A DNA stretch of 64,000 nucleotides. It comes from Gammaproteobacteria bacterium (GTDB taxonomy: Bacteria; Pseudomonadota; Gammaproteobacteria; Burkholderiales; Gallionellaceae). Position numbers and translations under genes: made by a program. The DNA lies in contig JAHJBC010000001.1 of the NCBI GenBank assembly GCA_018813765.1, positions 186,001 through 250,000 of the forward strand, in the 5' to 3' direction. The first letter of the stretch is position 1; the number at the start of each line of letters is the position of its first letter. Shown piece after piece: positions 1 through 64,000 of the stretch. The notes below the pieces were generated by a model. It saw only the letters and a program-made list of their open reading frames with translations, was not told the origin of the DNA and did not search any database.

Positions 1-30
1 TGGAACTCCTCCTGGTTGGCGCAGATAACG

Positions 31-82
31 ATATATTGGTGTGAATATATTTGATATAAATGTTTTGTGCAAACCTTATAAT
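31..82 (+). promoter_or_regulatory. Probable promoter and operator of the MarR gene
   Basis: A perfect -10 hexamer TATAAT lies at 77-82, and a -35-like TTGATA lies at 51-56. The spacer of 20 bp is longer than ideal. Two ATATAT blocks at 31-36 and 45-50 flank the sequence TGGTGTGA, an AT-rich symmetric arrangement of the kind MarR proteins often bind for autoregulation. Transcription would begin near 88-90, so an ATG at 60 could not be the start codon. This supports the TTG start at 126. Operator function is inferred from position only. Confidence 0.45.
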
Positions 83-125
83 CCGCCGCACATCAAGGCA
101 ACCGCAACAACGACAGGGGAAAGAC

Positions 126-602
126 TTGGGCAAACACAACAAAGCGCTTCCGGCTCAGGTCCTGAAGAAATTCCGCATCATCTACGGTTCGGTGCGCCAG
201 CACTTCCGCGAAATCGAGCAGGTGTGCGAGGTCAGCGGCTCGCAGTTGTGGGTGATGAAGGAGGTCGCGCTCACGCCCGGCATCGGCATTTCGGAATTGT
301 CCGCCCGGCTTTCCATCCATCAGTCGACCTGCAGCCAACTGGTCGAGAAACTGGCGGGCCGCAGCCTGATCATCAAGGAACGCAGCAAGGAAGACCAGCG
401 CCGCGTCGGTCTGCGTCCCACCGCCAAGGCGCTCAAACTGATCGCACTCGCGCCCGGCCCGGCCGAAGGCATCCTGCCCGAAGCGCTCAATTCCCTGCCC
501 GCAGACACCATCCAGACGCTGGATACGGCGCTCGACCAGGTCCTCAAACAGCTCCAGATCAAGGACAACAAGCTGGGACAGAAACCCTTGTCGGAGCTGT
601 GA
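126..602 (+). CDS. MarR-family transcriptional regulator
   Basis: A 158-residue winged-helix regulator, close to the usual MarR length of 140-160. The stretch from GIGISELSARLSIHQSTC through QLVEKL is the recognition helix region. It is followed by a wing with the typical KERSKEDQRR pattern, where Asp and Arg residues are conserved in MarR wings. I chose the TTG at 126 because AGGGGA lies just upstream at 115-120 and the -10 box at 77-82 lies downstream of the alternative ATG at 60, which would add 22 residues of unconvincing sequence. The gene precedes a cation/proton antiporter by 51 bp with its own -10 between them. It may control that transporter or itself. The ligand is unknown. Confidence 0.85.
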   Translation: MGKHNKALPAQVLKKFRIIYGSVRQHFREIEQVCEVSGSQLWVMKEVALTPGIGISELSARLSIHQSTCSQLVEKLAGRSLIIKERSKEDQRRVGLRPTAKALKLIALAPGPAEGILPEALNSLPADTIQTLDTALDQVLKQLQIKDNKLGQKPLSEL

Positions 603-613
603 CATCTGCGCGA

Positions 614-622
614 TGTTATAAT
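614..622 (+). promoter_or_regulatory. Extended -10 promoter of the antiporter gene
   Basis: TGTTATAAT is an extended -10 element with a perfect TATAAT at 617-622. It sits 31 bp upstream of the antiporter ATG at 654. No good -35 lies at 17 bp, which is common for extended -10 promoters. A strong ribosome site GGAGGG follows at 639-644, nine bases before the start codon. Confidence 0.5.
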
Positions 623-653
623 CGCGCCCCATCAAACCGGAGGGATAACGCAG

Positions 654-1910
654 ATGTCCACAACGATCCTGGTCATCGGCCTGATGGTGTTTTTCGCGCA
701 CTTTCTGTCGCTGCAATTCCGCAAGACCAATATCCCCGACGTGCTGGTACTGATGCTGCTGGGCATCGTGATCGGTCCGCTGCTGGGCATCGTCACGCCG
801 GATGATTTCGGCAAGATCGGCTCGCTCATCGCCACCATCGCGCTGGTGGTGATCCTGTTCGAGAGCGGCACCTCGCTCGACCTGGGCGTACTGGGCAGGT
901 CGCTGGGGCCCACCGGTGTGCTGACGTTCCTGTGTTTCTCGGTGACTGCCACCATCGTCGGCCTGCTCGGACATTACCTTCTCGAACTGGCTTCGCTCCC
1001 TGCCACCATACTCGGGGTCACATTGGGCGGCACCTCATCGGTCGTGGTCATCCCGATGGTCGGCGCCCTGCGGCTGTCGGATAAACCCGCCACCGTGCTG
1101 GTGCTCGAATCGGCGCTGACCGATGTGCTGTGCATCGTCGGCGTATTTGCGTTGTTGCAGTTCCATACCCAGGGCGGCCTGGAACCTGGACGGGTAATCG
1201 GCGGCGTGATGGCGGCACTGATCTTCGCGGCGGTCATCGGCGTGCTCGGCGGCATCGGCTGGCTGCTGGTGCTGGGCAAGATCCGCGACTTCCCCAACAC
1301 CATCTCCTCCACGCTCGCCTATGTGTTCATCGTCTACGGCCTGACCGAGTTTCTCGGTTTCTCCGGCGCCATCGCCGCACTCGCCCTCGGCATCACGCTG
1401 ACCAATTTCGAAAAGCTCGGCCTGCACCGCATCCAGCAACTGGATCGACAGATCGAACCGCTGAACGAGATGGACATCACTTTCTATCGCGAGGCAGTGT
1501 TCCTGCTCAAGACCTACTTCTTCGTCTATCTCGGCGTCTCCATCCATTTCGGCGAGGCATTCCTCGCCCTGGTGGCAATCGCCATGGTGGTGCTGGTCTT
1601 TGTGATGCGGCTGTCGATCACCCGGATCGCGTTGCGCGCCGACGTCTACAGCCTGCGCGACACCGCCTTCGCCTCGATGATGGCGCCAAAAGGCCTTGCC
1701 GCCGCAGTGCTGGCCGCATTGCCGCTGCAAGCCGGCGTCGCCGGCGGCGAGGTGATCCGCGACACGACCTACATGGTGGTGCTGGTCAGTATCGCGTTGA
1801 CCGCTATGCTGGTGATGATTTTCCCGCAACCCTCGGTGCAACGCTTCTACCAGCGCGCACTGGGCAAACCGGCCACACCGGCTGAAACGGCTGAAACGGC
1901 TGAACCGTAA
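654..1910 (+). CDS. Cation:proton antiporter (CPA family)
   Basis: A 418-residue integral membrane protein of the sodium/hydrogen exchanger family, exchanging Na+ or K+ for H+ across the inner membrane. About twelve hydrophobic segments run from residue 4 to about 400. The middle of the protein carries ESALTDV, with Glu152 and Asp157, the acidic pair typical of the ion-binding crossover region. The block GGTSSVVVIPM just before it is also typical of the family. A short Pro/Ala/Thr/Glu tail (PATPAETAETAEP) ends the protein and contains a small internal repeat. The GGAGGG ribosome site at 639-644 fixes the start. It lies upstream of the Mrp operon, so the region carries several cation/proton exchangers. 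The 274 bp that follow hold no gene I can recognise, only a small hairpin at 2078-2093. Confidence 0.88.
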   Translation: MSTTILVIGLMVFFAHFLSLQFRKTNIPDVLVLMLLGIVIGPLLGIVTPDDFGKIGSLIATIALVVILFESGTSLDLGVLGRSLGPTGVLTFLCFSVTATIVGLLGHYLLELASLPATILGVTLGGTSSVVVIPMVGALRLSDKPATVLVLESALTDVLCIVGVFALLQFHTQGGLEPGRVIGGVMAALIFAAVIGVLGGIGWLLVLGKIRDFPNTISSTLAYVFIVYGLTEFLGFSGAIAALALGITLTNFEKLGLHRIQQLDRQIEPLNEMDITFYREAVFLLKTYFFVYLGVSIHFGEAFLALVAIAMVVLVFVMRLSITRIALRADVYSLRDTAFASMMAPKGLAAAVLAALPLQAGVAGGEVIRDTTYMVVLVSIALTAMLVMIFPQPSVQRFYQRALGKPATPAETAETAEP

Positions 1911-2184
1911 GATAGGACGGCAACTAGCGAAAGTTGCAATTTGATTTAGCCGACGCCGCGCGCTTCCGCGCACCCCGCGCAAAACACGACCGCCGGGTCG
2001 GCTTCCAGATGCGCTTGCCGGTTCTTCGCCATCTGCTGCTGCATCGCATCCATGCGGGAGTGACGACAGGCCGGATAGCATCCGAATGGATGCCGAGAAC
2101 TCCCGGAGGGAAGCCATAGCACCCCAGCCTCGCCCGGCATCCGATTTCGTCACCCCGAGCTAAAGGCTTGGATAAGATACGGAC

Positions 2185-4980
2185 ATGGCATCCTCCCAAT
2201 TGCTCATCGCTATTGTCGTTACGGCTTTGTTCGCCAGCCCGTTGCCGTTGCTGGCGCAACGCTACGGGCGCGGCGCGGCGACACTGTGCAGCGCGCTGGT
2301 GATCACGGCTTGCCTGACCCTGTTGCTACCGCTGATCCCCGATGCGATGAACGGCGTCGTGCTGCTGGCAAGTGTCACCTGGCTGCCGGACTGGGGGCTT
2401 ATGCTGTCCTTGCGCCTCGACGGCCTCGGCCTGATGTTCAGCCTGCTCATCCTCGGCATCGGCCTGCTGGTCACGCTGTACGCTTATTACTATCTGCCCG
2501 GACACGACAAACTGGGGCGCTTCTACACCCTGCTGCTGCTGTTCATGGCGGCGATGCTGGGTGTGGTGCTGTCGGAGAACCTGCTGTTGCTGGTGGTGTT
2601 CTGGGAACTCACCAGCCTCGCGTCCTTCCTGTTGATCTCCTATAAACGGGAGAGCTACGAATCGCGCCTGGCCGGGCGCATCGCGCTGGCGGTCACCGGC
2701 GGCGGCGGGCTGGCGTTGTTCGCGGGCGTGCTGCTGCTGGGACATATCGCGGGCAGCTACGAATTGTCGGCGGTGCTGGCCGCCGGAGACATCATCCGCG
2801 CGCACGAGCTGTACGCGCCCATGCTGATCCTGGTGCTGCTCGGCGTGTTCACCAAGTCGGCGCAGTTCCCCTTCCATTTCTGGCTGCCGCAGGCGATGGC
2901 CGCGCCCACGCCGGTGTCGGCCTACCTGCACTCGGCGACCATGGTGAAGGCGGGCGTGTTCCTGCTTGCGCGCCTGTATCCGGCGCTGGCCGGCACCGAA
3001 CTATGGTTCTGGCTGGTCAGCGGCACCGGCGCGGTTACGCTGGTGTATGCCGCGTATGTCGCTTTCTACCGTTACGACTTCAAAGGCCTGCTGGCCTATT
3101 CCACCATCAGCCACCTCGGCCTGATCACGCTGCTGTTCGGCCTCGACACACCGCAGTCCGAGGTGGCGGCCGTGTTCCACATCATCAACCACGCGATCTT
3201 CAAGGCCTCGCTGTTCATGGCGGCCGGCATCGTCGATCACGAATGCGGCACGCGCGACATGCGCCGCGTCAACGGTTTGTTCAAGTTCATGCCGATCACC
3301 GCCACACTGGCTATCGTCGCCGCCGGTTCGATGGCGGGAGTGCCGCTGCTCAACGGTTTCCTCAGCAAGGAGATGTTCTTCGCCGAGACGGTGGGTCATC
3401 CGGTGTTCGACGAGATCAAATGGCTGCTGCCCACCTTCGCCACACTGGCCGGCATCCTCGCCGTGGCCTATTCGTCGCGCTTCATCCACGACGTGTTCTT
3501 CAACGGCGATCCGGTCGACCTGCCGCGCAAGCCGCACGAGCCGCCGCGCTGGATGCGCGCACCGGTCGAGGTGCTGGTGGCGATGTGCCTGCTGGTCGGC
3601 ATCTTCCCGCAGTGGAGCATCGCCCCCATCCTTACCGTCGCCGCGGGTGCCGTATTGCAACAGCCGCCGCCGGAATTCCACCTCGCCGTGTGGCACGGCT
3701 TCAACGCGCCGTTCATGATGAGCCTGGTCGCGCTGGCGGGCGGCATCGCGCTGTATGCCATGCGCCATCGGCTGTATGCACTGTACGACCGCCTGCCTAC
3801 CATCCACGCCAGCATCGTGTTCGAGCGCGCCTACGAGAATCTGGTGGCAGCCGCGCGATTACTGGTCGACTGGATGGACGGCGGTTCGCTGCAGCGCTAC
3901 CTCGCACTGTTCGTCGCTTTCGTGCTGGCACTGGGCGGCTGGGCCTGGTGGTCCGCAACCGTCGCGCCGCTGCCTGTGGTCACGCAAGCGCCCGATGCCG
4001 CCAGCCTGGTCGCGCTGGGCATGCTGACCGTGGCCGCGACCGGCGTGGTGCTGCTGCACCGGCACCGCCTCGTCGCCATCGTGCTGACCAGCGTGATCGG
4101 CCTGTTCGTGGCGCTGACCTTCGTGCGTTTCTCCGCGCCCGACTTGGCGCTCACCCAGCTTGCGGTCGAGGTGGTCACCATCGTGCTGATGCTGCTGGCG
4201 CTGTATTACCTGCCGCCGACTTCGCCCGCCGAGGACGCCATGCCGCGCATCCTGCGCGACGCGCTGCTGGCCATCGCCGCCGGTGTCGGTCTGGGCGCAG
4301 CAAGCTATGCCATGCTGACTTCGCCGCTCGACACCCTCTCCGGTTTCTATCTGGCGCAGTCGCTGCCGGGCGGAGGCGGCAGCAATGTGGTGAACGTGAT
4401 CCTGGTGGACTTCCGCGGCTTCGACACGCTGGGCGAGATCACCGTGCTGGCGATGGTGGGACTGGCCGCGCATGCGCTGCTGGATCAACTGGTTCTCAAG
4501 GCGCCGCTGCGCGACGGCGACGGCCGCGCATGGGCCACCGAGCGCCATCCGCTGTTTCTGCAGATGCTGATGCGTCCGCTGCTGCCGCTGGCGCTGATGG
4601 TGTCGGTGTACATCTTCCTGCGCGGCCACAACCTGCCGGGCGGCGGCTTCGTCGCGGGGCTGGTGACGGGCGTCGCATTGATCCTGCAATACCTCGCCAG
4701 TGGCATCGGTTTCGCCTCGGCCCGATTGCCGCAACGGCTGCCCCTGTTCCTCGCGGCAGGACTGCTTGCGGCCCTGGGCGCAGGCGCCGCGAGCTGGCTG
4801 TTCGGCCGTCCTTTCCTCACCAGCGCGCACGGGCATGTCACCCTGCCGCTGATCGGCGACGTGGAGCTGGCCTCCGCCATGGTGTTCGACCTCGGCGTGT
4901 ATCTGGTGGTGGTCAGTGTGGTGCTGATGGTGCTGGCGGAACTCGGCAAGTTATCCGTGAGCCATGAGGGGGCAAACTGA
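2185..4980 (+). CDS. mrpA: Mrp antiporter subunit A fused to subunit B
   Basis: A 931-residue membrane protein, the largest subunit of the Mrp (Mnh/Sha) Na+/H+ antiporter, homologous to NuoL of complex I. Key residues of the proton-translocating core are visible: Glu141 in FWELTSLASF, Lys224 in TKSAQFPFHFWLPQ and Lys255 in MVKAG. The C-terminal 150 or so residues (from about PLFLQMLMRPLLPLALM, with GHNLPGGGFVAGL) are a complete MrpB domain. This explains why no separate mrpB exists and why the protein is longer than the roughly 800 residues of unfused MrpA. The start is the first ATG before a hydrophobic helix. The TGA overlaps the mrpC ATG by one base. A -10-like TAAGAT at 2173-2178 lies too close to the start to be a normal promoter. 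Confidence 0.95.
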   Translation: MASSQLLIAIVVTALFASPLPLLAQRYGRGAATLCSALVITACLTLLLPLIPDAMNGVVLLASVTWLPDWGLMLSLRLDGLGLMFSLLILGIGLLVTLYAYYYLPGHDKLGRFYTLLLLFMAAMLGVVLSENLLLLVVFWELTSLASFLLISYKRESYESRLAGRIALAVTGGGGLALFAGVLLLGHIAGSYELSAVLAAGDIIRAHELYAPMLILVLLGVFTKSAQFPFHFWLPQAMAAPTPVSAYLHSATMVKAGVFLLARLYPALAGTELWFWLVSGTGAVTLVYAAYVAFYRYDFKGLLAYSTISHLGLITLLFGLDTPQSEVAAVFHIINHAIFKASLFMAAGIVDHECGTRDMRRVNGLFKFMPITATLAIVAAGSMAGVPLLNGFLSKEMFFAETVGHPVFDEIKWLLPTFATLAGILAVAYSSRFIHDVFFNGDPVDLPRKPHEPPRWMRAPVEVLVAMCLLVGIFPQWSIAPILTVAAGAVLQQPPPEFHLAVWHGFNAPFMMSLVALAGGIALYAMRHRLYALYDRLPTIHASIVFERAYENLVAAARLLVDWMDGGSLQRYLALFVAFVLALGGWAWWSATVAPLPVVTQAPDAASLVALGMLTVAATGVVLLHRHRLVAIVLTSVIGLFVALTFVRFSAPDLALTQLAVEVVTIVLMLLALYYLPPTSPAEDAMPRILRDALLAIAAGVGLGAASYAMLTSPLDTLSGFYLAQSLPGGGGSNVVNVILVDFRGFDTLGEITVLAMVGLAAHALLDQLVLKAPLRDGDGRAWATERHPLFLQMLMRPLLPLALMVSVYIFLRGHNLPGGGFVAGLVTGVALILQYLASGIGFASARLPQRLPLFLAAGLLAALGAGAASWLFGRPFLTSAHGHVTLPLIGDVELASAMVFDLGVYLVVVSVVLMVLAELGKLSVSHEGAN

Positions 4981-5306
4981 TGGAAGCGATCATCTCCATC
5001 GCCATCGGCCTGCTCACCGCCTGCGGCGTGTTCCTGCTGCTGCGCGCGCGCACCTTCCCGCTGATCCTCGGACTCACGTTGCTGTCTTACGCGGTCAACC
5101 TGTTCCTGTTCGCCAGCGGGCGGTTGCGCATGGATGCGCCGCCGCTGGTCCGCGACGGCGCAAGCTACACCGACCCGTTGCCGCAGGCGCTGGTGCTCAC
5201 CGCCATCGTCATCGGCTTCGGCATGACCGCGTATCTGGTGATGCTGGCTTTGCGCGCCCTGAACGAATCGGGCGACGACCATGTGGATGCGAGGGAAAAA
5301 ACATGA
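4980..5306 (+). CDS. mrpC: Mrp antiporter subunit C (NuoK-like)
   Basis: A 108-residue protein with three hydrophobic segments and the family block LLSYAVNLFLFASG, homologous to NuoK. It is part of the inner-membrane Mrp complex. It starts on an ATG that shares a base with the mrpA stop (TGATG), indicating translational coupling. Its TGA at 5304-5306 overlaps an ATG at 5303 that probably once began mrpD. That arrangement is now disturbed by the palindromic insertion that follows. Confidence 0.93.
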   Translation: MEAIISIAIGLLTACGVFLLLRARTFPLILGLTLLSYAVNLFLFASGRLRMDAPPLVRDGASYTDPLPQALVLTAIVIGFGMTAYLVMLALRALNESGDDHVDAREKT

Positions 5307-5342
5307 CCGAGAAAATTCGGACGAAAGCCGGATTTTGTTGCC

Positions 5343-5416
5343 TGGCCTCTGTAGGTGCGAATTCATTCGCACATGAACTTTTGCGACGTGCGAATGAATT
5401 CGCACCTACATGGCCT
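5343..5416. repeat. MITE/REP-like palindrome with 6-bp target duplication
   Basis: A perfect inverted repeat with 23-bp arms (5350-5372 and 5388-5410) and a 15-base loop. Each arm is itself almost palindromic (GTGCGAAT..ATTCGCAC). The element, taken as 5349-5410, is flanked by direct copies of TGGCCT at 5343-5348 and 5411-5416, as expected for a short non-autonomous insertion with a 6-bp target duplication. It lies between mrpC and mrpD inside an otherwise tightly overlapped operon. In the transcript it would form a very stable hairpin. Confidence 0.75.
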
Positions 5417-5436
5417 TTCTATTTGGCATTTGCAAG

Positions 5437-6960
5437 ATGACCCAGCACGCCGCCATCCTGCCCATCCTGATCCCGTTCGTTGCGGCGCTGCTGCAACTGG
5501 CGGCGAAGGGCTACGGCATCGGTGTGCAGCGCGCCATCGGCCTCGTCGGCGCATTGCTCGGTGTGGTCGCCGCGATCTGGCTGGTGTGGCTTGCCGATGA
5601 CGGCATGGGGCGGGTGTATGCGCTGGGCGACTGGGCGGCGCCGTTCGGCATCGTGCTCGCGGCGGATCGCCTCGCCGCCGCGATGAGCCTGCTCACCGCG
5701 CTGCTGGGTCTCAGCGCGTTGTTATATGCCAGTGCCGGTTTCGACGAACGCGGACGGCATTTCCATCCGCTGTTCCAGTTGCAGTTGTTCGGTCTGCAGG
5801 GCGCTTTCCTCACCGGCGACCTGTTCAACCTGTTCGTGTTCTTCGAGGTGATGCTGCTCGCGTCCTATGTGCTGCTGGCGCACGGCGGCGGCATGGCGCG
5901 CACGCGCGCCGGCATCGCTTACGTGGCGCTGAACCTGGCCGGATCGGCGTTGTTCCTGATCGCGCTCGGCATGCTGTACGGCTCGCTGGGCACACTGAAT
6001 CTGGCCGACGTGGCGCTGCGTCTGCAAACACCGGGGATAGATGTCGCAACGGCGCGACTCGCCTGCATGCTGCTGGTCGCCGTGTTCGCCTTGAAAGCGG
6101 CCTTGCTGCCGCTGTCGTTCTGGCTGCCGCATGCCTATGCCGCCGCAGGCGCGCCGGTCGCTGCACTCTTTGTCATCATGACCAAAGTCGGCATCGTTGC
6201 CATCCTGCGCGTGCAGGCCATCGCACTTGATCCGGCCACGGTTACCACCGACCTGCTGGACGGCTGGCTGCTGCCGCTGGCGCTGGCCACTGTGCTGTTC
6301 GCCGCCGTCGGTGCACTGGCCGCGCCGCGCCTGCGCGACCTTACCGCCTGGCTGGTGCTGGCTTCCGCCGGCACCTTGCTGCTCGCACCCGTCTTCCCGC
6401 AGGCGAACGTCAGCGCCGCCGCGCTGTATTACCTGGTGCAATCCAGTTTCGTCGCCGCCGCGCTGTTTCTGCTGGCGGAACAGATCGCGGTGCGCCGCGG
6501 CGAAGTCGCCGATGCCTTCCGGCCCGGCCCGCGCATCCACGCGCCATGGCTGGGATTGGCTTTCCTGTTGTCCGCCGCCAGCGTCGTCGGACTGCCGCCG
6601 TTCGCAGGCTTCATCGGCAAGCTGATGTTGCTGACCGCGTTGCGCGACAGCGGCGATACGGCGGCGATCTGGTCCGTATTGCTGTTCGCCGGCCTGCTGC
6701 TGATGCTGGCGCTGGCCAAGGGCGGCGGGCGCTTGCTGTGGGAACGCAGCCCGCACCATCCGCATGCCAGCACCGCGCGTAGCGGCTGGCGCCGCAGCAC
6801 GGCCATCGTCCTGCTGGTATCGCCCGCGCTGCTGCTCGCCTTGTTCGCGCGCCCGGTAGCGGATTACGCAGCGCGCGCCGCCGCCCAGTTGCATGACCCG
6901 CAGGCTTATGTCTCCGCCGTGCTTGGTACGCAGATTATCGAACGGGAGCGCAAACCATGA
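5437..6960 (+). CDS. mrpD: Mrp antiporter subunit D (NuoN/NuoM-like)
   Basis: A 507-residue antiporter-like membrane subunit. Functional residues characteristic of this family are present: Glu137 in FFEVMLLASYVLL, Lys220 in LKAALLPLSFWLPHAY and Lys250 in MTKVGI. I chose the ATG at 5437 because the protein then begins MTQHAAILPILIPF, as other MrpD proteins do, with a hydrophobic helix almost at once. The ATG at 5410 arises from the last base of the palindromic insertion and adds MAFLFGICK. Neither start has a strong ribosome site. Without the insertion and one target copy, the frame joins in phase to the ATG at 5303 that overlaps the mrpC stop. Confidence 0.93.
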   Translation: MTQHAAILPILIPFVAALLQLAAKGYGIGVQRAIGLVGALLGVVAAIWLVWLADDGMGRVYALGDWAAPFGIVLAADRLAAAMSLLTALLGLSALLYASAGFDERGRHFHPLFQLQLFGLQGAFLTGDLFNLFVFFEVMLLASYVLLAHGGGMARTRAGIAYVALNLAGSALFLIALGMLYGSLGTLNLADVALRLQTPGIDVATARLACMLLVAVFALKAALLPLSFWLPHAYAAAGAPVAALFVIMTKVGIVAILRVQAIALDPATVTTDLLDGWLLPLALATVLFAAVGALAAPRLRDLTAWLVLASAGTLLLAPVFPQANVSAAALYYLVQSSFVAAALFLLAEQIAVRRGEVADAFRPGPRIHAPWLGLAFLLSAASVVGLPPFAGFIGKLMLLTALRDSGDTAAIWSVLLFAGLLLMLALAKGGGRLLWERSPHHPHASTARSGWRRSTAIVLLVSPALLLALFARPVADYAARAAAQLHDPQAYVSAVLGTQIIERERKP

Positions 6961-7448
6961 AGCGCCGCCTGCTCCCGCGCCCCGCTTTGTCGCTCGCCCT
7001 GTTCCTGCTATGGGCAGTGCTGAGCAATGCCGCATCGGCGGCCACGCTGCTGCTCGGTGCGTTGCTGGCCCTGCTGTTGCCGCACATCGCGGCGCCGTTC
7101 TGGCCGGATGCGCCGCGGCTCGCACGCCCGTTTGTTGCGGTCAGGTTTGCGGCGCGCATCGTCTGGGACATGCTGCTCGCCAATGTCGCGGTGGCACGAC
7201 GTGTGGTCGGGCCGCTGGCGAAACTGCATCCCGCCTTCATCGAGGTGCCGCTGGAGCTGCGCGACCCGTTCGCCGCGACGGTGCTGGGCAGCATCGTGTC
7301 GCTGACGCCGGGCACGGTGTCCATCGACGTGGACCGCGAGCGCTGGGTGCTGCAGGTGCATGCGCTGGATGCGCCCGACCCGGATGCATTGATCCGCCAG
7401 ATCAAGCAACATTATGAAGCGCCGATCAGGGAGATATTCTCATGCTGA
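6957..7448 (+). CDS. mrpE: Mrp antiporter subunit E
   Basis: A 163-residue MrpE/MnhE subunit. Two or three N-terminal membrane segments (LSLALFLLWAVLSNAAS onward) precede a soluble half with the conserved LGSIVSLTPGTVSIDV block. It is required in the Mrp complex for assembly or for activity at the membrane. The ATG at 6957 overlaps the mrpD TGA by four bases (ATGA). Its own end overlaps mrpF by seven bases. Confidence 0.93.
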   Translation: MKRRLLPRPALSLALFLLWAVLSNAASAATLLLGALLALLLPHIAAPFWPDAPRLARPFVAVRFAARIVWDMLLANVAVARRVVGPLAKLHPAFIEVPLELRDPFAATVLGSIVSLTPGTVSIDVDRERWVLQVHALDAPDPDALIRQIKQHYEAPIREIFSC

Positions 7449-7711
7449 ACTTCGCCATCGAACTGGGTTTTGTCTTCATCGGCCTGGCCATGCTGCTCAA
7501 CCTGTGGCGGCTGGTGAAGGGTCCCGACATCACCGACCGCATCCTCGCGCTCGACACGCTCAACATCAACGCCATCGCGCTGCTGGTGCTGTTCGGCATC
7601 CGCGCGGCCAGCAGTGCGTATTTCGAGGCCGCGCTGCTGCTGGCCGCGATGGGCTTTGTCGCCACTGTGGCGTTATGCAAATTCCTGTTGCGCGGAGACA
7701 TCATCGAATGA
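7442..7711 (+). CDS. mrpF: Mrp antiporter subunit F
   Basis: An 89-residue protein with three hydrophobic segments, of MrpF family length. The block RLVKGPDITDRILALDTLNI is the MrpF signature; its Asp residues lie within a membrane segment and are implicated in ion coupling in the family. It overlaps mrpE by seven bases and mrpG by four, so it is part of one translational chain. Confidence 0.92.
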   Translation: MLNFAIELGFVFIGLAMLLNLWRLVKGPDITDRILALDTLNINAIALLVLFGIRAASSAYFEAALLLAAMGFVATVALCKFLLRGDIIE

Positions 7712-8022
7712 ACCCTCTCATCGAATTTATTGTCTCCGCTTTGATCCTGCTGGGCAGCCTGTTCGCGCTGCTGGGCTCGGTGGGACTGGCGCGGTTGCCG
7801 GATTTCTTCACCCGCCTGCACGGGCCGACCAAGGCGACCACGCTGGGCGTGGGGGCGATGGTGCTGGCTTCCGCGCTGTATTTCACTGCCACACGCGACG
7901 GTCTCAGCCTGCACGAGATCGCGGTAATGGTGTTCCTGTTCATCACCGCGCCGGTATCGGCGCACCTGTTGGCCAAGGCGGCGCTGCACCGCCAGACTGG
8001 CAGGGAAGACGAACCGCATTGA
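7708..8022 (+). CDS. mrpG: Mrp antiporter subunit G
   Basis: A 104-residue MrpG/PhaG subunit with three hydrophobic segments and the family block RLPDFFTRLHGPTKATTLG. The start at 7708 overlaps the mrpF stop (ATGA). It is the last Mrp gene. A P-type ATPase starts 20 bp later with a strong GGGGAGG ribosome site, so the two probably share a transcript. Confidence 0.93.
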   Translation: MNPLIEFIVSALILLGSLFALLGSVGLARLPDFFTRLHGPTKATTLGVGAMVLASALYFTATRDGLSLHEIAVMVFLFITAPVSAHLLAKAALHRQTGREDEPH

Positions 8023-8042
8023 TAGATTAAGGGGAGGCAAGC

Positions 8043-10739
8043 ATGACACAGCGCATCTGGCATGAGCTTTCCGCCACTGAGGTTCTCTCCGCCCAGCAGG
8101 CGAACGAACACGGTCTGAGTGACGACGAGGCAACACGCCGCCTCGCACAGCACGGCCCCAACCGGCTGACCCCGCCGCAGAAACGCGGCCCGCTGCTGCG
8201 CTTCCTGCTGCAATTCCACAATGTGCTGATCTATGTGCTGCTGGCTGCAGCCGTCGTCACCGCACTGCTCGCGCACTGGGTGGACACGGCGGTGATCGTC
8301 GGCGTGGTGGTGATCAACGCCTTCATCGGTTTCATCCAGGAGGGCAAGGCGGAGCAGGCGATGGAGGCGATCCGCCGCATGCTGGCGCCCGAGGCCACCG
8401 TGTTGCGCGGCGGAAAACACTTCGTGGTGGCGGCCGAGACGCTGGTGCCGGGCGACATCGTGCTGCTCGCTTCCGGCGACAAGGTGCCGGCCGACCTGCG
8501 CCTGTTGAGCGAAAAGAACCTGCGCATCGAGGAAGCCGCGCTGACCGGCGAATCCACCGCCGTGGAGAAGGACATCGCCGCCGTGGACGCGCAGGCCGTG
8601 CTGGGCGACCGCTTTTGCATGGCTTATTCCGGCACACTGGTGGTGTACGGCAAGGGCACGGGCGTGGTGGTAGCCACCGCCGACAGCACCGAGATCGGGC
8701 GCATCAGCGCGATGCTGCAGGAAGTGAAGAGCCTGACCACGCCGCTGCTGCGGCAGATGGAGACGTTCGGGCGCTGGCTGACCATCGCCATCATGCTGCT
8801 ATCCGCGCTCACTTTCCTGTTCGGCTGGCTGGTGCACCACTTCGCCCTCGGCGACATGTTCCTCGCCGCGGTGAGCATGGCGGTGGCGGCGATCCCCGAG
8901 GGCCTGCCTGCGGTGATGACCATCACGCTGGCGCTCGGCGTGCAGCGCATGGCCGGGCGCAGCGCGATCGTGCGCCGCCTGCCTGCGGTGGAGGCGCTGG
9001 GATCGGTTACCACCATCTGCACCGACAAGACCGGCACATTGACGAAGAACGAGATGACCGTGCAGCGCGTGATCACCGCCGCGCAGATTTTCGACGTGGA
9101 CGGCAGCGGTTACGCACCGCACGGCGGCTTCTCTCTCGACGGCAAGCCTGTCGATCTGGCGGCATATCCGCACGTGCTCGACTTGTTGCGCGCGGGGTTG
9201 CTCTGCAACGATGCGCAGTTGCACGAGAGCGAAGGACAATGGCATATCGCGGGCGACCCGACCGAGGGCGCGCTGATCCCGCTGGCGCTGAAAGCCAACA
9301 TGGAACCGCGTTTCGAACACGGCGAGTTGCCGCGCACCGACCTCATCCCGTTCGAATCGGAACACCGCTTCATGGCCACGTTGCACCACGACCATAGCGG
9401 TCACGCCTTCGTCTTCGTCAAGGGCGCGGTGGAGCAAGTGTTGGCGATGTGCCACCGCCAGCGCGGCGCGGGGGAAGACGAGACGCTGGTCCTGCCCTAC
9501 TGGCATGCGCAGATGGCCGCGACCGGCGCCCTCGGCCAGCGCGTGCTGGCGCTGGCGATGAAAACGGTCGACCAAGGGCAGCGCGAACTGGCTTTCGCCG
9601 ACATGGAAGGCGGCTTCACGCTGCTGGGGCTGGTCGGCATCAGCGACCCGCCGCGCGAGGAGGCCATCGCCGCGGTGCGCGACTGCCAGGCGGCGGGCAT
9701 CCGCGTCAAGATGATCACCGGCGACCATGCCGACACCGCACGCGCCATCGCGATACAGCTCGGCATCGGCAACGGCCTTGCCCTGACCGGAATCGATCTG
9801 GACGCACTCGACGACGCGGCGCTGCGCAAGGTGGTACAGGAAGTGGATGTGTTTGCGCGCGCCAGCCCGGAACACAAATTGAGATTGGTCACGGCCTTGC
9901 AGGCCAACGGCGAGATCGTCGCCATGACTGGCGACGGCGTGAACGACGCGCCCGCGTTGAAGCGCGCCGACATCGGCGTGGCGATGGGCATGAAGGGCAC
10001 CGAGGTCGCCAAGGAGGCGGCCGAGATGGTGCTGGCCGACGACAACTTCGCCACTATCGCGCACGCGGTCGAGGAAGGCCGCACCATCTACGACAACATC
10101 AAGAAGGCCATCGTGTTCATCATGCCGACCAACGGCGGCGAGGCCGCCATCGTGCTGATCGCAATCCTGTTCGGCATGGCGCTGCCGCTCACGCCGGTGC
10201 AGATCCTGTGGGTGAACATGGTGACGGCAGTCACGCTGGCACTGGCGCTGTCGTTCGAAAAGGCCGAACCGGACCTGATGCGGCGCAAGCCGCGCGCCGC
10301 CGCCGAACCTCTCCTGTCCGGTTTCATGATCTGGCGCATCAGTTTCGTCTCCGTCCTGCTGGCAGCGGGCGTGGTGGCGCTGTTTCTGTGGGAATCCGCG
10401 CGCGGCGAAGGACTCGATACCGCGCGCACCATTGCGGTCAACGCGCTGGTGGTGGGCGAGATGGCTTATCTGTTCAACTGCCGTTACCTGCTGGCGCCGG
10501 TGCGCAGCTGGCGCGACTTCGGCGGCAATCCCTACGTGCTGCTCACCATCGCGGTACTGGTGGTGATCCAGTTGGCTTTCACCTACCTGCCGTTCATGCA
10601 GAAGCTGTTCGGCGTGGTCGCACTGGATGCGCCGTCCTGGGGGCTGATCCTCGCTTTCGGTGTGCTGCTGTTCGTGGCGGTCGAGCTGGAGAAGCTGGCG
10701 GTACGCAAGCTGAACGGACGCCACACCGATTCCGCATAA
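8043..10739 (+). CDS. P-type cation-transporting ATPase (P2-like)
   Basis: An 898-residue ATPase with all catalytic landmarks: TGES at 168-171 (actuator domain), the phosphorylated Asp328 in CTDKTGTLT, and TGDGVNDAPALK from 629. It has PEGLP (285-289) in membrane helix 4, as in Ca2+-type pumps. In helix 6, however, the sequence is NMVTAVTLALALSFE. It lacks the Asp that follows NxxT in SERCA-type Ca2+ pumps (NLVTD), so the transported ion is uncertain. Linkage to Mrp and Na+/Pi genes suggests Na+, K+ or H+ rather than Ca2+; this is inference. An N-terminal cation-ATPase domain (WHELSATEVLSAQQ) starts the protein. The ribosome site GGGGAGG supports the start. Confidence 0.93.
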   Translation: MTQRIWHELSATEVLSAQQANEHGLSDDEATRRLAQHGPNRLTPPQKRGPLLRFLLQFHNVLIYVLLAAAVVTALLAHWVDTAVIVGVVVINAFIGFIQEGKAEQAMEAIRRMLAPEATVLRGGKHFVVAAETLVPGDIVLLASGDKVPADLRLLSEKNLRIEEAALTGESTAVEKDIAAVDAQAVLGDRFCMAYSGTLVVYGKGTGVVVATADSTEIGRISAMLQEVKSLTTPLLRQMETFGRWLTIAIMLLSALTFLFGWLVHHFALGDMFLAAVSMAVAAIPEGLPAVMTITLALGVQRMAGRSAIVRRLPAVEALGSVTTICTDKTGTLTKNEMTVQRVITAAQIFDVDGSGYAPHGGFSLDGKPVDLAAYPHVLDLLRAGLLCNDAQLHESEGQWHIAGDPTEGALIPLALKANMEPRFEHGELPRTDLIPFESEHRFMATLHHDHSGHAFVFVKGAVEQVLAMCHRQRGAGEDETLVLPYWHAQMAATGALGQRVLALAMKTVDQGQRELAFADMEGGFTLLGLVGISDPPREEAIAAVRDCQAAGIRVKMITGDHADTARAIAIQLGIGNGLALTGIDLDALDDAALRKVVQEVDVFARASPEHKLRLVTALQANGEIVAMTGDGVNDAPALKRADIGVAMGMKGTEVAKEAAEMVLADDNFATIAHAVEEGRTIYDNIKKAIVFIMPTNGGEAAIVLIAILFGMALPLTPVQILWVNMVTAVTLALALSFEKAEPDLMRRKPRAAAEPLLSGFMIWRISFVSVLLAAGVVALFLWESARGEGLDTARTIAVNALVVGEMAYLFNCRYLLAPVRSWRDFGGNPYVLLTIAVLVVIQLAFTYLPFMQKLFGVVALDAPSWGLILAFGVLLFVAVELEKLAVRKLNGRHTDSA

Positions 10740-10826
10740 GCCGTGCGATGCCCCTCCCATTTCAGTCCGCTTGGGCTATGATTCCCGGCACAACAATCGT
10801 CACGACCCCGAATCTCCGTATCTGAC

Positions 10827-11558
10827 ATGAGCGTGCCCGCTACCCCGGAAAAACGGACCCCTCCGGAGAACCTGCTGTTCCGTTCTCATCTGGAGATCTG
10901 CCGCATCATGCAGCACCTGGCACAGGAGCACAGCCCCGTTACGGCCGAAATCGGGAGCGGGCACGTTTTCAAATCCTTTATCCTTTCGGCCGATGCCGCC
11001 AGCGGTCATTTCACCGTCGCCTATTGCATACATAAACAGACCAATTCCATGTTGCTGGATTCGCCGTTGGTGGAATTCACCGCCACGGACCGCCAGTCAC
11101 TGCATTACACTTTCGATGCCACCGAACCGGAGGAGATTCAGCTCGACGGACAACCGGCGATCCAGTTCGTCATGCCGGTCACCCTGCTGTTGCACAATCG
11201 CCGCGACCATCCGCGCATCCCCGTTCCTGCCGATGTCTCCTTGCGCTGCGTCGCCGACGAGGGCGGTTTCATGCCGTTCGAATCGCATGTCACCGACATC
11301 AGCCATGAAGGGTTGGGATGCCTGATCTATGACCCCGCCATCAACCTGGAGGCGGGCGCAATACTGCACGGCAACCGCGTCATCCTGCCGAACGGCAATG
11401 CGGTGGTGGCCGATCTGGAATTGCGTTACGTCACCACCAACACCCAGGCGGACGGCAGCGTTGTCAACCGGGCGGGCTTTCGCTTCGTCCAGAAACCGGC
11501 CGAAATCAGGGACCTGGTCGGCTATTTCATCCAGGACCTGGACAAGAAGGCAGGTTGA
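10827..11558 (+). CDS. PilZ-domain protein, YcgR-like (c-di-GMP receptor)
   Basis: A 243-residue protein with an N-terminal YcgR-type beta domain and a C-terminal PilZ domain. The c-di-GMP binding signature is complete: Arg125-Arg126 and Arg130 in NRRDHPRIPV, and D157-x-S-x-x-G162 in DISHEGLG. YcgR proteins bind c-di-GMP and brake the flagellar motor, or otherwise link the second messenger to surface behaviour. No flagellar genes are nearby. A -10-like TATGAT at 10777-10782 may drive it. The Na+/phosphate cotransporter gene follows after 3 bp. Confidence 0.85.
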   Translation: MSVPATPEKRTPPENLLFRSHLEICRIMQHLAQEHSPVTAEIGSGHVFKSFILSADAASGHFTVAYCIHKQTNSMLLDSPLVEFTATDRQSLHYTFDATEPEEIQLDGQPAIQFVMPVTLLLHNRRDHPRIPVPADVSLRCVADEGGFMPFESHVTDISHEGLGCLIYDPAINLEAGAILHGNRVILPNGNAVVADLELRYVTTNTQADGSVVNRAGFRFVQKPAEIRDLVGYFIQDLDKKAG

Positions 11559-11561
11559 ACC

Positions 11562-13190
11562 ATGAGCGACTGGGCGAACACAGGCGGCCTGCTGGGCGGC
11601 ATCGGACTGTTTCTGCTGGGCATGGGGCTGATGACCGACGGACTCAAGCTGGCCGCCGGTCCGGCGCTGGAGCGCATCCTCGCCAACTCGACCAGGACGC
11701 GCCTGCGCGGGCTTGCTTCGGGCGTGCTGGTGACGGCACTGGTGCAATCGTCCAGCGCGGTGACGGTCGCCGCCATCGGTTTCGTCAACGCCGGACTGCT
11801 CACGCTGAATCAGTCGCTGTGGGTGCTGTTCGGCGCCAACATCGGCACCACCATGACCGGCTGGCTGGTGGCGCTGGTCGGACTCAAGTTCAAGATCGAG
11901 TTGCTCGCCTTGCCGCTGATCGGGCTCGGCATGATGCTGCGCCTGACCGGCGAAACTTCTCGCCGCGGCGCGATGGGGCTGGCGCTGGCCGGGTTCGGCG
12001 TGCTGTTTCTCGGCATCGACATGCTGCGCGTCTCCTTCTCCGGATTCACCACCGGCTTCTCGCTCAACGAGTTCGGCGGCATGCTGGGCATCCTGGTCAT
12101 GGTGCTGAGCGGCATCCTGATGACGGTGCTGATGCAATCTTCCAGTGCGTCGCTCACCATCGCGTTAACCGCCGCCCAGGGCGGCCTGATCAGCATCGAG
12201 GGCGCAGCGGGCATGGTGATCGGCGCCAACGTCGGCACCACGGTCACCGCGCTGATCGCCGCCATCGGCGCCACACCCAACGCGAAGCGCGCGGCCAGCG
12301 CGCATGTGCTGTTCAACGTGCTCACCGGCGCCGTGGCCCTGCTGCTGTTGCCCGTGCTGTTGTGGCTGGTCGGCGTATTGCGCGAACTGCTCGACCTGGA
12401 CAGCGCACCCGCCGCCACGCTGGCGTTGTTCCATACCGTGTTCAACGTACTCGGCGTGGCGCTGATGTGGCCGCTGGCCACCCGACTCAGCGAATTTCTG
12501 GAACGGCGTTTCCGCACCGCGGAAGAAGATGAGGCGCGTCCGCGCTTCCTCGATCCCAACGTGGCCGAGGTGCCCTCGCTGGCGCTTGATGCGCTGCGCC
12601 AGGAAGTACGACGCATGGGCGGCATCGCTTTGCGCATGCTGCGCGAGGCGTTGGGTGGTGCAGCAGGGCAGACACAGCTGGCCCGCGACCAGCAGGTCGT
12701 CGGCGCACTCAACCGTGCCATCGCCGATTTCATCGCGCGCCTGAACCGCACCGGCATGTCGGCCGAGAATGCACAGCGTTTGACCGATATCCTGCGTATC
12801 GCGCGCTACTACGAAACGCTAGCCGAGCTGGCGCCGGAGGCTGCCGCAGCGATGGGCGAGACGCCGTCACCGGCACCGGTCGAAGCAGGCAGGTTCGCCG
12901 CACAGGCCGAAGCCCTGCTGAACGAAGTTGATCCGGCAGTCAGCCTCGACGATCCGCGCGCCGCCGAACTCGCCTTGCAGGCGCTGGAAGAACACTACCA
13001 GCCGCTGAAAGCACAACTGCTGGAAGCGGGTGCACAGGGACGACTGGCAGTGGCGGAGATGGATGCGCGTTTACGCACCGCCAGCATCCTGCGCCGCGCC
13101 ATGCAGCAGGCGGTCAAGGCGGCGGTCATGCTCCACGCTAGCGGCGAGATCGATACGACTCCCCAGCCAGCGCAGCCGACGCGGTTATAA
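11562..13190 (+). CDS. Na+/phosphate cotransporter family protein
   Basis: A 542-residue NptA/YjbB-type transporter. The membrane half carries two copies of the family signature QSSSA, in VQSSSAVTVAAIGF and MQSSSASLTIALT, each starting one Na/Pi cotransporter repeat. The C-terminal 200 residues or so are soluble, helical and PhoU-like. It probably exports or takes up phosphate with Na+. It lies 3 bp after the PilZ gene and is likely cotranscribed with it. Its stop codon is contained in the -10 box of the next gene. Confidence 0.9.
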   Translation: MSDWANTGGLLGGIGLFLLGMGLMTDGLKLAAGPALERILANSTRTRLRGLASGVLVTALVQSSSAVTVAAIGFVNAGLLTLNQSLWVLFGANIGTTMTGWLVALVGLKFKIELLALPLIGLGMMLRLTGETSRRGAMGLALAGFGVLFLGIDMLRVSFSGFTTGFSLNEFGGMLGILVMVLSGILMTVLMQSSSASLTIALTAAQGGLISIEGAAGMVIGANVGTTVTALIAAIGATPNAKRAASAHVLFNVLTGAVALLLLPVLLWLVGVLRELLDLDSAPAATLALFHTVFNVLGVALMWPLATRLSEFLERRFRTAEEDEARPRFLDPNVAEVPSLALDALRQEVRRMGGIALRMLREALGGAAGQTQLARDQQVVGALNRAIADFIARLNRTGMSAENAQRLTDILRIARYYETLAELAPEAAAAMGETPSPAPVEAGRFAAQAEALLNEVDPAVSLDDPRAAELALQALEEHYQPLKAQLLEAGAQGRLAVAEMDARLRTASILRRAMQQAVKAAVMLHASGEIDTTPQPAQPTRL

Positions 13191-13191
13191 T
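13184..13191 (+). promoter_or_regulatory. -10 element upstream of the kinase gene
   Basis: GTTATAAT with a perfect TATAAT at 13186-13191, overlapping the stop codon of the transporter gene and 32 bp before the kinase ATG. No convincing -35 box is visible, so the call is tentative. Confidence 0.35.
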
Positions 13192-13222
13192 CCGCGCATC
13201 TCCATCAATTCACGGCGAAGAC

Positions 13223-14161
13223 ATGAAAACACTGATCTGCGGTTCCATGGCCTACGACACCATCATGGTGTTCAAGGACCAGTTCAAGAAGCACATCCTG
13301 CCCGAGCAGATCCATATCCTCAACGTCGCCTTCCTGGTGCCCGAGATGCGCCGCGAATACGGCGGCTGCGCCGGCAACATCGCCTACAACCTGCAACTGC
13401 TGGGCGGACAGCCGCTGATCATGGCGACGGTGGGCGACGACTTCGCGCCCTATGCTTCTCGCCTGGAAAAGCTGGGCCTGTCGCAGAACCATATTCGCCA
13501 TGTAGCGGACAGTTTCACCGGGCAGGCCTTCATCACCACCGACCTGGACGACAACCAGATCACCGCCTTCCATCCCGGCGCGATGGGACATTCGCACCTG
13601 AACAGCGTCGCCCAGGCGCAGGAAGTCTCGCTCGGCATCGTCTCGCCGGACGGACGCGAGGGCATGCTGCAGCACGCGCTGGAGTTCGCCGACCTCGGCA
13701 TTCCCTTTGTGTTCGATCCCGGTCAGGGCATGCCGATGTTCTCCGGCGCCGAGCTGTTGCGCTTCGTCGAGCAGGCGACCTACGTCACGGTGAACGACTA
13801 CGAAGCCAAGCTATTGCAGGACAAGACCGGTAAGTCGCTGAAGGAGATCGCAGCACGGGTGAAGGCGCTGATCGTCACGCTGGGCGGCGACGGCTCGCTG
13901 ATCCATGCCGACGGCAAGGAGATCGCCATCCCGACACCGAAACCCGATGCCATCGTCGATCCGACCGGTTGTGGCGATGCCTACCGCGCAGGCCTGCTGT
14001 ACGGCATCCAGCGCGACTGGGACTGGGAGACCACCGGGCGCCTCGCCTCGCTGATGGGCTCGCTCAAGATCGCCAGCCGCGGCGGGCAGAACCACAAGTA
14101 TTCCCGCATGGAACTGGCAGACTTGTATAAACGGCATTTCGGTTCACGCATCGAACTCTAG
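13223..14161 (+). CDS. PfkB-family carbohydrate/nucleoside kinase
   Basis: A 312-residue ribokinase-fold kinase. The N-terminal GGCAGNIAYNLQLLGG is PfkB motif 1. The C-terminal motif DPTGCGDAYRAGLLYG (from Asp246) contains the catalytic base Asp252 in the anion hole. Family members phosphorylate sugars or nucleosides. Close relatives are often annotated adenosine kinase or simply carbohydrate kinase, and the substrate cannot be told here. It is monocistronic by layout: its own -10 upstream and a repeat element downstream. Confidence 0.87.
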   Translation: MKTLICGSMAYDTIMVFKDQFKKHILPEQIHILNVAFLVPEMRREYGGCAGNIAYNLQLLGGQPLIMATVGDDFAPYASRLEKLGLSQNHIRHVADSFTGQAFITTDLDDNQITAFHPGAMGHSHLNSVAQAQEVSLGIVSPDGREGMLQHALEFADLGIPFVFDPGQGMPMFSGAELLRFVEQATYVTVNDYEAKLLQDKTGKSLKEIAARVKALIVTLGGDGSLIHADGKEIAIPTPKPDAIVDPTGCGDAYRAGLLYGIQRDWDWETTGRLASLMGSLKIASRGGQNHKYSRMELADLYKRHFGSRIEL

Positions 14162-14166
14162 GCTTT

Positions 14167-14350
14167 GTCATTCCGGCGCATAACCAGCGACTTTGCTGGC
14201 GTTGTTTGCCAGCTTAGTCGAATGGCTAGCAGTTCCATCAGGCCGGAATCCAGCAGATCAACAAATCCCGCGAAGCGGGCATCATCAATCGGGGTTTGTC
14301 TGCTCCGCAGAAGTATTGTTTAACTGGATTCCGGCCTGCGCCGGAATGAC
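14167..14350. repeat. 184-bp nested inverted-repeat element
   Basis: Terminal inverted repeats of 14 bp (14167-14180 and 14337-14350, GTCATTCCGGCGCA and its complement) enclose a second inverted pair of 15 bp (14239-14253 and 14324-14338, CAGGCCGGAATCCAG). The ATTCCGGC type of repeat is widespread in proteobacterial intergenic DNA. The element fills the gap between the kinase and VOC genes. I see no clear target duplication and no transposase. A spurious minus-strand reading frame crosses it. Confidence 0.7.
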
Positions 14351-14367
14351 GAAGAACAGGAGGCCAC

Positions 14368-14805
14368 ATGAAGATCCCGCGCATGACCGTCATCACCCTG
14401 GGCGTGTCCGACCTTGCCCGCACCACCGCCTTCTACCGCGAGATCTTCTCCACTGCACCCGTCACCGAGTACGAAGGCGTCACCTTCATTCCGCTGCCCG
14501 GCGTGTGGCTCTCGCTCTATCCGCTGGAGAAACTTGCCGAGGACATCGGCGAAAGCGTGAAGCTGCCCGCGCCCGGTACATTCAGCGGTTTCACCCTTGC
14601 CTACAATGCGCGCAACAAGGACGAGATCAGGGACATCTTCGCGCGAGCCGCCGATGCTGGCGCACATATCGCCAAGTCGCCGCAAGACACCTTCTGGGGC
14701 GGCTACAGCGGCTACTTCACCGATCCGGACGGACATTACTGGGAAGTAGTCTGGGGACCGATGTTCGATTTCAGCGCGCAGGGCGATCTGCAATTCAAGG
14801 CGTGA
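14368..14805 (+). CDS. VOC (glyoxalase/dioxygenase-fold) protein
   Basis: A 145-residue single-domain VOC protein. It begins ITLGVSDLARTTAFYRE and ends with the typical YFTDPDGHYWEVVW strand, where the Glu would be a metal ligand. The fold is shared by lyases, dioxygenases and resistance proteins, so the reaction is not predictable. AGGAGG just upstream supports the start. Its stop overlaps the GTG of the fructosamine kinase gene (GTGA), which links it to glycation repair. A role in handling glycated or dicarbonyl damage is plausible but inferred. Confidence 0.85.
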   Translation: MKIPRMTVITLGVSDLARTTAFYREIFSTAPVTEYEGVTFIPLPGVWLSLYPLEKLAEDIGESVKLPAPGTFSGFTLAYNARNKDEIRDIFARAADAGAHIAKSPQDTFWGGYSGYFTDPDGHYWEVVWGPMFDFSAQGDLQFKA

Positions 14806-15689
14806 ACGCGAAGCTGCTCAAACAGATTTCCGAATCCATAAGTGCTGCGACGAAGCAGCCGTTCGAATTGCGGCGTACGACCCCGGTCGGCGGCGGCAGC
14901 ATCAATGAGTCGTCGCGCATCGAGGGTGCCGACGGCACCTCATATTTCCTCAAGCTCAACGATTTTCGGCATCAGGACATTTTCTTGTCCGAAGCCGCCG
15001 GGCTCGACGCTCTCGCCGCGACCCGCACCCTGCGCGTCCCGCGCGTCATCGCGCAAGGTGTCGCGGACGGACAGTGTTATCTGGTGCTGGAACATCTGCA
15101 ACTGAATGCGCGCGGCGATGCCGGACTGCTGGGCGAACGGCTCGCCGCGCTGCATCGTTGTTCAACAGATCGTTTCGGTTTCGACCGGGACAATTTCATC
15201 GGCACCACACCGCAGCCGAACGGCTGGAAGGAAGACTGGATCGCATTCTGGCGTGAGCAGCGACTTGGATTCCAGTTGCGGCTGGCCGCGAAGAACGGCT
15301 ACGGCGGCGAGTTGCAGCAGCTGGGGGAACGATTGCTGGAAGCCCTGCCCGCCTTCTTCTCCGCTTACACGCCGCGGCCATCGCTGCTGCACGGCGACTT
15401 GTGGGGCGGCAACCATGCCTATCTGGCTGACGGTGCGCCGGTCATGTTCGACCCCGCCGTCTATTACGGCGACCGCGAATGCGATATCGCGATGACCGAA
15501 CTGTTCGGCGGCTACCCGGCGAACTTTTATGCCGCTTACCGCGCGGCCTGGCCGCTGGATGCGGGATATGCTGGTCGGCGCGACCTGTACAACCTCTATC
15601 ACATCCTCAACCATGCCAACCTGTTCGGCGCGGGATATGTGCGGCAGGCAGAGCAGACGATGCGCAGGCTGTTGTCCGGAATCGAATGA
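14802..15689 (+). CDS. Fructosamine (ketoamine) kinase family protein
   Basis: A 295-residue protein of the fructosamine-3-kinase family, which phosphorylates sugar adducts on lysines so that they fall off and the protein is repaired. Visible landmarks are GGGSINESSRIEGADG (nucleotide loop), LVLEHL (hinge), LLHGDLWGGN (catalytic Asp) and MFDPAVYYGDRECDIAMTELFGG (metal-binding Asp). The start is the GTG at 14802, which overlaps the VOC stop by four bases and gives VNAKLLKQISESI. Longer versions beginning near 14193 would run through the repeat element and the VOC gene, so I rejected them. Confidence 0.9.
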   Translation: MNAKLLKQISESISAATKQPFELRRTTPVGGGSINESSRIEGADGTSYFLKLNDFRHQDIFLSEAAGLDALAATRTLRVPRVIAQGVADGQCYLVLEHLQLNARGDAGLLGERLAALHRCSTDRFGFDRDNFIGTTPQPNGWKEDWIAFWREQRLGFQLRLAAKNGYGGELQQLGERLLEALPAFFSAYTPRPSLLHGDLWGGNHAYLADGAPVMFDPAVYYGDRECDIAMTELFGGYPANFYAAYRAAWPLDAGYAGRRDLYNLYHILNHANLFGAGYVRQAEQTMRRLLSGIE

Positions 15690-15871
15690 GCGAATGCCCG
15701 TTGCCGCGCCGCGCTTGACCTTGCGCCAGCACCGCACAGCGGGCACAATTTGCTCATGTATGCTTCTTTGCACCGCACCGACTCTTGGCTGCAGCCTGAT
15801 TGCAGATTTGAACGCCACCTTCGATCCGAACGCATGATAAAAGCGTCACTCCCTTCTCCGGGCGAGTTGCC

Positions 15872-16822
15872 ATGAACAGCGCGATGCTGGAATTGGTCTA
15901 TGGCGAGGCGTGCCTGTATCCCAGGGAGCTGGAATTGCGCCATCCGCGCATCCTGGAAAAAATCGTGCTGCTGTGGCACACGCCGCAAATGGAGGGATTT
16001 TTCCGCGAGTTGATGGTGAGCACGCGCGCCGACCGGCAGGGATTTTCGCACGAGGTCGCCAGCGAACTGTTTTATCTGGAAGAAGTATTCGAAGGCACGC
16101 GTAACTTGCCCAAGGTCTTCGACGAGAATCCGCTGGCTCAACTCAACAACAAGCCAACCAGAAACGTAAACTTCGAACATTCGCCGCAGGATTTCATCAA
16201 CATGCGCTCGCCCAGCGACGACAGCCCGTGGGCCAGCGTCAAACCCGACGCGCGGCAGGCAATAGAAAGCCTGGGCTATCCCTGCACCGCGAACGGTTTC
16301 CTGAAAGCGACCGGCGCCAGGGATCTCAAGGCAATCGGCCTGTTCCTGCATTGCGACATCAATATCGACACCTGCGACGAGCGCGGCTGGTCGCCACTGT
16401 TCTTTGCGGCGTTCAACGGCAACCTCGAACTGGCCAAGCTGTTCCTGGAGTTCGGTGCCAACGTGAATCTCAAGGACCACGGCGGATTCCTGCCCTCGCA
16501 CTGGGCCGCGTACAACGGCCACGCCCACGTCATCAAGCACTTCGTCACCCATGGTGCGGAGGTCAATGCCCAGAGTCTGCGCGGCTGGACCGCATTGATG
16601 ATGGCCGCCATGAACGGTCATCTGTCCGCCTGTTCCGCGCTGCTCGCGAGCGGAGCCGAGACCGGGCTGGTTTCCGGCCATGGCTGGACCGCGCTGCAAA
16701 AGGCCAGCTTCAACCATCAAATGCCCGTGATCAAACTGTTCCTGTCCTTATTGAAGGATCATGTGAAGTTCTTCAAGCCGTCGGCCTCTGGTGTTTTGAC
16801 TGATCTGCCAAGCGCGATCTAG
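15872..16822 (+). CDS. Ankyrin-repeat protein
   Basis: A 316-residue protein with about 170 N-terminal residues of unknown fold followed by four ankyrin repeats. The first is near 171-203 (RGWSPLFFAAFNGNLELAK), and the others are near 204-236, 237-269 (RGWTALMMAAMNGHLSA) and 270-300. Ankyrin repeats bind proteins; the partner is unknown. No signal peptide or membrane segment is visible, so it is probably cytoplasmic. The 182 bp upstream contain no recognisable gene and only weak promoter-like sequence. Downstream lies the terminator of a minus-strand small RNA candidate. Confidence 0.85.
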   Translation: MNSAMLELVYGEACLYPRELELRHPRILEKIVLLWHTPQMEGFFRELMVSTRADRQGFSHEVASELFYLEEVFEGTRNLPKVFDENPLAQLNNKPTRNVNFEHSPQDFINMRSPSDDSPWASVKPDARQAIESLGYPCTANGFLKATGARDLKAIGLFLHCDINIDTCDERGWSPLFFAAFNGNLELAKLFLEFGANVNLKDHGGFLPSHWAAYNGHAHVIKHFVTHGAEVNAQSLRGWTALMMAAMNGHLSACSALLASGAETGLVSGHGWTALQKASFNHQMPVIKLFLSLLKDHVKFFKPSASGVLTDLPSAI

Positions 16823-16910
16823 TGTAGTGCGGCAGGCGGAGCAAATGACGCAAAGGCTGCTTGCGAGCACATACTGACCTTGCAGTCCTGTCATTTATGG
16901 CTACATGAAA

Positions 16911-16942
16911 GAAAAAGCCCCCGCGCCGAACGGCGCGGGGGC
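16911..16942 (-). terminator. Rho-independent terminator of the small RNA
   Basis: A perfect 12-bp stem, GCCCCCGCGCCG with its complement, at 16917-16942 is followed on the minus strand by TTTTTC (16916-16911). The U-tract is on the minus-strand side only, so it terminates minus-strand transcription. It may also act weakly as a 3' hairpin for the ankyrin mRNA. Confidence 0.8.
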
Positions 16943-17013
16943 AAAGTCTTAACACAAGGGGGAGTTAAGACGCACGCTCAGGGAGGAGAAACGTGCAGCA
17001 GCTTGCGCTGCCG
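16911..17013 (-). ncRNA. Candidate small RNA with anti-Shine-Dalgarno loops
   Basis: Read on the minus strand, about 103 nt fold into four hairpins. The first is GCAGC-GCAA-GCTGC (16998-17011), with a GNRA tetraloop. The second has stem GCACG/CGTGC (16972-16976 with 16992-16996) and a 15-base loop containing CTCCTCCC. The third is an 8-bp stem (16946-16953 with 16964-16971) with loop TCCCCCTTGT. The last is a 12-bp GC-rich terminator followed by T5. A consensus promoter precedes it. CTCCTCCC loops can pair with ribosome-binding sites and are the hallmark of CcsR-type stress RNAs in alphaproteobacteria and of some other anti-SD sRNAs. Membership of any named family is inference. Confidence 0.65.
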
Positions 17014-17019
17014 ATGATT

Positions 17020-17048
17020 AGAATATTATTAAACGCTTATATTGTCAA
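17020..17048 (-). promoter_or_regulatory. Sigma-70 promoter of the small RNA
   Basis: On the minus strand a perfect -35 TTGACA (17048-17043) is separated by exactly 17 bp from TATTCT (17025-17020). This predicts a transcript start near 17013, just before the first hairpin. No open reading frame of note follows, and the terminator lies about 100 nt downstream. Confidence 0.65.
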
Positions 17049-17269
17049 CTCCCTTCTTTCCGGCGGGCACGGCCCCACCGTAACCGCCCCCGATAATTTC
17101 GTTTGCTATTCCTGTCTTTCGCGTGCATAGTGCGCTCCGCGATTCAAGTCTGTCGTTGTTGTCTGGTTCTGTACCCGCATTCCTGCGGTATTTCTCCCTT
17201 CATCTGTCTGCCGTCTTGAACTTCGCTCCAAAGCGGGCGCGTGCCCTTAATTTTTTCAGGAGATTCAAA

Positions 17270-17473
17270 ATGGCAACAGGTACAGTCAAGTGGTTCAACG
17301 ATTCCAAGGGCTTCGGCTTCATCACCCCGTCCAACGGCGGCGATGATCTCTTCGCCCACTTTTCCGCTATCCAGAGTTCGGGTTTCAAGACCCTGACCGA
17401 AGGCCAGCAAGTCGAGTTCGACATCGTCGCCGGCCCCAAGGGTCAGCAAGCGTCGAACATCCGCGCGGCTTAA
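17270..17473 (+). CDS. Cold-shock protein (CspA family)
   Basis: A 67-residue single OB-fold cold-shock domain beginning [18 protein letters not shown]. The RNA-binding motifs RNP1 (KGFGFI) and RNP2 (LFAHF) are intact. It melts RNA structure in the cytoplasm, at low temperature or generally. The ATG at 17270 has an AGGAGA ribosome site at 17258-17263. Upstream in-frame starts would add an unrelated leader. The pyrimidine-rich stretch from about 17130 to 17269 is probably an untranslated leader, as in other csp genes. The IF-1 gene follows after 3 bp. Confidence 0.93.
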
Positions 17474-17476
17474 GTT

Positions 17477-17737
17477 ATGGCAAAGGAAGAGCTGCTCGAA
17501 ATGAGCGGTGTGGTGGACGAAGTGTTGCCGGATTCACGCTACCGCGTGACGCTGGAGAACGGCCACAAGCTCATCGCGTACAGCGCGGGCAAGATGAAGA
17601 AGAACCACATCCGCATCATCGCGGGTGACAAGGTCTCTCTCGAACTCTCGCCTTACGACCTGACCAAGGGCCGCATCACGTTCCGTCATATCGAGACGCG
17701 CGGTCCGTTCGTCCCGCAACAGCGACGACGTTACTGA
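17477..17737 (+). CDS. infA: Translation initiation factor IF-1 (second-copy type)
   Basis: An 86-residue S1/OB-fold protein that starts [20 protein letters not shown] and includes [15 protein letters not shown] and [12 protein letters not shown]-1 occupies the ribosomal A site during initiation. Canonical IF-1 has 72 residues. This one has a basic tail ending PQQRRRY, matching the longer IF-1 paralogue found in many betaproteobacteria. The primary infA is therefore probably elsewhere, in the ribosomal-protein cluster. Its place 3 bp after a cold-shock gene suggests joint induction in the cold. IF-1 levels are known to rise on cold shock in E. coli. Confidence 0.92.
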
Positions 17738-17757
17738 AGCAGGCGTATCGACCTGAA

Positions 17758-17790
17758 TGCCACCCCCGCACATGCGGGGGTGGCATTTTT
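17758..17790 (+). terminator. Rho-independent terminator after infA
   Basis: A 13-bp perfect stem (TGCCACCCCCGCA at 17758-17770, its complement at 17773-17785) with a tiny loop is followed by TTTTT. It ends the csp-infA transcript. The minus-strand apaH stop codon lies a few bases beyond. Confidence 0.88.
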
Positions 17791-17797
17791 CATTCGT

Positions 17798-18619
17798 TCA
17801 CCAGTTCTTCGCCACTGGATTGCTGCAGCCGACCTGGAAGAGTTGCCGGTCCTCCAGCCGGATGGCCGTCATCGGACCGCCCCAAAGACAGCCGGTATCC
17901 AGCGCGACGACATTGGGGGTGACCTTCAGACCGAGCGCCGACCAGTGACCGAAATAGACCGTGGCGTCGCCGCTCCTGCGCCCAGGGACTTCGAACCACG
18001 GCACATAACCTTCCGGCATGTTCTCCACCTCGCCCTTGAACCTGAACTCCATCTCGCCCTGCGGGGTGCAGATGCGCAGCCGCGTGAAGGCGTTGACGAT
18101 GACGCGCAGGCGCTTGTAGCCGGTCAGCCCGTCGTCCCAGCCGTGCGGATTGTTGCCGTACATGCGTGCCAGGAAGACGGCGTAGTCCTTGCCGCGCAAC
18201 GCGCCTTCTACTTCGCGCGCCAGCTTGCCCGCCTGCTTCACGCTCCACTGCGGCAGCAGCCCGGCATGCACCAGCACGTTGCTTCCTTCCGCATGCAGCA
18301 GGGGCTGATGACGCAACCAGACGAGTAGTTCGTCGCGGTCGGGCGCGCCCAGCACCGTGTCCAGCGTATCCGTGTGGTGCAGCTCCGACACGCCCTCGGC
18401 CACGGCCAGCAGGTGCAGGTCGTGGTTGCCGAGCACGGTGATCGCGCTGTCGCCCAGCGATTTCACCAAGCGCAGCACTTCCAGCGAGCCGGGGCCACGG
18501 TTGACTAGGTCGCCGACGAACCAGAGCTTGTCCTGCGTCGGGTCGAAACGTATTTCCTCCAGCAGCCGCTGCAGCTCGTTGTAACAGCCTTGAATGTCGC
18601 CAATCACATATGTCGCCAT
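17798..18619 (-). CDS. apaH: Symmetrical diadenosine tetraphosphatase ApaH
   Basis: A 273-residue metallophosphatase that splits Ap4A into two ADP and also removes Np4 caps from RNA. The metal-binding blocks are in order: GDIQGC near residue 7, GDLVNRGP near 36 and GNHDLHLL near 63. His residues follow in HAGLLPQWS and FGHWSALG. Length matches the E. coli enzyme. It is transcribed away from msbA across a gap of about 90 bp. Confidence 0.96.
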
Positions 18620-18711
18620 CGAAATTCCCGTTCGTTTGCGAGTTCGGCCTTAGCCGCATCCGAGGACATCGGAAAAGGCCGGAATAAGTGTTTTCTGCTA
18701 AAGTGCGCGCC

Positions 18712-20484
18712 ATGAATCTTACCAGCACCCAGCTATATCTACGTCTTCTCGGTTACGTCAAGCCTTACTGGCGCACCTTCGCGCTTTCCATCATTGCCAT
18801 GGCCGTCACGGCCGCCACCGAGCCGCTGCTGCCAGCCCTGCTCAAGCCCATGCTGGACGGCACTTTCGTGCACAAGGACGACACCGTCATCCGGCTTGCG
18901 CCAGTGATCATCCTGCTGATCTTCCTCGTTCGCGGCATCGCGGCTTTCGTCGGCACCTACGCCATCGGCTGGGTCGCCAACAAGGTGGTGATGGATCTGC
19001 GCGAGGAGATGTTCCAGAAGCTGCTGACCTTGCCGACGCGTTACTACGACGACCACGCCAGCGGCAATCTGATGTCGAAGTTGATCTACGACGTGAACCA
19101 GGTCACCGCTGCCGCCACCAACGTGGTGACGGTGTCGATCCGCGACAGCATCATCATTGTCGGCCTGCTCGGCTGGCTGTTCTATCTCGACTGGAAGCTC
19201 ACCCTGCTCAGCCTGTTGATGCTGCCGGTCATTGCAGCGGTGCTGAAAGTACTCAATGCACGGCTGCGCATCGCCAGCCGCGATCAGCAACGCTCCATGG
19301 GCGACATCACGCAGGTGATCGAGGAAAGCATCACCGCACACAAAGTGGTCAAGCTCTACGGCGGACAGCAATACGAGCGCGACCGCTTCGGCGAACAGGC
19401 CAACTGGGTGCGCAGGTACATCATGAAATTCACCATGGCGGCCTCGGCCAATGTCCCTCTCGTGCAGATGATCGCCGCCATGGCATTGGCCGTCATCGTT
19501 TATCTCGCCACGGTGCAATCGCGCGCCGACGAAACGACGGTCGGCAGTTTCCTTTCCTTCATCGCCGCCATGCTGATGCTGACCGCCCCGATCAAGCGCC
19601 TGACCGGGGTGAGCGAGCACCTGCAGCGCGGACTCGCGGCATCCGAAAGCGTGTTCGGCCTGCTCGACACGCCCGGCGAGGTCGACAACGGCAAGATCGC
19701 CATCGGACGAGTGCAGGGCAAGATCACTTTCGACCATGTCGACATGGCCTACCAGCAGGGCGAGCGCCTGGCCCTGCACGACATTTGTCTCGACATCCCC
19801 GCCGGCCAGACTGTGGCGCTGGTGGGCGCTTCCGGCAGCGGCAAGAGCACGCTGGCGAACTTGGTGCCACGCTTCTACACGCCCAGCGGCGGACGCATCC
19901 TGCTGGACGGGAACGACATCTCGGAACTCACGCTGGAGAGCCTGCGCTCCAACATCGCGCTGGTCAGCCAGGAGGTCGTGCTGTTCAACGACACCATCGC
20001 CGCCAACATTGCCTACGGCCAGATGCGCGTGGTACCGGAGTCCGAGATCATCGCTGCCGCCCAGGCTGCGCACGCCATGGAATTCATCAACGAGATGCCG
20101 CAGGGACTGGATACGCTGGTCGGCGAGCGCGGGGTGAAACTCTCAGGCGGACAACGCCAGCGCATTGCCATCGCACGCGCCATTCTCAAGAACGCGCCTA
20201 TCCTGATCCTCGACGAGGCCACCTCGGCGCTGGACAGCGAATCGGAACGCCATGTGCAGGCCGCGTTGGAGACTCTGATGCAGGGACGTACCTCGCTGGT
20301 CATCGCGCACCGCCTGTCCACCATCGAGAACGCCGACCGCATCGTCGTGCTGCAAAAGGGCGAGATCGTGGAAACCGGTACGCATGCCGAACTGCTGGCT
20401 ATGTGCGGCGCCTATGCGAAGCTGCACCGCATCCAGTTCGACAGTACCGCCCATGCGGCAGCCGATCTCCCGTCTGGCGAATAA
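18712..20484 (+). CDS. msbA: Lipid A export permease/ATP-binding protein MsbA
   Basis: A 590-residue half-transporter that flips lipid A-core across the inner membrane. Six N-terminal membrane helices include the motif LLTLPTRYYDDHASGNLMSK. The ATPase domain has Walker A GASGSGKST near 372-380, signature LSGGQRQRIAIARA and Walker B ILILDEATSALD. I chose the ATG at 18712 (MNLTSTQLYLRLLGYVKP); a GTG at 18688 would add eight residues but lies in promoter-like sequence (TGCTAAAGT at 18696-18704). It precedes the polysaccharide locus and may mark its conserved left border. Confidence 0.93.
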   Translation: MNLTSTQLYLRLLGYVKPYWRTFALSIIAMAVTAATEPLLPALLKPMLDGTFVHKDDTVIRLAPVIILLIFLVRGIAAFVGTYAIGWVANKVVMDLREEMFQKLLTLPTRYYDDHASGNLMSKLIYDVNQVTAAATNVVTVSIRDSIIIVGLLGWLFYLDWKLTLLSLLMLPVIAAVLKVLNARLRIASRDQQRSMGDITQVIEESITAHKVVKLYGGQQYERDRFGEQANWVRRYIMKFTMAASANVPLVQMIAAMALAVIVYLATVQSRADETTVGSFLSFIAAMLMLTAPIKRLTGVSEHLQRGLAASESVFGLLDTPGEVDNGKIAIGRVQGKITFDHVDMAYQQGERLALHDICLDIPAGQTVALVGASGSGKSTLANLVPRFYTPSGGRILLDGNDISELTLESLRSNIALVSQEVVLFNDTIAANIAYGQMRVVPESEIIAAAQAAHAMEFINEMPQGLDTLVGERGVKLSGGQRQRIAIARAILKNAPILILDEATSALDSESERHVQAALETLMQGRTSLVIAHRLSTIENADRIVVLQKGEIVETGTHAELLAMCGAYAKLHRIQFDSTAHAAADLPSGE

Positions 20485-20545
20485 TTAGCATGTGGCACCC
20501 CGTCGGACCTGATGGTATCGAGGATCGTGAACGAAAGGTTGCGTT

Positions 20546-21316
20546 ATGAAGGCAGTCATACTTGCAGGCGGTCTGGGTACGCGCATCAGCGAAGAGACTT
20601 CAGTACGTCCGAAACCCATGGTCGAGATCGGCGGCAAACCCGTCCTCTGGCACATCATGAAGATTTACTCCGCCCACGGCATCAACGACTTCATCGTCTG
20701 CTGCGGTTACAAGGGCTATGTCATCAAGGAATATTTCGCCAACTACTTCCTGCACATGTCGGACGTAACCTTCGACATGGAGCACAATCGGATGGAAGTA
20801 CACCAGCACAATGCAGAACCATGGAAGGTAACGCTGGTGGATACCGGTGAAGCGACGATGACCGGTGGTCGTTTGAAGCGTGTCCGTCAGTATCTGGGAG
20901 GGGAGGATTTCTGCATGACTTACGGAGACGGGGTCGGAGACGTCAACATCACCGAACTGCTTACCTTCCATCGTTCACAGAAAAAACTGGTAACCCTGAC
21001 AGGCACGCGGCAACCCGGAAGGTTCGGCGCTTTGAGCCTTGAAGGAAACAAGGTCGCGAGCTTTGAAGAAAAGCCAACCGGTGACGGAGGTTGGATCAAC
21101 GGTGGATTCTTCGTGGTCTCGCCCAAGGCACTCGAATACATCGAAGGTGACACAACGCTGTGGGAACAAACCCCGCTCAAAAGACTGGCTAGTGAAGGCC
21201 AACTCTCTGCCTATCTGCATCACGGCTTCTGGCAGCCGATGGACACCCTGCGCGACAAGATGCACCTCGAAGAACTATGGCAATCCGGTAAGGCACCATG
21301 GAAGGTGTGGAAGTGA
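20546..21316 (+). CDS. rfbF: Glucose-1-phosphate cytidylyltransferase
   Basis: A 256-residue nucleotidyltransferase that makes CDP-glucose from CTP and glucose 1-phosphate. The N-terminal [20 protein letters not shown] is the nucleotide-binding signature, with the RfbF-typical SEET. Its length matches RfbF/DdhA. It starts a three-gene CDP-sugar set with rfbG and rfbH, and its stop overlaps the rfbG start. Confidence 0.96.
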
Positions 21317-22377
21317 ACGCAACATTCTGGCGAGGCAAAAAGGTCTTCATGACCGGGCACACCGGCTTCAAGGGAGGCTGGCTTTCGCTGTGGTTGCAAT
21401 CCATGGGAGCGCAAGTGACCGGCTTTGCCTTACTGCCACCCACCATTCCCAGCCTGTTCGAGGTGGCCGATGTCGCACAGGGCATGACTTCCATCATCGG
21501 CGACATCCGCGAGGCCGAATCACTTGCAAAGGCCGTGCGCGAGGCCGCGCCCGAAATCGTCATCCACATGGCGGCCCAACCCTTGGTGCGCTATTCCTAC
21601 GCGAACCCGGTCGAGACCTATTCCACCAACGTGATGGGTACAGTGCATCTGCTGGAAGCCGTGCGGCAGACGCCCTCGGTGCGCGCCGTGGTCAACGTCA
21701 CCAGCGACAAGTGCTATGACAACAAGGAATGGGTGTGGGGCTACCGCGAGAACGAAGCCATGGGCGGCTTCGACCCTTATAGCAACAGCAAGGGTTGCGC
21801 CGAGTTGGTGGCCTCTGCCTACCGCAACTCCTTCTTCAATCCTGAGAAATATCACGAGCACAAAGTAGCACTGGCCTCGGTGCGCGCGGGCAATGTGATA
21901 GGCGGCGGCGACTGGGCTGCAGACCGGCTCATCCCGGACATCCTGCGCGCCATCAGCGACAACAAACCAGTCGTTATCCGCAGCCCGCATGCCATCCGCC
22001 CTTGGCAACATGTGCTGGAGCCGCTTTCCGGCTATCTTCTGCTGGCTGAAAAGCTTTACGAACAAGGCATCGCCTATGCCGAGGGCTGGAACTTCGGTCC
22101 CAACGACGAAGATGCGAAACCGGTGCAATGGATCGTCGAGCGCCTCACAGAGCAATGGGGCGACGGCGCGAGCTGGCTGCTCGATGGCGGCGAGCATCCG
22201 CACGAAGCGCATTACCTCAAACTGGATTGCTCCAAAGCCAGAATGCGCCTCGAATGGCAGCCGCGCTGGCACCTGGACCATACGCTGGAGATGATCGTAA
22301 CCTGGCAGCAAGCCTGGCTGGCAAAGCAGGATATGCGCAGCTTCACCCTGAAACAGATCGAACAATACGCACAGTGA
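21313..22377 (+). CDS. rfbG: CDP-glucose 4,6-dehydratase
   Basis: A 354-residue short-chain dehydrogenase that converts CDP-glucose to CDP-4-keto-6-deoxyglucose with bound NAD. It has the family-specific Rossmann loop [15 protein letters not shown], then YSNSK, where Tyr and Lys are catalytic. The GTG at 21313 overlaps the rfbF TGA and has GGAAGG eight bases upstream. It gives [10 protein letters not shown], which aligns with the N terminus of other RfbG proteins. An ATG at 21298 would add five residues and is the alternative. Confidence 0.94.
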
Positions 22378-22384
22378 GAAAAGC

Positions 22385-23701
22385 ATGAGCACCAAAGAAC
22401 AACTCCGCAACCAGATCGCAGATCTAGTTAAACAATATGCAGACCTCGCCTATGCGCCCAGTACATTCGAAGCGGGCAAGCATGCCGTGCCGCCCTCGGG
22501 CAAGGTGATCGGGGCGGCCGAACTGCAGAACATGGTGGAAGCCTCGCTCGACGGCTGGCTGACTACCGGCCGCTTCAACGACGCCTTCGAGAAGCGCCTC
22601 ACCGAGTTCCTCGGCGTGAAGCACGCGCTCACCACCAACTCCGGCTCCTCTGCCAACCTGTTGGCATTTACCGCACTCACCTCGCACAAACTGGGCGACC
22701 GCGCCGTCCAGCCGGGAGACGAAGTCATCTCGGTGGCGGCGGGCTTCCCCACCACCGTGAACCCCATCCTGCAATTCGGCGCAGTGCCGGTCTTCGTCGA
22801 TGTGCAACTCGGCACCTACAACATCGACCCGGCCAAGATCGAAGCGGCGATCACGCCCAAGACCAAGGCCATCATGCTCGCGCATACCTTGGGTAACCCC
22901 TATGACCTCGATACCATCACCGCGCTGGCGAAGAAGCACAAGCTCTGGCTCATCGAAGACTGCTGCGATGCGCTCGGTTCCACCTACAACGGCAAGCTGT
23001 GCGGCACCTTCGCCGACATCAGCACACTGAGCTTCTACCCCGCGCACCACATCACCATGGGCGAAGGCGGCGCAGTGTTCACCAACAACGACCAACTGCA
23101 CCAGATTGTCGAATCGATCCGTGACTGGGGGCGCGACTGCTACTGCCAGCCCGGCAAAGACAACACCTGCGGCAAACGCTTCTGCCAGAAACTGGGCGAT
23201 CTGCCCTACGGTTACGACCACAAGTACACCTACTCGCACCTGGGCTACAACCTGAAGATCTCCGACATGCAAGCCGCCTGCGCCCTGGCACAGATGGACC
23301 GTGTGGAAGAATTCATCGCCGCGCGCAAAGCCAACTTCGCCTACCTGAAGAACGGCCTGAAGAACTGCGAAGAATTCCTGCTGCTGCCGGAAGCCACTCC
23401 GAACAGCGACCCGTCCTGGTTCGGTTTTCCCATCACCATCAAGGCGAGCGCAGGCATCAACCGCGTTGATCTGCTGCAATACCTCGACCAGCACAAGATC
23501 GGCACGCGCCTGCTGTTCGGCGGCAACCTGACGCGCCAGCCCTACATGACCGGACGCAACTTCCGCATCTCGGGCGAGCTGACCAATTCCGATATCGTGA
23601 TGAACGACACCTTCTGGATCGGCGTGTATCCGGGGTTGAGCAAAGAGATGCTGGATTTCGTCATCGAGAAGATCGAATCGTTCTTCGGCTTGAACTTCTG
23701 A
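22385..23701 (+). CDS. rfbH: CDP-4-keto-6-deoxyglucose 3-dehydrase (E1)
   Basis: A 438-residue enzyme that removes the 3-hydroxyl to give, with a reductase, CDP-4-keto-3,6-dideoxyglucose. It has the aminotransferase fold but carries His221 ([12 protein letters not shown]) where aminotransferases have the PLP lysine, as required for a dehydrase. The Cys-rich part [16 protein letters not shown] and KRFC supplies ligands of the [2Fe-2S] cluster. It needs an E3 reductase, which I do not see in the window, and no enzyme that finishes a dideoxyhexose follows. Confidence 0.95.
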
Positions 23702-23717
23702 CACGGCAGGACTCGCC

Positions 23718-23831
23718 TTGAAAGCCTCCGACGCACTCGCCAGCTTCCTGATCGTCCACCGGGCGCACACTTGTTTTGAACTAAAGGCGGCGCAATTGCT
23801 GCAGTCATTGCCATCAACGAGTACGCCTTAA
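23718..23831 (+). pseudogene. Possible remnant of a TPP-dependent enzyme gene
   Basis: A 37-codon frame starting TTG reads LKASDALASFLIVHRAHT then CFEL and LLQSLPST before TAA. It resembles the start of pyruvate-oxidase/acetolactate-synthase-like TPP enzymes (roughly K.SD...FL...G..H.FEL.GG...LLDS) with a deletion in the glycine loop. A TPP enzyme often follows rfbH in clusters making branched 3,6-dideoxy sugars, such as yersiniose through YerE. The resemblance is short and judged by eye, so this is tentative. Confidence 0.3.
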
Positions 23832-23892
23832 GGCCGATGTTCCGTTACACTGACAATCTGGAAACTACTACTGAAACATTTGAGGAATTTTA

Positions 23893-24825
23893 ATGAATCG
23901 CATTCTAATCACCGGCGGCGCAGGTTTTCTTGGATCGCATCTTTGCGACAGACTAATCAAGGAAGGACACGATGTGCTGTGCGTGGACAATTTTTTCACC
24001 GGCGGGAAAAGCAACATCAGCCACCTGCTGACTGACAGCCGCTTCGAACTGATGCGCCATGATGTGACGTTCCCGCTCTTTGTGGAAGTGGACCAGATCT
24101 ACAACCTGGCCTGCCCAGCCTCCCCCATTCACTACCAGCGCGACCCGGTGCAAACTACCAAGACCTGCGTGCACGGCGCGATCAACATGCTGGGACTGGC
24201 CAAGCGGCTGCGCGCCAAGATATTTCAGGCGTCCACATCGGAAGTGTATGGCGATCCGGAGATACACCCGCAGCCGGAGGAATACTGGGGCAAAGTAAAT
24301 CCCATCGGCTTCCGCAGTTGCTACGACGAGGGCAAGCGGTGCGCAGAGACGCTGTTCTTCGATTACTGGCGCCAGCACAAGCTGCGCATCAAAGTGGCAC
24401 GCATCTTCAACACCTACGGCCCCAGGATGCACCCCAACGACGGCCGCGTGGTCAGCAATTTCATCGTGCAAGCCCTGAAGGGCGAGGACATCACGATCTA
24501 CGGCGACGGCCAGCAGACGCGCAGTTTCTGCTATGTGGATGACATGATCGAAGGATTCGTGCGCCTGATGAATTCTCCCGACGACCTGACCGGCCCCGTC
24601 AACCTCGGCAACCCGGGCGAGTACACCATGCTGCAACTGGCCGAGACCATCCTCAAGCAGGTCGGATCGAAGAGCAAGCTGGTATTCAAACCGCTGCCGG
24701 AAGACGACCCGCGCCAGAGACAACCCAACATCGCGCTGGCGCAGAAGGCGCTGGGCTGGTCACCCCAAGTTCATCTGGATGACGGTCTCAGAGAGACTAT
24801 CGATTATTTCCGCAGGATTTTGTAG
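23893..24825 (+). CDS. UDP-glucuronate decarboxylase (UDP-xylose synthase)
   Basis: A 310-residue short-chain dehydrogenase that converts UDP-glucuronate to UDP-xylose and CO2. It has [16 protein letters not shown], then the UXS-typical [27 protein letters not shown] and the catalytic [12 protein letters not shown], followed by [17 protein letters not shown]. It lacks the membrane anchor of eukaryotic forms. Its substrate would come from the Ugd encoded at 60898-62064 in the same locus. Confidence 0.93.
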
Positions 24826-24869
24826 CAGCTTTCCGGTTCGCAACAGCGTATATTACGGCAGGGTTCCCG

Positions 24870-25577
24870 ATGAAATTCAAATTGAAACTCAAGAATATTC
24901 CGAAATACCTTTCCTTCTTTTCCGACCTCCGACAATACAAGCGTATGGAGAGTGCTGAAGATATATCAGCGCGCGATCTGTACCCGATACTGGACGAGAA
25001 GACTTCAACCACCGCATTTGACACACACTATTTCTATCAGGATATATGGGCCTTCAGGAAAGTACTTGAAAGCGGAGTCACGTCACACGTCGACGCAGGT
25101 TCCAAGGTCGACTATGTCGGCTTCCTGTCCACGATCACCCAGGTGACTTTCATTGACATACGTCCGCTGATCACCGACCTGCCCAGTCTGGACAGCAAAT
25201 CGGGGTCCATATTGGGAATGCCCTTCCCTGACGGATCGGTTACTTCACTTTCCTGTCTGCATGTGGCAGAGCACATAGGCCTCGGCCGCTATGGCGATCC
25301 ACTGGACCCCCTGGGTACTGTTAAAGCATGCCGGGAGCTTCAGCGAGTACTTGCTCCGGGTGGCAACCTGTATTTTGGCTTACCCATAGGATCGCCGCGC
25401 GTCTGTTTCAACGCCCACCGCATTCACTCCACCGATCAGATACTGGAGTACTTTTCAGGATTGAGACTGGTTGAATTTTCCTTCGTCGATGACAAAGGCC
25501 GCTTCAGGCAAAACGTCCCCCTGGAATCCGCGCGGGATGCGAAGTATGGATGCGGACTCTTCCATTTCACAAAATAA
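24870..25577 (+). CDS. DUF268-type, SAM-methyltransferase-like protein
   Basis: A 235-residue protein with a degenerate class I methyltransferase core: HVDAGSKVDYVGFLS in place of the glycine-rich motif, then SLSCLHVAEHIGLGRYGDPLDPLGTVKACREL and VLAPGGNLYFGLPIG. This matches the DUF268 family, found in polysaccharide loci and of unproven activity. It is visibly more A+T rich than the rfb genes. It is followed after 6 bp by an FkbM methyltransferase, and the two form a unit. Confidence 0.75.
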   Translation: MKFKLKLKNIPKYLSFFSDLRQYKRMESAEDISARDLYPILDEKTSTTAFDTHYFYQDIWAFRKVLESGVTSHVDAGSKVDYVGFLSTITQVTFIDIRPLITDLPSLDSKSGSILGMPFPDGSVTSLSCLHVAEHIGLGRYGDPLDPLGTVKACRELQRVLAPGGNLYFGLPIGSPRVCFNAHRIHSTDQILEYFSGLRLVEFSFVDDKGRFRQNVPLESARDAKYGCGLFHFTK

Positions 25578-25583
25578 GGGGGA

Positions 25584-26387
25584 ATGTTCGTGGGGATATA
25601 CAAAGATCTTCTAGTAAAGATTTCCGGGAATGCCTTTGTGCAGCGCCTGATGGCCAGACAGGTACATGCACTGAATCATGCCATGGGCATCGGCACCAGC
25701 GGTGATTTCTCTAACGACGGCGAATTCGTTGTATTCGACCTTCTCAGAAGGAACTGTCAGCCCCCCTATCGCATATTCGATGTCGGCGCGAACAAGGGGC
25801 AGTTCCTTACCTATGTGCTGGGCATCATGAAACAAAGCAGTTGCGACATCCATTGTTTTGAGCCAAGTCACAATACCTTTGGATTGCTGCAATCCAATTT
25901 CCCCGTTAGCGCTAACGTTACCCTGAACAACATTGGGCTGGGTATGGAAAGCTGCGACGCCGTTCTTCACTACAGCGAGGGCGGCGATGAGGGCGCTTCA
26001 CTCACAAAAAGGGACTTGAGTCACCACGGCATGATCGCGGATCATTCGGAGAACATCCGACTGACCACACTGGATGAGTACTGCCATTCACATGACATCG
26101 AACACATTCATTTGCTGAAGCTGGATATCGAGGGACATGAGCTGGATGCGCTGACAGGAGCTCGAAGCATGATCGATAAGGGCGGGATCGACATCATCCT
26201 GTTTGAATTCGGGGGCTGCAATATTGATTCGCGCAGGTTCTTTCGCGATTACTGGAATTTTTTCAAGGACACTGCAATGAGCATTTATCGGGCGACACCG
26301 TCTGGTTACCTGCTCAAGATCGAGAAATACTGCGAGGCGCATGAACAATTCTCCTATTCAAACTTCATCGCCATCCGGAATACTTGA
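25584..26387 (+). CDS. FkbM-family methyltransferase
   Basis: A 267-residue SAM-dependent methyltransferase. Motif I is FDVGANKGQFLTYVLG. The FkbM-typical HIHLLKLDIEGHELDALTGA and IILFEFGGCNID follow. FkbM proteins O-methylate hydroxyl groups, here probably on a sugar of the glycan. It is cytoplasmic, with no membrane segment. It stands next to the DUF268 gene, with similar A+T-rich codon use. Confidence 0.87.
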   Translation: MFVGIYKDLLVKISGNAFVQRLMARQVHALNHAMGIGTSGDFSNDGEFVVFDLLRRNCQPPYRIFDVGANKGQFLTYVLGIMKQSSCDIHCFEPSHNTFGLLQSNFPVSANVTLNNIGLGMESCDAVLHYSEGGDEGASLTKRDLSHHGMIADHSENIRLTTLDEYCHSHDIEHIHLLKLDIEGHELDALTGARSMIDKGGIDIILFEFGGCNIDSRRFFRDYWNFFKDTAMSIYRATPSGYLLKIEKYCEAHEQFSYSNFIAIRNT

Positions 26388-26450
26388 ATGCAGGAAATAT
26401 TCCCGCACTTTTATTCCTGCGCTATTCTTTGAGCAACCTTCAATAATTGC

Positions 26451-27530
26451 ATGAATCCCGCACCAGGGAGCCATCCTGAAAATATTCTGCTTCTCCAGCT
26501 TGGAGACATCGGCGATGTCGTTTTAACTTCACCGACGATACGAGCTGTAAAAGAAGCATATCCCGAGGCCCGCGTTTCCGTTCTGGTATTCAAACCTTAT
26601 GGTTCCCTGCTGGCTGCCGATCCCAACCTCTTTGAGGTAGTCGAGACAGCAAGAGTGCGCGGCTCTCTATTCCGCCGCCTGCACGAATTCTGGAGATTCG
26701 CCCGGCAACTTCGGCACAAGCGGTATGACATGACGATAGACCTGCGCACCGGCGACCGCGGCGCGATCTTGTCTTTCGCCACTGGCGCCGGGACCAGGAT
26801 CGGCTGTCAGGGAGTGAAGAACCAGTTCTGGCATGAACTGATCTTCACGCACACCATTCGTGAACTCAAAGTCGCCCCTCCCCCTGTGCATCCGGGGGCT
26901 GACCAGTCGCTACGGGTGGTACGCGAACTCGGCATCAATACGACAAATTCGACGCCGAAACTGTATATCGCGGCAGATGTGAGTCATGCGGCGAATACCT
27001 TGCTTGCGCAAGCCGGCCCCGGAGCTGGAATCAAGTTCGTGACCATCAATCCCTTTTCGCGCTGGAAGTACAAGGAGTGGGATAACAGGAAATGGGGAGA
27101 GGTGATCGACCGGATCTGGGAAGCGCACCACCTGCCCGCAGTGCTGATAGGTTCAGTGGAAGAAGCTGCGGGTTGCCAGGAGATCGTCACCGGTCGCGAA
27201 GGTCGCGCTTTCAATCTGGCCGGGAAAACCACGCTCGCCGAACTGGCCGCCGTGATCTCTGCAAGCTCGCTGCACTTGGGCGTGGACAGTGCTGCGCCGC
27301 ACATCGCGGTTGCACTGGATACGCCGACAGTAACCATTCATGGACCCACCGACTGGCGCGCATGGCGCATCGTCGACGAACGTCACAGGATCATCAGTCC
27401 AGAGATGGATTGCCTGCCATGCAACAAGACGGGGTGCGAAGGCAGCGGCAGCAGCAAGTGCCTTGATGAACTTGCTTCCGAGCCCGTTGCCCGTGTCGCG
27501 CTGGAGCTTCTGGGCAGCACGCAACAGTAA
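26451..27530 (+). CDS. Glycosyltransferase family 9 (heptosyltransferase-like)
   Basis: A 359-residue GT-B glycosyltransferase with the family 9 opening ILLLQLGDIGDVVLTSPTIRAVK. The donor-site blocks SRWKYKEWDNRKWGEVIDRI and LGVDSAAPHIAVAL then IHGPTDWRAWR follow. GT9 enzymes transfer heptose from ADP-heptose to the lipopolysaccharide core. Its TAA abuts the stop codon of the convergent gene with no base between. Confidence 0.9.
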   Translation: MNPAPGSHPENILLLQLGDIGDVVLTSPTIRAVKEAYPEARVSVLVFKPYGSLLAADPNLFEVVETARVRGSLFRRLHEFWRFARQLRHKRYDMTIDLRTGDRGAILSFATGAGTRIGCQGVKNQFWHELIFTHTIRELKVAPPPVHPGADQSLRVVRELGINTTNSTPKLYIAADVSHAANTLLAQAGPGAGIKFVTINPFSRWKYKEWDNRKWGEVIDRIWEAHHLPAVLIGSVEEAAGCQEIVTGREGRAFNLAGKTTLAELAAVISASSLHLGVDSAAPHIAVALDTPTVTIHGPTDWRAWRIVDERHRIISPEMDCLPCNKTGCEGSGSSKCLDELASEPVARVALELLGSTQQ

Positions 27531-28172
27531 TCAGGTGCGGACAGGAAGCGGAACGACGGTGGCAACGATGATGTCGCTCTGCACCCGGATGATGTAGCGG
27601 CTGTCGATCTTCTTGATGCAGTTGAAGACCTCCGAGATGTCGGGGCGCCCTTCGCGGCCGTCAAAGGTGCGTGCATCGTCGACGAAGATCACATGGCCGC
27701 GCACCGGATGCTCCGCGATCTGGTTCAGCGAGATCAGGATCGGGTCCTCGATCTCGCCCTTGCCTGTCACCCCTCCGCTGTAGTGACCGTCCAGCCAGAA
27801 CGCAGCCGGCTCCTGCAATTCGGCCAGTATCTCCGGCATCTTCTTCGCGCAGTCGCCCAGCACGATCCTGACGTTGGCATCGTTTGCAAAGCGTTCGCAT
27901 GCTTTCCCGTGCAGGGCCGCATCGACCTCGATCGAGATCACGCTCGCATACATATCCTTGATCGCCGCTACTGTGTCGCCGTAGTAAGTGCCGGTCTCGA
28001 CAAAAACGCGGGGGTGCGGATCGGGGATGTTGTGGCGGATCACGGCCAGCTTCACCGACTGCGGCGGCAGCGCATATTCCCCGCGCATAGTCGCTTCGAT
28101 GAAACGATGCTCACGGCGCCTGCGGTCATTCGCTCTTTTCAAGGCCCGAAAGATTCCCTTTTTTTGCGACAT
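27531..28172 (-). CDS. Class I SAM-methyltransferase-like protein
   Basis: A 213-residue protein with a compact Rossmann core: RVFVETGTYYGDTVAAIKD (motif I), VISIEVDAAL, VRIVLGDCAKKMPEIL and a late acidic motif AAFWLDGHYSGG then VIFVDDARTFDG. This pattern occurs in methyltransferases of glycan loci. The substrate is unknown. It is the last gene of a minus-strand operon and ends flush with the convergent GT9 gene. Confidence 0.7.
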   Translation of the reverse strand: MSQKKGIFRALKRANDRRRREHRFIEATMRGEYALPPQSVKLAVIRHNIPDPHPRVFVETGTYYGDTVAAIKDMYASVISIEVDAALHGKACERFANDANVRIVLGDCAKKMPEILAELQEPAAFWLDGHYSGGVTGKGEIEDPILISLNQIAEHPVRGHVIFVDDARTFDGREGRPDISEVFNCIKKIDSRYIIRVQSDIIVATVVPLPVRT

Positions 28173-28188
28173 ATTCTTCTCCAGTGAT

Positions 28189-29346
28189 TTATTGCAGTGC
28201 GCCCATCAGCCTGAATACCTTCTCGAAGCGCATCTCCCAGCTATGTTCGCGCAAGGCGCGCGCCCGGCCAGCACGGCGGATGTCCTCTGCGGTTTCGGGA
28301 GTAGCCAGCAGCCAGCGTATCTTTTCGAGCAGATCGTCGAATCCGCTGTAGGTGACAATCTCGCGCCCGATCTCGTAGAACGGAGCCAACTCATCGTGAT
28401 GCTCGGTCAGGTACAACCCGCCGCTCATCGGCACCTCGAAGTCGCGCCCTTTCAGGCAATAAGCGCCCTTGTGTCCCAGCACGCCGCCAAAGCCCAGGTT
28501 GATCCGGCTTCGCGACCAGGTGCGCACCATCTCTTCCATGGTCAGCGGGCCGTTCGGCCAGCCGGGCCCGAAGGTCTCGACCTTGATTCCCGCATCGCGA
28601 AGCCTGGAGATAGTCCCGGGGCGATCGCCGTAGCATTGGCCCACGAATGAGATGTCATACAGCTTGTTCTCATCATAGGGTTTGTGGACGGTAGGGTTCG
28701 CGCCTTCTGGAAGATAGACCGGCGTCGCACCCTCGACGACATATTTTTCCAGCGCATCTTCGGTGCTGGTCCAGCACAGATCGAAGTGTCGGCAGATGTC
28801 GCGAGCACCAGCGGCATGGCCCTTGCGCACCCTGCCGACGAAGGTCTCCTTGTCGTTGAGCGCAAGGTTGACCATCGGTGCGCCGAGGCTGCGCAGTCCC
28901 TGCAATACGTCGCCGTCGACCTGCTCGCCGGACAGATAGGCGAACACGACGTCGAAGGGCCGCTCTGCCGCCGCCGCGCTTGCCGCCTGCAACAGCCCCT
29001 TGTTCATGGCTTCCCGCCAGCCTGCATCCCCCGGCTGTCTCCCGTCGCTAAGCATGGGATCGCGCCAGTCCAGATGCTTCACCTTGCCGAATGCCGCCAA
29101 TGAAGATTCGAAGGACGGGCCTTCCCAGTTGTAGCTGTGATAGATGGCGAGGATATGCAGGTCGCCCTTGGTTCTCGGCTGCCTGCCAGACGACTTTGCC
29201 AGCCGCGTCCTGATCTCCGCCTCTCCGGGGATCGCTAGCTGTCGCGACTCGAACCGCTTGCTGTAATACCTCTCCTCCCGCTCCAGGCGGCGTAGATTGC
29301 GCGACACGCGCAGCGAACGCAGCAGTGCGCGTATGCGTTCTCTCAT
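28189..29346 (-). CDS. Glycosyltransferase, CgeB-like GT-B type
   Basis: A 385-residue protein with a GT-B C-terminal half of the CgeB / glycosyl-transferase-1 type: YDISFVGQCYGDRPGTI, SRINLGFGG, KGRDFEVPMSGGLYLTEH and a terminal helix REHSWEMRFEKVF. The ATG at 29346 overlaps the stop of the upstream gene by four bases, so I used it rather than earlier in-frame starts. Donor and acceptor are unknown. Confidence 0.82.
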   Translation of the reverse strand: MRERIRALLRSLRVSRNLRRLEREERYYSKRFESRQLAIPGEAEIRTRLAKSSGRQPRTKGDLHILAIYHSYNWEGPSFESSLAAFGKVKHLDWRDPMLSDGRQPGDAGWREAMNKGLLQAASAAAAERPFDVVFAYLSGEQVDGDVLQGLRSLGAPMVNLALNDKETFVGRVRKGHAAGARDICRHFDLCWTSTEDALEKYVVEGATPVYLPEGANPTVHKPYDENKLYDISFVGQCYGDRPGTISRLRDAGIKVETFGPGWPNGPLTMEEMVRTWSRSRINLGFGGVLGHKGAYCLKGRDFEVPMSGGLYLTEHHDELAPFYEIGREIVTYSGFDDLLEKIRWLLATPETAEDIRRAGRARALREHSWEMRFEKVFRLMGALQ

Positions 29347-30287
29347 CGGCGATAGGTATACAGGCGGGGGCCGGCGGATTTGCTTTCGAGATCGTTCATC
29401 ATGTTGAGGATGTGGCCCGAATCGATGGCCGGTGCGGAGAAGCGGCGCGCCGCGTCCACACACACCTCCAGCGCGCCGACACCCGCCCCCACCATGAAGC
29501 AATCTGGATTCTCGGGAACATGCCGGAACGCCTCCTCGCGCATGGAATCCCATCGGGTAGCGACGTAGGAAGCCGGTATCGGCACATGAACCAGTCTGGG
29601 ATGCGATCCCGCGCGTTCGAACCACGATTTGCACGCCGCCTCATTGAAATCCGAATTGACGATGCAGACCGTCTTGCCGTCCAGCGCTTGGGCGAAGCGC
29701 GGACTGGAAAGATAGGAATACACGCAATAGAACGGGATGTAGTTCGAACCGGCAAGCTTGATCTGGTTGCGCTCGAGGAATCTCAGGAAGCGGATCGCAA
29801 AGTCCTTGCCGTCCTTCTTGCCGAACAGGGCGCGCAATCCTTTGCGCTCGCGTGTGTTGCCAGGAAAGATCAGCGGGGCCATGATGCCTTTGCTGACCAG
29901 GTAGCGCATCGCCTCGGCATGCGCGGGGAAAGCGGCTTTGATTGCGCCCACCGACTCGGCCTGCTTGTAAAGACCGTTGCATTTCAGCGAACCACTGTAG
30001 AACGCATACTCTCCGTCGGCAAAGCGCACCACCGGCAGCGGGGCGTGATCCCTGATCGCAGTCTCGATGCGATCGGCTAGCGAAGTGAGATAGGCGGAGC
30101 CGGTGGATACCGATTCATGGAACAGGCAGATCTCTTCCTCCCGCTGTCCCGGCGCGTTAATCGCAAATACCGGCTCGTTGTCGATGCCCTCAATCGCCAG
30201 ATGCGCGAAGCGGAAATGCTCGCCGCCAAGAAGATGAGCGAGGTGATCTGCGCTCGGTATGTTGCCCGTGTGTTTTGCTTTCATCAT
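29343..30287 (-). CDS. GT-D-fold-like (DUF1792-type) putative glycosyltransferase
   Basis: A 314-residue protein whose middle carries VVRFADGEYAFYSGSL. This resembles the VRFGDGE block of DUF1792/GT-D proteins, where the acidic pair binds metal and nucleotide sugar. It continues with KTVCIVNSDFNEAACKSWF and a glycine-rich VGAGVGALEVCVDAARR near the end. Function is inferred from that motif and from sitting in an operon of glycosyltransferases. ATGA overlaps link it to both neighbours. Confidence 0.6.
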   Translation of the reverse strand: MMKAKHTGNIPSADHLAHLLGGEHFRFAHLAIEGIDNEPVFAINAPGQREEEICLFHESVSTGSAYLTSLADRIETAIRDHAPLPVVRFADGEYAFYSGSLKCNGLYKQAESVGAIKAAFPAHAEAMRYLVSKGIMAPLIFPGNTRERKGLRALFGKKDGKDFAIRFLRFLERNQIKLAGSNYIPFYCVYSYLSSPRFAQALDGKTVCIVNSDFNEAACKSWFERAGSHPRLVHVPIPASYVATRWDSMREEAFRHVPENPDCFMVGAGVGALEVCVDAARRFSAPAIDSGHILNMMNDLESKSAGPRLYTYRR

Positions 30288-31087
30288 TCGCCCATGCCTC
30301 TTAATAAGTCCCTGTATTTGTCTGCAAAGACCGGATTCAAAGTATTGCGGAATATCACCACGTTATCGGAAAAACGTTCCGTCTTGCAGATATCCGAAGT
30401 GACTTCCTGGAACACATACGACAGCAGCGCTTTCGTGTTGTGCTCGTCGAATACATGGAAGTGGATGAACGGGTATTCCAGCGGGTAATTCTCGTGGAAC
30501 TTCCGCTGCCAGCCGTCCTTTACGACGGCCGATTGACGATAGTCCTCGGTGTGGGTCGTGTCACCGTAGCCGGTCTGTTTTTCAAAATCCTCGATAAGAT
30601 GTTCCAGCGGCGTCGGCTCCCTGAACCTGTCGTAGGTGTAAGCATAATGCGGCAGGGCATGGAACTGGTAGCCGCCTTTTCTGGTGATGAAATAGAAATT
30701 CAGCAACAGCCAGATTGGATTGGGCGAGTGTTCCAGCAGATTCGAGGAGATAGAGACGTCATATCTGTTGTGCAACTCGGGTTTGGCATGGGCATCGTGC
30801 ATGTCCAGCACCACGGTCTTGCGATCGCGCGGGATGCGGGCGCCATGAACCCGATATTTGAATTCCTGCTTGATGTATCGCTTCAGGACCGATAACAGTT
30901 TGCCGATCGTTCTCCCGTCCGTGGACTGCAATACCTTGCCGAAGCCGCCATCCGGGATGTTGATGTCCTCGATCCGGCAATGCTTGTAATCGACCAACTG
31001 GTCGACGGTGCCGCCCGCACGCGCAACGAAGCCGCGTATGTTCGCTTCAACCTGTTTGTCGATGTCGGTACCCAGCAATAATGACAT
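30284..31087 (-). CDS. SAM-methyltransferase-like protein
   Basis: A 267-residue protein. The segment YDVSISSNLLEHSPNPIWLLLNFYFITRKGGYQFH has the order expected of methyltransferase motifs IV to VI (HS-P around an EH pair, then a KGG turn). The usual glycine-rich motif I is not obvious; it would lie near TVVLDMHDAHAKPE. It may therefore be a degenerate or divergent enzyme. It is translationally coupled (ATGA) to the GT-D-like gene. Confidence 0.6.
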   Translation of the reverse strand: MSLLLGTDIDKQVEANIRGFVARAGGTVDQLVDYKHCRIEDINIPDGGFGKVLQSTDGRTIGKLLSVLKRYIKQEFKYRVHGARIPRDRKTVVLDMHDAHAKPELHNRYDVSISSNLLEHSPNPIWLLLNFYFITRKGGYQFHALPHYAYTYDRFREPTPLEHLIEDFEKQTGYGDTTHTEDYRQSAVVKDGWQRKFHENYPLEYPFIHFHVFDEHNTKALLSYVFQEVTSDICKTERFSDNVVIFRNTLNPVFADKYRDLLRGMGE

Positions 31088-31097
31088 TCTCTTCCCT

Positions 31098-31964
31098 TCA
31101 GATCGGATAGTTGGCGATCTCTTCGCGTATCACACGATACCTTGCCAGTTTTCCCTGTGCATCCCGGTCGCCCGGGCTCACGGCGAGCTTGATGCGCAAG
31201 GCGAACATCCTCCACCTTGCCCTGCGATCCTGCTTTCTGCATAACTTGCGCATGGTCGCGGGACGATAATGCTTGCGATAGAACAGCAATTCGCCCCTGA
31301 ACTTCTTCCTGACTACCTCCGCCGGCATGGTCGCTCTCTCGCTCTGCCCGCCATGATGCATGATGACCGCCGAATCGATAAGACCGATTATAAGACCGCG
31401 TTTGCGTATCCGCAGGCATATGTCCTGATCTTCGCCGTACAAGAAGAAATCTTCGTCGAATCCGCCGATTTCCTTCAGCAAGGAAGCGCCGGCGATCTGG
31501 CATGCGCCCAGCACACAGGCGATCTCTCCCGGCAATGCGCCGATGTCCGCCGCACCATACCGATGCCCGGGATAACGGTAAGAGACCGAATCCTGCCGCG
31601 AACCGTCCGGATTGAGCACCTTGGGACCGGCCAGCCCGACATCCGGATGAGCATCCATGAATTCGATCATCTTGATGAACGATTCTGGCTCGACCGTCGT
31701 ATCCGGGTTGAGGAACACGACATGGCGCCCGTGGCATTCGCGCAAAGCCTGGTTGTTGGCCGCACCGAAGCCGCGATTGGTGTCGTTAGCGATGACCCTC
31801 ACCGACGGGAACCTCTGCCTGATCAACTCTGCGCTGCCATCACTGGACGCGTTGTCCACGACGAATACCTCAAGGCTCACGCGCCGAGAAGCCAGCACCG
31901 ACTCCAGACATGCGTTCGTTAGATCAGCGGTGTTATAAGAGACGATGATGACGGAGATATCCAT
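31098..31964 (-). CDS. Glycosyltransferase family 2 (rhamnosyltransferase-like)
   Basis: A 288-residue GT-A enzyme. It opens MDISVIIVSYNTADLTNACLES and has VFVVDNASSDGS and FLNPDTTVEPES, where the Asp in NPDT takes the place of the DxD metal site. FFLYGEDQDICLRIRKRG carries the ED catalytic motif. This layout is typical of WbbL-like transferases adding deoxysugars such as rhamnose. It lies 10 and 6 bp from its operon neighbours. Confidence 0.88.
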   Translation of the reverse strand: MDISVIIVSYNTADLTNACLESVLASRRVSLEVFVVDNASSDGSAELIRQRFPSVRVIANDTNRGFGAANNQALRECHGRHVVFLNPDTTVEPESFIKMIEFMDAHPDVGLAGPKVLNPDGSRQDSVSYRYPGHRYGAADIGALPGEIACVLGACQIAGASLLKEIGGFDEDFFLYGEDQDICLRIRKRGLIIGLIDSAVIMHHGGQSERATMPAEVVRKKFRGELLFYRKHYRPATMRKLCRKQDRRARWRMFALRIKLAVSPGDRDAQGKLARYRVIREEIANYPI

Positions 31965-31970
31965 GCAGTG

Positions 31971-33110
31971 TCACGCCCCGGATTTGCGGGACAGTGTTTC
32001 CCGGTAGAGTTGCTCCATGTTTTCCGCCAATCTTTTCCAATCGTGTTCTGCGGCGGTCTGCGATGCAGATTCACCCATCCTTGTACGACGTTCCGCGTCC
32101 GCCAGTTCGGCCATGCTCGCGGCCGCCGCTTCCACATCCTGCGGCGCGGGCAGGATGTAGCCGTTGCAGCCTTCTTCCACCAGGTCTTTCGCGCCCACGT
32201 TGGGGCTGACGATCACCGGCAGTCCGGCGGCCATCGCTTCCAGCACCACCATACCGAAGGTGTCGTAGCGTGAGAACAGCACGAATGCGTCCGCCGCACG
32301 ATAGTAACGTTCCAGCCCGGCGACCTGTGTTCCGGCGAAGGTCACTGCCTCGCCTATCCCCAGTGACTGCGCCAGTCTGCGATATTTTGCTTCGTCGCCG
32401 CGCCCCACCACCAGCAGGTGGATATTTGCCTCCGACGCAAGCGCCCTTGCCTTGGCCAAGGCAAGGATGATGGTGTCCAGCCCCTTGACCTCGAAGTTCA
32501 TGCCGACGAACAGCAACAACATGTCCGTTGGGCCTATGCCATATCTTCCCCTGATCTCGGCACGGCACGCGGTTCGATCCGGCGTCGCAAAACGTGCCAC
32601 TTCGACGCCGGGATGCACGACCTGCCACTGTCCCGGCAACTCGCCGTATTCCTGGCGAAAGGCCTGCATGGCCAGAGTGGAAACCGGCAGGAACCGTGAA
32701 TTAGCGCCGTCGCGCATCAGTTTGCGTTCGACCGCGATCACTGCGCGGTCGTACAGGCTGGGGCGGCGCTTGCGCACATCCCTGACCCAGCCTGCATGCG
32801 GCACTCCGTGCGCAGAATAGATGTCGGCACGGAATATCCAGTGATGCGAATGAACCAGGTCGAAACCCATGCGTCCCGTCTTCCAGCGGACGAACCAGGC
32901 AAAGAACAGCGGGCCGAGGAAACGCGGGAAGCCGACCTTCGGCACTTTGTGGAAGGTGACCCGGTCCGAGCTGGCAACCCAACGGTTCGCGAACACGTGG
33001 ATGTCGTATGCCTCGTTGCACGCCAGCCGTTCCGTTATCTCGCTGGCGAACCTTTCTCCGCCACCGACCAGGCCGTATTTGGGTACCACAACAGCGATCT
33101 TGCGCGGCAT
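31971..33110 (-). CDS. Glycosyltransferase family 4
   Basis: A 379-residue GT-B enzyme starting MPRKIAVVVPKYGLVGGGERFAS. The donor-binding C terminus has LVVGRGDEAKY, VTFAGTQVAGLERYY and FGMVVLEAMAAGLPVIVSP, the EX7E region of family 4. I placed the start at 33110 because the strand-loop typical of GT-B begins at once. An ATG at 33152 adds 14 residues without a better ribosome site. It is the first gene of the minus-strand operon, divergent from a GT2 gene across about 190 bp that should hold both promoters. Confidence 0.88.
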   Translation of the reverse strand: MPRKIAVVVPKYGLVGGGERFASEITERLACNEAYDIHVFANRWVASSDRVTFHKVPKVGFPRFLGPLFFAWFVRWKTGRMGFDLVHSHHWIFRADIYSAHGVPHAGWVRDVRKRRPSLYDRAVIAVERKLMRDGANSRFLPVSTLAMQAFRQEYGELPGQWQVVHPGVEVARFATPDRTACRAEIRGRYGIGPTDMLLLFVGMNFEVKGLDTIILALAKARALASEANIHLLVVGRGDEAKYRRLAQSLGIGEAVTFAGTQVAGLERYYRAADAFVLFSRYDTFGMVVLEAMAAGLPVIVSPNVGAKDLVEEGCNGYILPAPQDVEAAAASMAELADAERRTRMGESASQTAAEHDWKRLAENMEQLYRETLSRKSGA

Positions 33111-33300
33111 GTTCCGATAGTGTCCGTGATTTGTGGTTTGTTGCCCCGGCATCCGGCCCGGACCTCGAAATTCTGGCTATACTCGCACCTGTGTTTGGTA
33201 TGTGCGCCGGATGACCCGAAAGCGGCGGCAGTTTATCACGACATCAAGACAGGATTTATCCCTACAATATTCAGCACCATGTTCTGAAGAACCCCTGCGC

Positions 33301-34140
33301 ATGTTCACCATCATCATTCCATCCTGGAACAACCTTGCCCTGCTACAACTGTGCGTGCGCAGCATCCGGCAGAACTCCGCTTACGAACACCAGATCGTCG
33401 TGCATGTGAACGACGGCAGCGACGGCACGCTGGCATGGGTGCGCGAACAGGGCATCGCGCATACCGCCTCGCCCGACAACATCGGCATCTGCCTGGCAGT
33501 GAACGAAGCCGCGATGCATGCCACGCAGGACTACATCCTGTACCTGAACGACGACATGTATTGCTGCCCCGGCTGGGATACGGCACTGGTGAAAAGGCTG
33601 AAGCAGCTGGATACCGACCTGTTCATGCTCTCTGGCACCATGATAGAACCGCGGGAGACCAACAATCCCTGCGTGGTCGTGCGTGACTATGGCAGCGATG
33701 CACACCTGTTTGACGAGACGAGACTGCTGGCGGATTTGCCGGACATCAGCAAGGCGGACTGGAACGGCGCGACCTGGCCGCCCACATTGGTGTCGCGACG
33801 CTGGTGGTTCAAGGTGGGCGGTTACAGCAGCGAGTTCTCGCCCGGCATGAGCAGCGACAACGATTTCTCGATGAAGCTGTGGCATGCGGGATGCCGCGTG
33901 TTTCTCGGCGTGGGCGATTCCTTCGTGTACCACTTCCAGTGCAAGTCCACCGGCAAGGTGAAAAAGAACGACGGCGGACGCCAGTTCCTCAACAAGTGGG
34001 GCATGCGCCAGTCGGTGTTCGACCGCTACTACCTGCGGCGCGGACAGGCGGCACAGGGGTTGAAACTGGATGAGCCGGAAGACACGCGCGAGTTGCGCTG
34101 GCAATTACTACGCAGTCGCATCAAACGGGCGCTGGGGTAA
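33301..34140 (+). CDS. Glycosyltransferase family 2
   Basis: A 279-residue GT-A enzyme. It opens MFTIIIPSWNNLALLQLCVRS and has VVHVNDGSDGTLAWVRE and the metal site YLNDDMYCCPGW. A WWFKVGGYSSEFSPGMSSDNDFSMKLW acceptor region with paired acidic residues follows. The only + strand gene between two long minus-strand runs, it may be a separately acquired unit. The ATG at 33301 directly precedes the fold. Upstream in-frame sequence is unrelated. Confidence 0.87.
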   Translation: MFTIIIPSWNNLALLQLCVRSIRQNSAYEHQIVVHVNDGSDGTLAWVREQGIAHTASPDNIGICLAVNEAAMHATQDYILYLNDDMYCCPGWDTALVKRLKQLDTDLFMLSGTMIEPRETNNPCVVVRDYGSDAHLFDETRLLADLPDISKADWNGATWPPTLVSRRWWFKVGGYSSEFSPGMSSDNDFSMKLWHAGCRVFLGVGDSFVYHFQCKSTGKVKKNDGGRQFLNKWGMRQSVFDRYYLRRGQAAQGLKLDEPEDTRELRWQLLRSRIKRALG

Positions 34141-34141
34141 A

Positions 34142-34215
34142 TTGTCGGACTGAAAGCCTGCCGAAGCAGTCCGACCTACACCAACTCGCTTCGTGGGTCG
34201 GGCTTTAGCCCGACT
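34142..34215. repeat. REP-like tandem hairpins between convergent genes
   Basis: Two inverted repeats lie side by side. The first pairs GTCGGACTG with CAGTCCGAC at about 34143-34177, and the second is GTCGGGCT-TT-AGCCCGAC near 34198-34215. They lie between convergent glycosyltransferase genes, a typical place for REP elements or bidirectional transcript ends. No U-tract is present, so a simple intrinsic terminator is unlikely. Confidence 0.6.
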
Positions 34216-34234
34216 TGTCGGATTGAGTTCCAGC

Positions 34235-34996
34235 CTAAAATTTGTTTGGAGATCGAGTGGAATTCAGTACCGCCAGCTTGCGGTACTTGAGCCAAGTGGT
34301 ACGCATGTTCATCACGGCGATCTGCCATCCGGCAACGCCGTCCAGCACGCCCAACCGAATAAGGTAAGTGCGCAGGAACGCCCAGCCCGCGCTCGCCGCC
34401 GCCCCCGCCAGAGTCGTGCGCTTTCCCTTCCAGTACATCTGCTGCGCCGCTGCGGTGGAATAATGCTCGACCTTGCGTTCGACATCGTCCATCGTGAGGT
34501 AGCTGTAATGCAGCAGCGGGTGCTTCAGTCTGGCACTGCTGCCTTTTAGCAGCACGCTCTCGTGCACCAGGCTGTTGGAGAACCTGCCCCTGCCACGCTT
34601 GAACAATCTCAGCACATAGTCCGGGTACCAGCCGCTGTGACGGATGTATGTACCGCAGAACTGCGACAGACGCGGGCAATAGTATCCGTCGGCCTTGTTC
34701 TTGCGCATCGCCTGCTCCAGCTCGGCGCGCAGTTCGGGCGTGACGCGTTCGTCGGCGTCGATGGAGAACACCCAGTCGCCCGTGGCATGGTCCAGCGCGC
34801 GATTCTTCTGCGGACCGAAACCGGGCCAGTCGTGCTCGTAAACTTTGGCGCCCATCTCTCGCGCGATGGCGACGGTGTCGTCGCTGCTGCCCGAATCCAC
34901 CACGACGATCTCGTCCGCGAACGCCACCGATTCCAGACAGGGCCGGATGTTGGCGGCTTCGTTTTTGGTGATGAGAATGACAGACAGGATAGGCAC
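34235..34996 (-). CDS. waaE: WaaE/KdtX-like glycosyltransferase family 2
   Basis: A 253-residue GT-A enzyme matching the LPS inner-core glucosyltransferase WaaE/KdtX in length and motifs: SVILITKNEAANIRPCLESV, VVVDSGSSDDTV, FSIDADERVTPEL (metal site) and GFGPQKNRALDHA. The GTG at 34996 lies two bases after the upstream stop and has GGAAG a few bases before it, so I preferred it to the longer form from 35038. It is the last gene of the 30-kb minus-strand run. A core-sugar or O-unit role cannot be separated. Confidence 0.85.
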   Translation of the reverse strand: MPILSVILITKNEAANIRPCLESVAFADEIVVVDSGSSDDTVAIAREMGAKVYEHDWPGFGPQKNRALDHATGDWVFSIDADERVTPELRAELEQAMRKNKADGYYCPRLSQFCGTYIRHSGWYPDYVLRLFKRGRGRFSNSLVHESVLLKGSSARLKHPLLHYSYLTMDDVERKVEHYSTAAAQQMYWKGKRTTLAGAAASAGWAFLRTYLIRLGVLDGVAGWQIAVMNMRTTWLKYRKLAVLNSTRSPNKF

Positions 34997-34998
34997 CG

Positions 34999-36834
34999 TC
35001 AGCTTCCGTTCTCGGCAGGCTTGTATTCCGGCACCCATTGCTGCATACCCAGTCGGACTGCCTCGTCAGTCAGGATGACATCCCCGGAAACCCAGTCCTG
35101 CAATGCGTGCAATCCATCGGCATCCACAGAGCGTGCCTGCGCGATGCGTAATTTTGGATGGGGTGTGGGCAGGGTGCTTTCGTTATCGGCCAGCAATTCT
35201 TCGTACAGTTTCTCACCCGGACGCAGGCCGGTGAACTGGATGGTGATATCGTCATCGCGCAGACCGGAAAGTCGGATCAAGTCTTTCGCCAGATCAACGA
35301 TCTTGACCGGCTCACCCATGTCGAGCACGAATATTTCCCCGCCCCTACCCATGGAGCCGGCCTGCATCACTAGTTGTGCGGCCTCGGGAATGGACATGAA
35401 GAAACGGGTGATGTCGGGATGCGTCACGGTGACTGGGCCGCCTTTGGCTATCTGCTCACGGAACTTCGGAATGACGCTGCCGTTGCTGCCCAGTACGTTG
35501 CCGAAGCGCACGATGACGAAGCGTGTGCCTTCAGTTCGTTGCAGGCCCTGGCACACTATCTCAGCCATGCGCTTGGTCGCGCCCATCACATTGGTCGGAT
35601 TCACGGCCTTGTCGGTCGAGATCAAAACGAATTTCTCGACGCCTTGGCGTTGCGAGATCGCCGCTACACGCCAGGTACCCAGCACATTGTTGCGCACTGC
35701 TTGCCAGGCATTGGCGTTTTCCATCAGCGGCACATGCTTGTAGGCTGCGGCGTGGAACACCACGTCGGGCTTGCATTCGCCGAACACCTGTTCCAGCCGC
35801 GCCTCGTCGCGTACGTCCCCCGCCAGATAGGAGATGTCAATCTGCGGAAATACGGCGCTTAATTCCTGTTCCATGTTGTAGAGGGCGAACTCGCCGACCT
35901 CGAACAACACCAGCCTTTTCGGCGCAAAGCGTACGATCTGGCGGCACAGTTCGGCTCCGATGGATCCCCCGGCTCCGGTCACCAGCACGACTTTGCCACC
36001 CAGCAAACCGTGAAGACCGGCAGTATCCAGTTGCACTGCGTCACGCCCCAGCAGGTCATCCAGTTCCACCGCGCGCAGTTGCGACACGGAAACACGACCG
36101 CTCAGCAGATCGTCGAACGAAGGAACCGTCAGTGCCTTGATGCCGTTGCTGTTGGCCAGTTCGATGGCACGCTTGCGCACCAGATGCGGAGCCGATGGCA
36201 TGGCGATGATGACTTGTCTGACCCCAAGCCGGTGAGCCCAGTGAGGCAGGCTGCCGAGACTGCCCAGAACCTTAATGCCATTGAGCAGCCGACCCTGCTT
36301 ATCAGAGTCGTCATCGAGGAAGCCGACCTGACGCCAGATTTGGCTTCGTTGCAGATCCTTGGACAGGCCGACGCCCGTTTCGCCCGCCCCCAACACCAGC
36401 ACCGGCTCGCCGCCCAGTCTGAAACCACCGAAAAGGCTGCGCTCCTTCCACAGGCGGTAGAGCAGGCGGTCTCCACCCATCGCCAATAGCAGCAAGATGG
36501 GGTCGAGTACCAGCACCGAGCGCGGCACCACCGCATCAATGCGGAACATCCACAGTACCAGCGGGATCAGCATCGCCGCCAGCGCGACTGCCATGAAGAT
36601 ACGGCGCAAATCGGCCATGCTGGCATAGCGCCAGACGCCGCGATACAACCCCATCTGCCATAGGACTAGCGTTTGCAACGGGGCGATCCAATACAGGGTG
36701 CGAAGCATCTCGTCGCGAAAATTCTCCGGCAGGTCAAAATTGAAGCGCAACAGATACGCGCCGACCCATGCAATGGCTGCGACAAACAGATCGTGCATGA
36801 CTGCCAATGCGGTATAGCGGCTTACCCTAAACAT
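34999..36834 (-). CDS. wbpM: Membrane-bound UDP-HexNAc 4,6-dehydratase (WbpM/CapD-like)
   Basis: A 611-residue protein with about four N-terminal membrane helices, a CoA-binding-like Rossmann domain (PVLVLGAGETGVGLSKDL) and a C-terminal dehydratase domain (VTGAGGSIGAELCRQI). In the active site, STDKAVNPTNVMGATKR has Met where most short-chain dehydrogenases have Tyr. This is the SMK triad of WbpM, PglF and FlaA1-like large enzymes. It makes UDP-4-keto-6-deoxy-HexNAc for FucNAc or QuiNAc. The ATG at 36834 overlaps the upstream stop by eight bases and has GGAG before it. Confidence 0.92.
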   Translation of the reverse strand: MFRVSRYTALAVMHDLFVAAIAWVGAYLLRFNFDLPENFRDEMLRTLYWIAPLQTLVLWQMGLYRGVWRYASMADLRRIFMAVALAAMLIPLVLWMFRIDAVVPRSVLVLDPILLLLAMGGDRLLYRLWKERSLFGGFRLGGEPVLVLGAGETGVGLSKDLQRSQIWRQVGFLDDDSDKQGRLLNGIKVLGSLGSLPHWAHRLGVRQVIIAMPSAPHLVRKRAIELANSNGIKALTVPSFDDLLSGRVSVSQLRAVELDDLLGRDAVQLDTAGLHGLLGGKVVLVTGAGGSIGAELCRQIVRFAPKRLVLFEVGEFALYNMEQELSAVFPQIDISYLAGDVRDEARLEQVFGECKPDVVFHAAAYKHVPLMENANAWQAVRNNVLGTWRVAAISQRQGVEKFVLISTDKAVNPTNVMGATKRMAEIVCQGLQRTEGTRFVIVRFGNVLGSNGSVIPKFREQIAKGGPVTVTHPDITRFFMSIPEAAQLVMQAGSMGRGGEIFVLDMGEPVKIVDLAKDLIRLSGLRDDDITIQFTGLRPGEKLYEELLADNESTLPTPHPKLRIAQARSVDADGLHALQDWVSGDVILTDEAVRLGMQQWVPEYKPAENGS

Positions 36835-37804
36835 TCCGGCTCCGTTCGTGTCTTTTCCAGGCTGCATCGAGAGGATACATCAGCGCGGCATAGATGCAGG
36901 CCCAGGCAAAAAAAACAAGAAAAACATTACCAGTTCCGGAAGCCGCCAATGCCGATATTCCGCCGCCCAGCATCAGCGCATATTCGATCAGCGCCACTCT
37001 GAAATGACTCCACCCCATGCGAATCGCGCGCTGATAGTAATGATCGCGGTGCGCCTCGGTGACCTTTTCGCCTCGAAAAGTGCGATTGATCAACGTGACG
37101 CTTGCATCTACGATGAAAGGGGAAAACACCAGCAATGGGAACCATGCCTCCCAGCTTCCATGCTGCCAGCCCCACAGACCCATCGCAGCAGCCATGAATC
37201 CCAGCGGGATGGAACCAGCATCGCCCATGAACAATCTGGCGCGCGGAAAATTGAAATACAGAAAACTCGTTGCAGAAGCGCAGATGGCCATATTCAGCAG
37301 GCCAAATGCCTCGTTCCGCGCAGTCATTGCTGCAATTCCATATATGCCGAATCCGATTATGGTCATGCCGCCAGCCAAACCGTCCGAGCCATCCATGAAG
37401 TTATAGAGATTGGTCATCCACATCGTTAACAATATCGTCAGGAGTGCGATCACGATCCCATGCTGCGCATATAAGCCTGAACCAATCACGAGCAAAGCGG
37501 CGGCAACAATCTGGGCCGACAGGCGAAGTTGTACGGATAAACCGCGGATATCATCCAGCAGCGAAATACAGAACAGAAGCAATAGCGGCAACACCAGCCA
37601 CCACTCCAATTCAACTGGCCCCAACGCCCACCCCAGCAGCACACCAACCCATAGACCGATACCTCCGATCCTGGGAACCGGATTCGCGTGCAATGACCTG
37701 TCGTTGGGGATATCCCGAAGATGGCTAGCAAACTTGCTACTCAGAAGAAAAGCGAGCAGCAACAGCGTAACCATCATCGAAACAATCGGAAAATATTGAC
37801 TCAT
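36827..37804 (-). CDS. wbpL: Undecaprenyl-phosphate sugar-1-P transferase (WecA/WbpL family)
   Basis: A 325-residue polytopic enzyme of the MraY/WecA family that starts glycan assembly on undecaprenyl phosphate. Signatures are FCISLLDDIRGL (paired Asp), NLYNFMDGSDGLAGG and ARLFMGDAGSIPLGF. In the order wbpV-wbpL-wbpM the homologue in Pseudomonas aeruginosa O6 transfers FucNAc-1-P, so that or QuiNAc-1-P is likely here. It overlaps both neighbours by four to eight bases. Confidence 0.9.
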   Translation of the reverse strand: MSQYFPIVSMMVTLLLLAFLLSSKFASHLRDIPNDRSLHANPVPRIGGIGLWVGVLLGWALGPVELEWWLVLPLLLLFCISLLDDIRGLSVQLRLSAQIVAAALLVIGSGLYAQHGIVIALLTILLTMWMTNLYNFMDGSDGLAGGMTIIGFGIYGIAAMTARNEAFGLLNMAICASATSFLYFNFPRARLFMGDAGSIPLGFMAAAMGLWGWQHGSWEAWFPLLVFSPFIVDASVTLINRTFRGEKVTEAHRDHYYQRAIRMGWSHFRVALIEYALMLGGGISALAASGTGNVFLVFFAWACIYAALMYPLDAAWKRHERSRNV

Positions 37805-38760
37805 AGATATGCGGTTCGATACCAGGTTGCCGTTTCTTGCATCCCTTGCTGAATGGAAAATGGCGGATTCCAGGCAAGTTCGCGGCGGATTCTAGCACTG
37901 TCGATCTGTAGCGACTCCAGCAGTCGTGCCGCCTGATCGGACCTGCCAGTCAGTCGTGCGCCCAGTCTCAACAGCACCGCTGGACAGGGGAACAGCCGCG
38001 CCGGATGGCCCATCGCTTGGCCCAGTCGGCGCAGCAATTCCGGCGTGGAGATGTCTTCGCCATCGCTGACCAGCCAGGTATGCCCGGCAGCGGCCGGATG
38101 CGCGGCACAGACGATCAACGCATCGGCCAGGTTCCCGACATGGATGAGGCTGCGCAGGTTGTGCACCGAGGCCAGCGGCAACGGGATACCTTTTGACAAC
38201 ACGCGTAGCATCTGCGCCAAGTTGCCCTTTACGCCCGGACCATAGACCAGCGGCGGGCGCACGATGACGACTTCCAGTCCGGTTTCCGCCGCGATGCGAT
38301 GCAAGGCCTTCTCCGCTTCCCATTTCGAGAAGCCATAGGGGTCTTGCGGCGCAGGCGGGTCAGTCTCGCAATAGACATGTCCGTCCGCCGTCTCCTCGCC
38401 GTTCACCTTGATGGAGCTGACAAACACCAGCCGCTTCACACCCGCCTCCGCCGCCTGGCGCGCCAGATTCTCCGTTCCCTGCACGTTCACGATGCGGAAA
38501 GCGGCCAGCGGGTCGATCGCGGACTCATGCATGACATGCACGCGGGCGGCGAGATGGATGACGACATCAATGCCGTGCAAAGCTGCGCGCCAGTCGGTGT
38601 AGCCGTCGATGTCGCCGACAGCCACGTCCTCGACGCTGTCTTGCGTTTCAAGCCTGACGCGCAAAGCACGCCTCACGAAATGATCTTTCCGTCGCAAAGC
38701 AGCCACGAGCGCGCTACCGACGAAACCGTTGGCGCCGGTAATCAGAAATTTTTTCTGCAT
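37801..38760 (-). CDS. wbpV: NAD-dependent sugar 4-reductase/epimerase (WbpV-like)
   Basis: A 319-residue short-chain dehydrogenase. ITGANGFVGSALVAAL binds NAD, VFVSSIKVNGE gives the catalytic Ser, and YGFSKWEAEKAL supplies Tyr and Lys. Placed directly before WbpL- and WbpM-like genes, it most likely reduces the 4-keto sugar made by the dehydratase to UDP-FucNAc or UDP-QuiNAc. The ATG at 38760 starts MQKKFLITGANGF. A longer form from 38805 has no support. Confidence 0.83.
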   Translation of the reverse strand: MQKKFLITGANGFVGSALVAALRRKDHFVRRALRVRLETQDSVEDVAVGDIDGYTDWRAALHGIDVVIHLAARVHVMHESAIDPLAAFRIVNVQGTENLARQAAEAGVKRLVFVSSIKVNGEETADGHVYCETDPPAPQDPYGFSKWEAEKALHRIAAETGLEVVIVRPPLVYGPGVKGNLAQMLRVLSKGIPLPLASVHNLRSLIHVGNLADALIVCAAHPAAAGHTWLVSDGEDISTPELLRRLGQAMGHPARLFPCPAVLLRLGARLTGRSDQAARLLESLQIDSARIRRELAWNPPFSIQQGMQETATWYRTAYL

Positions 38761-38841
38761 TACGGTGGATATCTCCGCATTAAGTTTGCATTTCAGTTTG
38801 GTCACAACAGTAATCAGCGAACACGGAACACGCCCTTCGGT

Positions 38842-39897
38842 TCAATACCATTTCCTGCATACCCTGAGCATGGGTTGTTCGATGTAACGGAAACTCAGAT
38901 CCCCCGCTGCGAGCGTCAACAGCAGCATGACCGGCAGCACGACCAGATTGTCCGATACGCCCTGCAATGCGAACTGCCCCCAGATTTTCCCCAATAGCGC
39001 AAGAACAAGGATATGAGACAGGTAGATCGAGTATGACGCATCGCCGATTCTTCTCAGAAACGGCCACATCAGCATGCCGGACTGCTCTGCACGCACCGCC
39101 GACAGGACAATCATGCCGGCTGGCAGCCCGAATATCAGAATGCGCCACCATCCGGTGGGCCCAACGATACCGGTCGCGTCCCGATAAGACAGGAACGCGA
39201 TGATGGCCAGCATTGCGCTCAAGACGGCCACTATCGGCAGGCTGTATTTCAAAGCATCCTTCATGACCGAACCGTATTGAGCAATGAGACAACCGCACAG
39301 GAATTCCAGCGTCATGGGGTTGGTAGTCAAACTGTATGTTGCCGATCCGCTCAGGGACAGCAGGTTCAGGATAACCACCGCCAGCAACCATGCTGTCAGC
39401 AGTTGCATTCTATTGCCAGCCGGCGCCAACCGCACAACAGCGAAAAACATCAGGTAAAAATACATCTCGTGAATCAGCGTCCAACCGACCGACAGCAATG
39501 GATAGGTATCCTGCGGCAACAACAAGAACGAAGCCGGGATATCGATGATGCGATCATGCGACCCGATCACCCAGGATGGTTTGACGAATAAGACCGCCAA
39601 CAGCAGCGCGGAATAAAACCAGTACAGCGGGTAAATCCGCGTGACGCGGTGATACAGGAATCTGTTGGCTTCCATTCGCCCTGAGCGGTTGCTGGTAACG
39701 ACCATCATCACAAACCCGCTGATGACGAAGAATAGATCCACGCCGAATTGACCGAAGTCCAGCCAAGCCGGGAGTATCACCCCGCCGCCTCCATACTTCG
39801 ACTCTATCGAGGTCAGATGAAACATCACTACCGCCAGCACTGCGATGCCCCGAAGCGCTTGAACATTGAGAAATCTTGTGTTGGAGAAATTCTGCAT
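38842..39897 (-). CDS. Acyltransferase family 3 (O-acetyltransferase)
   Basis: A 351-residue protein with about ten membrane helices, beginning with the family block FLNVQALRGIAVLAVVMFH, where the Arg and the following His are conserved. It continues with FGVDLFFVISGFVM and a late SYSIYLSH motif. Family members add acetyl or other acyl groups to glycans at the membrane. It lies within the minus-strand run but is separated from the wbpV-like gene by about 80 bp. Confidence 0.88.
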   Translation of the reverse strand: MQNFSNTRFLNVQALRGIAVLAVVMFHLTSIESKYGGGGVILPAWLDFGQFGVDLFFVISGFVMMVVTSNRSGRMEANRFLYHRVTRIYPLYWFYSALLLAVLFVKPSWVIGSHDRIIDIPASFLLLPQDTYPLLSVGWTLIHEMYFYLMFFAVVRLAPAGNRMQLLTAWLLAVVILNLLSLSGSATYSLTTNPMTLEFLCGCLIAQYGSVMKDALKYSLPIVAVLSAMLAIIAFLSYRDATGIVGPTGWWRILIFGLPAGMIVLSAVRAEQSGMLMWPFLRRIGDASYSIYLSHILVLALLGKIWGQFALQGVSDNLVVLPVMLLLTLAAGDLSFRYIEQPMLRVCRKWY

Positions 39898-39924
39898 AGC
39901 TGACAGTGGATGGATGGTTTGGCT

Positions 39925-41106
39925 TTAATCCCCGCCAGCCCGCTTCGCTTTACGCTTGGCGAATCGATCGAGATAGAAATGCTTCAAAGCGTCATATAGT
40001 ACTTCTGCGCTGAATACCTGCTCTACTCTATTCCTTGCATTCGCGCCCATCTCTCTGTACTTCTCCGGTTGATGGAGGGCTTCGCGCATGATGCACACCA
40101 GCCCTTCTCTATCGCCCGGCCTTATCAGCACGCCACTGTAACCGTCCGCAATCGCATCGAGCAACCCCGGGATGTGTGTGCCGATGGCGGGTACGCCTAG
40201 CGCGGCCGCTTCGATCACGACGCTGCCGAATCCTTCGCGGTAACTCGGCAAACAAAACAGGTCTGCCGCCGCCATGTAGTCCTCAGGCCTGTCTGCGAAA
40301 CCGACGCAGTGAACCCGATCCGCGCACGCCCTCGCAATACCCCGCACTTTTGCCGCGATGTCCTCCTCATCCGGTCCTGCCAGTAGCAGGTGAGCGCGCG
40401 CGTCATTCACCGCAGCGAAGGCGTGCGCCAGATCGAGCAACCCCTTGTCCCGGTTCATACGCCCGAGGAACAGGAAAACGACAGCATCACTGGGTATGTG
40501 CAACTCACAGCGAATTTTTTCCCCGACCTGCGCATCGGCACGAAACTTTTGCAAGTCCACACCAGACAATGATCCCTTCGACAGCACCGGCAGCGCTTTG
40601 CCCACATGCGAAAAACCGTGTTCATACAGGAACGCGGATTGCGAGGGACTGTCGGTGAGGCAGACGCTGTTCAGCGTATTGATCAACCGGTCAACGGCAT
40701 AATAGAAGTCGCGGGCCAAACCGTGCCGAGTCGCCCACACCTGGCCGGTGAAGGTGTGCATGCGCACCGGCACGCGGCACAAAAATCCGGCGATAGCCGT
40801 CAGCAGACCGGCCTTGGGCATGATGGAGTGGACAATATCCGGCTGGATGGTGCGGAATATACGGCATAGTGCGAACAGTGCCTTGAGGTCGGCGAACCAT
40901 GCGGCCCTGCGTTCGAGATCGAGATCGATCCAGCGGATACCGGGATATCTATCGCGGTAGACAGAGACGCCCTGCCCGACCACGGTCACCTCGAAATCCT
41001 GCGGCAGGCGCTTGAGGGTGTTGGCCAGATGCCAGGGCACGACATAGGCAGCCGTAACGACGCGAATGACCTTTAGCTTGCGTTGTACGGATTCAGTTCG
41101 CGCCAT
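39925..41106 (-). CDS. Glycosyltransferase family 4
   Basis: A 393-residue GT-B enzyme. It has VRVVTAAYVVPWHLANTLKRL at the start and the acceptor-side SIMPKAGLLTAIAGF. The donor-side LFLGRMNRDKGLLDLA, HLLLAGPDEED and LPSYREGFGSVVIEAAALGVPAIGTHIPG follow, the last containing the EX7E motif. The layout fits WbpH/TuaC-like transferases using UDP-HexNAc or deoxysugars. The start overlaps the upstream epimerase gene by 14 bases. Confidence 0.9.
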   Translation of the reverse strand: MARTESVQRKLKVIRVVTAAYVVPWHLANTLKRLPQDFEVTVVGQGVSVYRDRYPGIRWIDLDLERRAAWFADLKALFALCRIFRTIQPDIVHSIMPKAGLLTAIAGFLCRVPVRMHTFTGQVWATRHGLARDFYYAVDRLINTLNSVCLTDSPSQSAFLYEHGFSHVGKALPVLSKGSLSGVDLQKFRADAQVGEKIRCELHIPSDAVVFLFLGRMNRDKGLLDLAHAFAAVNDARAHLLLAGPDEEDIAAKVRGIARACADRVHCVGFADRPEDYMAAADLFCLPSYREGFGSVVIEAAALGVPAIGTHIPGLLDAIADGYSGVLIRPGDREGLVCIMREALHQPEKYREMGANARNRVEQVFSAEVLYDALKHFYLDRFAKRKAKRAGGD

Positions 41107-42043
41107 GTTTCATGTACCTGACAAGCTCGCCCATGCCAGCTTCCAGCGAAACGTTGTTGCGGTGACCCAGTTCGGCCTGAATGCGGTCGCTGCGGTAGAT
41201 GGCCCGACCGGTCAGCGCATCGACCCTGGATGGCTTCAGCGGGAACCGGGGGAGCCAACCGCATGCCGCCGCCAGCACGCGTAGCGGCGCTTCAGGCAGA
41301 CGCAACTGCGGACCGGTCTTGCCCAGCTGCATCGCGATGATGCGCACCAGTTCTTCCAGAGTGCAGTGATCTGAGACGATGTAACTGCGGGCATTGGCGG
41401 GCAATGTACTGTTAGCACAGTGCAACAGCGCATCCACGACGTTCTCCACATGAATGTAGTTCGCCGTTGCGCCGCGCGGGCCGATGAAAAAGAACAGGCC
41501 CCTGTCTATCATGCGGATCAACTGGAACAGCGAGCGGTTGCTCATGTCGACGCCATACACATTTGACGGCCGTAGCAGTACGCAGGGCAATCCGCTCCGC
41601 TCCGCCGCCTCCAGCACCAGCGCGTCCGCTGCCGCCTTGCTGCGTTCGTAGGGATTGCCCGGCCGGATAGCGGCATCCTCGCGCACTTCGCCGTTGCGCA
41701 CGGCGCCGTAGAGTCCGGTGCTGCTGAGCTGCACCCAGCGTCCGATCTCGCCTTGTGCAACGCGCAACAATTTGCGCGTTCCGGTCACATTCGTTTCTTC
41801 CATCCGGGATTTGTCCTGCAACTCTGCCGCACAATGGTAGAGCACATCCACGCCGCGCACGAATCTTTTGAGTTCATCCTCGGGACCGCCAAGATCGCCG
41901 ACCTGACGGATCGCGCCAGAGAGTGGCGGCGCTTCGGCAGTGCGTGTCAGATAGCGCACCTCGTCGCCGAGTGCGACATGGCGCGCCGCCAAATGGCGGC
42001 CGATGAAGCCGGTGCCTCCTGTGATGGCCACCACCCTAGACAT
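41093..42043 (-). CDS. NAD-dependent epimerase/dehydratase
   Basis: A 316-residue extended short-chain dehydrogenase: VAITGGTGFIGRHLAARH, QLSSTGLYGAV (catalytic Ser/Thr) and NPYERSKAAADAL (Tyr and Lys). Substrate is unknown. It could be a second 4-reductase or could act on one of the unfinished nucleotide sugars of the locus. It overlaps the neighbouring GT2 gene by eight bases and the GT4 gene by 14. Confidence 0.83.
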   Translation of the reverse strand: MSRVVAITGGTGFIGRHLAARHVALGDEVRYLTRTAEAPPLSGAIRQVGDLGGPEDELKRFVRGVDVLYHCAAELQDKSRMEETNVTGTRKLLRVAQGEIGRWVQLSSTGLYGAVRNGEVREDAAIRPGNPYERSKAAADALVLEAAERSGLPCVLLRPSNVYGVDMSNRSLFQLIRMIDRGLFFFIGPRGATANYIHVENVVDALLHCANSTLPANARSYIVSDHCTLEELVRIIAMQLGKTGPQLRLPEAPLRVLAAACGWLPRFPLKPSRVDALTGRAIYRSDRIQAELGHRNNVSLEAGMGELVRYMKHGAN

Positions 42044-42872
42044 GGAGTCCCCTGTATATGCGTTTGAGCAAGGGGCGGAGCAGGAAATAATGCAGCCAAT
42101 CCTTCAGGTAACGGCCGCGCAGATGCCATAGCGACAGCCATGCGGTCATCAATACATCGTGTGTGATACGCCAACTCGGCCGCGTCGTCACATTGTCACG
42201 ATGCCGACGGTATCGCGCATGGATGCCCGGAATATATCCATAAAGTCCATCGCTCCCGACCACGTCCAGCCACAGCTTCCAGTCGGACACCACCGGCAGT
42301 GCAGGATGAAAACCGTAGGACGGGATATGCGAACGCCGCACCATTACTGCAGTGGCTGCGTAAGGTGTGCCATTACGGATTATCCCGGAGGCACCCCGCC
42401 CCTCACGCAGGGGCACCCTGTCACTGGAACGGATGCCAAGCTGCACCCCGTCGGCATCGATCCAATCCACGTCATGACCACATAGCACGCGTTTCTCATC
42501 GGCAGCGAGCCATGCCGCCTGTCTCGAGATCTTGCCCGGCAGCAGAACATCGTCACCACCCATGAAGGCGATGAATTCACCGGAACAATGTGCGAGACCG
42601 ATATTGCTGTTGGCAGTAATCCCAACGTTTTGGGGGTTTAAGATTGGCTTGAGGCGATGCGGATAACGCTGCGCCAGCTCGCGGATGATGGTCTGCGTAC
42701 CGTCGCGCGAAGCATCATCTGCGACCACCACCTCAAGATTTTCGTAATCCTGTTCCAGTGCACTCTCCAGCGCTTCGCGGATGTATTTATTCTGGTTGTA
42801 GCAGATAACGAGGATGGATATGCGCGGAGATCCTGCACCACCCGCCTCGTCGTCTCTGTCAATAGCCGTCAT
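42036..42872 (-). CDS. Glycosyltransferase family 2
   Basis: A 278-residue GT-A enzyme with SILVICYNQNKYIREALES, VVVADDASRDGTQTI, FMGGDDVLLPGKI and a GSDGLYGYIPGIHARYRRH end. Paired Asp residues in GGDD form the metal site. It is coupled downstream to the epimerase gene and stands 15 bp after the CgeB-like gene. Confidence 0.88.
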   Translation of the reverse strand: MTAIDRDDEAGGAGSPRISILVICYNQNKYIREALESALEQDYENLEVVVADDASRDGTQTIIRELAQRYPHRLKPILNPQNVGITANSNIGLAHCSGEFIAFMGGDDVLLPGKISRQAAWLAADEKRVLCGHDVDWIDADGVQLGIRSSDRVPLREGRGASGIIRNGTPYAATAVMVRRSHIPSYGFHPALPVVSDWKLWLDVVGSDGLYGYIPGIHARYRRHRDNVTTRPSWRITHDVLMTAWLSLWHLRGRYLKDWLHYFLLRPLLKRIYRGLHV

Positions 42873-42887
42873 CTCACTTGCACCTCA

Positions 42888-44003
42888 TCAGAGCGTCTCG
42901 ATGAAAGCCTTGAATTCCTGCCATTGCCGTTCCTTGCTGTACAGGGAGCCAACTTTCTGTCGTGTGCTCTCGGCAATGGCGGCATGTTGCGGCCAGTCCT
43001 GCAACACTCGCTCGATCTGCTCGAACATCCCGTCCGCATCCCGGTAAGTATAAAAATCCATTCCGGGGTCGAAACCCTCCGGGTAGGCCCCCTCTTCCGA
43101 GATCAGGAAAGCCCCGAGTCCCGTCGCCTCGAACAGGCGCATGTTGCTTTTGAAAGCCTGATTGTGGTCGGTATAGGCATTCACCACGATCTTGGCCTGA
43201 CCGATGGTACGGTACAACTCTCCGCCATACAGCGGCGGTAGCGCATGTTCCAGGATGAACGGATTGATTCTGCGCGCGAACGGAGAACGGATGTGGGTCC
43301 ACGGCAACCCTGGGATGCGGAACAGCGTGGGCCGTGAAGTATCGCACTGCAGATGGCAGCGTACATCGTGATCGCTTGTACACCCGTATTCCAGCAATTG
43401 CTGTATCAACCCGTTGCGGACCTTGAAGAACGCGCGCGCGTATTGGCCGTAGAACAGTACATCAAGGGGCCGCTCATTTCCTGCCAGTGCAGCCCAGATA
43501 GCCGGTACGGCCGGCTGCAATTCGCAGGCAGCCAGCCCGAGCGAACGCCAGTGCTCGATGTAGGGGCGATGCAGCGAGAGTTGACCGTCATAGTCCCGGA
43601 AGGTGCGAGGGCGCGCCTCGATGATACCGTTCCAGTACACGCATTTCATGCGCGAGCGACCAAGCTTGCGAATGAAGCCATCATCACAGAAAGCGGACAT
43701 GTTATAAAACACGTCCGGTTTGTATTCTTCGATCTGTGCCAGCTTGATGGCATCACGATCCTGGGTGCGCATGCCATGCTCACGTGCCCACGCCTGCTGC
43801 AATCGGTCATAGTCCCACAGCGTGAAGAACGCCTCTTCGGGCTTGTCTTCCAGTGCCGGTGCAAGAATGTAGGCGGAGCCATAGCCGTCCCCGATGATCA
43901 GGCGGCGCAAGGACTCGAAGTCCATCTCATCCGTGATGCCGTATCTTTCCTCAAACTGCGGAATATGCGGTGGGTAACTATGCAAACATTGAAAAACTTT
44001 CAT
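42888..44003 (-). CDS. CgeB-like glycosyltransferase
   Basis: A 371-residue protein with a GT-B-type C-terminal half: LYRTIGQAKIVVNAYTDHNQAFKSNMRLFEATGLGAFLISE, followed by EGFDPGMDFYTYRDADGMFEQIE. This is the arrangement of the CgeB/DUF3880 glycosyltransferases. The N-terminal half is less conserved. Donor and acceptor are unknown. It is separated from the aminotransferase gene by 81 bp that hold two small hairpins and no gene. Confidence 0.78.
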   Translation of the reverse strand: MKVFQCLHSYPPHIPQFEERYGITDEMDFESLRRLIIGDGYGSAYILAPALEDKPEEAFFTLWDYDRLQQAWAREHGMRTQDRDAIKLAQIEEYKPDVFYNMSAFCDDGFIRKLGRSRMKCVYWNGIIEARPRTFRDYDGQLSLHRPYIEHWRSLGLAACELQPAVPAIWAALAGNERPLDVLFYGQYARAFFKVRNGLIQQLLEYGCTSDHDVRCHLQCDTSRPTLFRIPGLPWTHIRSPFARRINPFILEHALPPLYGGELYRTIGQAKIVVNAYTDHNQAFKSNMRLFEATGLGAFLISEEGAYPEGFDPGMDFYTYRDADGMFEQIERVLQDWPQHAAIAESTRQKVGSLYSKERQWQEFKAFIETL

Positions 44004-44084
44004 GGAAAGCCTGCGCGCCCTTTTCTATAGCGAGTCCAGATTGTCGCCGTTTCACTAAAGTGACGATCCGCGCGATTCGCGCAT

Positions 44085-45194
44085 CTACCGGCCACCCTGT
44101 CTATACTCCGCGATGCATGCCACAACATACTCGACCTGCCCGCGCGCCATGTGTGGCCCGATGGGCAGGCTCAACATCTCGCGACTAATAGCCTCCGCAA
44201 TTGGCAAGCCGCCAGCTGGAATCGCCAGTTCGATATAGGCCGGTTGCCGATGAGGGGGAATGGGGTAATGGATCATGGTATGCACCCCGCCATTCTGGAG
44301 ATGCACCTGTAAGGCATCACGGCGGGGAGTCCGCACGGCAAACAGGTGCCACACCGGATCTGCCCATTCAGGAACATAAGGCAGCACGAGACCGCCGCCC
44401 GCCAGTGCATCCAGATAGGCAGCGGCTACAACCTTGCGCCGTTCGTTCCACGAATCCAGCCGACGCAGCTTTACTCGCAACAGTGCCGCCTGCAGTTCAT
44501 CCAGCCGCGTGTTGAATCCTTTCACCTCATTGTGATATTTGACCCTCGACCCATAGTTGCTGAGGACGCGCACCCTCTCTGCCAGTGCCGGATCGTTGGT
44601 TGTCACCGCCCCGCCGTCGCCCAGCGACCCCAGATTCTTGCCGGGATAGAAACTGAATCCGGCGGCATCCCCCAAGGTGCCGACCCGCCGGTTCTTGTAC
44701 ATCGCTCCATGGGCTTGCGCGGCATCCTCGATCACTTTCAGGCCATGTCTTCCCGCGATGGCATTAATCGCATCCATGTCTGCAGGCTGCCCGTAAAGAT
44801 GTACGGCGATGATGGCCCGAGTACGGGGGGTGATGGCCGCCTCGATGCTTGCGGGAGCGATATTGTATGTGCGAGCGTCTGGCTCCACCGGAACGGGGGT
44901 TGCACCGGCATGGCTGACGGCCAACCAGGTCGCGATATAGGTATTGGACGGCACGATGACCTCATCCCCTTCGCCGATCCCGCAGGCACGAACGATCATG
45001 TGCAGTGCATCCAGCCCGTTACCCACGCCAACACAATGCGCGGCACCGCAGTAATCAGCGAATTCCCTCTCGAACTGTTCGACCTCTTCGCCCAGTACAT
45101 ACCAGCCCGAATCCAGCACACGGTCGAAAGCCTCGCGCAGCTCGACACGCAACTCCTCATGCGGAGCCTTAAGATCCAGAAATGGAACATTCAT
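44085..45194 (-). CDS. fdtB: dTDP-3-keto-6-deoxyhexose 3-aminotransferase (FdtB/QdtB-like)
   Basis: A 369-residue PLP aminotransferase of the DegT/DnrJ/EryC1/StrS family. The PLP lysine is Lys186 in [17 protein letters not shown], with [11 protein letters not shown] before it. It converts the 3-keto sugar made by its neighbour to dTDP-3-amino-3,6-dideoxy-galactose (Fuc3N) or -glucose (Qui3N). It is coupled to the cupin isomerase (ATGA). RmlA and RmlB, which supply the precursor, are not in the window. No matching N-acetyltransferase (FdtC/QdtC) is seen. Confidence 0.9.
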
Positions 45195-45610
45195 TTCTGC
45201 ACGTTCCTGGCTTGCAGGAACTCGGCATAGTCACGAATGTAATCGGCCGGATCAAAGTGCGTTGAAGCAAGCACCATGCAGACGGCTCCGGATGAGAAGT
45301 TATCCAGATCGCGCCACATCATTGGACAGACGTAGAGTCCGGAGTAGGAGCGATTGAGATGGAAACGCTGTTTCTTCCTGCCGTCATCCAGCACCACATC
45401 AAAGCTCCCGGACATAGCGACGATGAATTGATGCAGGGATTTGTGCGCATGGGATCCGCGGTCCGAACCGCCCGGCACGTCGTACAGATAGTAGACGCGT
45501 TTGATCTCGAAAGGGACGTGCTGTCCCCCTTCGATGAAGCTGAGATTCCCGCGAGGATCCGAGATCTTGGGTAGTGATATCTGTTTGCAATCATCCAGGC
45601 TGTAGTTCAT
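45191..45610 (-). CDS. fdtA: dTDP-4-keto-6-deoxyglucose 3,4-ketoisomerase (FdtA/QdtA-like)
   Basis: A 139-residue cupin of the WxcM/FdtA family. [16 protein letters not shown] opens the fold, [31 protein letters not shown] holds the catalytic His residues, and [13 protein letters not shown] follows. It shifts the keto group from C4 to C3. Whether the product is the galacto (FdtA) or gluco (QdtA) isomer cannot be told by eye. The ATG at 45610 is preferred to that at 45616 because it has the GGGAGGG ribosome site at good spacing. A truncated second copy lies 217 bp upstream. Confidence 0.9.
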
Positions 45611-45826
45611 GCGCATCCCTCCCGACCTTTCTTATCCAGCACCCCGGCCGGGTTGCCGGCCCCGGCGTCTATATATAGTCGTCAACTGATTGCAGGCGGT
45701 GTTCCGGCTTTTCGGGTACTTATCTTCATCATCACGCCCCAATCATACCCGGTCACTGAAGCGCACTGACAGGATGCGTTCCGTGTCCAACAAATCGTGC
45801 CTGTTCAAATCGAAAATACAGCAACT

Positions 45827-45955
45827 TCATGCAGGGATGCAATCGTAGCCGATCTTGTCGAAGGGAATGTGGTTGCCTCCTTCAATAATTGAAAGATTCC
45901 CGCGCGTGTCGGAAATCTTCTGCAACGCAATTGATTTGCAATCTTCAAGCGGCAT
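45827..45955 (-). pseudogene. Truncated 5' remnant of a second fdtA/qdtA-like gene
   Basis: A 42-codon frame reads MPLEDCKSIALQKISDTRGN, then LSIIEGGNHIPFDKIGYD, then stops. Its first 35 or so residues align without gaps to the intact cupin at 45191-45610 ([28 protein letters not shown]), but the DNA differs at many third positions. It is therefore a diverged homologue rather than a recent copy. The His-containing half is gone. It overlaps the end of the HAD gene by 11 bases, as an intact operon gene would. The 210 bp between it and the intact cupin hold only a small GC hairpin near 45646-45661. Confidence 0.8.
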
Positions 45956-46610
45956 GAATCAAATCCTTGAGCTCACGGATAGATGGCTTCACCAATGCGC
46001 CTCCCAACGATTTCAGATACGACTCGCTACGCAGCCCATTTGAAACCAGAATTACAGCACACCCCAACAACCTTGCGGCGGCCCAATCGGCTTCAGTGTC
46101 GCCTACCCAAACAGTATTCCGTATTGAGCCGCCATCCGAACACAGATTCCTGACCGCAGCCGCTTTCCCTTCGCCTCCTTCGGCATGGTCGCATACAAAG
46201 ACAGCATCAAGGCATGGGCGCAGACCAGTTGCAACCAATTGCGCCTCAAGTCCTGATTTGTTCTTACGCAAAGTGACCAAGGTCAGCGCTACGCCCTGCC
46301 TTTTCCAATTACGCAAGCATTCGAGCGCACCATCCTGTACCTTATCCAAGGCAAGCATTTCCGGCATCTCTATCATCGTTAGCCAATCTTCGAGAAAGAC
46401 GCCATATATCTTTCCGGCACCGGACAATTCCAGTAAATCCCGACGATTGAGCAAATCCCGTTTCTTTTCCCAATATTCGTCGATAGCGATCGGCGTATAT
46501 CCGTGACGCTCCAGAATGGCTTTATAACAGCAATAATGCCTTTCCTTGCCGTCAAGCAAAGGACCATCAAGATCCAGAATGATTTGTTTAATATCGCTCA
46601 CGCTCGACAC
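45945..46610 (-). CDS. HAD-superfamily hydrolase
   Basis: A 221-residue phosphatase of the beta-phosphoglucomutase-like HAD group. Motif I is ILDLDGPLLDG (nucleophile Asp), motif II LVTLRKN, motif III Lys in EGGEGKAAAVRN, and motif IV VGDTEADWAAARLLG. A helical cap lies between motifs I and II. It probably dephosphorylates a sugar- or acid-phosphate made by the neighbouring enzymes. It overlaps the methyltransferase gene by 10-13 bases and the cupin remnant by 11. Confidence 0.85.
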   Translation of the reverse strand: MSSVSDIKQIILDLDGPLLDGKERHYCCYKAILERHGYTPIAIDEYWEKKRDLLNRRDLLELSGAGKIYGVFLEDWLTMIEMPEMLALDKVQDGALECLRNWKRQGVALTLVTLRKNKSGLEAQLVATGLRPCLDAVFVCDHAEGGEGKAAAVRNLCSDGGSIRNTVWVGDTEADWAAARLLGCAVILVSNGLRSESYLKSLGGALVKPSIRELKDLIHAA

Positions 46611-47302
46611 ACAGCATAAATGTCTGCCGCGTACTCAGGAAAATCCTTTCCCAGCTCAAAGAATCCCTGGATCATTTCTTCAGTCCAGTTATCTTGAATT
46701 TGCTTATTTGATAATGGCTTGAAAAACACACCGCCCAACTCCAAGAGTTCCAGCCCTGCTGCTTCAATGTCATTTTTGAATGTTTCTCTCGTGTACACAC
46801 GACGATGACCCTGTGCAAGGTCTCTTGGGTTTAACTCGCACGGCTCTTTTAACAGCCCCATTTTAGTAGCCGCAAGCCTGTGAATGGAATTCCCATTAGG
46901 CACACCCAAAAGGATTCTGCCTTCCGGCGCAAGCCATTTTTTAATTCTTTGCAACAACTCAACAGGCTGATCGACATGCTCAAGAATATGCTCCATCACA
47001 ATCGTGTCGAATTTTGATTGCGGATTAAAGTCTTCAAACAATGAATGAACTTTTATCAAATTTGGATAGTTCGGGATCCGCTCAAGCAAAGCAGGCGCAC
47101 CATCAACAACAGTAAGTGATTCAAAGTCATCCTTTAGAAACTGCGTCATCTGTCCTTCAGCGGGGCCAAGCTCTAAACCAATAGGGCCACGAAGATGCGG
47201 GCGCAGCGTCTTATATCGAAAACCAATCAGTCGCTTATCAAAGTCTAGCTGCTCTTGGAGATACCAATTGGACGCATCTTCTACCCTGGATTTTTCGCTC
47301 AC
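46598..47302 (-). CDS. Class I SAM-dependent methyltransferase
   Basis: A 234-residue methyltransferase: GPIGLELGPAEGQMTQFLKD (motif I), FDTIVMEHILEHVDQPVELLQRIKKWLAPEGRILLGVPNG and a C-terminal small domain. The EHILEH motif is typical of the type-11/23 group. The start is taken as GTG at 47302 because GGAGAG lies about eight bases upstream; a TTG precedes it at 47305. Visible A+T richness marks this part of the locus. Target unknown, likely a sugar or sugar substituent. Confidence 0.85.
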   Translation of the reverse strand: MSEKSRVEDASNWYLQEQLDFDKRLIGFRYKTLRPHLRGPIGLELGPAEGQMTQFLKDDFESLTVVDGAPALLERIPNYPNLIKVHSLFEDFNPQSKFDTIVMEHILEHVDQPVELLQRIKKWLAPEGRILLGVPNGNSIHRLAATKMGLLKEPCELNPRDLAQGHRRVYTRETFKNDIEAAGLELLELGGVFFKPLSNKQIQDNWTEEMIQGFFELGKDFPEYAADIYAVCRA

Positions 47303-47395
47303 CAAAATCTCTCCTTACGTTACAAAAATATATTTTGTAAATTTCTTACAGCCAACTCAACCGCCGCATCGCCTGCATTGCACAGCCCACCTAAT

Positions 47396-48454
47396 TCATG
47401 GACGTTTGACCGTCATCGCTTCAAGTTCTGCCCGCGTCCTCAGAACCGGCTCCACATCCATGCCTCGTATCCAGATCAATCCATCTGGCAATGGATTAAT
47501 GCGCTTCTCCAGTACCGGGAAATTCCCATCCAATGCGATGTCGCAATATATCTTCGGCAGATTGAGTCCGGCCTTGGTGAAGAAATAGTGCGTGGTAAAA
47601 AAACGGCCGATATTGATCTCGGTCGGATTCGGTATGCCTTTGCTATCGTAGGTCATGTCCACGGCAAAGATCCCATGGGGCTTTGCATCGATGGCAAGGA
47701 TGGCATCCAGGGAAATACGATCCACCGTTTCATCGGAACATGTCTCACCCACACCGGTGATCCCCGTCACACCAGACAGCGTCCGATTCCCGAAATTCCA
47801 GCTCAAGCGGCGGCGGGTCTGCGCCACGACAAGTTCGCCGTGATACCAGATCGACAGCCAGGTTACCGTATCTTTTGTTAGCAATTCAGATGCAGTAAAT
47901 TCACCCCAGCCTTTGTAGCGATCAATCCAGATTTTGGCGAATTCGTAATTATCGGCAGGCAGTGCACCGCGCCCGGCGGCACCTTCAATGGCTCTTACCC
48001 ATACCGTGTCGCCATATTCGTTAAAAGCTTTTCTCAAATCTTCCGGAGTATGCAGAAGCCTGGTTTTCGCGACTTTAATGCCTGCTGCCTGCCAAATCCG
48101 GTACGACTTTTCTTTATCGACGCAATTTTCAATTGTGTCCGCATTTGGCAAATAATGCTGGACGCCAGCGGCCTCCACTTTATCGCGCAAGCGCGATACG
48201 GCTCTAACCTCATAGTCGTTCTGCAGGTGAATAAAGTCCGGCCTGACCTTACCAAGCATCCCCAATAACTCGCCCTCGTATGAACTATCGGTTGCAGCCG
48301 GAATAGGATAACTCTCATCCACATCCGCCAGGAATAGATCTGAAATTACACATGATGTCCCGACAAGGTAATCATCCCTACCCGATTCACGAAGCGATTT
48401 TATGAACCCATTGGAGGGTGCGCCGCCTGCGCCACCAATTTGAATTTTTGCCAT
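47396..48454 (-). CDS. ATP-grasp protein (carbamoyl-phosphate-synthase-like)
   Basis: A 352-residue ATP-grasp enzyme. The N-terminal IGGAGGAPSNGFIKSLRES is a nucleotide-like fold. The ATP-grasp core includes VWVRAIEGAAGRGALPAD, WLSIWYHGELVVAQ and the metal-binding FAVDMTYDSKGIPNPTEINIGRFF. Members of this group in glycan loci are thought to ligate a carboxylic acid to an amine or hydroxyl; the substrate is not established. With the HAD and methyltransferase genes it forms a likely module that adds an unusual substituent. Confidence 0.83.
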   Translation of the reverse strand: MAKIQIGGAGGAPSNGFIKSLRESGRDDYLVGTSCVISDLFLADVDESYPIPAATDSSYEGELLGMLGKVRPDFIHLQNDYEVRAVSRLRDKVEAAGVQHYLPNADTIENCVDKEKSYRIWQAAGIKVAKTRLLHTPEDLRKAFNEYGDTVWVRAIEGAAGRGALPADNYEFAKIWIDRYKGWGEFTASELLTKDTVTWLSIWYHGELVVAQTRRRLSWNFGNRTLSGVTGITGVGETCSDETVDRISLDAILAIDAKPHGIFAVDMTYDSKGIPNPTEINIGRFFTTHYFFTKAGLNLPKIYCDIALDGNFPVLEKRINPLPDGLIWIRGMDVEPVLRTRAELEAMTVKRP

Positions 48455-48617
48455 TTTTCCCTAACAATTCCAACGCGATTGATCTACGACCAGCCGCCGA
48501 TATCTTGCCGACGCTCTGTCATTTGCTGGTCATGTTGATTTGTAATTTCCCTTATACCAAACAGCAAAGTTCGCAATGGCTTCCATCTCTGCTCCTCGTA
48601 CGGCCATCGTACCCGAG

Positions 48618-49739
48618 CTAGAAAATGAGTCGGCTCATGACCGGAAGGTTTTTCAGCATCGCAAGATAGGCGACCAGCCTTTTCCGATGATGCGCGATCT
48701 GCGCACGCGGAAGACCGATCAAACACAATAGGCTCACCACTACCAGCTTGGCCAGCACAAACATCACGCCCACCAGCAAAGCGAACGGCATCAACCTGCG
48801 TAATGCCGGCATCAATTTGAATATACCCTTCGCCTTCTGCTCATCCACTGCACCGAACACTTCTGTCCGCTCTCCGGACAGAAGGTCCGAATGCATGAAA
48901 TTGGTCGTGGCGCGGACGATACCGGGAAAGGCCGCAACATAGAACTTTGCCTTATCAAGAAAACCTTCCATCCTTGAGCCCATCACACCATAGGCATTCA
49001 GGTAGTCAGATATCTTGCGTATCTCGATGAGAAGATCGCTCCGCCCCCAGCTTTCCCAGTGGCATTTGTTCAGGACGGTGTGATGGACAATGTTCTTGTG
49101 CCAATACACAGCGCCTTTGCGATGGATCAGGTCGCCAAAGAAGATCATCGGGAAATAGGCGTTCTCCTTGTATTCTTCCCAGAATTCGAAGTCTATGAGC
49201 GCCGAGCAAACAATAAGCCCCGACAATACGAATCCATTGACCATATATCGTCCGGAATTTGGGATTGACGGACTTATCTGTACGTTTTTTTCAAACGGGC
49301 TGCAACTGATGCAATATAGCTGCCCATCCTCGGTATACGAATAGCGAGGCGTCCATATCGCCGGCGCGCGCCTGATATCTCCTAGCTGCTGCCGCAAAAA
49401 ATCTGTCACACAGTTCAACATGTCCGGCTGCAGATAATCATCGTCCGTGACGATCAACTGGTATTCGCTTTTCATCGCCACTTCGCCCAGCGTGTGCCTG
49501 ATGTTCAGGTTCATACCGAGATTCTGCTCGCGCGTAACCCCCTTGAAGTATCTGTAACTTTCATAAGAGCGCATCACATCTGCCGTATGATCCGGTGACG
49601 CATCATTCGTCACATAAATTTCTACACAATTCGACAGGCCGAATTTCTCTATCTGAGACGTGATCGAATCGACGCAGCGACGAAGCGTATCGGGACGTTT
49701 ATAGGTAGGGATGCAAATCGTCAGAAGTTTCTTCATCAA
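48618..49739 (-). CDS. Glycosyltransferase family 2
   Basis: A 373-residue GT-A enzyme starting KKLLTICIPTYKRPDTLRRCVDS. It has EIYVTNDASPDHTADV and LIVTDDDYLQPDML, the DDD metal site. A hydrophobic stretch near residues 325-350 (FALLVGVMFVLAKLVVVSLLC) probably anchors it in the membrane. The arrangement resembles abequosyl- and related dideoxyhexosyltransferases (WbaV-like), which is notable given the rfbFGH genes, but that link is speculative. Upstream, 163 bp at 48455-48617 contain no gene I can recognise. Confidence 0.85.
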   Translation of the reverse strand: MMKKLLTICIPTYKRPDTLRRCVDSITSQIEKFGLSNCVEIYVTNDASPDHTADVMRSYESYRYFKGVTREQNLGMNLNIRHTLGEVAMKSEYQLIVTDDDYLQPDMLNCVTDFLRQQLGDIRRAPAIWTPRYSYTEDGQLYCISCSPFEKNVQISPSIPNSGRYMVNGFVLSGLIVCSALIDFEFWEEYKENAYFPMIFFGDLIHRKGAVYWHKNIVHHTVLNKCHWESWGRSDLLIEIRKISDYLNAYGVMGSRMEGFLDKAKFYVAAFPGIVRATTNFMHSDLLSGERTEVFGAVDEQKAKGIFKLMPALRRLMPFALLVGVMFVLAKLVVVSLLCLIGLPRAQIAHHRKRLVAYLAMLKNLPVMSRLIF

Positions 49740-49767
49740 GTTTCCCGGCGATCATTTTCAGGCATGT

Positions 49768-50610
49768 TCATTTCCACAGAAATACATCCAGCTGGGAATC
49801 CATCCTGCCGCACGGCCTGGGAACAAAGGGCGTTGGCTTGTTTGACGCCTCCTTGATGTGATATCGGAATCCCTTCCGTTCGAAGAAAGCCAGTATTTCA
49901 CCCAGACGTTGCTGCTCTCCGGACAAGGAATGCCATTCAAAGAACATCCTCTCCACATTTTTGGCTATCAACTCTTTTGAGCGCATGATCACTTCTGATT
50001 CTGCACCTTCGATATCGATTTTCAGGAAATCCACATGTTCGTTCAGCAGGCCGTCTAGCAAACGTGTCTTCACTTTCACCCCCTGCCCCCCCGCATCGTC
50101 CGCGATATGCCCCCCCCAGCTACCGTCTGTCTCAAAGACCAATTCACCATCTTCTATCCAGACAGCCTCATTATAGGTATGCACATCCTCGAGTCCGTTG
50201 GCGTTCATGTTTGCCACCAGTTTTTCATAGGCGCCTGGATCGGGTTCAAATGCGTGAATTTTTGCATCGGGATATAGCGATTTGAAATACAGAATACCCA
50301 GTCCAATATTCGCGCCGCAATCGATGATTGTTGGAGAAGGATTTCCGCAAACAAATTTGTAGTTCTCGCGCACGAATATCTCGTCAAGCATGCCAAACAA
50401 GGCTCCATTATCTGTAAACCGTATCCTCAGGCCTTGCACAATCAGTTCGCCTTCTTGACGACGATCCAATCGTGAAATCTCACGATATTGATCCTGCCCC
50501 AGCAGTTCAATCACTGATGCCCTGGCAGCCACAGGCATCTTATTGCGCAAAATGTAGCGCTGAAAACGTAAAACGATCTTTCTCAGGCTCAGGTCCAGCA
50601 ATCTATCCAC
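49768..50610 (-). CDS. FkbM-family methyltransferase
   Basis: A 280-residue methyltransferase. Motif I is TIIDCGANIGLGILYFKSLYP, then IHAFEPDPGAYEKL. VDFLKIDIEGAESEVI and FFEWHSLSGEQQRL are FkbM signatures. It is the second FkbM gene in the window, only distantly similar to the one at 25584-26387. Probable sugar O-methylation. Gaps of 28 and 44 bp separate it from its neighbours. Confidence 0.87.
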   Translation of the reverse strand: MDRLLDLSLRKIVLRFQRYILRNKMPVAARASVIELLGQDQYREISRLDRRQEGELIVQGLRIRFTDNGALFGMLDEIFVRENYKFVCGNPSPTIIDCGANIGLGILYFKSLYPDAKIHAFEPDPGAYEKLVANMNANGLEDVHTYNEAVWIEDGELVFETDGSWGGHIADDAGGQGVKVKTRLLDGLLNEHVDFLKIDIEGAESEVIMRSKELIAKNVERMFFEWHSLSGEQQRLGEILAFFERKGFRYHIKEASNKPTPFVPRPCGRMDSQLDVFLWK

Positions 50611-50654
50611 AATTCATCCCTATTTAGTACTCGCCGCCTGCAAGCATGGCGCTG

Positions 50655-51677
50655 TCATCTGGTCTTGTAACGATTCCGCATTCCTCTCACCTTTGACAGC
50701 AACCCAAACCTGAATAATAGGGCGACCGCAACTGAACGGGGGAGCGTATGCCACTGCCTCCAGCTGCGAAAAAATTCGCGCCAGAGCAGTCTTGATACCT
50801 GCCATCGGTTTAATTTCGAGCCGAAGCCCAATAGGGATTCCACGAATGCGCGTTGTTTTGGTGTCACTGTATCCACGCGTACCCTGAACAGCAATTCCGC
50901 TTCTGCTTCCAGTTCTTCGTGATAGCTGTCCCAATATTGGGGAGCAATCCCCGCCGGCAGATTCGAGTCGGCAATGTTCATCAATTTCGGCTGTTCGCCC
51001 AGAAAAAAAAATGGCACGCCTAGTTCCACGCAATAAGCTGCATAGGATCCCCATGTCTGTGCCGTCGCGCAGGAAAAATCCTTTATCAGATCGTAAAAGC
51101 GATCCACAAAATCGGTTGCCATGGTATTGCCCGCAGTGACTATTGGAAATCCATAACGCCGCAACTTCTTGTGCACACCGGCCCTGATGTCGTGCATATG
51201 AAGGCAAAGTACCACTGGCTGTAGCTCTTCCGGCAGTTCCCTGAGTTGCTTGAAGTATTCCTCCGAATCATGCCCCTGCCACTGAACAACATCGGTTCCA
51301 TGCATATAAAAGACCAACGTGCCCCGTGGCGATAGCGTTCGAGTTATCCCTCGCTGCCGCCGGTAGGATATCCAGGGATGAACAATCTGAATGACGCGCT
51401 TGTGATCAGCACCTGCATTCCTTAGCTCCTTAACCGGATTCCAGGTAAGGTGCAGTCTGGCAGGATTCTCGATTTCGTGCGGGAACAAGTGCGAATGTAA
51501 GCCGACACCATGATCCGAATACACGAAAAGAGGGAAGCATTCGGGATAGCCGGTCCAGATTCGCAAACATTTACCGAGACTGTAGAGTTCCGATGTCCAA
51601 TGAGCCCATTGTGAAGCCCCTGCAAATCCCTCTTCGCAGGCTTGTTCCAATTCGGCATCGGTCATTCCAGTGATCAT
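50655..51677 (-). CDS. Unassigned polysaccharide-locus protein, possibly GT-B-like
   Basis: A 340-residue protein I do not recognise. It has no membrane segments. Features are LVFYMHGTDVVQWQG, VVLCLHMHDIRAG and a late FSCATAQTWGSYAAYCVELGVPFFFLGEQ, which resembles the donor-site region of GT-B transferases (a Thr/Ser-x-G turn followed by a GVP strand). The end is basic and aromatic. I placed the start at 51677, 26 bp after the upstream stop; an in-frame start at 51743 would overlap the sulfotransferase-like gene by 41 bp. Function is open. Confidence 0.55.
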   Translation of the reverse strand: MITGMTDAELEQACEEGFAGASQWAHWTSELYSLGKCLRIWTGYPECFPLFVYSDHGVGLHSHLFPHEIENPARLHLTWNPVKELRNAGADHKRVIQIVHPWISYRRQRGITRTLSPRGTLVFYMHGTDVVQWQGHDSEEYFKQLRELPEELQPVVLCLHMHDIRAGVHKKLRRYGFPIVTAGNTMATDFVDRFYDLIKDFSCATAQTWGSYAAYCVELGVPFFFLGEQPKLMNIADSNLPAGIAPQYWDSYHEELEAEAELLFRVRVDTVTPKQRAFVESLLGFGSKLNRWQVSRLLWREFFRSWRQWHTLPRSVAVALLFRFGLLSKVRGMRNRYKTR

Positions 51678-51702
51678 GTTTTCTATTGCTACCGAATCCC
51701 GG

Positions 51703-52626
51703 CTATAGGCGAAATCCCAGGAACTCCTCGTTCGTGCACCCAAGCATCAAGGCTTTGCGCTTCAACTCATCTATTTGCCGGTCATTCAACATGAGCTTGC
51801 CTCGCCCCGGAATGCCCGTTGAGAAATTAATCCCCCCCGCCAGTTTTATCTCCGCAGATGTTTTCTTTACTCGCTCTTGCTGTATATCGATTCCCAAATC
51901 CTTAGCAACGCGCGACACTAAGCCCAGTTCATCATCTATCATTTCCTGATAGGTTATGAAAATTGGCCGCACCTGAATATCCTGCCTGTACTTGTCCCAA
52001 CCTGCGTAAAAGTTTATATATCCAGCAGCAAACTGATCGATAATCACATCTATTTGATATTCCTCGGTTCCGCTCAGGAATTTCTGGATCGCCAACGGTG
52101 AAAGAATATTGGATGCCCACTTGTCTTTGACAAGCATGTTCCTTCTGCTCACGATTGCATCCAGTAGATTCCGCGTCAGTATCACCGGTCGTAAACGTAA
52201 ATTCTTAATCATTTCGACTATTTCCGGTGTTGCCTCAGCGTGGCAATGAGAGATCGTATTTCCACCGATGAACTTTGTCGCCAATACGCGCGGATAATAG
52301 ACCGCCCCCCCCTTGTTGTTAAAACCGATCCTATGCTCGATAAGATCAAGAGAGCTGGATAGCAATCTGGTCAAGTAGAGGCTTGCACTCTTGGGCTGCG
52401 CACAGAGCAAAACATTGATGCTGTCAGTTTCCGTTTTGAAATCCAGCGTCCCCAGCAAGGCTGAGGTGAGAAAGTTTTGCTGCAGATGTTTTGGAATAAC
52501 CGCATACCCTCTGAGATTTCCAGATATTCGATAGCGCACCAGAAAGAAATAATAGACAGGCTTCAATATCTTCCGCATGGATTGCGGCAACAATTTGGAC
52601 AGCGACTTTATGATGGACTCTTTCAC
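51703..52626 (-). CDS. Sulfotransferase-like protein
   Basis: A 307-residue protein. LCAQPKSASLYLTRLLSSSL resembles the 5'-phosphosulfate loop (PKSGTT/S) of PAPS-dependent sulfotransferases, and RPVILTRNLLDAIVSRRNM resembles the 3'-phosphate motif (R..D..S). Gly is replaced by Ala in the first motif. It may sulfate a sugar of the glycan. The GTG start overlaps the pseI stop by four bases (GTGA), so it is expressed with the pseudaminic acid genes. Confidence 0.7.
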   Translation of the reverse strand: MKESIIKSLSKLLPQSMRKILKPVYYFFLVRYRISGNLRGYAVIPKHLQQNFLTSALLGTLDFKTETDSINVLLCAQPKSASLYLTRLLSSSLDLIEHRIGFNNKGGAVYYPRVLATKFIGGNTISHCHAEATPEIVEMIKNLRLRPVILTRNLLDAIVSRRNMLVKDKWASNILSPLAIQKFLSGTEEYQIDVIIDQFAAGYINFYAGWDKYRQDIQVRPIFITYQEMIDDELGLVSRVAKDLGIDIQQERVKKTSAEIKLAGGINFSTGIPGRGKLMLNDRQIDELKRKALMLGCTNEEFLGFRL

Positions 52627-53666
52627 GCCAGCAGCCCCCAGTTCAATGCCGTCCCGCGTTTTGTGTCATGTTTCACAGCCCGCCCAAGTACCTGATCTAA
52701 ATATCTCGTTGGTAGCCCAAGCCCTGGGCGGATTGCTCTTACATTCTCTTTGGTCAACACATCGCCTGCCTTGATATCCTGTACCACATACAAGGAACGG
52801 CGATACTGAATAGAACTTTTCTCCGCCTCGGTCGGACCGTAACTCACCTTTCCCATTGCCTGCCAGGCACGCGCAGTTTCTGCAACCAACTGCTTCATCT
52901 CTGCGGGCTCCATTGAGAACGCAGAATCCACTCCGCCGTCGGCCCGATTGAGTGTGAAATGCTTTTCAATAACGGTAGCCCCCAGTGCAACAGATGCTAC
53001 CGAGACGCCGACACCCATGGTGTGGTCCGACAGCCCCACTTCGCAGCCGAACAAATCGCGCAGGTGAGGAATGGTCAGGATATTTGTATTATCTGCCGTA
53101 GCCGGATAGGTGCTGGTGCATTTAAGCAGTATCAGATTTCGGCACCCCGCCTCTCTTGCGGCTCGGACGGTTTCATCAAGCTCGGCAACGGTAGCCATGC
53201 CAGTAGAGATAATCAACGGCTTCCCGGTTGCCGCCACACGGCGTATCAGCGGCAGATCGGTATTCTCGAACGACGAGATCTTATAGCAAGGCACTCCCAG
53301 ACTTTCAAGCAAATCCACTGCCGAATCGTCAAAGGGGGTGCTGAAGGCAATGAGGCCCAATTCCCGGGCTCGCTCAAAGAGCGGCTTGTGCCACTCCCAC
53401 GGTGTATATGCTTCAGCATAGAGTTTATACAGCGAAGTGCCCGACCACAGGCTATTTGGATCGCCGATGTGAAACTCTCGTTCGTCCATATCAATCGTCA
53501 TTGTGTCTGGAGTGTATGTCTGGATCTTCAATGCGTGAACGCCAGCATTTGCTGCTGCCTCGACTATCCCCAACGCACGATCCAGTGATTGATTATGGTT
53601 ACCGGACATCTCGGCGATAATGAATGGCACGTTCTGACGACCAATTTCGCGATTCCCGATCTTCAC
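52623..53666 (-). CDS. pseI: Pseudaminic acid synthase
   Basis: A 347-residue NeuB-family enzyme that condenses the altrose derivative with phosphoenolpyruvate to give pseudaminic acid. The TIM-barrel part starts FIIAEMSGNHNQSLDRALG and continues ALKIQTYTPDTMTID, typical of PseI rather than NeuB. The last 60 or so residues are the SAF antifreeze-like domain (SLYVVQDIKAGDVLTKENVR). The start is GTG at 53666, overlapping the WbqC-like stop by four bases. Confidence 0.93.
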   Translation of the reverse strand: MKIGNREIGRQNVPFIIAEMSGNHNQSLDRALGIVEAAANAGVHALKIQTYTPDTMTIDMDEREFHIGDPNSLWSGTSLYKLYAEAYTPWEWHKPLFERARELGLIAFSTPFDDSAVDLLESLGVPCYKISSFENTDLPLIRRVAATGKPLIISTGMATVAELDETVRAAREAGCRNLILLKCTSTYPATADNTNILTIPHLRDLFGCEVGLSDHTMGVGVSVASVALGATVIEKHFTLNRADGGVDSAFSMEPAEMKQLVAETARAWQAMGKVSYGPTEAEKSSIQYRRSLYVVQDIKAGDVLTKENVRAIRPGLGLPTRYLDQVLGRAVKHDTKRGTALNWGLLA

Positions 53667-54415
53667 ACCGCACCTCCTTCAATACTTCTTATCCCAACTT
53701 CTCTTATCGCTCTAGCTGGACGCCGCCCGGATCGCATCACCGCTCCTGCTTCCGTGCCGGCATTAAATACCAGATCCAGTGCGCATGCATATGGCATGAA
53801 GGGGGTAAAGCACTGAACATACCGGGGATGTTCATATTCATGAATCCAGATCGAAATCGACCTGCGGATGAAGGCTTCTTCATCTTCCACAAGATAGCTT
53901 TCCGCCCCCGCTGGAGATAGATACCTGTTGGCGCCTACACTTTCGCAGATGGCTGCGACATGTTCGCCTCGTTCTCCGCACACATTTAAGGTGCTGGCGC
54001 GAATCATTGGTGTGGACACCTCCAATTTAATTGCCAGCCAAAATATAAGAGCGCAGTTGAGTTCAGCCAGACTGGCTGTGTCAGCCGCAGTTTTCATCGT
54101 TGCGGCCAACTCATCAATCATGTCTGAAAAAAATGGGGCTTTCGCATAGTTAGCCTGAAGCGATTTGAGCATCTTTTGGACAAACAGCCGATTATCCAAT
54201 TCGCATTCAAATATTTTCTGTCCAAATCGGCCGGCGGTCTTCACCGGCACACTGAGATATTCAAGCCCTTTGCGAGTGCGAATGCGATTTCGTTGTTGCC
54301 ATGACTGCCTTGAAAAAGCCACATCATCCAGAACTACCATCACATCCGCCTGGTCGGCAAGATCAAACCAGCCTAGCCATGGCAAAAATGTGGGTTGTGA
54401 TACAACACAGATCAT
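53663..54415 (-). CDS. WbqC-family protein
   Basis: A 250-residue protein with the WbqC signature: QPTFLPWLGWFDLADQADVMVVLDDV, then QSWQQRNRIRTRKGLEYLSVPV. A late NRYLSPAGAESYL follows. WbqC-like proteins occur in O-antigen loci; their reaction is not settled. It lies between a methyltransferase and pseI and is coupled to both (ATGA and GTGA overlaps), so it probably acts on pseudaminic acid or its precursor. Confidence 0.85.
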   Translation of the reverse strand: MICVVSQPTFLPWLGWFDLADQADVMVVLDDVAFSRQSWQQRNRIRTRKGLEYLSVPVKTAGRFGQKIFECELDNRLFVQKMLKSLQANYAKAPFFSDMIDELAATMKTAADTASLAELNCALIFWLAIKLEVSTPMIRASTLNVCGERGEHVAAICESVGANRYLSPAGAESYLVEDEEAFIRRSISIWIHEYEHPRYVQCFTPFMPYACALDLVFNAGTEAGAVMRSGRRPARAIREVGIRSIEGGAV

Positions 54416-55041
54416 TTCAAATCTACCTTCTGCACAGGCGGCACCCTGTATGCATAGATTGCGTATTCAAAAGGCACGATCCCCGGTTTCACTTCGTAGT
54501 CGTGTCGCAGGCAAACGAACGGGGTGAGTTCTTGTTTTACAAAGCGAAAGGCGCGCTCAGGAGATTCATAGAACAAGCCGGAATCCCGATAATCCACATA
54601 GGTGCTCATCATGTTGAAAGCGATGCCCTTGGTGCACATGCCGAATAGCGTGCGCAACGAATCCTGGTAGAACCTGCGATTGCCTTTTCGCTTGTTATTA
54701 AAAACTCCGCTTACAAATACGAAATCAAATTTTTCCTGTGTAAATTCTTGCAGCAGGCCGAATCTGTCTCCAGGATTCTTCGCGCGCGCAACGTCAAAAA
54801 ATTCCTCTACGACATCCACTCCTGTGTAACTGAATTTCATGTTTCTGGATTTCAGATACGTTGCCAAGTGCCCGGAACCACAGCCAAAATCAAGAATGTT
54901 TGTATTGTTCAAGTCCGAGATCTGCGCAAGAATCTCGAACCGTCTTTCCTGACTTTCGCGACTGGAATACTGTGCGGATTCTGCGCTATCACCATATTTC
55001 AGCAGCAAATCCTTGTAGTGCGCCCTCAACTTCTCATTCAT
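54412..55041 (-). CDS. Class I SAM-dependent methyltransferase
   Basis: A 209-residue methyltransferase with motif I NILDFGCGSGHLATYLKS, then YTGVDVVEEFFDVARAK and FDFVFVSGVFNNKRKG. The ATG at 55041 overlaps the pseG stop by eight bases and has GGGGG nearby, so it is preferred to upstream in-frame ATGs at 55068 and 55116 that lie within pseG. Inserted between pseG and pseI, it occupies a position where a pse acetyltransferase might be expected. Its target may be the pseudaminic acid N-substituent. Confidence 0.83.
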   Translation of the reverse strand: MNEKLRAHYKDLLLKYGDSAESAQYSSRESQERRFEILAQISDLNNTNILDFGCGSGHLATYLKSRNMKFSYTGVDVVEEFFDVARAKNPGDRFGLLQEFTQEKFDFVFVSGVFNNKRKGNRRFYQDSLRTLFGMCTKGIAFNMMSTYVDYRDSGLFYESPERAFRFVKQELTPFVCLRHDYEVKPGIVPFEYAIYAYRVPPVQKVDLK

Positions 55042-56140
55042 GTCGGCCCCCGTGTTCAAATATTTCATCCGCCACTCTGTCAGTTCCATCGGTATCCAGA
55101 AATGCTTCACAGGCAAGACTCATCGATGTTCTCATTGATTCTGACCCGATGATTTTGTGCAATGCCGCGGCAATTTCCCCGCCCATGCCATCTTCCATAG
55201 GGCGCAAAGCGAAGGCAATGCCTTTCCCCATGAGCAAATCGGCGACAGTACCCTGTATCTCCGTGACCGGGATGAGTATCGCGGGTAGCTTCATTGCCGC
55301 GAACTCATAGCTGGTGAATCCGCATGCCCCTATTGCCAGATCAGCCGCGGACATCAATTCCGCCATGCGATTTGTTTGCCGATGGAAAATGTACCCTTGC
55401 TTCATGCAGGCTGCAGCTATCTGTTTCCCAAACGGATGTTGCGCCCCGATAACCACATCGACGTACTGGAAGACATAGTCAAAATTTGCCAGCGCCTCAA
55501 GCACGCGCCCGGTGTTGTTGGTCGCATCTGCCCCGCCAAACACAACCAGCAATCGTTCTACTCTTCCGCCACGAGTCCTGACCAGCTTTCGCTGTTGCCT
55601 AAACTCTTCCCTAAGAAGCAGATAGCGCGAGCCCAGCAACTGGCGGCATTGCGCGGGTACCTTTCCGCCATATCTTGAAAACATATCCGGATAGAAATTC
55701 TGATCCAGCAAAATGTCGCAATCGTGCTTCCTGTCCGCCAGATCATCGATGACGAATATGTTCTTCACCATTTGTCGAAGCACTGACTCCCAACGCACAT
55801 CAAGGGCGTAATGGTCGACAACCACCCAGTCCCAAACACCGTCTGACAGTTTCTGCATTGTGTTGGCGGCATCCGATGCCTGACTGGTTTCCAGCCAGTG
55901 CGAGTGTTGCAGATTTTCTATTGATGACTCGGCCGAACCACCATCAAGCATGGCAAACATGTACCCTCGAGCATCCAAAATGTTCCTCAAATAGATGGGC
56001 AAGTTGCGGCTGATAAAACGTATCTGTGCTCCGCGAGTTGTTAATGCGTCCGCCAATGTCAGGCATCTCATAAAGTGCCCGGAGCCGATCCGAGAGGAAG
56101 CATCAACTCGGAAGGCAATACGCAGCGGATGCTCAGCCAA
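55034..56140 (-). CDS. pseG: UDP-2,4-diacetamido-trideoxy-altropyranose hydrolase
   Basis: A 368-residue GT-B-fold hydrolase that removes UDP in the pseudaminic acid pathway. It begins RIAFRVDASSRIGSGHFMRCLTLA, the PseG signature in which the His of GSGHFMR is catalytic, and contains WVVVDHYALD and IGACGFTSYEFAAMKLPAI. It is longer than the 274-residue Campylobacter enzyme but similar to other proteobacterial PseG. No acetyltransferase (PseH) domain is fused. It overlaps pseF by eight bases. Confidence 0.93.
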   Translation of the reverse strand: MAEHPLRIAFRVDASSRIGSGHFMRCLTLADALTTRGAQIRFISRNLPIYLRNILDARGYMFAMLDGGSAESSIENLQHSHWLETSQASDAANTMQKLSDGVWDWVVVDHYALDVRWESVLRQMVKNIFVIDDLADRKHDCDILLDQNFYPDMFSRYGGKVPAQCRQLLGSRYLLLREEFRQQRKLVRTRGGRVERLLVVFGGADATNNTGRVLEALANFDYVFQYVDVVIGAQHPFGKQIAAACMKQGYIFHRQTNRMAELMSAADLAIGACGFTSYEFAAMKLPAILIPVTEIQGTVADLLMGKGIAFALRPMEDGMGGEIAAALHKIIGSESMRTSMSLACEAFLDTDGTDRVADEIFEHGGRHE

Positions 56141-56831
56141 CTTGTTTCCCCAGGATCATGGGAGCCAGTATTTCTGCCCGATTCCAGTCGTCTGGACTGT
56201 CGATATCCTGAACACGCCAATGGGGAATGATGACGGGAACTGATCGAGATCCAAATGCATTTTCCGCTTCAAGCCACGCGGATGGCCTGCCCCAGTAGAA
56301 TTGGGCTGCATCATGCAGGACTACCGGCAGATCCTGCGATCTTGTCAGGCGATATTCCGGGAACAACATCTCCAGCCCGCCACCCTGAATCTGCCTGAAG
56401 GAGCGATAAATTGTGGACGGGTATTCAGTAGCAGCAAACGCAAAAGCCCAATCGCCGGATACTAGCGCTGCCATCCCCCGCTTGATGTCGTCCACCTGGA
56501 TGAACGGTGCCGTAGCATAAATGCAGCACACCGCATCCAGTTCCAGCCCCTGATCCAGCGCCCATTGCGTTGCATGGGCGATCACTTCGGTAGTTCCGGC
56601 AAAATCATTGGACAGCTCATCCGGCCGCATGAAAGGCACCTCAGCCCCCCATTGTCTGCCCACTTCGGCGATCTCGGCATCGTCGGTCGAAACAATGATG
56701 TGACCGAACACGCCGGAAGCTCTCGCCGCCTCTATCGACCAAGCGATCATCGGCTTCCCGCAGAAATCCTTGATGTTCTTGCGCGGTATGCGCTTGCTTC
56801 CACCCCGGGCGGGAATGACGGCGATCTTCAT
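56133..56831 (-). CDS. pseF: Pseudaminic acid cytidylyltransferase
   Basis: A 232-residue CMP-sugar synthetase that activates pseudaminic acid with CTP. The signature KIAVIPARGGSKRIPRKNIKDFCGKP opens the protein. PVVLHDAAQFYWG and a final SPDDWNRAEIL are typical of PseF. The ATG at 56831 overlaps the pseC stop (ATGA). The longer in-frame version from 56945 lies within pseC and is rejected. Confidence 0.94.
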   Translation of the reverse strand: MKIAVIPARGGSKRIPRKNIKDFCGKPMIAWSIEAARASGVFGHIIVSTDDAEIAEVGRQWGAEVPFMRPDELSNDFAGTTEVIAHATQWALDQGLELDAVCCIYATAPFIQVDDIKRGMAALVSGDWAFAFAATEYPSTIYRSFRQIQGGGLEMLFPEYRLTRSQDLPVVLHDAAQFYWGRPSAWLEAENAFGSRSVPVIIPHWRVQDIDSPDDWNRAEILAPMILGKQVG

Positions 56832-57991
56832 TTGCGGATCACCTGTTCCAGAGTTGTCACCACCCTGTCCTGCTGAGCTTCTGTCAGTGACGAATACATC
56901 GGCAAGCTGATGGCTTCCGCATAATATTGTTCCGCCTCCGGGCAAAGCCCAGCCTTGAAGCCCATCTGCGCGTAATACGGCTGCTGGTACACCGGGATGT
57001 AATGCAGATTGACGCCGATAGCTGCAGCACGCAAAGCTTCAAACACCTCACGGTGCGTTTTGCTCATTTCTTTCAGCCTTAACCGGAGCACATAGAGGTG
57101 CATTCCGGAATAACTGTCGGGGATCTGCCAGGGAATCACCACCGCCAACCCCGACAGCAGTTTGTCATAGCGTCCGGCGAGAACGTGGCGTCTGGCGACA
57201 AACTCATCCAGCCGACTCAGCTGACTCAGGCCGAGTGCAGCTTGAAGATCGGTCATGCGGCAATTGAAGCCCAGGGCAACCTGCTGGTAATACCACGGCC
57301 CATCAGGTGCATGCGTCATCTCCCCTTCTTCGCGGGTGATGCCGTGGCTGCGCAACAATTGCATCTTCCTGGCCAATGCAGCGTCGTTGGTCAAGGCCAT
57401 ACCGCCTTCGCCGGTGGTGATGATCTTGACCGGGTGGAAACTGAACACGGTGATGTTGCTGTAACGGCAGTTGCCAATCGGTTCGTTGCGATATTTGCCG
57501 CCGATGGCATGCGAGGCATCTTCAATGATCTTGAATCCGTAACGAAGGCTGAGGGCATGGATAGCGGCCATATCGCAGGGTTGGCCACAGAGATGCACCG
57601 GGATGACTGCTTTAGGTAGATGGCCGGATACTTCCGCCTGAGCCAGTTTCTCTTGCAGGCGATCAACGCTGAGGTTGCAGGTACGCGGGTCAATATCCAC
57701 GAAATCCACCTCTGCGCCGCAATACAACGCGCAATTCGCACTCGCCACAAAAGTGACCGGGCTGGTCCAGACAACATCGCCCTTGCCCACCCCCAGCGCC
57801 AGACAGGCGATGTGCAGGGCGGAGGTGGCGCTATTGACCGCCACCGCATGGCTTGCTCCGCAATATTCTGCAACGGCCTTCTCAAAATCGGGAACGGCAG
57901 GCCCCTGAGTGAGATAGTCCGATCGCAGAACATCCACAACTGCCTGAATATCTGCCTCTGAAATATTTTGGCGGCCGTAGGGAATCATCAT
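56828..57991 (-). CDS. pseC: UDP-4-keto-6-deoxy-AltNAc 4-aminotransferase
   Basis: A 387-residue PLP aminotransferase. It starts MMIPYGRQNISEADIQAV and has VDIDPRTCNLSVDRL, KIIEDASHAIGGKYRN and FSFHPVKIITTGEGGM, with the PLP lysine in HPVK. It makes UDP-4-amino-4,6-dideoxy-AltNAc. The start ATG at 57991 lies one base after the pseB stop. It is directly followed by pseF rather than pseH. Confidence 0.94.
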   Translation of the reverse strand: MMIPYGRQNISEADIQAVVDVLRSDYLTQGPAVPDFEKAVAEYCGASHAVAVNSATSALHIACLALGVGKGDVVWTSPVTFVASANCALYCGAEVDFVDIDPRTCNLSVDRLQEKLAQAEVSGHLPKAVIPVHLCGQPCDMAAIHALSLRYGFKIIEDASHAIGGKYRNEPIGNCRYSNITVFSFHPVKIITTGEGGMALTNDAALARKMQLLRSHGITREEGEMTHAPDGPWYYQQVALGFNCRMTDLQAALGLSQLSRLDEFVARRHVLAGRYDKLLSGLAVVIPWQIPDSYSGMHLYVLRLRLKEMSKTHREVFEALRAAAIGVNLHYIPVYQQPYYAQMGFKAGLCPEAEQYYAEAISLPMYSSLTEAQQDRVVTTLEQVIRK

Positions 57992-57992
57992 T

Positions 57993-58991
57993 TCAGAACT
58001 TGCCAAGTTTTGCGTGGTTTTGTTCTATCCACGTCCTCAAAGTATCGATACTCATCCAGTCCGGATTATTGTCCGAGCTATAGGAAAATTCCGGCGCAAC
58101 CTTTATTCCGTTTTGTATCCTCTCTGGGTCCTGGCTCCAGCTATGTATTGCCGGCAGTATCTTGTAGTGGTCGCCATATTCGAAAGTGTGATGCGCATCC
58201 TCGGGGCCGATCATCTGCTCGTGCAGCTTTTCACCCGGTCGGACACCGACGATCTCCTGTCGTGCGGATGGCGCGACTGCCAGTGCGATATCGGTCACCT
58301 TCATTGATGGGATCTTCTTCACATAGATCTCGCCGCCGACCATGTCATCAAACGCATGCCAGACAAGGTCCACCCCCTGCTCCAGCGTGATCATGAAACG
58401 CGTCATGCGCGCATCGGTGATGGGCAGTACCCCCTTCTCGGCAATGGAAGCAAAGAAGGGGATCACCGAACCGCGCGAACCCATGACGTTGCCGTAGCGC
58501 ACCACGCCAAATCGCGTGTTGTGGCCCCCTGCATAGGCATTCCCGGCGACAAAGAGCTTGTCCGAAGCCAGCTTGGTGGCGCCGTACAGATTGGCCGGGC
58601 TGCTCGCCTTGTCCGTCGACAATGCGACCACCCGCTTCACTCCCTTGTCTATGCACACATCGATCAGATTCATTGCGCCGATGATGTTCGTCTTGACGCA
58701 CTCGAAGGGGTTGTATTCTGCCGTGGGCACGATTTTGGTGGCCGCCGCATGTACCACGTAGTCGACCCCGTGCAGCGCGCGGGCGAGCCGGTCCTTGTCG
58801 CGCACATCGCCGATGAAAAAACGCACACGTTCATCACCACTATAAAGTTTTGCCATCTCCCATTGCTTCATTTCATCGCGCGAGAAGATGACCAGGCGGC
58901 GGGGATTGTATTTGGCCAGCGTAAGCGGCACAAAGGTATGCCCGAACGAGCCCGTGCCCCCGGTGATGAGAATGGATGAATTGGTCAGCAT
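57993..58991 (-). CDS. pseB: UDP-GlcNAc 4,6-dehydratase (inverting)
   Basis: A 332-residue short-chain dehydrogenase and first enzyme of the pseudaminic acid pathway; it dehydrates UDP-GlcNAc and inverts C5. Signatures are ILITGGTGSFGHTFV, HAAATKIVPTAEYNP, and STDKASSPANLYGATKLASDKL with the catalytic Tyr and Lys. Unlike the WbpM-like protein at 34999-36834 it is short, soluble and uses Tyr. The ATG at 58991 (MLTNSSILITGG) fits the family start. Confidence 0.95.
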   Translation of the reverse strand: MLTNSSILITGGTGSFGHTFVPLTLAKYNPRRLVIFSRDEMKQWEMAKLYSGDERVRFFIGDVRDKDRLARALHGVDYVVHAAATKIVPTAEYNPFECVKTNIIGAMNLIDVCIDKGVKRVVALSTDKASSPANLYGATKLASDKLFVAGNAYAGGHNTRFGVVRYGNVMGSRGSVIPFFASIAEKGVLPITDARMTRFMITLEQGVDLVWHAFDDMVGGEIYVKKIPSMKVTDIALAVAPSARQEIVGVRPGEKLHEQMIGPEDAHHTFEYGDHYKILPAIHSWSQDPERIQNGIKVAPEFSYSSDNNPDWMSIDTLRTWIEQNHAKLGKF

Positions 58992-59031
58992 GTTATTTGA
59001 TCCCCATAGTGCGTCTCTCCGCAGCCCTGCG

Positions 59032-60810
59032 TCAGGATGACGCGGCCTCCTTTTCCGGCGGCAGTATCTCCGTCGGCGTGCCTTCCGCCACCACCCTGCC
59101 ATGCTCCAGCCGGTACAATCTATCGCACAGCGCAACCGTTGACATGCGATGGGCCACGATCAGGATGGTCTTGCGATGCTGGAGCGCAGTAACTGCCTGC
59201 ATGACGCCGCTTTCGGTGCCTGTATCCAGCGCACTGGTGGCCTCATCCAGCACCAGCACGGCGGGATCGTGATATAGCGCCCGTGCGATGCCGATGCGCT
59301 GACGCTGCCCCCCCGACAGACGGACACCCCGCTCACCGACCACGGTTTCAAGACCTTCCGGCAGACTCGCAACAAATTCTTCCAGTTGCGCATCCTTGAT
59401 CGCTTGTCGCACGGCAACATCATTGATGTCTTCGTTGGGCAAGCCAAAAGCCACGTTACGCCTGAGTGTGTCGTCGGTCAAAAAGATGGTCTGCGGCACA
59501 TAACCGATGCGGTCCTGCCAAGCGCGCAGATTCCGCTGGATGTCTTCGCCGTCCACCGACACCTGACCGCTGCCGGGGGGCAGCAAGCCCAGCACGACAT
59601 CGACCAGTGTGCTCTTGCCCGAACCGCTGGGGCCGATGAAACCCACGAACTCGCCCGGTTTGACGACCAGGGAAACATCGTCGAGAGCAGCGCGCGGCGC
59701 AGCGGGATAGGTGTAGCCGACGTTGCTCAGCCTTATCTCGGTCTGAACGGCAGGCGCGTCGTACTTCCCTGCTTTTGCCCGGCTGGCCGCAGGCTCGGGC
59801 GACGCCAGTTTCAATTCCTCATGCAGGGTGTCGATCACCGGCAGGTTGAAACGCAAGGTCTGCAGCGCGCTCAATATGCGATTGACCGAGGGTATCAGGC
59901 GAAAGGCGGCAGCGGCGAACAAGGCCAGCGCCGGGATGATGTCGCTTGTGTCCCGCCCCTGGCCGAGCATGCTCAGCACCAGCAATGCCAATCCCGTCAC
60001 CGCCAGCAGCTCCAGCCACAAGCGGGGAAACTGCTGCAACGTGACCTGCCACTGTCCCACGCGTCCGCTCTGGATATTGTGCGTACGGTATTGCGACAGG
60101 AACTCCCCCTCGCGCCCCAGCAGTTTCACATCTTTGGCGCCGCCCAATCCCTGTTGCAGATGCTGGATGCGCAAGCCGTCGTGATACTGGCGCGCCTTTC
60201 CCCAACGCGTGATGCGTGCCCGGGTGCTGCGGTGAAATGCCCAGGCTGCGCTGCCCAGTACCAGCACAGTGACCAGCGCCCCCAGCGGCTCGGCCAGCAA
60301 CAACAGGATAACGACGCCGATCAGCACCAGCATTTCCGAAGAGAACGCCAGCATATTGATGATCGCCGAAGTGAGCATGTTCACCTCGCCTGTCACGTTG
60401 CGGATCAACTGAGCGGAATTCCGTTGCAAGTGGAAGGTATAGGGCTGGCGCAAGTATGTAGTGAACAGCCGTTGCGATATCTGCACCTGCACACCGTAGG
60501 CAAAACGTGCCTGCTGCCAGGCGAGGAAGGCCAGAAACAGATTCTTGACCAGGAAGACAACGACCAGACCCAGCATCGCAACCGTAACAAGTCGTGTATG
60601 GTCGGAGTTGCCCATCAACTCCAGCACGGAGTGAACTCCCGGAAATTTCGCAGCCATGTCCTCCTGCATCAGGATCGCCACGACCGGTACGACAAGGCCG
60701 ATGCCCAGCATCTCCAGCGCCATGCCAAAGGCCATCAGGCAAAACAACACTACTGCACTCTTTCGCTCGGCCGGTGCGAGAAGGAAAAGTATCTTTTGTG
60801 TATTGTTCAT
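59032..60810 (-). CDS. ABC flippase-type transporter (PglK/MsbA-like)
   Basis: A 592-residue half-transporter with six N-terminal membrane helices and one ATPase domain: Walker A GPSGSGKST, signature LSGGQRQRIGIARALYHDP and Walker B AVLVLDEATSALDTGTE. Its layout and place in a glycan locus suggest a PglK/WlaB-type flippase for lipid-linked oligosaccharide rather than a Wzm/Wzt pair. A second MsbA homologue at 18712-20484 serves lipid A. No Wzx is visible, so this may be the only glycan flippase of the locus. Confidence 0.85.
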   Translation of the reverse strand: MNNTQKILFLLAPAERKSAVVLFCLMAFGMALEMLGIGLVVPVVAILMQEDMAAKFPGVHSVLELMGNSDHTRLVTVAMLGLVVVFLVKNLFLAFLAWQQARFAYGVQVQISQRLFTTYLRQPYTFHLQRNSAQLIRNVTGEVNMLTSAIINMLAFSSEMLVLIGVVILLLLAEPLGALVTVLVLGSAAWAFHRSTRARITRWGKARQYHDGLRIQHLQQGLGGAKDVKLLGREGEFLSQYRTHNIQSGRVGQWQVTLQQFPRLWLELLAVTGLALLVLSMLGQGRDTSDIIPALALFAAAAFRLIPSVNRILSALQTLRFNLPVIDTLHEELKLASPEPAASRAKAGKYDAPAVQTEIRLSNVGYTYPAAPRAALDDVSLVVKPGEFVGFIGPSGSGKSTLVDVVLGLLPPGSGQVSVDGEDIQRNLRAWQDRIGYVPQTIFLTDDTLRRNVAFGLPNEDINDVAVRQAIKDAQLEEFVASLPEGLETVVGERGVRLSGGQRQRIGIARALYHDPAVLVLDEATSALDTGTESGVMQAVTALQHRKTILIVAHRMSTVALCDRLYRLEHGRVVAEGTPTEILPPEKEAASS

Positions 60811-60897
60811 GAGGTGGCGGAAATCGGCATGTTGAATTCAATCAGCCATCACTATTGATCAACACGCACTTCGATATTTCGCCCATGACATACCGCC

Positions 60898-62064
60898 TTA
60901 GTCCTTACCGAACAAATCGCGGCTGTACACCTTGTCCGCCACATCGCGAATATCGTCGGTGATGCGGTTGGCGACGATGACATCGGCCTCTTTCTTGAAC
61001 TGCGCAAGATCGCTCACCACTCTGGAATGAAAGAACTCGGATTCCTTCAATGCCGGTTCGTACACGATGACTTCGATGCCCTTGGCCTTGATGCGCTTCA
61101 TGATGCCCTGGATACTGGATGAGCGGAAATTGTCCGAACCGCTCTTCATCACCAGACGGTGGATGCCGACGACCTTGGGATTGCGCTTGAGGATGCTGGT
61201 CGCGACGAAGTCCTTGCGCGTGGTGTTGGACTCGACGATGGCGTGGATGAGGTTCTGCGGCACATCGCTGTAGTTCGCCAGCAGTTGTTTGGTGTCCTTG
61301 GGAAGGCAATAGCCGCCATAGCCAAACGAGGGGTTGTTGTAGTGGTCGCCGATACGCGGGTCGAGACTCACCCCCTGTATGATCTGTTTGGTATCCAAGC
61401 CGTGGGTGGCCGCGTAAGTGTCCAGCTCGTTGAAGTAGGCGACGCGCATGGCCAGATAGGTGTTGGCGAAGAGCTTGATCGCTTCGGCCTCGGTGGAGTC
61501 GGTGAACAGCACCGCGATGTCCTGTTTGATCGCTCCCTGCTTGAGCAGGTTGGCGAACATCTCGGCGCGCTTGGAGCGCTCGCCAACCACGATGCGCGAG
61601 GGATGCAGGTTGTCGTACAGTGCACGGCCTTCGCGCAGGAATTCGGGCGAGAAAATGAGGTTGTCGCACTTCATCTGTTGCCTGAGCTTGTTGGTGTAAC
61701 CGACCGGAATGGTGGACTTGATGATCATCACCGCTTTGGGATTGATGCTCTGCACATCCTTGATCACCGCCTCGATGGATTTGGTATTGAAGTAATTGGT
61801 CTCGGGATCGTAATCGGTAGGGGTGGCGATGATGACGTATTCCGCACCGGTGTAAGCTTCGCGCTTGTCCAGCGTGGCCTTGAAATTGAGTTTCTTGTGC
61901 GCCAGAAAGTCCTCGATCTCCACGTCTTCGATGGGAGACTGCTTGCGATTAAGCATCTCCACCTTTTCGGGGACGATATCGATGGCCACGACCTCGTTGT
62001 GCTGGGCCAGCAACATGGCGTTGGAGAGACCGACGTAGCCGGTTCCGGCGATTGCTATTTTCAT
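60898..62064 (-). CDS. ugd: UDP-glucose 6-dehydrogenase
   Basis: A 388-residue NAD-dependent enzyme oxidising UDP-glucose to UDP-glucuronate. [18 protein letters not shown] binds [18 protein letters not shown] is family-typical, and the catalytic Cys253 lies in [15 protein letters not shown]. The length equals E. coli Ugd. Its product feeds the UDP-xylose synthase encoded at 23893-24825. An 87-bp gap separates it from the ABC gene. Confidence 0.95.
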
Positions 62065-62093
62065 TTCACATTCCTCTCATATCTTCAAATAAA

Positions 62094-63056
62094 TCAAAGC
62101 TTTTTCAACATATCCTGGTATGACCGCGCGATGCCATCGCTCAGTGAAGTCCTGCGTTGCCAACCCAGCGCGTTGATGCGCGAGACATCCATCACCTTGC
62201 GCATGGTGCCGTCAGGCTTGCTTGTATCGAATACCAGCTTGCCGGTGAAGCCGACGATCTTGGCGACCATTTCTGCCAGTTCACGTATGGTCAGGTCTTC
62301 ACCACAGCCGATGTTGACCAGTGGTGGCTGCTCCTCATTGAACAAGCCCTCCAGACCATCCTCTGACCGTTCCATCAAATGGATGCAGGCATTGGCCATA
62401 TCTTCGCTGTAAAGAAATTCGCGCCTCGGCTTGCCCGTGCCCCACACGACAACTTCCTTGTCACCGCGCTGCTTGGCTTCATGGGTCTTGCGCAACAAGG
62501 CGGGAAGAACATGCGAGTTATTGAGATCGTAGTTGTCGTTGGGGCCATACAGATTGGTCGGCATGGCTGCCATGTAGCGCGTTCCATACTGGCGGTTATA
62601 TGCCCAGCACATCTCGATTCCGGCGATCTTGGCCAAGGCATAGGGGCGATTGGTCGGTTCAAGCGGTCCGGTCAGCAGGCAATCCTCCGTCATCGGTTGC
62701 GGCGCTTGCTTGGGATAGATGCAACTCGATCCCAGGAATAGCAGACGGGTGACGCCGTTCTGCCACGCGCTGTGGATGACGTTGGACTGGATCACCAGAT
62801 TGTCATGGATGAACTCGGCCGGGTAGGTGTTGTTGGCATGGATTCCGCCCACCTTGGCTGCGGCGAGGATCACGTGGTCCGGTCTCTCTACCGCAAAGAA
62901 TTGCTGTACCGCACACTGGTCGCGCAACTCAAGTTCCGCATGCGTGCGGAATACCAGGTTGCGATAGCCTTTCTCGTTCAGACAGCGCACCAGCGCGGAA
63001 CCCACCAGTCCGCGGTGCCCGGCAACATATATCTTCGCGTTCTTGTCCATGGTCAT
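62094..63056 (-). CDS. fcl: GDP-L-fucose synthase
   Basis: A 320-residue epimerase-reductase, the second step from GDP-mannose to GDP-L-fucose. It has [17 protein letters not shown], then [19 protein letters not shown] and [22 protein letters not shown] with the catalytic Tyr and Lys. The ATG at 63056 overlaps the gmd stop by four bases. An ATG two codons later is an alternative. Confidence 0.96.
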
Positions 63057-64000
63057 TCGTTATGGTTGAGTACCGTGTAGCCGTGCTTTTTCACCAGTTC
63101 GTCGCGCTCGGCGCTCTTGAGGTCTTCGCGCACCATTTCACTGACCAATTCATCGAAGCTGATCTTCGGCGTCCAGCCCAGTTTGTTCTTCGCCTTGCTT
63201 GCATCACCCAGCAGAGTTTCGACTTCGGTAGGACGGAAGTAGCGCGGGTCGACGGCTACGATGCACTTGCCGGAGGCGTCGTAGCCTTTCTCGTCCACGC
63301 CCTCACCCTTCCAGGCAATTGCCATGCCGAGTTCCTTCGCCGCCGCATTGACGAAATCGCGCACGCTGTACTGCACGCCGGTGGCGATGACGAAGTCTTC
63401 CGGCTTGTCCTGTTGCAGCATCAGCCATTGCATCTCGACATAGTCCTTGGCGTGCCCCCAGTCGCGCAGCGAATTCATGTTGCCCAGATAGAGGCAGTCC
63501 TGCAGGCCGAGCTTGATGCGCGCCAGCGCGCGCGTGATCTTGCGCGTGACGAAGGTCTCGCCGCGGATCGGGCTCTCGTGGTTGAACAGGATGCCGTTGC
63601 AGGCATACATGCCATAGGCCTCGCGGTAATTGACGGTGATCCAGTAGGCGTAGAGCTTGGCCACCGCATACGGGCTGCGCGGATAGAACGGCGTAGTTTC
63701 CTTTTGCGGGATCTCCTGCACCAGGCCGAACAGTTCGGAGGTGGATGCCTGGTAGAAACGCGTCTTCTTGGTCAGGCCGAGCATGCGAATCCCCTCCAAG
63801 ATACGCAGAGAACCCAAGGCGTCGGAGTTTGCTGTGTATTCCGGCTCCTCGAACGACACTGCGACGTGGCTTTGTGCCGCGAGGTTGTATATCTCGTCCG
63901 GCTGCACTTTCTGGATGATGTTCGTCAGGCTGGACGAATCCGTCATGTCGCCATGATGCAAAAAGAACGGCACCCCTTTTTCATGCACATCGTGGTACAA
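63053..64000 (-). CDS. gmd: GDP-mannose 4,6-dehydratase (5' end outside window)
   Basis: The C-terminal 315 residues of an enzyme that normally has about 350-375. The start and the NAD-binding glycine motif lie beyond base 64000. Visible landmarks are [59 protein letters not shown] and the GDP-contact [18 protein letters not shown]. It makes GDP-4-keto-6-deoxymannose for fcl. Nothing suggests truncation other than the window edge. Confidence 0.95.

Follow-up and report, generated by a model that had tools for sequence, protein, structure and literature searches.

An anti-hemB-family small RNA gene beside csp and infA in a Gallionellaceae genome, differing from hemB-linked copies in its class of promoter and in where a C-rich element lies

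The window, which is the whole 64-kb stretch of DNA analyzed here, carries on its minus strand at 16911-17048 the boxes TTGACA and TATTCT separated by 17 bp, followed by approximately 103 nt with four hairpins, the last of which is a terminator. An ankyrin-repeat protein gene lies on the terminator side of this small RNA (sRNA) gene, and a divergent cold-shock protein gene (csp), followed by an infA-type gene, lies on the other side. The Pfam scan of four neighbouring proteins yielded Ank, CSD, IF-1 and Metallophos. The features of the locus are as follows.

15872..16822, plus strand: gene for an ankyrin-repeat protein, adjoining the terminator side (Pfam Ank_2, 1.2e-29)
16911..17013, minus strand: sRNA of about 103 nt, anti-hemB RF02837, predicted ends (Rfam match, fold z score, covariation)
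16917..16942, minus strand: intrinsic terminator, 11 G-C pairs, GUUC loop, T-rich tail behind
16946..16971, minus strand: hairpin 3 (minimum free energy [MFE] fold; two-sided changes in 1/8 pairs among 14 copies and 4/8 among 28 copies)
16954-16963, minus strand: UCCCCCUUGU loop of hairpin 3, second C-rich element (MFE fold)
16972..16996, minus strand: hairpin 2 (MFE fold; two-sided changes in 3/7 pairs)
16979-16988, minus strand: CUCCUCCCUG loop of hairpin 2, main anti-SD-like element (letters nearly invariant among copies)
16997..17012, minus strand: hairpin 1 with GCAA tetraloop (MFE fold; two-sided changes in 5/6 pairs)
17020..17025, minus strand: -10 box TATTCT (invariant across the four csp-linked copies)
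17043..17048, minus strand: -35 box TTGACA (invariant across the four csp-linked copies)
17104-17112, plus strand: TGCTATTCC, a possible extended -10 element of the divergent csp, within a block conserved in 4/4 csp-linked loci
17270..17473, plus strand: csp, divergent neighbour (Pfam CSD, 1e-30)
17477..17737, plus strand: infA-type gene for IF-1 (Pfam eIF-1a, 2.2e-22)

The first-pass annotation had claimed that an sRNA with two C-rich, anti-SD-like loops is encoded on the minus strand here, and the claim was supported by the fold, the relatives and the covarying stems described below. The promoter it named is present at 17048-17043 and 17025-17020, and the GCAA hairpin, the CUCCUCCCUG hairpin, the UCCCCCUUGU hairpin and the terminator were all recovered in the MFE structure; only the terminator stem, given there as 12 bp, had to be corrected to 11 bp, all of them G-C. 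The two promoter boxes share 10/12 letters with the consensus at a spacing of 17 bp. In the 1.1-kb region one promoter-like match was present where shuffles gave 0.5 on average, and the promoter match alone is therefore weak evidence. The fold of 16911-17013 on the minus strand amounted to -57.6 kcal/mol, compared with -32.3 +/- 3.1 for 200 dinucleotide shuffles (z of -8.1), none of which folded as well as the sRNA. In the four csp-linked copies, dense conservation extends from the -35 box through the terminator and stops there, with 15/17 letters of the promoter spacer (17026-17042) invariant in the four genomes. The spacer and its flanks make up an imperfect AATAT...ATATT palindrome, at which a regulator site is possible.

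The annotation had called for a covariance-model search, by which Rfam assigns the sRNA to RF02837 (anti-hemB), a family also known as Burkholderia RNA 7. The match at 16910-16997 covers model positions 1-81 of 81 with a score of 55.1 bits (gathering score 49.5) and is the only Rfam match at gathering score within the 64-kb window. The hairpin with the CUCCUCCCUGA loop, the middle hairpin and the terminator are all present in the window copy. The location at hemB that gave the family its name, which the model does not demand, is absent, as the window copy adjoins csp and infA. We therefore regard the window sRNA as a further copy of a catalogued family and as no new class of RNA.

Two copies of RF02837 over the cut-off were detected in the genome to which the window belongs, namely the window copy and a copy upstream of, and divergent to, hemB (G000:C13:216984-217070). 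The family was present in 53/61 genomes searched (own included) and scored over the cut-off in 52, and the control genomes gave weak matches in 3/14, none of them over the cut-off. We examined the best 30 loci (L004-L033) together with 20 chosen lower-scoring ones, so that the copy counts leave out the other hemB-scoring matches as well as eight matches below 30 bits. HemB adjoins 30/31 of the best-scoring loci checked (L001 and L004-L033), with L007 as the exception, and hemB is thus the usual place of anti-hemB copies. Among the 20 lower-scoring loci, 15 possess the CCTCCCTG hairpin, and the five without it (L046, L048, L051, L052 and L053) were dropped. Three of these 15 copies reside at csp/infA (G007, G008 and G014), the others have different neighbours, and HemB was found in the flanks of none of the 15. 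Two of them (L047 and L050, both of G035, which belongs to another genus) were used in the promoter survey and excluded from the alignments.

Of 34 congeneric genomes (own included), 30 contain a close match to the infA-type gene, and the sRNA motif lies beside it in 4 of the 30. The 26 negatives include three loci cut off by a contig end (G013, G026 and G030) and two with no csp match next to the infA-type gene (G012 and G002). When the csp-linked copy was treated as a trait on the hemB gene tree to test for a single origin, four changes were needed, no better than with shuffled labels; the starred branches force two changes, many branches being open, and G028, sister of G008 and scored as negative for the copy, gave no match to the infA-type gene. 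The window copy probably arose by duplication from the hemB-linked copy and came to lie beside csp and infA, this direction of duplication being inferred.

The annotation had let its proposal hang on whether loops and stems are kept in related genomes, and we found them conserved, with covarying stems. With the 14 duplicated (non-hemB) copies aligned, pairing holds in 93.5% of 447 cells, and two-sided changes were observed in 14/32 pairs (5/11 in the terminator; the feature list gives those of the other stems). The covariation score was 0.287 against 0.170 +/- 0.012 in shuffles, with 0/500 as high, and slid controls ranged from 0.050 to 0.107. Because related sequences may exceed shuffles without any structure, more weight should go to the slid controls. 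The number of further pair types was a less striking measure (30 against 26.9; 22/500 shuffles as high). When 14 of the 29 scanned hemB-linked copies were taken into the alignment, which then comprised 28 copies, 85.3% of 892 cells paired, two-sided changes occurred in 19/32 pairs, and the covariation score rose to 0.340 (0.198 in shuffles, at most 0.098 in slid controls); further pair types were again a weak measure, with 20/500 shuffles as high. The tetraloop of the first hairpin conforms to GNRA in 11/14 aligned copies. The CCTCCCTG letters are invariant partly by selection of the data, because the copies were located by CCTCCCTG.

The copies fell into two promoter classes. All 29 hemB-linked copies scanned bear a promoter resembling GGAACTT-N15-17-TCTGA, with 8-12 of 12 letters matching and at least 10 of 12 in 28 copies; the site of L013, with only 8 of 12, was not better than its shuffles (p of 0.28). 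The copy L007, not counted as hemB-linked because of the absence of HemB in its flanks, has 10 of 12 matches, and L009, which is hemB-linked, stayed outside the scan because its loop reads CCTCCTCG. Among the 16 copies located elsewhere (window included), ten are GGAACTT-like (9-10 of 12) and six are TTGACA/TATTCT-like (10-11 of 12). The latter six comprise all four csp/infA-linked copies, the window copy among them, and two further copies, and no significant GGAACTT site was found in any of them. Beside hemB, the GGAACTT-type promoter occurs in nine families of the order, including the window's own.

We take GGAACTT/TCTGA to be the consensus of sigma-E promoters. The genome encodes one RpoE over the family cut-off (312.5 against 236.15 bits), but GGAAC was not found within approximately 480 bp upstream of its own rpoE, so that the assignment of the GGAACTT promoters to RpoE, made from the consensus, is tentative. 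Judged by these motifs, the promoter of the hemB-linked sibling would be of sigma-E type and that of the window copy of sigma-70 type. A narrow literature search found no published link between anti-hemB and RpoE; what is new here is the contrast between copies in promoter class, the family itself being already catalogued. Among the copies that other congeneric genomes have away from both HemB and csp/infA, L034, L035, L037, L038, L040, L043 and L044 have GGAACTT-type promoters, and the spacer contains TATTAG in 5 of these 7. TATTAG is also seen in L042 and L045, but with a TTGACA promoter and an 18-bp spacer.

The siblings differ in the place of the second C-rich element as well, which was scored by simple patterns on alignment columns. 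In the hemB-linked copies, the UCCCCU/CCCCUUU element was found in the terminator loop in 13/14 and in the loop of hairpin 3 in 0/14; in the duplicated copies, the C-rich element was found in the loop of hairpin 3 in 13/14 and in the terminator in 0/14. The exceptions are the hemB-linked copy of G048, the terminator loop of which contains CCCCCU and was missed by the pattern, and the duplicated copy of G016 (UCUCCAUUU). The main loop is common to the hemB-linked copy and the window copy.

We propose that the locus is the gene of a trans-acting sRNA of the anti-hemB family, probably a duplicate of the hemB copy, which would block the translation of metabolic mRNAs, and we give this reading a probability of roughly 0.75. 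The RNA, probably aided by Hfq (an hfq gene is present in the genome), would pair through the single-stranded CUCCUCCCUGA of hairpin 2, with UCCCCCUU of hairpin 3 as a secondary pairing element. The C-rich loops would cover ribosome-binding sites rich in purines, for example AGGGAGGA, and would thereby keep a group of mostly metabolic mRNAs from being translated. Given its sigma-70-type promoter, the window copy would be made in unstressed growing cells.

A role as a multi-target translational repressor is plausible, and candidate targets were sought by sequence complementarity. In the own genome, AGGGAGGA was found 4-9 nt before ATG at 10 sites, compared with one for the backward control, and the similar AGGAGGGA at five listed places (one site counted twice), compared with three. 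Candidate targets among the 10 AGGGAGGA sites are genes for an acetyl-CoA-synthetase-like protein, a 4Fe-4S protein, a hydrogenase maturation protease and a hemerythrin; the sites also include doubtful frames, and several are not convincing genes. The combined list for G007, G008 and G014 has 13 sites, two of which correspond to the opposite strand of sRNA genes, and one of the candidates in G007 is a gene of the lactate/malate-dehydrogenase family. The acetyl-CoA-synthetase-like gene, shared by G000 and G007, is the sole ortholog pair that recurs when the 10 G000 sites are compared with these 13, and the conservation of targets across genomes is thin. The strong pairing energies of the candidate targets follow from how the candidates were picked.

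The loop-1 search with TCAGGGAGGAGAAA at up to two mismatches gave 20 matches (two sRNA genes included) against eight for the backward control. A few of them lie at start codons, namely that of a BON-domain protein (L112) and those of frames whose translations resemble phosphoglycerate kinase (L113), a small lipoprotein (L116), adenylosuccinate synthetase (L118) and a chemotaxis receptor (L122). The best matches in the loop-2 search belong to a dispersed repeat, and L128 and L130, which are close upstream of apparent genes, may be targets. This G-rich, CCCCCTGACAAGGGGGAGTTGGAGGGGGTTT-like repeat is scattered over the genome (L126, L127, L128, L129 and L143 around position 1501), and the second loop of the sRNA (window 16954-16967) has its complement in the ACAAGGGGGAGTT of the repeat, a match that may reflect chance or a sponge.

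The neighbourhood raises the alternative that the locus is a cis-acting element of csp-infA, such as a cold-shock switch, or an antisense RNA controlling these genes. An Rfam match to the cspA thermoregulator at 17118-17511 on the plus strand (51.4 bits under a gathering score of 78, E of 5e-12, partly over coding sequence) suggests that csp may have a cspA-like leader, and this match starting from 17118, together with the conserved TGCTATTCC block, places the probable start of the csp transcript near 17119. Starting 105 bp apart, the csp and sRNA transcripts are probably divergent and non-overlapping, which speaks against the mutual antisense control suggested in the first-pass annotation, and the sRNA has its own minus-strand promoter and terminator directed away from csp. 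As for pairing, the start region of csp reaches -11.5 kcal/mol with loop 1 and exceeds the mean of 53 start regions in the window (-8.1), but the helix is split and 6/53 regions pair better, and the start region of infA is average (-8.0). Thus, the geometry gives no support to csp and infA as antisense partners, and they are weak candidates as pairing targets. Although four genomes keep the sRNA next to csp and infA, the infA-type gene stands without it in the remaining 26 of 30 (including the three truncated loci), and hemB is the usual neighbour, so the special tie to cold shock suggested in the annotation finds no support here, nor does antisense control. We regard control of csp-infA as quite improbable.

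The C-rich loop likewise evokes the CcsR/cuckoo (suhB/mmgR) family, and CcsR RNAs are, according to the annotation, known for a CUCCUCCC motif. The RF00519 model gave a match of 27.6 bits, beneath its gathering score of 41, whereas RF02837 passes its own threshold and fits better; on this score we rejected the kinship with CcsR that the annotation had raised. CcsR is reported from alphaproteobacteria, often with a gene for a DUF1127 protein in the same locus (PMC10253847), and no DUF1127 protein was found among the four neighbouring proteins scanned; membership of this family has a next to negligible chance. Another account makes the sRNA part of a sponge or decoy pair, in which it binds, or is bound by, repeat-containing transcripts via the second loop. 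The complement of that loop, ACAAGGGGGAGTT, is indeed part of an element repeated at five or more places, and three of the six closest matches (L125-L130) precede a frame of at least 50 aa that starts within 20 nt downstream; however, the second loop varies among the csp-linked relatives, and at up to two mismatches there are 24 matches (sRNA gene included) to 16 for the backward control, and we consider the account very improbable. The window copy could also be a decaying or redundant duplicate without a function of its own, as would suit its patchy distribution over the infA-type loci and the presence of the main loop in the hemB-linked copy as well. The compensatory changes in the stems and the dense conservation, including that of the spacer, point to selection after the duplication, and this possibility is unlikely.

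The proposed trans-acting anti-hemB-type repressor can be compared with characterized RNAs. Its homologue in Burkholderia cenocepacia, ncS04, is a 105-nt transcript with a RACE-mapped 3' end, is cited as Hfq-bound, and did not vary significantly across the seven conditions of a qPCR table (PMC5688073), so that induction by stress is only a proposal for the hemB-linked form. The window copy resembles anti-hemB/ncS04 in score, in the CUCCUCCCUGA loop, middle hairpin and terminator, and in length, but differs from the hemB-linked form in its location, its promoter class and the place of its second C-rich element. The Neisseria NmsRA/NmsRB are sibling RNAs with two anti-SD motifs that directly reduce enzymes of the TCA cycle and have a connection to RelA (PMC5362039). 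The NmsR genes are arranged in tandem under stringent-response control, unlike the two copies here, and the NmsRb model (RF02877) gave 23.6 bits against a gathering score of 52. The double-hairpin RNAs of B. cenocepacia are predicted to cover ribosome-binding sites, and overexpression of one of them, ncS27, slows growth (PMC5688073); Bordetella S17 has a conserved region rich in C and U and is a direct repressor of a sigma-54-type regulator (PMC11722255). These betaproteobacterial toxic/double-hairpin RNAs (RF02278; ncS27 and bdhR1, with S17 similar) share with the window sRNA CU-rich unpaired stretches facing ribosome-binding sites, but in B. cenocepacia they have mostly two hairpins and a length of 57-92 nt (PMC5688073). 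The RF02278 model scored 27.5 bits on the window sRNA (gathering score 50) and found no match in the own genome, nor did the same search find any in the control genomes. The anti-SD idea fits these relatives (for further context, see PMC3521395 and PMC10987360).

A literature search found no published study of the targets of anti-hemB or of its control. The promoter contrast between the siblings is clean and testable, while the class of mechanism is already known. We tentatively suggest, at somewhat less than even odds, that the duplication left a sibling pair under divided control, a sigma-E copy at hemB and a sigma-70 copy at csp/infA, in which hairpin 3 took over the second anti-SD element from the terminator loop and both copies act on the same metabolic network. 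If true, one type of loop would link both envelope stress and ordinary growth to a single metabolic translation network in Sideroxydans-like bacteria. The hemB-linked form can now be tested as part of a sigma-E-type regulon, as can the idea that copies may diverge in their class of promoter and in where a targeting loop sits, with the main loop retained. Such differences between siblings would amount to a natural experiment on the division of labour among sRNAs.
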